Assembly: GCA_014730235.1 (NCBI GenBank)
Contig: WJIO01000180.1
Coordinates: 1 to 16,761, forward strand
Direction of reading: 5' to 3'
Source: Candidatus Poribacteria bacterium
Lineage (GTDB): Bacteria > Poribacteria > DTPJ01 > WJIO01
Length of the DNA: 16,761 bases
Shown here one piece after another: positions 1 to 16,761 of this stretch (its first letter is position 1; every line of letters starts with the position of its first letter). Position numbers and translations under genes: made by a program. The notes below the pieces were generated by a model, which had not been told where the DNA came from, did not search any database, and saw nothing but the letters and a program-made list of their open reading frames with translations.

Positions 1-957
1 ATCATATAGAGATGATCGGGGTTCTTCACCTGTCTTTATACATCGGGCAAAGTGACGTAGCTCTCCCTCGTATCCCAGATAAGTTCCTCCCTGACCATAG
101 GCCACAGCATGTGGTAGAGCATACATTCCCTGTCTCCAGGGTAATTTTGATAAATTTTCTGACCATCGGTTTCGGGGGCGATAATCCAGGTATATCATAT
201 CCTCCACATCTACACTGCAAAGCAGGCCTGAGACATTAAGAGTCTCCCGAATATTCCAGGCAGGATCGTCTGTTGCGTTGCTGTTGAGGAGACCAACAGC
301 TCCGTTTTTAAATTCCAGAGTAACAGCAAAAGCAAATCTTCCGCCGCCGTGATCGCATAAACGGGCGTAAACTTCGGCCACATCGCCACCAAAATAACGG
401 GCTAAATCGAAAGCATGGCATTGATTGCCTATCAGACAGCATAGAGGTTCCGGCTCTAAACCCCAAATCAGGGGATATGCACCATGAGTATACCTTACAC
501 TAACCATAGAAACAGGTCCAAACTCAGGTTTTTGGGTTATTTCCTTTGCCTCCTCATAAGTTGTCGCAAAACGCTTCATAAAAGCCGTCATACCGAAGGT
601 GTTCATTTTTTTTGCTTCCAGGGCCAGGGTATTGGCATGTTCAAAATCAATGGCTGAGGGTTTTTCCACAAATATGGGTATACCGCGCTGCAAAACCTGC
701 ATACCGACTTCATAGTGCATCTGGGGCGGTCCCACGATACACACACCCTCTGGTTTTTCTTTATCCAGCATCTCTTCAACTTCTGAGTATGAATTTAAAG
801 CTCCAAAAAGTCTTTGAACCCTTAGCCGCTTTTCCTCAATCCGATCAACAACGGCGACCAGATCCATTTCGTTTATACGATGTATTACCGGATAAAGGGA
901 ATGATTTGCATGACCACCGCATCCTACAAAAGCTATACGGACTTTTTCATCTGACAT
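1..957 (-). CDS. Gfo/Idh/MocA family oxidoreductase, 3' end cut by window edge
   Basis: Probable NAD(P)-dependent oxidoreductase acting on a sugar, inositol or related polyol. The frame is open from ATG at 957 to base 1 (319 codons), so the C-terminus lies outside the window; family members are usually about 330-400 residues, so most of the protein is here. An N-terminal Rossmann fold starts at residue 6 (RIAFVGCGGHA, residues 7-17). The family EKP motif is at residues 98-100 (FVEKPSA). The C-terminal dimerisation/substrate domain follows, ending with the typical ELRHFARCIKTGEEP segment at about 299-313. The start is set by an AGGAGG at 966-971, 8 nt upstream. A repeat copy (987-1106) separates it from the next gene on the same strand, so it probably has its own promoter; I see no convincing -35/-10 pair. 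The exact substrate cannot be told: this superfamily is very broad and no dedicated partner gene is adjacent. Confidence 0.9.
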   Translation of the reverse strand, partial: MSDEKVRIAFVGCGGHANHSLYPVIHRINEMDLVAVVDRIEEKRLRVQRLFGALNSYSEVEEMLDKEKPEGVCIVGPPQMHYEVGMQVLQRGIPIFVEKPSAIDFEHANTLALEAKKMNTFGMTAFMKRFATTYEEAKEITQKPEFGPVSMVSVRYTHGAYPLIWGLEPEPLCCLIGNQCHAFDLARYFGGDVAEVYARLCDHGGGRFAFAVTLEFKNGAVGLLNSNATDDPAWNIRETLNVSGLLCSVDVEDMIYLDYRPRNRWSENLSKLPWRQGMYALPHAVAYGQGGTYLGYEGELRHFARCIKTGEEPRSSLYD

Positions 958-965
958 TTACATAG

Positions 966-971
966 CCTCCT
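966..971 (-). promoter_or_regulatory. Shine-Dalgarno site of the Gfo/Idh/MocA gene
   Basis: Minus strand reads AGGAGG, 8 nt before ATG at 957. It fixes this start, which is not obvious otherwise because the gene is incomplete. Confidence 0.8.
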
Positions 972-986
972 GTAACTATAATTTAT

Positions 987-1106
987 GGCTCTTCCGGGTT
1001 TAGTGTGGTAAAGATAAGAAATTTCTTTATGCTGTCATTCCTGCGAAAGCAGGAATGACAAGCTGAGGGAATTTTCAATTATAACCACGCTGAACCCGGA
1101 AGAACC
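987..1106. repeat. Interspersed palindromic repeat, copy R1 (full length)
   Basis: 120-bp element. Left end 987-1008 begins GGCTCTTCCGGG; right end 1085-1106 ends CCCGGAAGAACC and is nearly its inverted complement. The centre is a perfect 12-bp-stem hairpin at 1033-1060 (TGTCATTCCTGC, loop GAAA, then the complement). The right arm from 1055 matches 15724-15775 with 3 differences in 52 bases. It lies between two minus-strand genes and could also end transcription coming from the ceramidase pair. There is no coding capacity, so it resembles a MITE or other non-autonomous element; the mobilising enzyme is not in the window. Confidence 0.85.
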
Positions 1107-1117
1107 TAATTTATTAG

Positions 1118-1441
1118 TCATTCAATAATATATCCCTTATTTAAATAATCATAATATCGCCAGGTTATGTTTTTCCCCAAGTAATGATAACCTGTGCGCG
1201 GTGTATCAATAATATTCAGTATATCTATTTCTGTTATTTTGTAAGTAATTGAAAAATGGTCAGGTATAATTTGCTTTAAAATAATTGTTTGAGCATGTCC
1301 TCCTCTTCCACCCTTTTTAAGCTGAGGTCTGAGCCATACTATTTCACATTCCAGTCCTGCTACTCTAGCAAGTAGATAGTAATCCTCAAAAGCTTGATGT
1401 AAACATTCCCATTCGGGAGGGATTTCTGATGATATTTTCAT
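1118..1441 (-). CDS. Conserved-looking small protein of unknown function, coupled to ceramidase gene
   Basis: 107-residue protein that I do not recognise. It has no signal peptide or membrane segment. It is rich in aromatic residues, with a Gly/Arg patch KKGGRGGHAQ (about 42-51) and a C-terminal half rich in Ile and Tyr. Its ATG (1441-1439) overlaps the TGA of the upstream ceramidase-domain gene (1440-1438) as ATGA, and there is no Shine-Dalgarno in front of it, so it is probably translated by re-initiation after the ceramidase gene. That arrangement is the main evidence that it is a real gene. It ends 12 nt before the right end of repeat R1. Confidence 0.65.
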   Translation of the reverse strand: MKISSEIPPEWECLHQAFEDYYLLARVAGLECEIVWLRPQLKKGGRGGHAQTIILKQIIPDHFSITYKITEIDILNIIDTPRTGYHYLGKNITWRYYDYLNKGYIIE

Positions 1442-2736
1442 TTTAATTCTGAGAGGTATGGAATTTTCTTTAGTAAAGAAGCTCCTCTTACGACGCTTTC
1501 TGCAATAATATTTCCTAAGGACTCTCCATAAAAGCTAATAGTAGCTTCGTAATCACCTTTTCTGTATTCATCCGTAGAAAGTATATAACCAATCCATTCG
1601 TCTGCTAACCCACCTATGGTTACATTTTGAAGACCAACGGCTTTACGAGTCTGCGATTTTATCAAAAGTCCAAGCTGTGCTATCATTTCCCCGGGGATTC
1701 CTACTATTGCCAAATCCCCTATTCGGGCTGAAATGCTGTGAGTTTGAGATGGCAATAGCTTTTTGGCTATACGTTGAATAAGTATTCTTTTAAATCCATA
1801 CCTGAAATTACCCGATTGCATAAAACCTGGATGGACTAAACATTCTGGCAAATCGATCTTCTCCAGGTGATATGAGAATCTGGTTAAGGGAACCGGTATA
1901 ATCTTCTGCCATTCCTGCCAGACTATCTCCCCCAGCTTAAGGCCGTAGCTTTCGGCCATCTGCCAACTGCTGTCAAAGTTTCCGGGCAGAACCGGTGATT
2001 GATCGCCCTGGGCTCCATTATAATACATGGTTGTAATATTTTGGCCAATGAATGCCTCAATTTTTCTTTGTAGATGACCGGGCCATCCTCCGGAAAACAT
2101 CATATCTTCCGGTCCCATTAGTGTGGGATGAGCAGTCCAATTTACCAAAACAGCCAGGGGATTTCCTGTCTTTGTGTCTATCCGGGTTACAGTCAGTTCG
2201 TTATCACACGTGGTATTTCCTGTGCGTCGGTTTTGGTTCCATCCGGACAACTGGATAACGCTTGTACCTGTTGATACGGGAAGCATTTTCCTGCTGGATT
2301 CAGTTATAACCTGAGTCAAACGTTCAATAGTTAAATCAAATAATTCTTTATGAAATGATCCCTTTTGAAATATGCGCAGGTTGTTTCTTGGATTGAGGGC
2401 AGCCATACCTATACTGGTGTGTGAATGACTGGGCAGAAACATGATCTCTCCATCTCCCCAGCCGGAATCTGCGAGGGATTTCATCACAATAGATTTGACG
2501 CCGGATGGAAAAGCCAACACATCAGCAGTCACCAGAACAAAGCACTTTGTTCCATTGGATATACATAAGGCTTTGGCATAGATAGGGTCATGAATACCAG
2601 TTGCAGGTTTACCCATACGAACACTATATCCACCGAGGGTAGGCCTTATCTCCATAGGAGGAGTTATATCTATTTTGGCAACCCCCGCTTTCACAAGATC
2701 ATCAAAGTTTTCAGATGAATTGACTATATGAATCAT
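1438..2736 (-). CDS. Neutral/alkaline non-lysosomal ceramidase N-terminal domain protein
   Basis: Zinc amidase-like protein of the neutral ceramidase family (N-acyl-sphingosine hydrolysis in characterised members). Starting at ATG 2736 it has 432 residues. Visible family motifs are AGVAKIDITPP (residues 17-27), GGY (35-37), DPIYAKAL (50-57), SHSHTS (103-108, zinc histidines), WTAHPT, SGGWPG, YYNGAQGDQSP, GIPGEM (family zinc Glu) and WIGYILSTDEY (family Tyr). The C-terminal beta domain of full-length bacterial ceramidases (roughly 650-700 aa) is absent, so the substrate may not be ceramide. The start is uncertain. AGGAAGGG at 2749-2756 lies 12 nt before ATG 2736. The frame stays open to a TTG at 2856, which has no clear Shine-Dalgarno but would add 40 hydrophobic residues that could be a signal peptide. 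The stop overlaps the next start (ATGA). Confidence 0.85.
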   Translation of the reverse strand: MIHIVNSSENFDDLVKAGVAKIDITPPMEIRPTLGGYSVRMGKPATGIHDPIYAKALCISNGTKCFVLVTADVLAFPSGVKSIVMKSLADSGWGDGEIMFLPSHSHTSIGMAALNPRNNLRIFQKGSFHKELFDLTIERLTQVITESSRKMLPVSTGTSVIQLSGWNQNRRTGNTTCDNELTVTRIDTKTGNPLAVLVNWTAHPTLMGPEDMMFSGGWPGHLQRKIEAFIGQNITTMYYNGAQGDQSPVLPGNFDSSWQMAESYGLKLGEIVWQEWQKIIPVPLTRFSYHLEKIDLPECLVHPGFMQSGNFRYGFKRILIQRIAKKLLPSQTHSISARIGDLAIVGIPGEMIAQLGLLIKSQTRKAVGLQNVTIGGLADEWIGYILSTDEYRKGDYEATISFYGESLGNIIAESVVRGASLLKKIPYLSELK

Positions 2737-2870
2737 GAAAAATGAAATCCCTTCCTGCTCCAGTATTGGTGATTTTTGGGAATTGGCATAGAATAAGGTA
2801 ATATAGACATTATAATCCAGAATGAAGCTAAATAACAGAGAAAAAATAAAAAACAACTAACCCGGGATAT

Positions 2871-2888
2871 GCTTCAATCCAAGCATAA
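2871..2888. repeat. Short inverted repeat upstream of the ceramidase-domain gene
   Basis: ATGCTT, 6-nt spacer, AAGCAT. It sits just upstream of the possible TTG start of the ceramidase gene. It could be an operator-like site or chance; no regulator is encoded nearby. Confidence 0.25.
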
Positions 2889-2910
2889 AATTTATGTCCG
2901 TGAAAACTTT

Positions 2911-2985
2911 GGCTCTTCCGGTTTGAGTATGGTAATAATTTGAAAATTTTCTCAGCTTGTCATTCCTGCGTTCGCAGGAATGACA
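2911..2985. repeat. Interspersed repeat, copy R2: left arm plus central hairpin
   Basis: Left end 2911-2932 (GGCTCTTCCGGTTTGAG...) is followed by an arm that is the inverted complement of the R1/R4 right arm (AAAATTTTCTCAGCT compared with AGCTGAGGGAATTTT). The 28-nt hairpin is at 2958-2985 with loop GTTC. The normal right arm is missing; an unrelated 88-bp module follows directly at 2986. The copy is therefore a mosaic with its breakpoint at the hairpin edge. Confidence 0.8.
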
Positions 2986-3073
2986 TAGAAATATATTCTT
3001 TGAGCATTTTCATCTGTTTCTTCATGCTGAATTCTTATAAACATTGGTTTTAGAGATTTTTTAGAATTCTCAG
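2986..3073 (+). repeat. 88-bp repeat module M4, first copy
   Basis: Begins TAGAAATATATTC right after the R2 hairpin and matches 16674-16761 with one difference over 88 bases. Both copies follow the same 28-nt hairpin (4 differences within the hairpin loop and flank). The true right edge is unknown because the second copy is cut by the window end. It has no open reading frame of note. Confidence 0.85.
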
Positions 3074-3148
3074 TATTTGTTACTCCGTTATTCGCAATAA
3101 CACAGGGTTGTAAAATTTATGCTTGGTGCTTCAATCTGATATATAAAG

Positions 3149-3177
3149 TTGACGTTTTAGCATGTTGATGATAAAAT
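3149..3177 (+). promoter_or_regulatory. Sigma70-type promoter for the GTPase-asd operon
   Basis: TTGACG at 3149-3154, a 17-nt spacer, then TAAAAT at 3172-3177. Both boxes match the consensus at 5 of 6 positions with ideal spacing. The predicted start of transcription is near 3184, giving a leader of roughly 58 nt before ATG 3242. Confidence 0.65.
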
Positions 3178-3227
3178 TAATACACAATACAATGAAGTGA
3201 ATTCTATTTAACTGGATAAAATATATA

Positions 3228-3232
3228 CGGAG
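3228..3232 (+). promoter_or_regulatory. Shine-Dalgarno site deciding the GTPase start
   Basis: CGGAG ends 9 nt before ATG 3242. An in-frame TTG at 3233 directly abuts it and is therefore unlikely to be the start. Confidence 0.6.
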
Positions 3233-3241
3233 TTGGTAATT

Positions 3242-4240
3242 ATGCCGGCAAATTTGCCTCCGCAGTATTACGCAGCCAAAAAAAGGTTTGACGCGGCCAG
3301 CGATCCTGAGGAAAAATTAGAGATAATCCAGGAAATGCTGGCGATAATGCCAAAACATAAAGGTACAGATAAACTCAGGGCCGAAGTCAGGTCAAAGATG
3401 GCCACTCTGAGGAAAGAAATCCAGAAGAGTGGTAGTTCCAAACGCCGGGGTTTTGATGGTTATCATATCGAAAGTCAGGGAGCTGCTGTTGTGGGAATAA
3501 TAGGTTCTCCTAATGTAGGCAAATCAAGCATAATTAAATGCCTGACTAACGCATTACCGGAAATTGCCCCTTATCCCTTTACAACAGGTAAACCCGTTGT
3601 GGGTATGATGCCTTATGAAGATATTAATATTCAGTTGATAGATACACCGCCTATATCATCAGATTACATTGATAAATTTCTGCCGGATATGCTGAGGCGA
3701 GTTGATTTAATATTGTTGATAGTTGACATTGGAAGTGATGCCGTATTGGAACAGACCTATACAGTATTAAAGAAACTTAAGGAATACAGGATAATACTGG
3801 CAAAAGATGAATCACAAAATGGCGACAACGTATTATATAAAAAGACTCTTATGGTAGCTAATAAAGAAGATTCAGAAGATAGTGCTGACAGACTTGAAAT
3901 AATTAAAGAGTTTTATGGGGAGAGACTTCCCATAATAACCATATCAGCGGAGAAAGAAAAGGGCCTTGATGATTTGAAAAAGAGAATTTATGAATCTCTG
4001 GAAATCATCAGAATATATACCAAATCGGTAGGCAAAAAAGCTGATATGTTTGACCCTGTGATCCTCACTAAAGGGAGCACAGTTCTGGAAGCGGCAGCGG
4101 AGATACATAAGGAATTCTATGAGAACCTTAAATTCGCCAGAATATGGGGAGATGGACAGAATAAATATGACGGACAACACGTTAGTAGAGACCATCCACT
4201 GGAGGATGGCAACGTGGTGGAATTCCACATAGACGAATAA
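3242..4240 (+). CDS. DRG/Obg-like GTPase with C-terminal TGS domain
   Basis: 332-residue P-loop GTPase of the TRAFAC/Obg-DRG type, a group generally tied to ribosomes or translation. Residues 1-70 are a charged helical region. G1 is GSPNVGKSS at 88-96. The likely G2 Thr lies in YPFTT (111-115). G3 is DTPP (134-137) where most relatives have DTPG. G4 is NKED (207-210). G5 is SAEKEKG (235-241). A TGS domain covers about 269-331 (ending DGNVVEFHIDE). The helical N-terminus followed by G domain and TGS resembles archaeal/eukaryotic DRG more than bacterial Obg, which has a glycine-rich N-terminal domain. It is followed after 24 nt by asd with its own ribosome site, so the two are probably one operon. 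The DTPP substitution may alter GTP hydrolysis or be usual for this subgroup. Confidence 0.88.
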   Translation: MPANLPPQYYAAKKRFDAASDPEEKLEIIQEMLAIMPKHKGTDKLRAEVRSKMATLRKEIQKSGSSKRRGFDGYHIESQGAAVVGIIGSPNVGKSSIIKCLTNALPEIAPYPFTTGKPVVGMMPYEDINIQLIDTPPISSDYIDKFLPDMLRRVDLILLIVDIGSDAVLEQTYTVLKKLKEYRIILAKDESQNGDNVLYKKTLMVANKEDSEDSADRLEIIKEFYGERLPIITISAEKEKGLDDLKKRIYESLEIIRIYTKSVGKKADMFDPVILTKGSTVLEAAAEIHKEFYENLKFARIWGDGQNKYDGQHVSRDHPLEDGNVVEFHIDE

Positions 4241-4264
4241 TTAAGGTATATAAGGAGAAAATAT

Positions 4265-5326
4265 ATGGCAAAGTTATCGGCAGCAATTTTGGGTCCCACC
4301 GGCATGGCCGGACAGCAGTTTATGCCATTTCTGGCAGAACATCCATACTTTGAATTAAAAATTCTGGCAGCCTCGGAAAGATCAGCAGGTAAATCTTATA
4401 AAGACGCAGCTAAATGGTATCAGGAAAAACCTATTCCATCCAATCTGGCTGATATGCCGGTGGTTTCAATGGAAGAAGCCCTCAAAAAAGCAGAAGTTGA
4501 CATAGTGTTCAGCGCTTTACCATCTAAAGTCGCAGAGGGATGGGAACCAAAATTTGCCGAAAAGGGTATGACAGTTTTCAGCGACGCCGGATGTTTCCGG
4601 GATGAACCTGACGTACCGGTTATTATTCCAGAGGTAAATTATCCCCATCTGAAGCTTCTGAAGATTCAGCAGTCAAAGCGAGGTTGGCAGGGGGGTATTG
4701 TAAAAAATCCAAACTGCACCACTGTTGCAGCAGCCATGGCCCTGGCCCCTTTGCGTAAGTATGGTATTAAAAGGGTAAATCTGGCATCTATGCAGGCCGT
4801 ATCAGGAGCAGGCTATGATGGCGTTCCTTCTATGGCCATTTTAGATAACGTCATTCCTTATATTGAGGGTGAAGAGGAAAAGGTTGAATATGAAAACCTG
4901 AAAATACTTGGTGAACTTGATGAATCAAAGGGTGAGGTTAATCTGCTTCCAGCAGTATTCTCAGCCAGTTGTCATCGAGTATGCACCATTAACGGACATA
5001 TTGAAGCCCTTTTCGTAGAGTTTGAAAATGACGTGGAAATTGAAGATTTAAGACAAAGTTACCTGAATTTTACCAGCAGACCTCAGGAACTGGATCTGCC
5101 TACAGCGCCTAAGCCTCCTGTGGTTCTGTTTGATGATCCATACAGACCCCAGGTTAAGCTTGATAGAAATCTGGGTAACGGCATGGCAGCTTCTGTTGGC
5201 CGTATCAGGCATGACAAAGATAAGCACAGGATCAAGCTTATTGCTCTTGCCCATAATACAGTCAGAGGAGCGGCAGGAAACCTGGTTCTGGCAGCAGAAT
5301 TGGCCCTTAAAGATGGGTTGATATAA
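4265..5326 (+). CDS. asd: Aspartate-semialdehyde dehydrogenase (archaeal/fungal type)
   Basis: Reduces L-aspartyl-4-phosphate to L-aspartate 4-semialdehyde with NADPH, the branch point to lysine/diaminopimelate, threonine and methionine; cytoplasmic. 353 residues, normal length. The NADP loop is GPTGMAG (10-16), the catalytic Cys151 is in KNPNCTT, and the substrate segment GAGYDGVPS is at 181-189. CHRVCTINGHIEA (236-248) carries Arg238 and the catalytic His245. The GAGYDGVPSMAILDNV and INGHIEA patterns match the archaeal-type branch rather than the E. coli type. AAGGAG at 4252-4257 is 7 nt before ATG. It follows the GTPase gene by 24 nt and is followed by a hairpin at 5332-5381. Confidence 0.95.
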   Translation: MAKLSAAILGPTGMAGQQFMPFLAEHPYFELKILAASERSAGKSYKDAAKWYQEKPIPSNLADMPVVSMEEALKKAEVDIVFSALPSKVAEGWEPKFAEKGMTVFSDAGCFRDEPDVPVIIPEVNYPHLKLLKIQQSKRGWQGGIVKNPNCTTVAAAMALAPLRKYGIKRVNLASMQAVSGAGYDGVPSMAILDNVIPYIEGEEEKVEYENLKILGELDESKGEVNLLPAVFSASCHRVCTINGHIEALFVEFENDVEIEDLRQSYLNFTSRPQELDLPTAPKPPVVLFDDPYRPQVKLDRNLGNGMAASVGRIRHDKDKHRIKLIALAHNTVRGAAGNLVLAAELALKDGLI

Positions 5327-5331
5327 TATAT

Positions 5332-5381
5332 ATTCGCTCTACCCGGGATAACGGTAAGCTGTTAAAGCTGGTAGAGCGAAT
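5332..5381 (+). terminator. Inverted repeat/terminator-like hairpin after asd
   Basis: A perfect 12-bp stem ATTCGCTCTACC (5332-5343) / GGTAGAGCGAAT (5370-5381) with a 26-nt loop, followed by AATTTTGTTATT. The T tract is imperfect and the loop long. It may end the GTPase-asd transcript, or it may be an RNA processing or regulatory structure ahead of the flavodoxin gene, which starts 41 nt later. Confidence 0.55.
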
Positions 5382-5422
5382 AATTTTGTTATTCAAAATA
5401 AAATAAATTGGAGGTGTGAAAC

Positions 5423-5899
5423 ATGCAAAAAGTTCTTATAATATATTATTCCAGATCAGGCAACACAGAGGCAATGGCTGAATTTGTTGCCGAAGGTGTG
5501 AGAAATGAAGGTTTAAATGTGGAATGTAAGAGGGTTCAGGATACAAAGCCCGAGGATTTACTGGAAGTTGATGGCATAATTCTGGGATCACCCACATACT
5601 ACGGCACAATGGCGGCAGAACTCAAGAAGCTGATTGACGAAAGTGTCAAATATCATGGCAAACTTGAGAGTAAAGTCGGTGCGGCTTTTTCGTCCTCCGG
5701 CGGCGTTGGTGGCGGCAATGAAACGACGGTCATGGAAATGCTCAAAGCCCTGATGATACACGGCATGATAATTCAGGGAGATTCAAAAAGCGACCACTAC
5801 GGCCCTATAGCAGTAGGCAAACCCGACGATAGAAGCAGAAACGAATGTATACGCCGGGGAGCAAGGGTAGCAAAGCTGGTAAAACGTCTGGCTTTATAG
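5423..5899 (+). CDS. WrbA-like flavodoxin family protein
   Basis: 158-residue FMN-binding protein with flavodoxin fold; probably an NAD(P)H:quinone oxidoreductase or small redox carrier, cytoplasmic. The FMN phosphate loop is YSRSGNTEAMA (9-19). The second flavin loop GSPTYYGTMAAELK (about 53-66) and the segment FSSSGGVGGGNETT then HGMII match the WrbA pattern. WrbA proteins are usually about 200 residues, so this is a short relative. GGAGG at 5410-5414 is 8 nt before ATG. A separate ribosome site and the hairpin at 5332-5381 leave it open whether it is transcribed with asd. It is convergent with the sulfatase gene, with only 33 nt between the stops. Confidence 0.88.
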   Translation: MQKVLIIYYSRSGNTEAMAEFVAEGVRNEGLNVECKRVQDTKPEDLLEVDGIILGSPTYYGTMAAELKKLIDESVKYHGKLESKVGAAFSSSGGVGGGNETTVMEMLKALMIHGMIIQGDSKSDHYGPIAVGKPDDRSRNECIRRGARVAKLVKRLAL

Positions 5900-5932
5900 C
5901 TACTGAATTCTGAGATTGGATTTAATAACATC

Positions 5933-7348
5933 TTAAACCTTCATAAATCCATCCCAAAAAATCTGACCTTGTTCCTGGGTATCATCGAGTTCATCCCGCC
6001 AGCGGACTAGCTCTTTGCGCAGTTTTTCTATTACATGCGAATAGTCATCATTATCTGCGAGGTTCTTTGTTTCATGTGGATCTGTCTTCAAGTCAAATAA
6101 CTGGGTCGTTCGCTTTCCATCCACTACATATTCAATAAGCTTAAACTGTTCATCCCTTACACCTCTATGTAATTTTGTATAAGCAAAAAGCAGGTTTTCA
6201 CGAATTTTCTCTTTCGGATTACTCATAGCGGGAACAAGGCTTTTTCCTTCCACAGTTTCAGGTATATTTACATTACAGAGATCACAAAGAGTCGGGTATA
6301 TGTCTATCAGGTAAGTAAAAGCTTCGCTCTTCGTGTTATTTGGCACTCCCGGACCACTCATGACCAGCGGCACCTTTACGCTGTGCTCATAGACACTTTG
6401 CTTACCCATAAGGCCGTGTCTTCCCAGGGCAAGGCCGTTATCACCTGCAAAAACTATAATTGTGTTATCGACTTTTCCTGTTTCTTCCAATGTCTTCAAC
6501 ACCCGACCTATCTGCGTGTCGGCATGGGTTATCATGGCGTAATATGCGGCAATGTGTCGCTTGATTTCCTCCGGTGTGCGGGGGAATCCGGCCAGCATTT
6601 CATCCCGGATTTTCAGTTCACCGTTATCAAAGGGATGCTCTGACATAAAGCTTTCCGGCAGTTTTATCTGCTCAGGATCATACATATCCAGATATTCTTT
6701 GGGCATGGTTCGGGGATCGTGAGGGGCCATAAAAGACACATACATGAAAAAGGGATCATCATCTTCATAGCTATCCAGATAGTCAATGGTTGCATCGCAG
6801 AAAAGCTCGCTGGAGTGTTTACCCGCATGTATATGATCGCACATTCTTTGGACTACCCGCTGTGTAACAAAATCCACAGTTCGGTTACATCGGGTTTCAT
6901 ATTTTCCCGTAGGATCGAAGTTAAAAGCAGGCACGTTCCAGTGATCGTCCATACCTCCGAAGAATATTTCACCACCAGAGTTAAAGCTTCGGGCATAGGA
7001 ACTTGTGCCGTTATGCCATTTTCCTGTGCCAAAGGTGTTATAACCGGCTTTCTGCAGCGTTTCACCCAGCATTATGTGATCTTCAGGTATGTTCTGGCCC
7101 TGGCGTTCCAGATGGAATAAAGTCCTACCGGTCATTAACATGGCCCGACTTGGCATACATACTGCGCCGGAAGTTCCGCCCATGATGTAATTATTTTTGA
7201 AGGTTGTTCCGTTTTCGACTATAGAGTCAATATTTGGTGTTATAATTTCATCGTTACCCAGCGCGTGGATTGTGTCAAAGCGCTGATCGTCTGTGAAGAA
7301 AAATATTATATTGGGATTTTGGTTGTTCTTGACGAATGTGTTATTCAT
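5933..7348 (-). CDS. Formylglycine-type sulfatase without signal peptide
   Basis: Type I sulfatase (alkaline phosphatase superfamily) hydrolysing a sulfate ester. 471 residues from ATG 7348. Metal ligands D20-D21 are in FFFTDDQRFD. The signature CMPSRAMLMTGR begins at Cys64, which must be oxidised to formylglycine. Further sites are GKWH (109-112), APHDPR (209-213) and GDNG (302-305). The start is chosen by GAGG at 7357-7360, 8 nt upstream; the frame extends to 7396 but that extension has no ribosome site. The ATG overlaps the TAA of the preceding sulfatase gene as ATGAATAA, so the two are translationally coupled. No signal peptide or Tat motif is visible, so it would act in the cytoplasm unless it is exported in complex with a partner. 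The sulfated substrate is unknown, probably a glycan fragment. Confidence 0.93.
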   Translation of the reverse strand: MNNTFVKNNQNPNIIFFFTDDQRFDTIHALGNDEIITPNIDSIVENGTTFKNNYIMGGTSGAVCMPSRAMLMTGRTLFHLERQGQNIPEDHIMLGETLQKAGYNTFGTGKWHNGTSSYARSFNSGGEIFFGGMDDHWNVPAFNFDPTGKYETRCNRTVDFVTQRVVQRMCDHIHAGKHSSELFCDATIDYLDSYEDDDPFFMYVSFMAPHDPRTMPKEYLDMYDPEQIKLPESFMSEHPFDNGELKIRDEMLAGFPRTPEEIKRHIAAYYAMITHADTQIGRVLKTLEETGKVDNTIIVFAGDNGLALGRHGLMGKQSVYEHSVKVPLVMSGPGVPNNTKSEAFTYLIDIYPTLCDLCNVNIPETVEGKSLVPAMSNPKEKIRENLLFAYTKLHRGVRDEQFKLIEYVVDGKRTTQLFDLKTDPHETKNLADNDDYSHVIEKLRKELVRWRDELDDTQEQGQIFWDGFMKV

Positions 7349-8852
7349 TTTCTTTTCCTCTATTATAATCGGGATTTGGTTCTGGAATTCTGGCATTAAC
7401 GCTTTCCCGCCAGTCTACCAGCATTTCGTGAAGTTCCTTTGTCTTTTGTGGCATGTCCTGGGCCAGATTATTGTCTTCCTTTTCGTCCTCTACCAGATTG
7501 TAAAGCTCAAGCTTTCCGTCCTCGAAGAATTCTATCAGCTTATAGTCTCCGCATCGGACTGAACAGCCCGGAGAGCCACCCTGATTGCCGTAATGGGGAT
7601 AATGCCAGAATATGGCATCCCGGTCAAGTGAATTATTACCCTTTAACAGGGGTAGTATACTTACACCATCGCAATGCTGCTGGGGAATAAGATCAAGACC
7701 GGCTATCTCAAGAAATGTAGGATAGAAATCAGGGCTTGTAACCGGAATGTCGCAGGTGCTTCCTGGTTCAATAACCTCGGGCCAGCTAATCAGCAGGGGT
7801 TCTCTTGTTCCGCCTTCATACATCCAACCCTTACCCTCAGACAGGGGCGCGTTGCATGTGGGAGAGCCTTCAGCCGTAGCCAAACCGCCGTTATCGGATG
7901 TAAATACAATAACGGTGTTGTCCTTCTGATCCGAATCCTCAATAGCTTTTATAAGCCGGCCAATGTTCTCATCCAGACTGTCAATCATAGCGGCATATTT
8001 GGGATCGGACTGTATAAGGCGGCGTATTACATGCCGGTCTTTCTTGTGTTCGCATGGAAAGAATTCACCTTCTTCAAAGGTTTTTTCCTTGTCCAGACCC
8101 ATATCTTTTACACGCTGGGTGTGTTTTTCGATCCTATCCTGCTTTGCCTGAATGGGTATATGAACCGAATAGTAACACATATTCAGATAGAAGGGATTAC
8201 CGTCGTTATTTTCGATAAGCTTTATCGCTTCGTCGGTCAGGCGATCTGTAAGATATTCACCCTCCGGACCGTCCTCCAGCTTTGGATTACCCCAGGGACT
8301 GAAATATCCTTTGCTGGGCATACCCCAATGACAGCCAGCTACATTTATATCAAAACCATGCTTTTCTGGCCAGTATGGTTCACCGCCAAGATGCCACTTG
8401 CCTACATGCCATGTGTTGTAACCACCGTCTTTTAATGCGCTGGCCAGGCTTTTTTCCTCCAGCGGCAGATGCTTTGTATAAGGTGCACCTATAACCTTAC
8501 CCCGCTCATTTCCGGCGATGTAATTTGTCACACCAACAGTAGCCGGATATTTACCTGTCATTATGCTGGCCCTGGTAGGCGAACAAACGGGGCAAGAAGC
8601 ATAGGCATTGGTAAATCTGACCCCTTCATCCCGAAGTTTATCCAAATTAGGAGTAAGGTAAAATTCACTTCCACAGCAGGCCAGGTCTTTCCAGCCCAGG
8701 TCGTCTATCAATATAAATACAAAATTGGGTTGCCTCATTTTATCTCCTTTATTATTTCCGGATGCAGAAAAACCATAGGGAATTGTGCTAATACCAGCAG
8801 CCAGTCCTATTGAGTTTTTAATAAATTCTCTGCGATTCATGTTATCTTTCAT
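7341..8852 (-). CDS. Tat-exported formylglycine-type sulfatase
   Basis: Type I sulfatase of 503 residues, probably periplasmic. The Tat-type leader has NRREFIK (6-12) followed by a hydrophobic stretch to about 30. Metal ligands D50-D51 are in FILIDDLGW. The signature CSPTRASIMTGK begins at Cys90 (formylglycine site). Other catalytic or metal positions are GKWHLG (151-156), His231 in SVHIPI, TSDNGG (318-323) and GGTREP (347-352). The ATG at 8852 directly follows the TAA of the lipoprotein gene, and its GAGG (8864-8867) lies inside the last lipoprotein codons. Its own stop lies inside the start of the next sulfatase. Many Tat-exported sulfatases are loaded with formylglycine before export; no maturase (FGE or anSME) is encoded in this window. 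Substrate unknown. Confidence 0.95.
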   Translation of the reverse strand: MKDNMNRREFIKNSIGLAAGISTIPYGFSASGNNKGDKMRQPNFVFILIDDLGWKDLACCGSEFYLTPNLDKLRDEGVRFTNAYASCPVCSPTRASIMTGKYPATVGVTNYIAGNERGKVIGAPYTKHLPLEEKSLASALKDGGYNTWHVGKWHLGGEPYWPEKHGFDINVAGCHWGMPSKGYFSPWGNPKLEDGPEGEYLTDRLTDEAIKLIENNDGNPFYLNMCYYSVHIPIQAKQDRIEKHTQRVKDMGLDKEKTFEEGEFFPCEHKKDRHVIRRLIQSDPKYAAMIDSLDENIGRLIKAIEDSDQKDNTVIVFTSDNGGLATAEGSPTCNAPLSEGKGWMYEGGTREPLLISWPEVIEPGSTCDIPVTSPDFYPTFLEIAGLDLIPQQHCDGVSILPLLKGNNSLDRDAIFWHYPHYGNQGGSPGCSVRCGDYKLIEFFEDGKLELYNLVEDEKEDNNLAQDMPQKTKELHEMLVDWRESVNARIPEPNPDYNRGKENE

Positions 8853-11132
8853 TTATTCTATTTCCTCTATAGTCACAGTAATATCCGTTTTGTAATTCAC
8901 TCCTTCAGGTAAAGGCATTGGTGGTACACCATCATGACGTTCCCATGTATGGGGTAAATCGCCACAGCCTAACTCAGTATGTGTTGGAAGTGGTGCAGGC
9001 CAGGTTGAGATTTCTGCCACCGGGTTAATAAGCATAACATTCCCTTTTGGATCTCGCATGGATATGGAATATGTTTTGGTTTCTTCCTCCTGTTCACTGA
9101 CGGAATTTATTGTATAGCATGTCTGGCCATCGCGAATCCTTCTAAGGATATGCCATCGGGCAGTTCCCTGTAGAGTAAATGATGATTGTGAATAGACAAA
9201 AATACTGCCATCATCCCACTCTTTAGGTGTGATAGTCTTATGAACTATATAGGGAACTTCTATAATAGCTTCATCATTCTCAAACTCAAATGTAAATTCC
9301 GCACTCGTCCAGATTTCTTCAATACCTATTATATCTTCATTTAATATCCTACCCTCATGGGTAATGAGATAATTTTTTCCTCCGCCGCATGTCGGGCATG
9401 GCGGCAGATATGGGGGATCTAAATCCGTCCTTGACTCGCTGTTTGTCAGGGCGCTAAACAGGGGATTTGCTATGCCCTCGAGAGGTTGAATATCCGGAAT
9501 TTCAATGCTCTGGTTACCGTGAGATATTTCAACGTTATCAATAATAACAGGATAGTTACCCTTGCTATAAAAATATAGACTGTAAGTTCCTGTATATGGC
9601 TCAGTGATATTCATTTCCGATCCCTGGGCGACGGTGGCCTGTACCAGTATTGGATGGGTTGCCAGATCGTGAGGCACCAGGAAAACGACGGCATGAGCAG
9701 GGGTTACTCTGGGAAATTTCCCCGGGGCCTGAATTGGTGGAAGGCTTTCAAAAGCTTTTGATGCCAGCTTAAGATGATCAATTTTATCCAGAATTTCGCT
9801 TTTCAAGCAGATTTTTGAAACACAATCCCAGTAATATTTTCCTCCAGTCGTTGTTGCATCAGCAGCAGCTTCAGGAACATATTTCTTGAGTTCTTTCATC
9901 CAATCGGGAAAACAGCCGGCCATTTCCCGGGATAAACCTGACATCTTTTTAAAAGTTTTAGCCGAACTCATCTTTTGATTAAGTATGTTAAAGGCTTCTG
10001 CCCTGATCTTTGATTTGTCCTGGGAGCATACTTCTGATGTTGGGGGTTTATAAAAATACTTACCAAATTTTTCCCCAAAGAGTTTATTTAACTGACATGC
10101 CCTCTGACAATGATAAGCGTTATCATTTCCAATGGACATGGTATCTATAACCATCCCTGTATAGGTCAACATCTTAACCTTGAGCATGTAAGAAAGCCTA
10201 TCCATCAGTGGCACTAATGGCATATTTTCATCCACAAGGCTTTTTACACCGCTGATTTCATATAATTTACCTAAAAGGGGATGAGCTACAGAATTAAAAT
10301 CATCAACCCAATCATTGGTTTTATGTCTCTGGTTAATTCGGGAAGGAGCACAAAAGCCCATAACAGCGTTTTCCAGTTCTTCCAATTTCAGTAAAGTTTC
10401 TTCAAGCGGTACAACGGATTCCCCGAAACGTTCAAATCCTGCCAGAAACAGATCAATCTCCTGGGATGAAAAGTTTTCATCTGATGGGTCATATTCCTGA
10501 GTAAAATCATGCTCGCATGCCCGGAATACCATAAGCATACCTTTATTCATTTCCCGGGTAGCGTCCAACACTTTACAAACCTGATCGTTGATAAGATTGC
10601 AATATTCAGCCGCTGAAGAAGGTGCTTCGGGCCAGAAAATTCCATAAATGCTAAAACCTGTTATTAAGGCAGTAATTTTGTGATTAGCTATATCCACATT
10701 GCAGTTGGGTACTTCTGACCACCGTTCTCCTGACTGTTTACCTAATACAAGATCATAATCAGCAGCACCGGCTGGTATATCTTCAGGATCATATTGAAAA
10801 CGTATATCCACAGGTTTATTAAACTTCAGACCCTCAGGGCCAAACTTATAGGCCTTGCCAACTGTACCATGAGGAATAACCGATGATTCTCCCACGACAA
10901 TTGTTACTTTAGATGACAACGCCCCCGCCGGAATTTCCAATACAGCGTTTCCATCGGCGGAAAAAGCCGTTCCTCCCTGAGATCCAATCGAGGTTTCCAA
11001 TGGATTAATAAACTCATCATCCTCTTCATCCTCTTTATCGCATCCACTAATGAAAGTTGTGATTATGATAAAACAAAACAGCGTTATGAATAATTTGATA
11101 ATGTATTTTTTCTTAACAATAATTAATCTCAA
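8853..11132 (-). CDS. Large lipoprotein with ZU5-like domain, first gene of sulfatase operon
   Basis: 759-residue predicted lipoprotein. The N-terminus is a lipoprotein signal with lipobox FISGC (Cys31), followed by a very acidic linker (DKEDEEDDE; Asp at +2 would mean inner-membrane retention by the E. coli rule). A ZU5-like beta domain spans about residues 46-165: GSQGGTAF, VLEIPAGAL, GPEGLKFNKPVDI and the closing TGFSIYGIF. The middle (about 175-480) is largely helical with many cysteines, suggesting disulfides. The C-terminal part is beta-rich with a CPTCGGG knuckle. The start is TTG, supported by AGGGGG at 11140-11145, 7 nt away. The stop TAA touches the ATG of the Tat sulfatase, so it is almost certainly co-expressed. 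It may anchor or present substrate to the sulfatases, but this is inference; apart from ZU5 I recognise no domain. Confidence 0.85.
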   Translation of the reverse strand: MRLIIVKKKYIIKLFITLFCFIIITTFISGCDKEDEEDDEFINPLETSIGSQGGTAFSADGNAVLEIPAGALSSKVTIVVGESSVIPHGTVGKAYKFGPEGLKFNKPVDIRFQYDPEDIPAGAADYDLVLGKQSGERWSEVPNCNVDIANHKITALITGFSIYGIFWPEAPSSAAEYCNLINDQVCKVLDATREMNKGMLMVFRACEHDFTQEYDPSDENFSSQEIDLFLAGFERFGESVVPLEETLLKLEELENAVMGFCAPSRINQRHKTNDWVDDFNSVAHPLLGKLYEISGVKSLVDENMPLVPLMDRLSYMLKVKMLTYTGMVIDTMSIGNDNAYHCQRACQLNKLFGEKFGKYFYKPPTSEVCSQDKSKIRAEAFNILNQKMSSAKTFKKMSGLSREMAGCFPDWMKELKKYVPEAAADATTTGGKYYWDCVSKICLKSEILDKIDHLKLASKAFESLPPIQAPGKFPRVTPAHAVVFLVPHDLATHPILVQATVAQGSEMNITEPYTGTYSLYFYSKGNYPVIIDNVEISHGNQSIEIPDIQPLEGIANPLFSALTNSESRTDLDPPYLPPCPTCGGGKNYLITHEGRILNEDIIGIEEIWTSAEFTFEFENDEAIIEVPYIVHKTITPKEWDDGSIFVYSQSSFTLQGTARWHILRRIRDGQTCYTINSVSEQEEETKTYSISMRDPKGNVMLINPVAEISTWPAPLPTHTELGCGDLPHTWERHDGVPPMPLPEGVNYKTDITVTIEEIE
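8863..8868 (-). promoter_or_regulatory. Ribosome binding site inside the lipoprotein 3' end
   Basis: Minus strand AGAGGA, encoding part of the terminal IEEIE of the lipoprotein, stands 11 nt before the sulfatase ATG at 8852. Its placement inside the upstream gene with a TAA-ATG junction supports translational coupling. Confidence 0.55.
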
Positions 11133-11139
11133 TTTCTTT

Positions 11140-11145
11140 CCCCCT
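11140..11145 (-). promoter_or_regulatory. Shine-Dalgarno site supporting a TTG start
   Basis: Minus strand AGGGGG, 7 nt before TTG 11132-11130. No ATG is available before the hydrophobic lipoprotein signal, so this decides the start. Confidence 0.6.
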
Positions 11146-11198
11146 ATTTGCCGCTAATTCTCAATATGATCCGGGTTTTAAAGGTTATTTAAATTTTT

Positions 11199-11336
11199 GG
11201 TTCTTCAGGGTTTATTGTGGTAAATATGAAAACCTGTATAAGTTTGTCATTCCTGCGAAAGCAGGAATGACAAACAGAGGATATTTTTTCTTATTAGATA
11301 ATATTTTATTATTTCCACACTAAACCCGGAAGAAGC
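11199..11336. repeat. Interspersed palindromic repeat, copy R3 (full length, diverged arms)
   Basis: 138 bp. Left end 11199-11220 (GGTTCTTCAGGGTTTATTG...), right end 11315-11336 (CCACACTAAACCCGGAAG...). The hairpin at 11245-11272 is identical in stem and loop to that of R1. The sequence between ends and hairpin differs from R1, so the ends and core are conserved while the fill is not. It lies between the glycosidase-like gene and the lipoprotein gene, both on the minus strand. Confidence 0.85.
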
Positions 11337-11353
11337 AAATTTTCTAACTCTTA

Positions 11354-12553
11354 TTATTTCTTGTATACATGAATACCATAAGGTTCAAATTTATCCTTGA
11401 ATGAATCGGATGTAATATTAACACTTCGGTTTTCACCCAATACCTGCACAGATTCACCAGTAAATGGTAATTCTGAAAACGTCACCTCAGCAGGGCCAAC
11501 GCTGGTATTTGCCGTAATCATGTATATGCTGCCCTGGTATTGTTTTAGCATGACTTCAACACCTGCATCTATGGAGTATCCCATCTCTTTATAGTCTTTC
11601 TTAATATTGTGGGAGATGTTCGGCGAGGTTATTATAGCTTCTATATCTGCAATTTCCCTGACTACTTTTTTTAGATCTGTCCAGTGCTGCGATGGCTGAG
11701 GCATTGCCTGAGTTCCCCAGTAAAGTATGCCATTTACGCCGTGTATGATGGCGTTATAAGCCATGAATCGCATCTGTTGGTATGTGGGGAAAAGCTTGTC
11801 ATCCCATGCAAATCCCTGGGCCACAAGCCACACAGCCTGTTTACTCCCGGCGGCTTTTTTCAGCTTATCAATATACTCTCCCACACAGCTAATAGTCAGG
11901 TTAGCCAGGTCAGTTTGTTTACCATTAAGCATTATGGCATAAGTATTTTCAGCATCAATGTCTCTGGATATAACCGGATAGACATCACAGGCTATCACAT
12001 CCAGGTTCTGGCTGAATTTTGCCAGGGTTTTCCATGTGTTGCGCGGGGCGTGGTTTATCCATAAAAGGTGTTCGGGATCAATATCTTTAACAAATTTATG
12101 TCCCTGGGCCAGACCTTCTGCTGACGCTCTTGGTTTCCAGGGTTTCTTCCATGTCCAGGCTGGTTCATCCATACTTTCCCATATCATCAGTGCTGGATGG
12201 TCTTTGAATTCATTAACAATCTTCCTGATTTCCTCCTTCTGCTTTTCCTCATCCCGGGATAAGTCCAAACGATCGCCAAAAGACATCCATGCCTTAAGTC
12301 CATTTTCATGGGCGGCATCAAGTTCTTCCCTTTTTCCGCATTTGACAAGATTAAACCCCGCTTCGGCAAGTTCCTGAAAAGGTTTTTCACTCTTTGGTAT
12401 ATAATAAATTCCGATGGCAAAGAACCTTTTACCATTTACGATTAAAGTTTTGTCAGAATCCAGTTTGCTGATGGTTTCTGCCGCACAGGATTTTTTGCAT
12501 AGCATTGCAAAAAAAACAAAGCTGACTATCAAGACAAATATACTGTATCTCAT
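11354..12553 (-). CDS. Secreted TIM-barrel glycoside hydrolase-like protein
   Basis: 399 residues with a signal peptide (hydrophobic 4-19, likely cleavage near Ala24-Ala25). The body reads as a (beta/alpha)8 barrel of clan GH-A type: LIVNGKRFFAIGIYYIP (37-53), a barrel strand GLKAWMSF (85-92), and MIWESMDEPAW (123-133) whose Glu130 fits the acid/base after the fourth strand. Later come VIACDVYP (186-193) and VWLVAQGFAW (241-250), where a nucleophile Glu might be expected but Gln246 is seen. The barrel ends near VNGILYWG (273-280), followed by a small C-terminal beta domain. AGAGGT lies 8 nt before ATG. It could be an enzyme of an undefined family or a binding protein; I cannot assign a GH family or substrate. 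Repeat R3 separates it from the sulfatase operon. Confidence 0.75.
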   Translation of the reverse strand: MRYSIFVLIVSFVFFAMLCKKSCAAETISKLDSDKTLIVNGKRFFAIGIYYIPKSEKPFQELAEAGFNLVKCGKREELDAAHENGLKAWMSFGDRLDLSRDEEKQKEEIRKIVNEFKDHPALMIWESMDEPAWTWKKPWKPRASAEGLAQGHKFVKDIDPEHLLWINHAPRNTWKTLAKFSQNLDVIACDVYPVISRDIDAENTYAIMLNGKQTDLANLTISCVGEYIDKLKKAAGSKQAVWLVAQGFAWDDKLFPTYQQMRFMAYNAIIHGVNGILYWGTQAMPQPSQHWTDLKKVVREIADIEAIITSPNISHNIKKDYKEMGYSIDAGVEVMLKQYQGSIYMITANTSVGPAEVTFSELPFTGESVQVLGENRSVNITSDSFKDKFEPYGIHVYKK

Positions 12554-12679
12554 AATTTTTACCTCTGGAGTTGTTTGTTTGTAATATTTCTATTTAATCA
12601 TAGATTAACAAAATTGACTTTCCAGATCAAGGGATATTACTGAAAAGATGCTTATTTCGGCAGCTCCGGTTAAATTAGC

Positions 12680-12708
12680 TTGAAGAGCCTTTTGGGTTTT
12701 GTTATACT
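12680..12708 (+). promoter_or_regulatory. Sigma70-type promoter for the AAC(3)-family gene
   Basis: TTGAAG at 12680-12685, a 17-nt spacer and TATACT at 12703-12708 (4/6 and 5/6 of consensus). Predicted transcription start is near 12715, leaving a leader of about 105 nt that contains the short frame at 12721-12780. Confidence 0.5.
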
Positions 12709-12720
12709 TTTTTTGTTAAG

Positions 12721-12780
12721 ATGCTGGCTGAAGTTATAAAAGCAGTGAAAGATGATACTGAAACAAAAACGTCTGTATAA
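12721..12780 (+). CDS. Possible 19-residue leader ORF
   Basis: ATG to TAA, peptide MLAEVIKAVKDDTETKTSV. It begins about 6 nt after the predicted transcription start and has no clear Shine-Dalgarno, so it would be nearly leaderless. It could be a leader peptide, a remnant of a longer gene, or chance. Confidence 0.2.
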   Translation: MLAEVIKAVKDDTETKTSV

Positions 12781-12820
12781 TGAATTTTTCTCCAGAACTG
12801 AAAATTAATGAGAATATAAA

Positions 12821-13675
12821 ATGAATATAACCTTCCAGAAAATAAGAAATGGATTGAAAAAGTTTGATATAGCCAAGGGAGATCGGATAATGGTTCACAG
12901 TTCTCTGAGTTCCTTTGGTTGGGTTGAGGGTGGTGCTGAAACAGTAATCCGCGCTTTGATGGATATAGTTGGTGAAGATGGTATAATACTCATGCCGTCA
13001 TTCAATCATGGTGTTCCATTTAACAAGCGTAATCCAGATGTATATGATCCCCTGAAAACCCCATGTACAAATGGCCTAATACCTGATACCTTCTGGCGTA
13101 TGGATGATGTTTACCGAAGCCTGAATCCCACCCATCCCTTTGCAGCCTGGGGTAAAGATGCTGAAAGATATACAAAAAACCATCATAACACATTGACAAT
13201 GGGCGAAGATTCACCCCTGGGAATGATAGCCAGAGACGGAGGCTATGAATTAAACCTGGGTACAAATCACCACACCACCACAGCAAAACATGTCGCTGAA
13301 ACTATGAACCGTGTTTCTTGTCTTGGTTATAGAACTGAGCAATATCCCGTAAAATTAACAAGCGGAAATAAAGCATACCACAGGACATGGGGATGGCGGG
13401 AGTATCCGTGCCCTTTGACAGAATCCGGGGAATATATCGAAGCGGAAATGGAAAGGCAAAGTCTGCAAGAAAAGTTATATGTGGGTAAAAGCCTGGTAAC
13501 TCACTTCCGACTGCTTGATCTTTTGAAAGTTGTGCTGGAACTGCTGGATAATGGCTATGATGACAAAAAACCATGCTGGACATGCCCCATAAAACCCAGA
13601 ATAACCGGAAATACAGTTCCCTCGGATTGGCCTGACCCTGTAGATTATAAACCCAGGGATTTAATCGGCAAATAA
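12821..13675 (+). CDS. AAC(3)-family N-acetyltransferase
   Basis: 284-residue protein of the aminoglycoside 3-N-acetyltransferase family (antibiotic NAT fold), which transfers acetyl from acetyl-CoA to an amino group. Typical segments are MVHSSLSSFGWVEGG (24-38), GEDGIILMPSF (51-61), RSLNPTHPFAAWG (99-111) and SPLGMIARDGGYELNLG (131-147). Family length is about 260-290. A C-terminal CWTCP adds a CxxC not typical of resistance enzymes. Chromosomal members in environmental bacteria are often not resistance genes and may act on amino sugars or other amines, which would suit the surrounding sugar genes; this is inference. The ribosome site is weak (GAGA about 8 nt before ATG). The gene is convergent with araB. 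Confidence 0.88.
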   Translation: MNITFQKIRNGLKKFDIAKGDRIMVHSSLSSFGWVEGGAETVIRALMDIVGEDGIILMPSFNHGVPFNKRNPDVYDPLKTPCTNGLIPDTFWRMDDVYRSLNPTHPFAAWGKDAERYTKNHHNTLTMGEDSPLGMIARDGGYELNLGTNHHTTTAKHVAETMNRVSCLGYRTEQYPVKLTSGNKAYHRTWGWREYPCPLTESGEYIEAEMERQSLQEKLYVGKSLVTHFRLLDLLKVVLELLDNGYDDKKPCWTCPIKPRITGNTVPSDWPDPVDYKPRDLIGK

Positions 13676-13700
13676 ATGATTGACATTAACTATATATTGA

Positions 13701-13832
13701 TTCGACTATAATTATCAAAATCCTGATGAGAATGGTGATCCGGTAACAGAAGAGGTAACTATTGAGATTCGATTAGGAGGCCCCCCTCCCTGGAAAGGCA
13801 TGAAGGGCGGTAAGAAACATCAGGGTTCTTAA
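13701..13832 (+). pseudogene. Possible 3'-end remnant of a lost gene
   Basis: An in-frame stretch of 43 sense codons ends at TAA 13830-13832 and begins right after a TGA, with no start codon near its 5' end. The peptide (DYNYQNPDENGDPVTEEVTI, then EIRLGGPPPWKGMKGGKKHQ) has protein-like composition: acidic then Pro/Gly/Lys-rich, as at the tail of an extracytoplasmic protein. I cannot assign a family. It lies between the AAC(3) gene and the shared terminator. Confidence 0.25.
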
Positions 13833-13882
13833 ATTTTAGCATTATATACAGCTTTCATTATGGATTCCGTTACATGGGATAA

Positions 13883-13917
13883 CAAAAGCCCTTTTAATTT
13901 AATTAAAAGGGCTTTTG
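13883..13917. terminator. Bidirectional rho-independent terminator between convergent genes
   Basis: A perfect 17-bp inverted repeat around one base: CAAAAGCCCTTTTAATT, T, then its complement. It is followed on the plus strand by TTTTT. On the minus strand the stem ends in GGGCTTTTG and TTATCC. It lies 29 nt past the araB stop and 207 nt past the AAC(3) stop, so it can serve both. Confidence 0.9.
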
Positions 13918-13946
13918 TTTTTACTAGGAAATCCTGTGATTTGGAC

Positions 13947-15641
13947 TTATGAAGTTTCATCAACAACTTGATCATGTATATTCAACAGGGTTTTCATAAC
14001 ATGATGAAGGTTCTGGCTGTATTCCCGGGTTCCAAAGGTATCATGCAACTGCTTATAAAGTCCGAATAATTCGTCATATATTTTCACGCTGTCGGGATCA
14101 GGTACATATTTTGTATCCAGAACACCTGTCATGCTTTCCACCGCATCGTCGAAATTATCATATCCACCGGCCTTTTTACCAGCAACCACAGCGCCGGCCA
14201 TGGCTGCGCCTAATGCGCAAGTCTGGCTGCCTTTGGCAATCTCAATATCCCTTCCCATGATGTCGGCGTAAATCTGCATGGTCATAGGACTTTTTCCGGG
14301 GATTCCGCCGCAGGTCAGCACCCTTTCAACTTTCAGACCGTATTCCTCAAAACGCTCCATTATAACCCTTGCGCCAAAGGCTGTGGATTCGATAAGCGCT
14401 CTGTATATCTCGGCCGGGGATGTATGAAGGGTCATACCCAATAACATACCTGTAAGCCTCTGGTCAACCAGGACTGTCCGGTTGCCATTGTGCCAATCCA
14501 GACCAAGTAATCCGCTTTCTCCCGGTTTAATCTTTGCCGCCTGTTCTGTTAGTACTTCATGAGTTCCTTTATCCTCGCCGCCGGGTTGAATTCTACTTAC
14601 AAACCAGTTAAAAATATCACCTACGGCTGACTGACCTGCTTCCAGTCCATAATATCCGGGTAGGATTGATTCAGGGACAATGCCGCAGAGACCGGGAATG
14701 TCGGGTAAGTCTTTATCAAGAGATGTTACCATCATATCACATGTGGAAGTACCCATGATTTTAACCAGGACGTTTTCCTGTATACCGGAGCCAACTCCAC
14801 CCAGATGAGCATCAAAAGCACCTACAGCAACAGGTATGCCTGCTGGAAGACCTAATTTTTCCGCCCATTCGTCAGTTAGTCCACCGGCTGCATCGGCTAC
14901 TGTAAATGCTTTATCAGGCAGTGTTTTTCTGACCTGGGCCAGCTTAGGTTCAAGACTGCTGAGAAATTCCGCATCAGGATAACCGCCCCAGGATGAATGG
15001 AACATGGCCTTATGTCCTGCCGCGCATATACCTCTTTTGACTCTTTCCGGATGGGTGGTGCCTGTAAGAACTGCCGGTATCCAGTCGGCTATCTCTACCC
15101 ATGTATAAGCTGCTTCAAAAACATCAGGAGCAACTTTCATGCAATGCCAAATCTTTGACCAGAACCACTCTGATGAGTAAGTTCCGCCGCATTTTGCCAG
15201 AAATTGAGGTCTGGTCTTTTCCGCCTGCTCTGTTATTTTGCCAGCTTCGGCAAATCCGGTGTGATCCTTCCACAACCAGGCCATGGCTGCCGGATTATCG
15301 CCAAATTTATCTGAAAACGCCAAAGGTTCACCTTCTTTATCCACCGGCATGGGCGTGCTTCCTGTAGTGTCCACACCTATTCCGATAACATACTTAGCAG
15401 AAAATCCATCAACATCAGCGGCTTCTTTCAGGGCATGGGTAATGCAGGCTTCGATACCCTCCACGTAATCGGCTGGATGCTGACGGGCCAGATGTGGGTT
15501 TCTGCTGTCAACAATAATTCCCGCTTCACCTCGCTGGTAATCCCAGACGCTGGTCGCTATTTCTTTACCATCACTCACATCAACAACTAACGCGCGTACT
15601 GAATTTGTACCAAAATCAAGTCCGATGGAGTATTTAGACAT
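13947..15641 (-). CDS. araB: Ribulokinase
   Basis: FGGY-family kinase that phosphorylates L-ribulose to L-ribulose 5-phosphate with ATP in the L-arabinose pathway; cytoplasmic. 564 residues, the usual AraB length. The N-terminal phosphate loop is GLDFGTNSVRALVVDV (7-22), with GVDTTGSTPMPVD after the first domain, and VGAFDAHLGGVGSGI and CGGIPGKSPMTMQIYADIMG in the C-terminal domain. The start is ATG 15641, supported by AAAGGGG at 15648-15654, 6 nt upstream; a further 12 in-frame codons up to 15677 lack a ribosome site and run into a repeat. araA and araD are not in the window, and arabinose could also enter via other genes. Its 5' leader overlaps repeat module M5, so its expression may depend on sequence supplied by the repeat. 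Confidence 0.94.
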   Translation of the reverse strand: MSKYSIGLDFGTNSVRALVVDVSDGKEIATSVWDYQRGEAGIIVDSRNPHLARQHPADYVEGIEACITHALKEAADVDGFSAKYVIGIGVDTTGSTPMPVDKEGEPLAFSDKFGDNPAAMAWLWKDHTGFAEAGKITEQAEKTRPQFLAKCGGTYSSEWFWSKIWHCMKVAPDVFEAAYTWVEIADWIPAVLTGTTHPERVKRGICAAGHKAMFHSSWGGYPDAEFLSSLEPKLAQVRKTLPDKAFTVADAAGGLTDEWAEKLGLPAGIPVAVGAFDAHLGGVGSGIQENVLVKIMGTSTCDMMVTSLDKDLPDIPGLCGIVPESILPGYYGLEAGQSAVGDIFNWFVSRIQPGGEDKGTHEVLTEQAAKIKPGESGLLGLDWHNGNRTVLVDQRLTGMLLGMTLHTSPAEIYRALIESTAFGARVIMERFEEYGLKVERVLTCGGIPGKSPMTMQIYADIMGRDIEIAKGSQTCALGAAMAGAVVAGKKAGGYDNFDDAVESMTGVLDTKYVPDPDSVKIYDELFGLYKQLHDTFGTREYSQNLHHVMKTLLNIHDQVVDETS

Positions 15642-15647
15642 ATAATT

Positions 15648-15654
15648 CCCCTTT
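15648..15654 (-). promoter_or_regulatory. Shine-Dalgarno site deciding the araB start
   Basis: Minus strand AAAGGGG with 6-nt spacing to ATG 15641. The protein then begins MSKYSIGLDFGTNS, the normal AraB N-terminus. Confidence 0.75.
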
Positions 15655-15666
15655 CTTATTTCTTTA

Positions 15667-15727
15667 ATATTTCTCAAAATTAACTAAAACCAGATATTGT
15701 TCTGCTTAAAGAGACACTAGCAAATGA
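15667..15727. repeat. Repeat module M5, first copy, in the araB leader
   Basis: About 61 bp from ATATTTCTCAAAATTAAC to CACTAGCAAATGA. It matches 16572-16631 with one indel and a few substitutions clustered near the middle. It is joined directly to the R4 right arm; the join falls in AATGACA, the 3' base of the central hairpin of other copies. Confidence 0.75.
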
Positions 15728-15775
15728 CAAGCTGAGGGAATTTTCAATTATAACCACACTAAACCCGGAAGAGCC
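15724..15775. repeat. Interspersed repeat, copy R4: right arm only
   Basis: 52 bp matching 1055-1106 of R1 with 3 differences, ending at the right terminal repeat 15754-15775 (CCACACTAAACCCGG...). The left arm and hairpin are replaced by module M5. The terminal base abuts the truncated gene at 15776, and the element supplies that gene's stop codon (15748-15750). On the minus strand it contains a perfect TATAAT (15747-15752), which could act as a -10 box towards araB, though no good -35 lies before it. Confidence 0.8.
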
Positions 15776-16022
15776 ATATTTGTTAATTCAAGGATAATAG
15801 AAATGATGCCATTATTTCTTGCCTGTTTTAGCAGTGGCTGAATTTCGACAAGGGAAGGAGTATCTTTCTCCAGGTCTTTAGTTTCCCAGTTGTACCAGCC
15901 GGCTGGTGTTGTGTCGATCATGGCCAGGTTATACCAACCGGTTTTAATTGCAGCTTCCAGTGTTTTTTATTTATTCCTCTACTCACAGTCGGCAATCCGA
16001 CGTCTTCTTTCTTTTTACTCAT
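15776..16022 (-). pseudogene. Frameshifted, truncated gene fragment, probably aldo/keto reductase
   Basis: From ATG 16022 one frame reads MSKKKEDVGLPTVSRGIN. Across a run of six A residues (15963-15968) the sense continues in another frame: KTLEAAIKTGWYNLAMIDTT, then PAGWYNWETKDLEKDTPSLV and EIQPLLKQARNNGIISIILE. One missing A (or two extra) explains the shift. The order LeaAIktGwYnlaM... then a long loop and PLLkQARnnGIisII resembles the late barrel strands of aldo/keto reductases (family pattern: sgwyDvamvayn...AkkaGigviamK), so this is probably an internal fragment of such a gene; moderate to low certainty. The 3' part is missing: coding stops at 15776 where repeat R4 begins. It could be mistaken for a small intact gene but has no good ribosome site. 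Confidence 0.45.
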
Positions 16023-16259
16023 GGAATTATCTCTTATTTTTTAGGTTACAGAATGATTACTCCTGTTTTTGTGTCCGGTATCAATAATAACATTAATTAT
16101 GACTAATTTCTATAGTTTATTTCTCGTCTCTCTATTTTAAGATGTTTTCATGCTGTTTCAGACCAGAATTACAGCACAAACTCTTTCCAACTCTGAATTC
16201 AAAGATTTTCCCTCAGTTATTGATTGTAATCGTTAAAAAATGAAAAATGTGTTTAGAAT
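16023..16259. other. AT-rich intergenic stretch
   Basis: I see no gene, convincing promoter or hairpin here. It may contain decayed sequence of the gene remnant at 15776-16022, since six further sense codons precede its ATG before a TAA at 16041-16043. Confidence 0.3.
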
Positions 16260-16452
16260 AATACCCTTACAATGATGGTAAATTACAAAATATGTCATTC
16301 CTGCGAAAGCAGGAATCCAGTCTCTATGCGGATCTACTGAATTCCTGCTTTAAGCTTTTTGAAAAAGCTTGAGCAAAAAGGAATAAGAGTTTCGCAGGAA
16401 TAAGATGCTTAGAAAGTTTTTAAATTGTTTCCACACTCAATTCGGAAGAGCC
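16260..16452. repeat. Interspersed repeat, copy R5, degenerate and internally interrupted
   Basis: The right end 16431-16452 (CCACACTCAATTCGG...) is clear; the left end near 16260 is badly decayed. The left hairpin TGTCATTCCTGCGAAAGCAGGAAT is at 16293-16316. A second core ATTCCTGC (16341-16348) / GCAGGAAT (16394-16401) is split by about 45 bp containing a perfect palindrome AAGCTTTTTGAAAAAGCTT at 16352-16370. The copy thus carries two hairpin cores, one with an insertion in its loop. Confidence 0.7.
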
Positions 16453-16571
16453 ATAAAATGTTTTGAAATTTTCATATCTACAAACCGATGTTTTAGTTAA
16501 TAAACGACTATATACGTTGGGTTATAATATATAAACATCGGGAAAGGAGATACAGTAAAAGATATTTACTG
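16453..16571 (+). other. Intergenic stretch with orphan promoter/ribosome-like signals
   Basis: TATAAT at 16523-16528 and AAAGGAGA at 16543-16550 stand in the order of a promoter and ribosome site, but no start codon follows at usable distance. An inverted repeat CAGTAAA/TTTACTG follows at about 16553-16571 and then repeat module M5. It could be the leader of a gene displaced by the repeat, or chance. Confidence 0.3.
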
Positions 16572-16645
16572 ATATTTCTAAAATTAACTAAAACCATATG
16601 TTGCAGTGCTTAAAGAGACACTAGCAAATGAAAATGCTATCAGGC
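16572..16645. repeat. Repeat module M5, second copy, with link to hairpin
   Basis: 16572-16631 repeats 15667-15727. Here it is followed by 14 bp (AAATGCTATCAGGC) and then an intact central hairpin rather than by the right arm. Confidence 0.75.
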
Positions 16646-16673
16646 TGTCATTCCTGCTTTTGCAGGAATGACA
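16646..16673. repeat. Central hairpin of repeat copy R6
   Basis: 28 nt: TGTCATTCCTGC, loop TTTT, complement. The stem is identical to R1, R2 and R3. It is followed by module M4 exactly as in R2. Confidence 0.8.
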
Positions 16674-16761
16674 TAGAACTATATTCTTTGAGCATTTTCA
16701 TCTGTTTCTTCATGCTGAATTCTTATAAACATTGGTTTTAGAGATTTTTTAGAATTCTCAG
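16674..16761 (+). repeat. 88-bp repeat module M4, second copy, cut by window end
   Basis: Matches 2986-3073 with one base difference, in the same orientation, and runs off the right edge. The pair makes a long direct repeat about 13.7 kb apart. Confidence 0.85.

What the first reader, a model, noticed from the sequence alone, without database searches (positions are those of the whole stretch)
987..1106. Interspersed repeat family with terminal inverted repeats and a conserved central hairpin
At least six related copies occur in 16.8 kb (987, 2911, 11199, 15724, about 16260, 16646). The consensus is close to a single long palindrome of about 120 bp: ends GGCTCTTCCGGGTTTAG..., arms containing AGCTGAGGGAATTTTC, and core TGTCATTCCTGC-GAAA-complement. 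Ends and core are conserved while the fill varies, which suggests selection or trans-mobilisation of ends plus core. All copies lie between genes or beside a broken one. It may be a MITE-like element of an unseen transposase, or a REP/dRS3-like structural repeat.
Basis: partly seen in the sequence, partly recalled or inferred. Interest (0 to 1): 0.6.

Follow-up and report, generated by a model that had tools for sequence, protein, structure and literature searches.

The report
ISL3-type MITEs sharing a REP hairpin
This bacterial genome is littered with tiny transposons that cannot move by themselves; the one found here has the ends of the ISL3 transposon family, and its centre is a known kind of bacterial hairpin that also sits at the centre of two unrelated tiny transposons and marks where pieces of all three are swapped.

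Summary
The repeat is real and is a MITE, but the six window copies are not one family. Two (987-1106, 11199-11336) are complete elements with 22-bp inverted ends and 8-bp target duplications (one perfect, one 7/8). The others are chimeras or belong to other families that share only the central hairpin.

In 1.34 Mb of the genome, 132 paired "type I" elements occur; 83 of 130 have at least 7/8 matching flanking octamers (null 5.4, maximum 12). The same ends flank 1.45-kb insertion sequences in Actinobacteria that encode ISL3 transposases and have perfect 8-bp duplications, so I assign type I to ISL3 trans-mobilisation. This fragmented MAG shows only three ISL3 fragments and no intact copy with these ends.

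The core, TGTCATTCCTGC-N4-GCAGGAATGACA, is a CGTC-1/dRS3-like REP palindrome. It also lies at the centre of two MITEs with different ends and 5-6 bp duplications. Of 181 classified cores, 33 join arms of different families; none has the same arm on both sides (about 32 expected). Some chimeras are explained by insertion of type I into another MITE followed by core-to-core deletion.

ISL3 MITEs, REP palindromes and mosaic repeats are each known; their fusion at one shared core is a new variant.

The parts
979..986 (.). left copy of the 8-bp target duplication TAATTTAT
   Evidence: identical to 1107-1114
987..1106 (+). complete type I MITE, 120 bp: end 987-1008, arm IA, core 1033-1060, arm IB, end 1085-1106
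1033..1060 (.). CGTC-1/dRS3-like palindrome TGTCATTCCTGCGAAAGCAGGAATGACA
   Evidence: 566 copies genome-wide; fits the CGTC-1 definition in PMC3733652
1107..1114 (.). right copy of the 8-bp target duplication TAATTTAT
2911..3073 (+). chimera: type I end and arm (2911-2957), core 2958-2985, type III arm and end (3045-3073)
11199..11336 (+). complete type I MITE, 138 bp, core 11245-11272; flanks AAATTTTT / AAATTTTC (7 of 8)
15666..15775 (+). chimera without core: type III arm (about 15666-15725) joined to type I arm IB and end (15754-15775)
   Evidence: left boundary approximate
16226..16452 (+). chimera: type II end (16226-16244) and long arm, compound core about 16293-16404 with nested palindromes, type I arm IG and end (16431-16452)
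16569..16761 (+). complete type III MITE: end 16569-16596, core 16646-16673, end 16733-16761 (contig end)

Best explanation
The 987-1106 repeat is a non-autonomous transposable element (MITE). An ISL3-family DDE transposase acting in trans recognises its ~22-bp ends (GGYTCTTCCGGGTTNAGTGTGG), moves it into AT-rich intergenic DNA and leaves 8-bp target duplications. Its centre is a CGTC-1/dRS3-like REP palindrome that is not specific to this MITE: the same core lies in the middle of at least two other MITE families with different ends and 5-6 bp duplications, so the palindrome is copied passively by whichever transposase moves its carrier. Because hundreds of near-identical cores exist and type I inserts into AT-rich DNA, including other MITEs, recombination or slippage between cores joins arms of different elements. 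This yields chimeras, some of which keep matching outer ends and duplications. Elements with the same arm on both sides are absent, which I attribute to loss of long perfect palindromes. Shown by sequence: ends, duplications, ISL3 type of the ends, shared core, chimeras, absence of same-arm pairs. Inferred: trans-mobilisation in this organism, core-to-core deletion as a joining step, palindrome instability as the reason for unlike arms.
For: 8-bp duplications: 50/130 perfect, 83/130 at least 7/8 against null mean 5.4 and maximum 12, with a peak only at 8 bp. The same ends flank 1446-1449-bp elements in Actinobacteria with perfect 8-bp duplications; two of their proteins were scanned and are ISL3 transposases. 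Published ISL3 IS and ISL3-assigned MITE with GGCTCTTC ends and 8-bp repeats: PMC6305408, PMC11448079. Core shared with type II (5-6 bp duplications in 19/31, null means 0.66 and 0.30) and type III (10/10 assessable). 33 of 181 classified cores join different families (19 at the strictest threshold) and 0 have identical arms against 31.9 expected. Nested chimeras with intact outer duplications: L143 TATTC, L139 TTAAAT. Ends without core and core without ends occur in relatives of the same phylum.
Against: No intact ISL3 copy with these exact ends is in this MAG; three fragments lie at contig edges, and the one end that can be read there (GGTTCATCCGGTTAATGCGTAG) is similar but not the same. Relatives with the ends show no ISL3 protein. 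Many chimeras lack the outer end predicted by nesting, so a second joining route is needed. Chimeras come from a short-read MAG without read support; 21 of 33 share only a 26-bp core, which makes misassembly unlikely but not excluded.
Confidence: 0.78

Rival explanations
1. The core is itself mobile: a REP-type transposase (IS200/IS605-like Y1 enzyme) inserted it separately into the centre of each MITE family.
For: REP dimers inside longer palindromes are described in other bacteria (PMC3733652). One Y1 transposase gene is in the genome. The core occurs in relatives without the type I ends.
Against: No clean empty site was found: the core-less type II and III elements look like deletions at short overlaps (AAT, TCAT). 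CGTC repeats are not associated with Y1 genes in the published survey (PMC3733652). A single Y1 gene is little for hundreds of cores; its flanks were not examined here.
Confidence: 0.15
2. A site-specific recombinase acts at the core and exchanges arms, as proposed for phage Nf transposase at neisserial dRS3.
For: Chimera breakpoints lie at the core. dRS3 is the target of phage Nf, and recombination between dRS3 copies by its enzyme has been suggested (PMC3898611, PMC4471427).
Against: No IS110/Piv-type DEDD transposase in the own genome (PF01548; 91.6% complete MAG). Nested insertion plus core-to-core deletion explains several chimeras without it. Other recombinase types were not searched.
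Confidence: 0.1
3. The repeats are kept as functional RNA or DNA structures (terminators, mRNA stabilisers).
For: The consensus folds into a long hairpin (-75.9 kcal/mol as RNA). Elements are almost all intergenic.
Against: Gene orientation around elements matches background (same 62%, divergent 32%, convergent 6% against 63/28/9), with no excess between convergent genes. Target duplications and chimeras indicate mobile DNA. No Rfam family matches. ORF calls were crude and there are no expression data.
Confidence: 0.08
4. The driver is an IS1595-family transposase, not ISL3.
For: 8-bp duplications alone are not diagnostic (family knowledge), and IS1595 proteins occur in relatives that carry similar ends.
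Against: IS1595 (PF12762) is absent from the own genome, and the IS1595 loci fetched from relatives have no convincing matching ends. Matching ends in Actinobacteria flank ISL3 genes.
Confidence: 0.04

Closest known systems
187-nt MITE of Microcystis aeruginosa assigned to ISL3 (PMC11448079)
   Same: Ends starting GGCTCTTCG, 8-nt direct repeats, hairpin-forming, mostly intergenic, no transposase of its own
   Different: 9-nt imperfect ends and a different interior; no shared REP core or cross-family chimeras are described in the passages read
ISL3-family insertion sequences, e.g. ISArsp7 (PMC6305408) and the Kocuria, Actinomyces, Brevibacterium and Schaalia elements found here
   Same: GGCTCTTC ends and 8-bp duplications; the actinobacterial copies match the MITE end at 20 of 22 positions, its two variable positions counted as matches
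   Different: About 1.45 kb with a transposase gene; no REP core
CGTC-1 REP palindromes (PMC3733652)
   Same: 8-bp stem ATTCCTGC, 4-nt loop, TGTC/CGTC head; dimers with CCA tails inside the larger elements
   Different: The common 28-bp core has a head on both sides and no tail, and sits at the centre of MITEs with target duplications
Neisserial dRS3 repeats and intergenic mosaic elements, NIMEs (PMC3898611)
   Same: A 20-bp ATTCC..GGAAT palindrome in hundreds of intergenic copies, associated with interchangeable longer repeats
   Different: Here the arms end in transposon inverted repeats with target duplications; there RS units form arrays and dRS3 is the target of phage Nf. The sixth base pair of the core also differs

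Membership tests
MITE of the ISL3 family (type I) | short, no transposase gene, terminal inverted repeats | tested here: met
   mostly 120-186 bp, paired 22-bp ends
MITE of the ISL3 family (type I) | 8-bp target duplication | tested here: met
   50/130 perfect, 83/130 at least 7/8, null 5.4
MITE of the ISL3 family (type I) | ends match an IS that encodes an ISL3 transposase | tested here: met
   actinobacterial IS with the same ends; two transposases confirmed
MITE of the ISL3 family (type I) | autonomous partner with the same ends in the same genome | tested here: inconclusive
   three ISL3 fragments at contig edges, no intact copy
MITE of the ISL3 family (type I) | transposition in trans observed | not testable with these tools
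   needs a mobility assay
CGTC-1 REP | 8-bp stem with AT pairs in first and second position, 4-nt loop | tested here: met
   ATTCCTGC-N4-GCAGGAAT
CGTC-1 REP | CGTC or TGTC head at one end | tested here: met
   TGTC in most copies, CGTC in some
CGTC-1 REP | CCA tail at the other end | tested here: inconclusive
   present in the dimeric forms, absent from the simple 28-bp core, which has a head on both sides
dRS3 (strict) | ATTCCC-N8-GGGAAT | tested here: not met
   own core is ATTCCT..AGGAAT; the strict form occurs in relative G003
GTAG REP | GTAG motif at one end | tested here: not met
   core is flanked by TGTC/GACA
IS1595 MITE | IS1595 transposase in the genome and matching ends | tested here: not met
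   no PF12762 in own genome; no convincing ends at relatives' loci
dRS3 site-specific recombination | Piv/IS110-type recombinase present | tested here: not met
   no PF01548 in own genome

The most novel reading that the evidence does not exclude
CGTC/dRS3-like palindromes, for which no dedicated transposase is known, spread by sitting at the centre of unrelated DDE-transposon MITEs and act there as exchange points that build new mosaic elements. The poribacterial and neisserial mosaics would then be instances of one general phenomenon.
Probability: 0.35. Interest if true: 0.6.

Novelty: new variant of a known kind. Interest (0 to 1): 0.42.

Why it matters
CGTC-type palindromes occur in several phyla, and a dedicated survey concluded that they lack a dedicated transposase (PMC3733652). 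Here one genome carries hundreds, most of the sampled ones at the centre of elements with three different end types and two classes of target duplication. That gives a concrete, testable route for their spread. The 33 cross-family junctions also offer a natural record of how short palindromes reshuffle mobile DNA.

Tried and rejected
IS1595 as driver: absent in own genome, no matching ends at relatives' loci. ISL3 in the end-bearing relatives: not found. A pattern search for ends followed by ATG gave only more MITE-like ends and cost a search. The ISL3 C-terminus at C391 with a type I-like end about 300 bp downstream was judged a neighbouring MITE half, since the IS has its own likely end at the stop codon. 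ISL3 loci in G055 and G001 show no matching ends. IS110/Piv recombinase: absent. Rfam: no hit. Empty sites as proof of core insertion: the core-less forms look like microhomology deletions. The first 0.73 Mb came mostly from contigs known to hold hits; the rest came from three runs of consecutive contigs (first 20 kb of each; C74 and C201 skipped because they had been fetched before). Arm classes were drawn up from the first part of the same sample that was then counted.

Full report
What is there. The window is the whole of contig C104 of a 5.53-Mb, 451-contig MAG. Named loci whose coordinates coincide with its same-phylum relatives (L232 with G029, L243 with G054, L270 with G004) are Candidatus Poribacteria, so I take the host to be a poribacterium. 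The best genome-wide matches to 987-1106 run over nearly its full length at 91-95% identity. The core occurs 566 times and the end 367 times on each strand at two mismatches or fewer; reversed-pattern controls give 0.

Ends and target duplications. In a 1.34-Mb sample, type I ends (at most 5 mismatches) occur 381 times against 3 in the reversed control and pair into 132 elements. Perfect flanking direct repeats number 50 of 130 at 8 bp, 6 at 7 bp, 1 at 6 bp and 0 at 9-12 bp; 83 match in at least 7 of 8 positions against a shuffled mean of 5.4 and maximum of 12. These octamers are 90.5% A+T. This is the signature of DDE transposition with an 8-bp stagger. The sample was not random: the first 0.73 Mb came mostly from contigs known to hold hits.

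Which transposase. A scan of bacterial genomes with a degenerate form of the end found complete 1446-1449-bp elements in Kocuria carniphila, Actinomyces, Brevibacterium and Schaalia with this end on both sides and perfect 8-bp duplications (CCAAATTG, ATTATACC, CTTTAACG, GAGTAAGG). Two of the proteins, from Kocuria and Actinomyces, were scanned and are ISL3 transposases (PF01610 E 4.8e-55 and 1.8e-55; NF033550 above cut-off). Published precedents agree: ISArsp7 (ISL3, ends GGCTCTTCGCGG.., 8-bp repeat; PMC6305408) and a Microcystis MITE with GGCTCTTCG ends and 8-nt repeats assigned to ISL3 (PMC11448079). The own genome has three ISL3 fragments, each at a contig edge, as expected for multicopy IS in a short-read assembly; none is shown to carry the MITE's ends.

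The core. TGTC-ATTCCTGC-N4-GCAGGAAT-GACA fits the CGTC-1 REP definition for stem, loop and head (PMC3733652). Larger type I elements (163-186 bp) carry a head-to-head dimer with CCAG tails around a spacer, and the size classes 120/141/162/183 reflect further palindromes nested in the core. In the same phylum the two modules occur apart: G001 and G003 have 45 and 172 core matches but no type I ends, while G004, G007, G029 and G054 have type I-like ends but no core matches. In G003 the palindrome is embedded in different repeated flanks.

One core, three MITEs. The core also lies at the centre of type II elements (GTAATCGTTAAAAAATGAA ends; perfect 5- or 6-bp duplication in 19 of 31) and type III elements (ends CTGATATTTCTAAAATTAACTAAAACCA and CTGAGAATTCTAAAAAATCTCTAAAACCA; 5-6 bp duplication in 10 of 10 assessable). 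Of 181 cores with both arms classified, 33 join arms of different families; the count falls to 25 and 19 at stricter thresholds. No core has the same arm on both sides, against 31.9 expected by random pairing. Elements multiply as units, so these are not independent trials, but it holds across 14 distinct type I combinations. A further 41 of 222 paired cores had at least one unclassified arm.

How chimeras arise. In several cases a half type I element lies inside a type II or III element whose outer ends survive, and in two of these the outer duplication is perfect (L143 TATTC, L139 TTAAAT). The simplest reading is insertion of type I into an AT-rich arm followed by deletion between the two cores. 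Other chimeras lack the outer end, so another route, such as recombination between dispersed copies, is needed too. Core-less forms show short overlaps (AAT, TCAT) typical of slippage at hairpins. The absence of same-arm elements fits instability of long perfect palindromes; this is inference. Twenty-one of the 33 chimeras share only a 26-bp core, too short to mislead a typical short-read assembler, but no reads could be checked.

Function. Elements are almost all intergenic (4 of 132 midpoints in ORFs, 113 expected; crude ORF calls), but the orientation of neighbouring genes matches background, which gives no sign of a terminator role. I conclude they are most likely selfish or neutral. The novelty lies in the combination, not in any single part.

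Noticed in passing
window 2873-2910 and about 3110-3130; L112 10264, L115, L119, L135, L148: Several type I elements share outer flanks (..ATCAGAAGTTTT / AAAGTTTTCACGGATATAAATTT..), so a type I copy seems to have been carried along inside a fourth repeated element.
   Followed up: partly
window about 16350-16395; L112, L133, L145: A further long palindrome (GAAACTCTTATTCCTTTTTGCTCAAGCTTTTT and complement) is nested in the core loop, sometimes with halves from two versions.
   Followed up: partly
L150 about 190-270; L138 about 10620: Another palindromic repeat (CCCCCTTTCCCAAAGGGGGATTTAGGGGGATT) lies near cores.
   Followed up: no
G000:C236:3450-3809 (L212): Single IS200/IS605-type Y1 transposase gene; whether it is flanked by REP palindromes was not examined.
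   Followed up: no
L081, L089, L093, L098, L232: Relatives carry 250-950-bp elements with similar ends (GGCTCTTCAGAGTTAAGTGTGG) and related interiors without a long ORF between them: other probable non-autonomous elements.
   Followed up: partly
sample-wide, core loops: The commonest loop is GAAA, giving GCGAAAGC, known from memory as an unusually stable DNA mini-hairpin.
   Followed up: no
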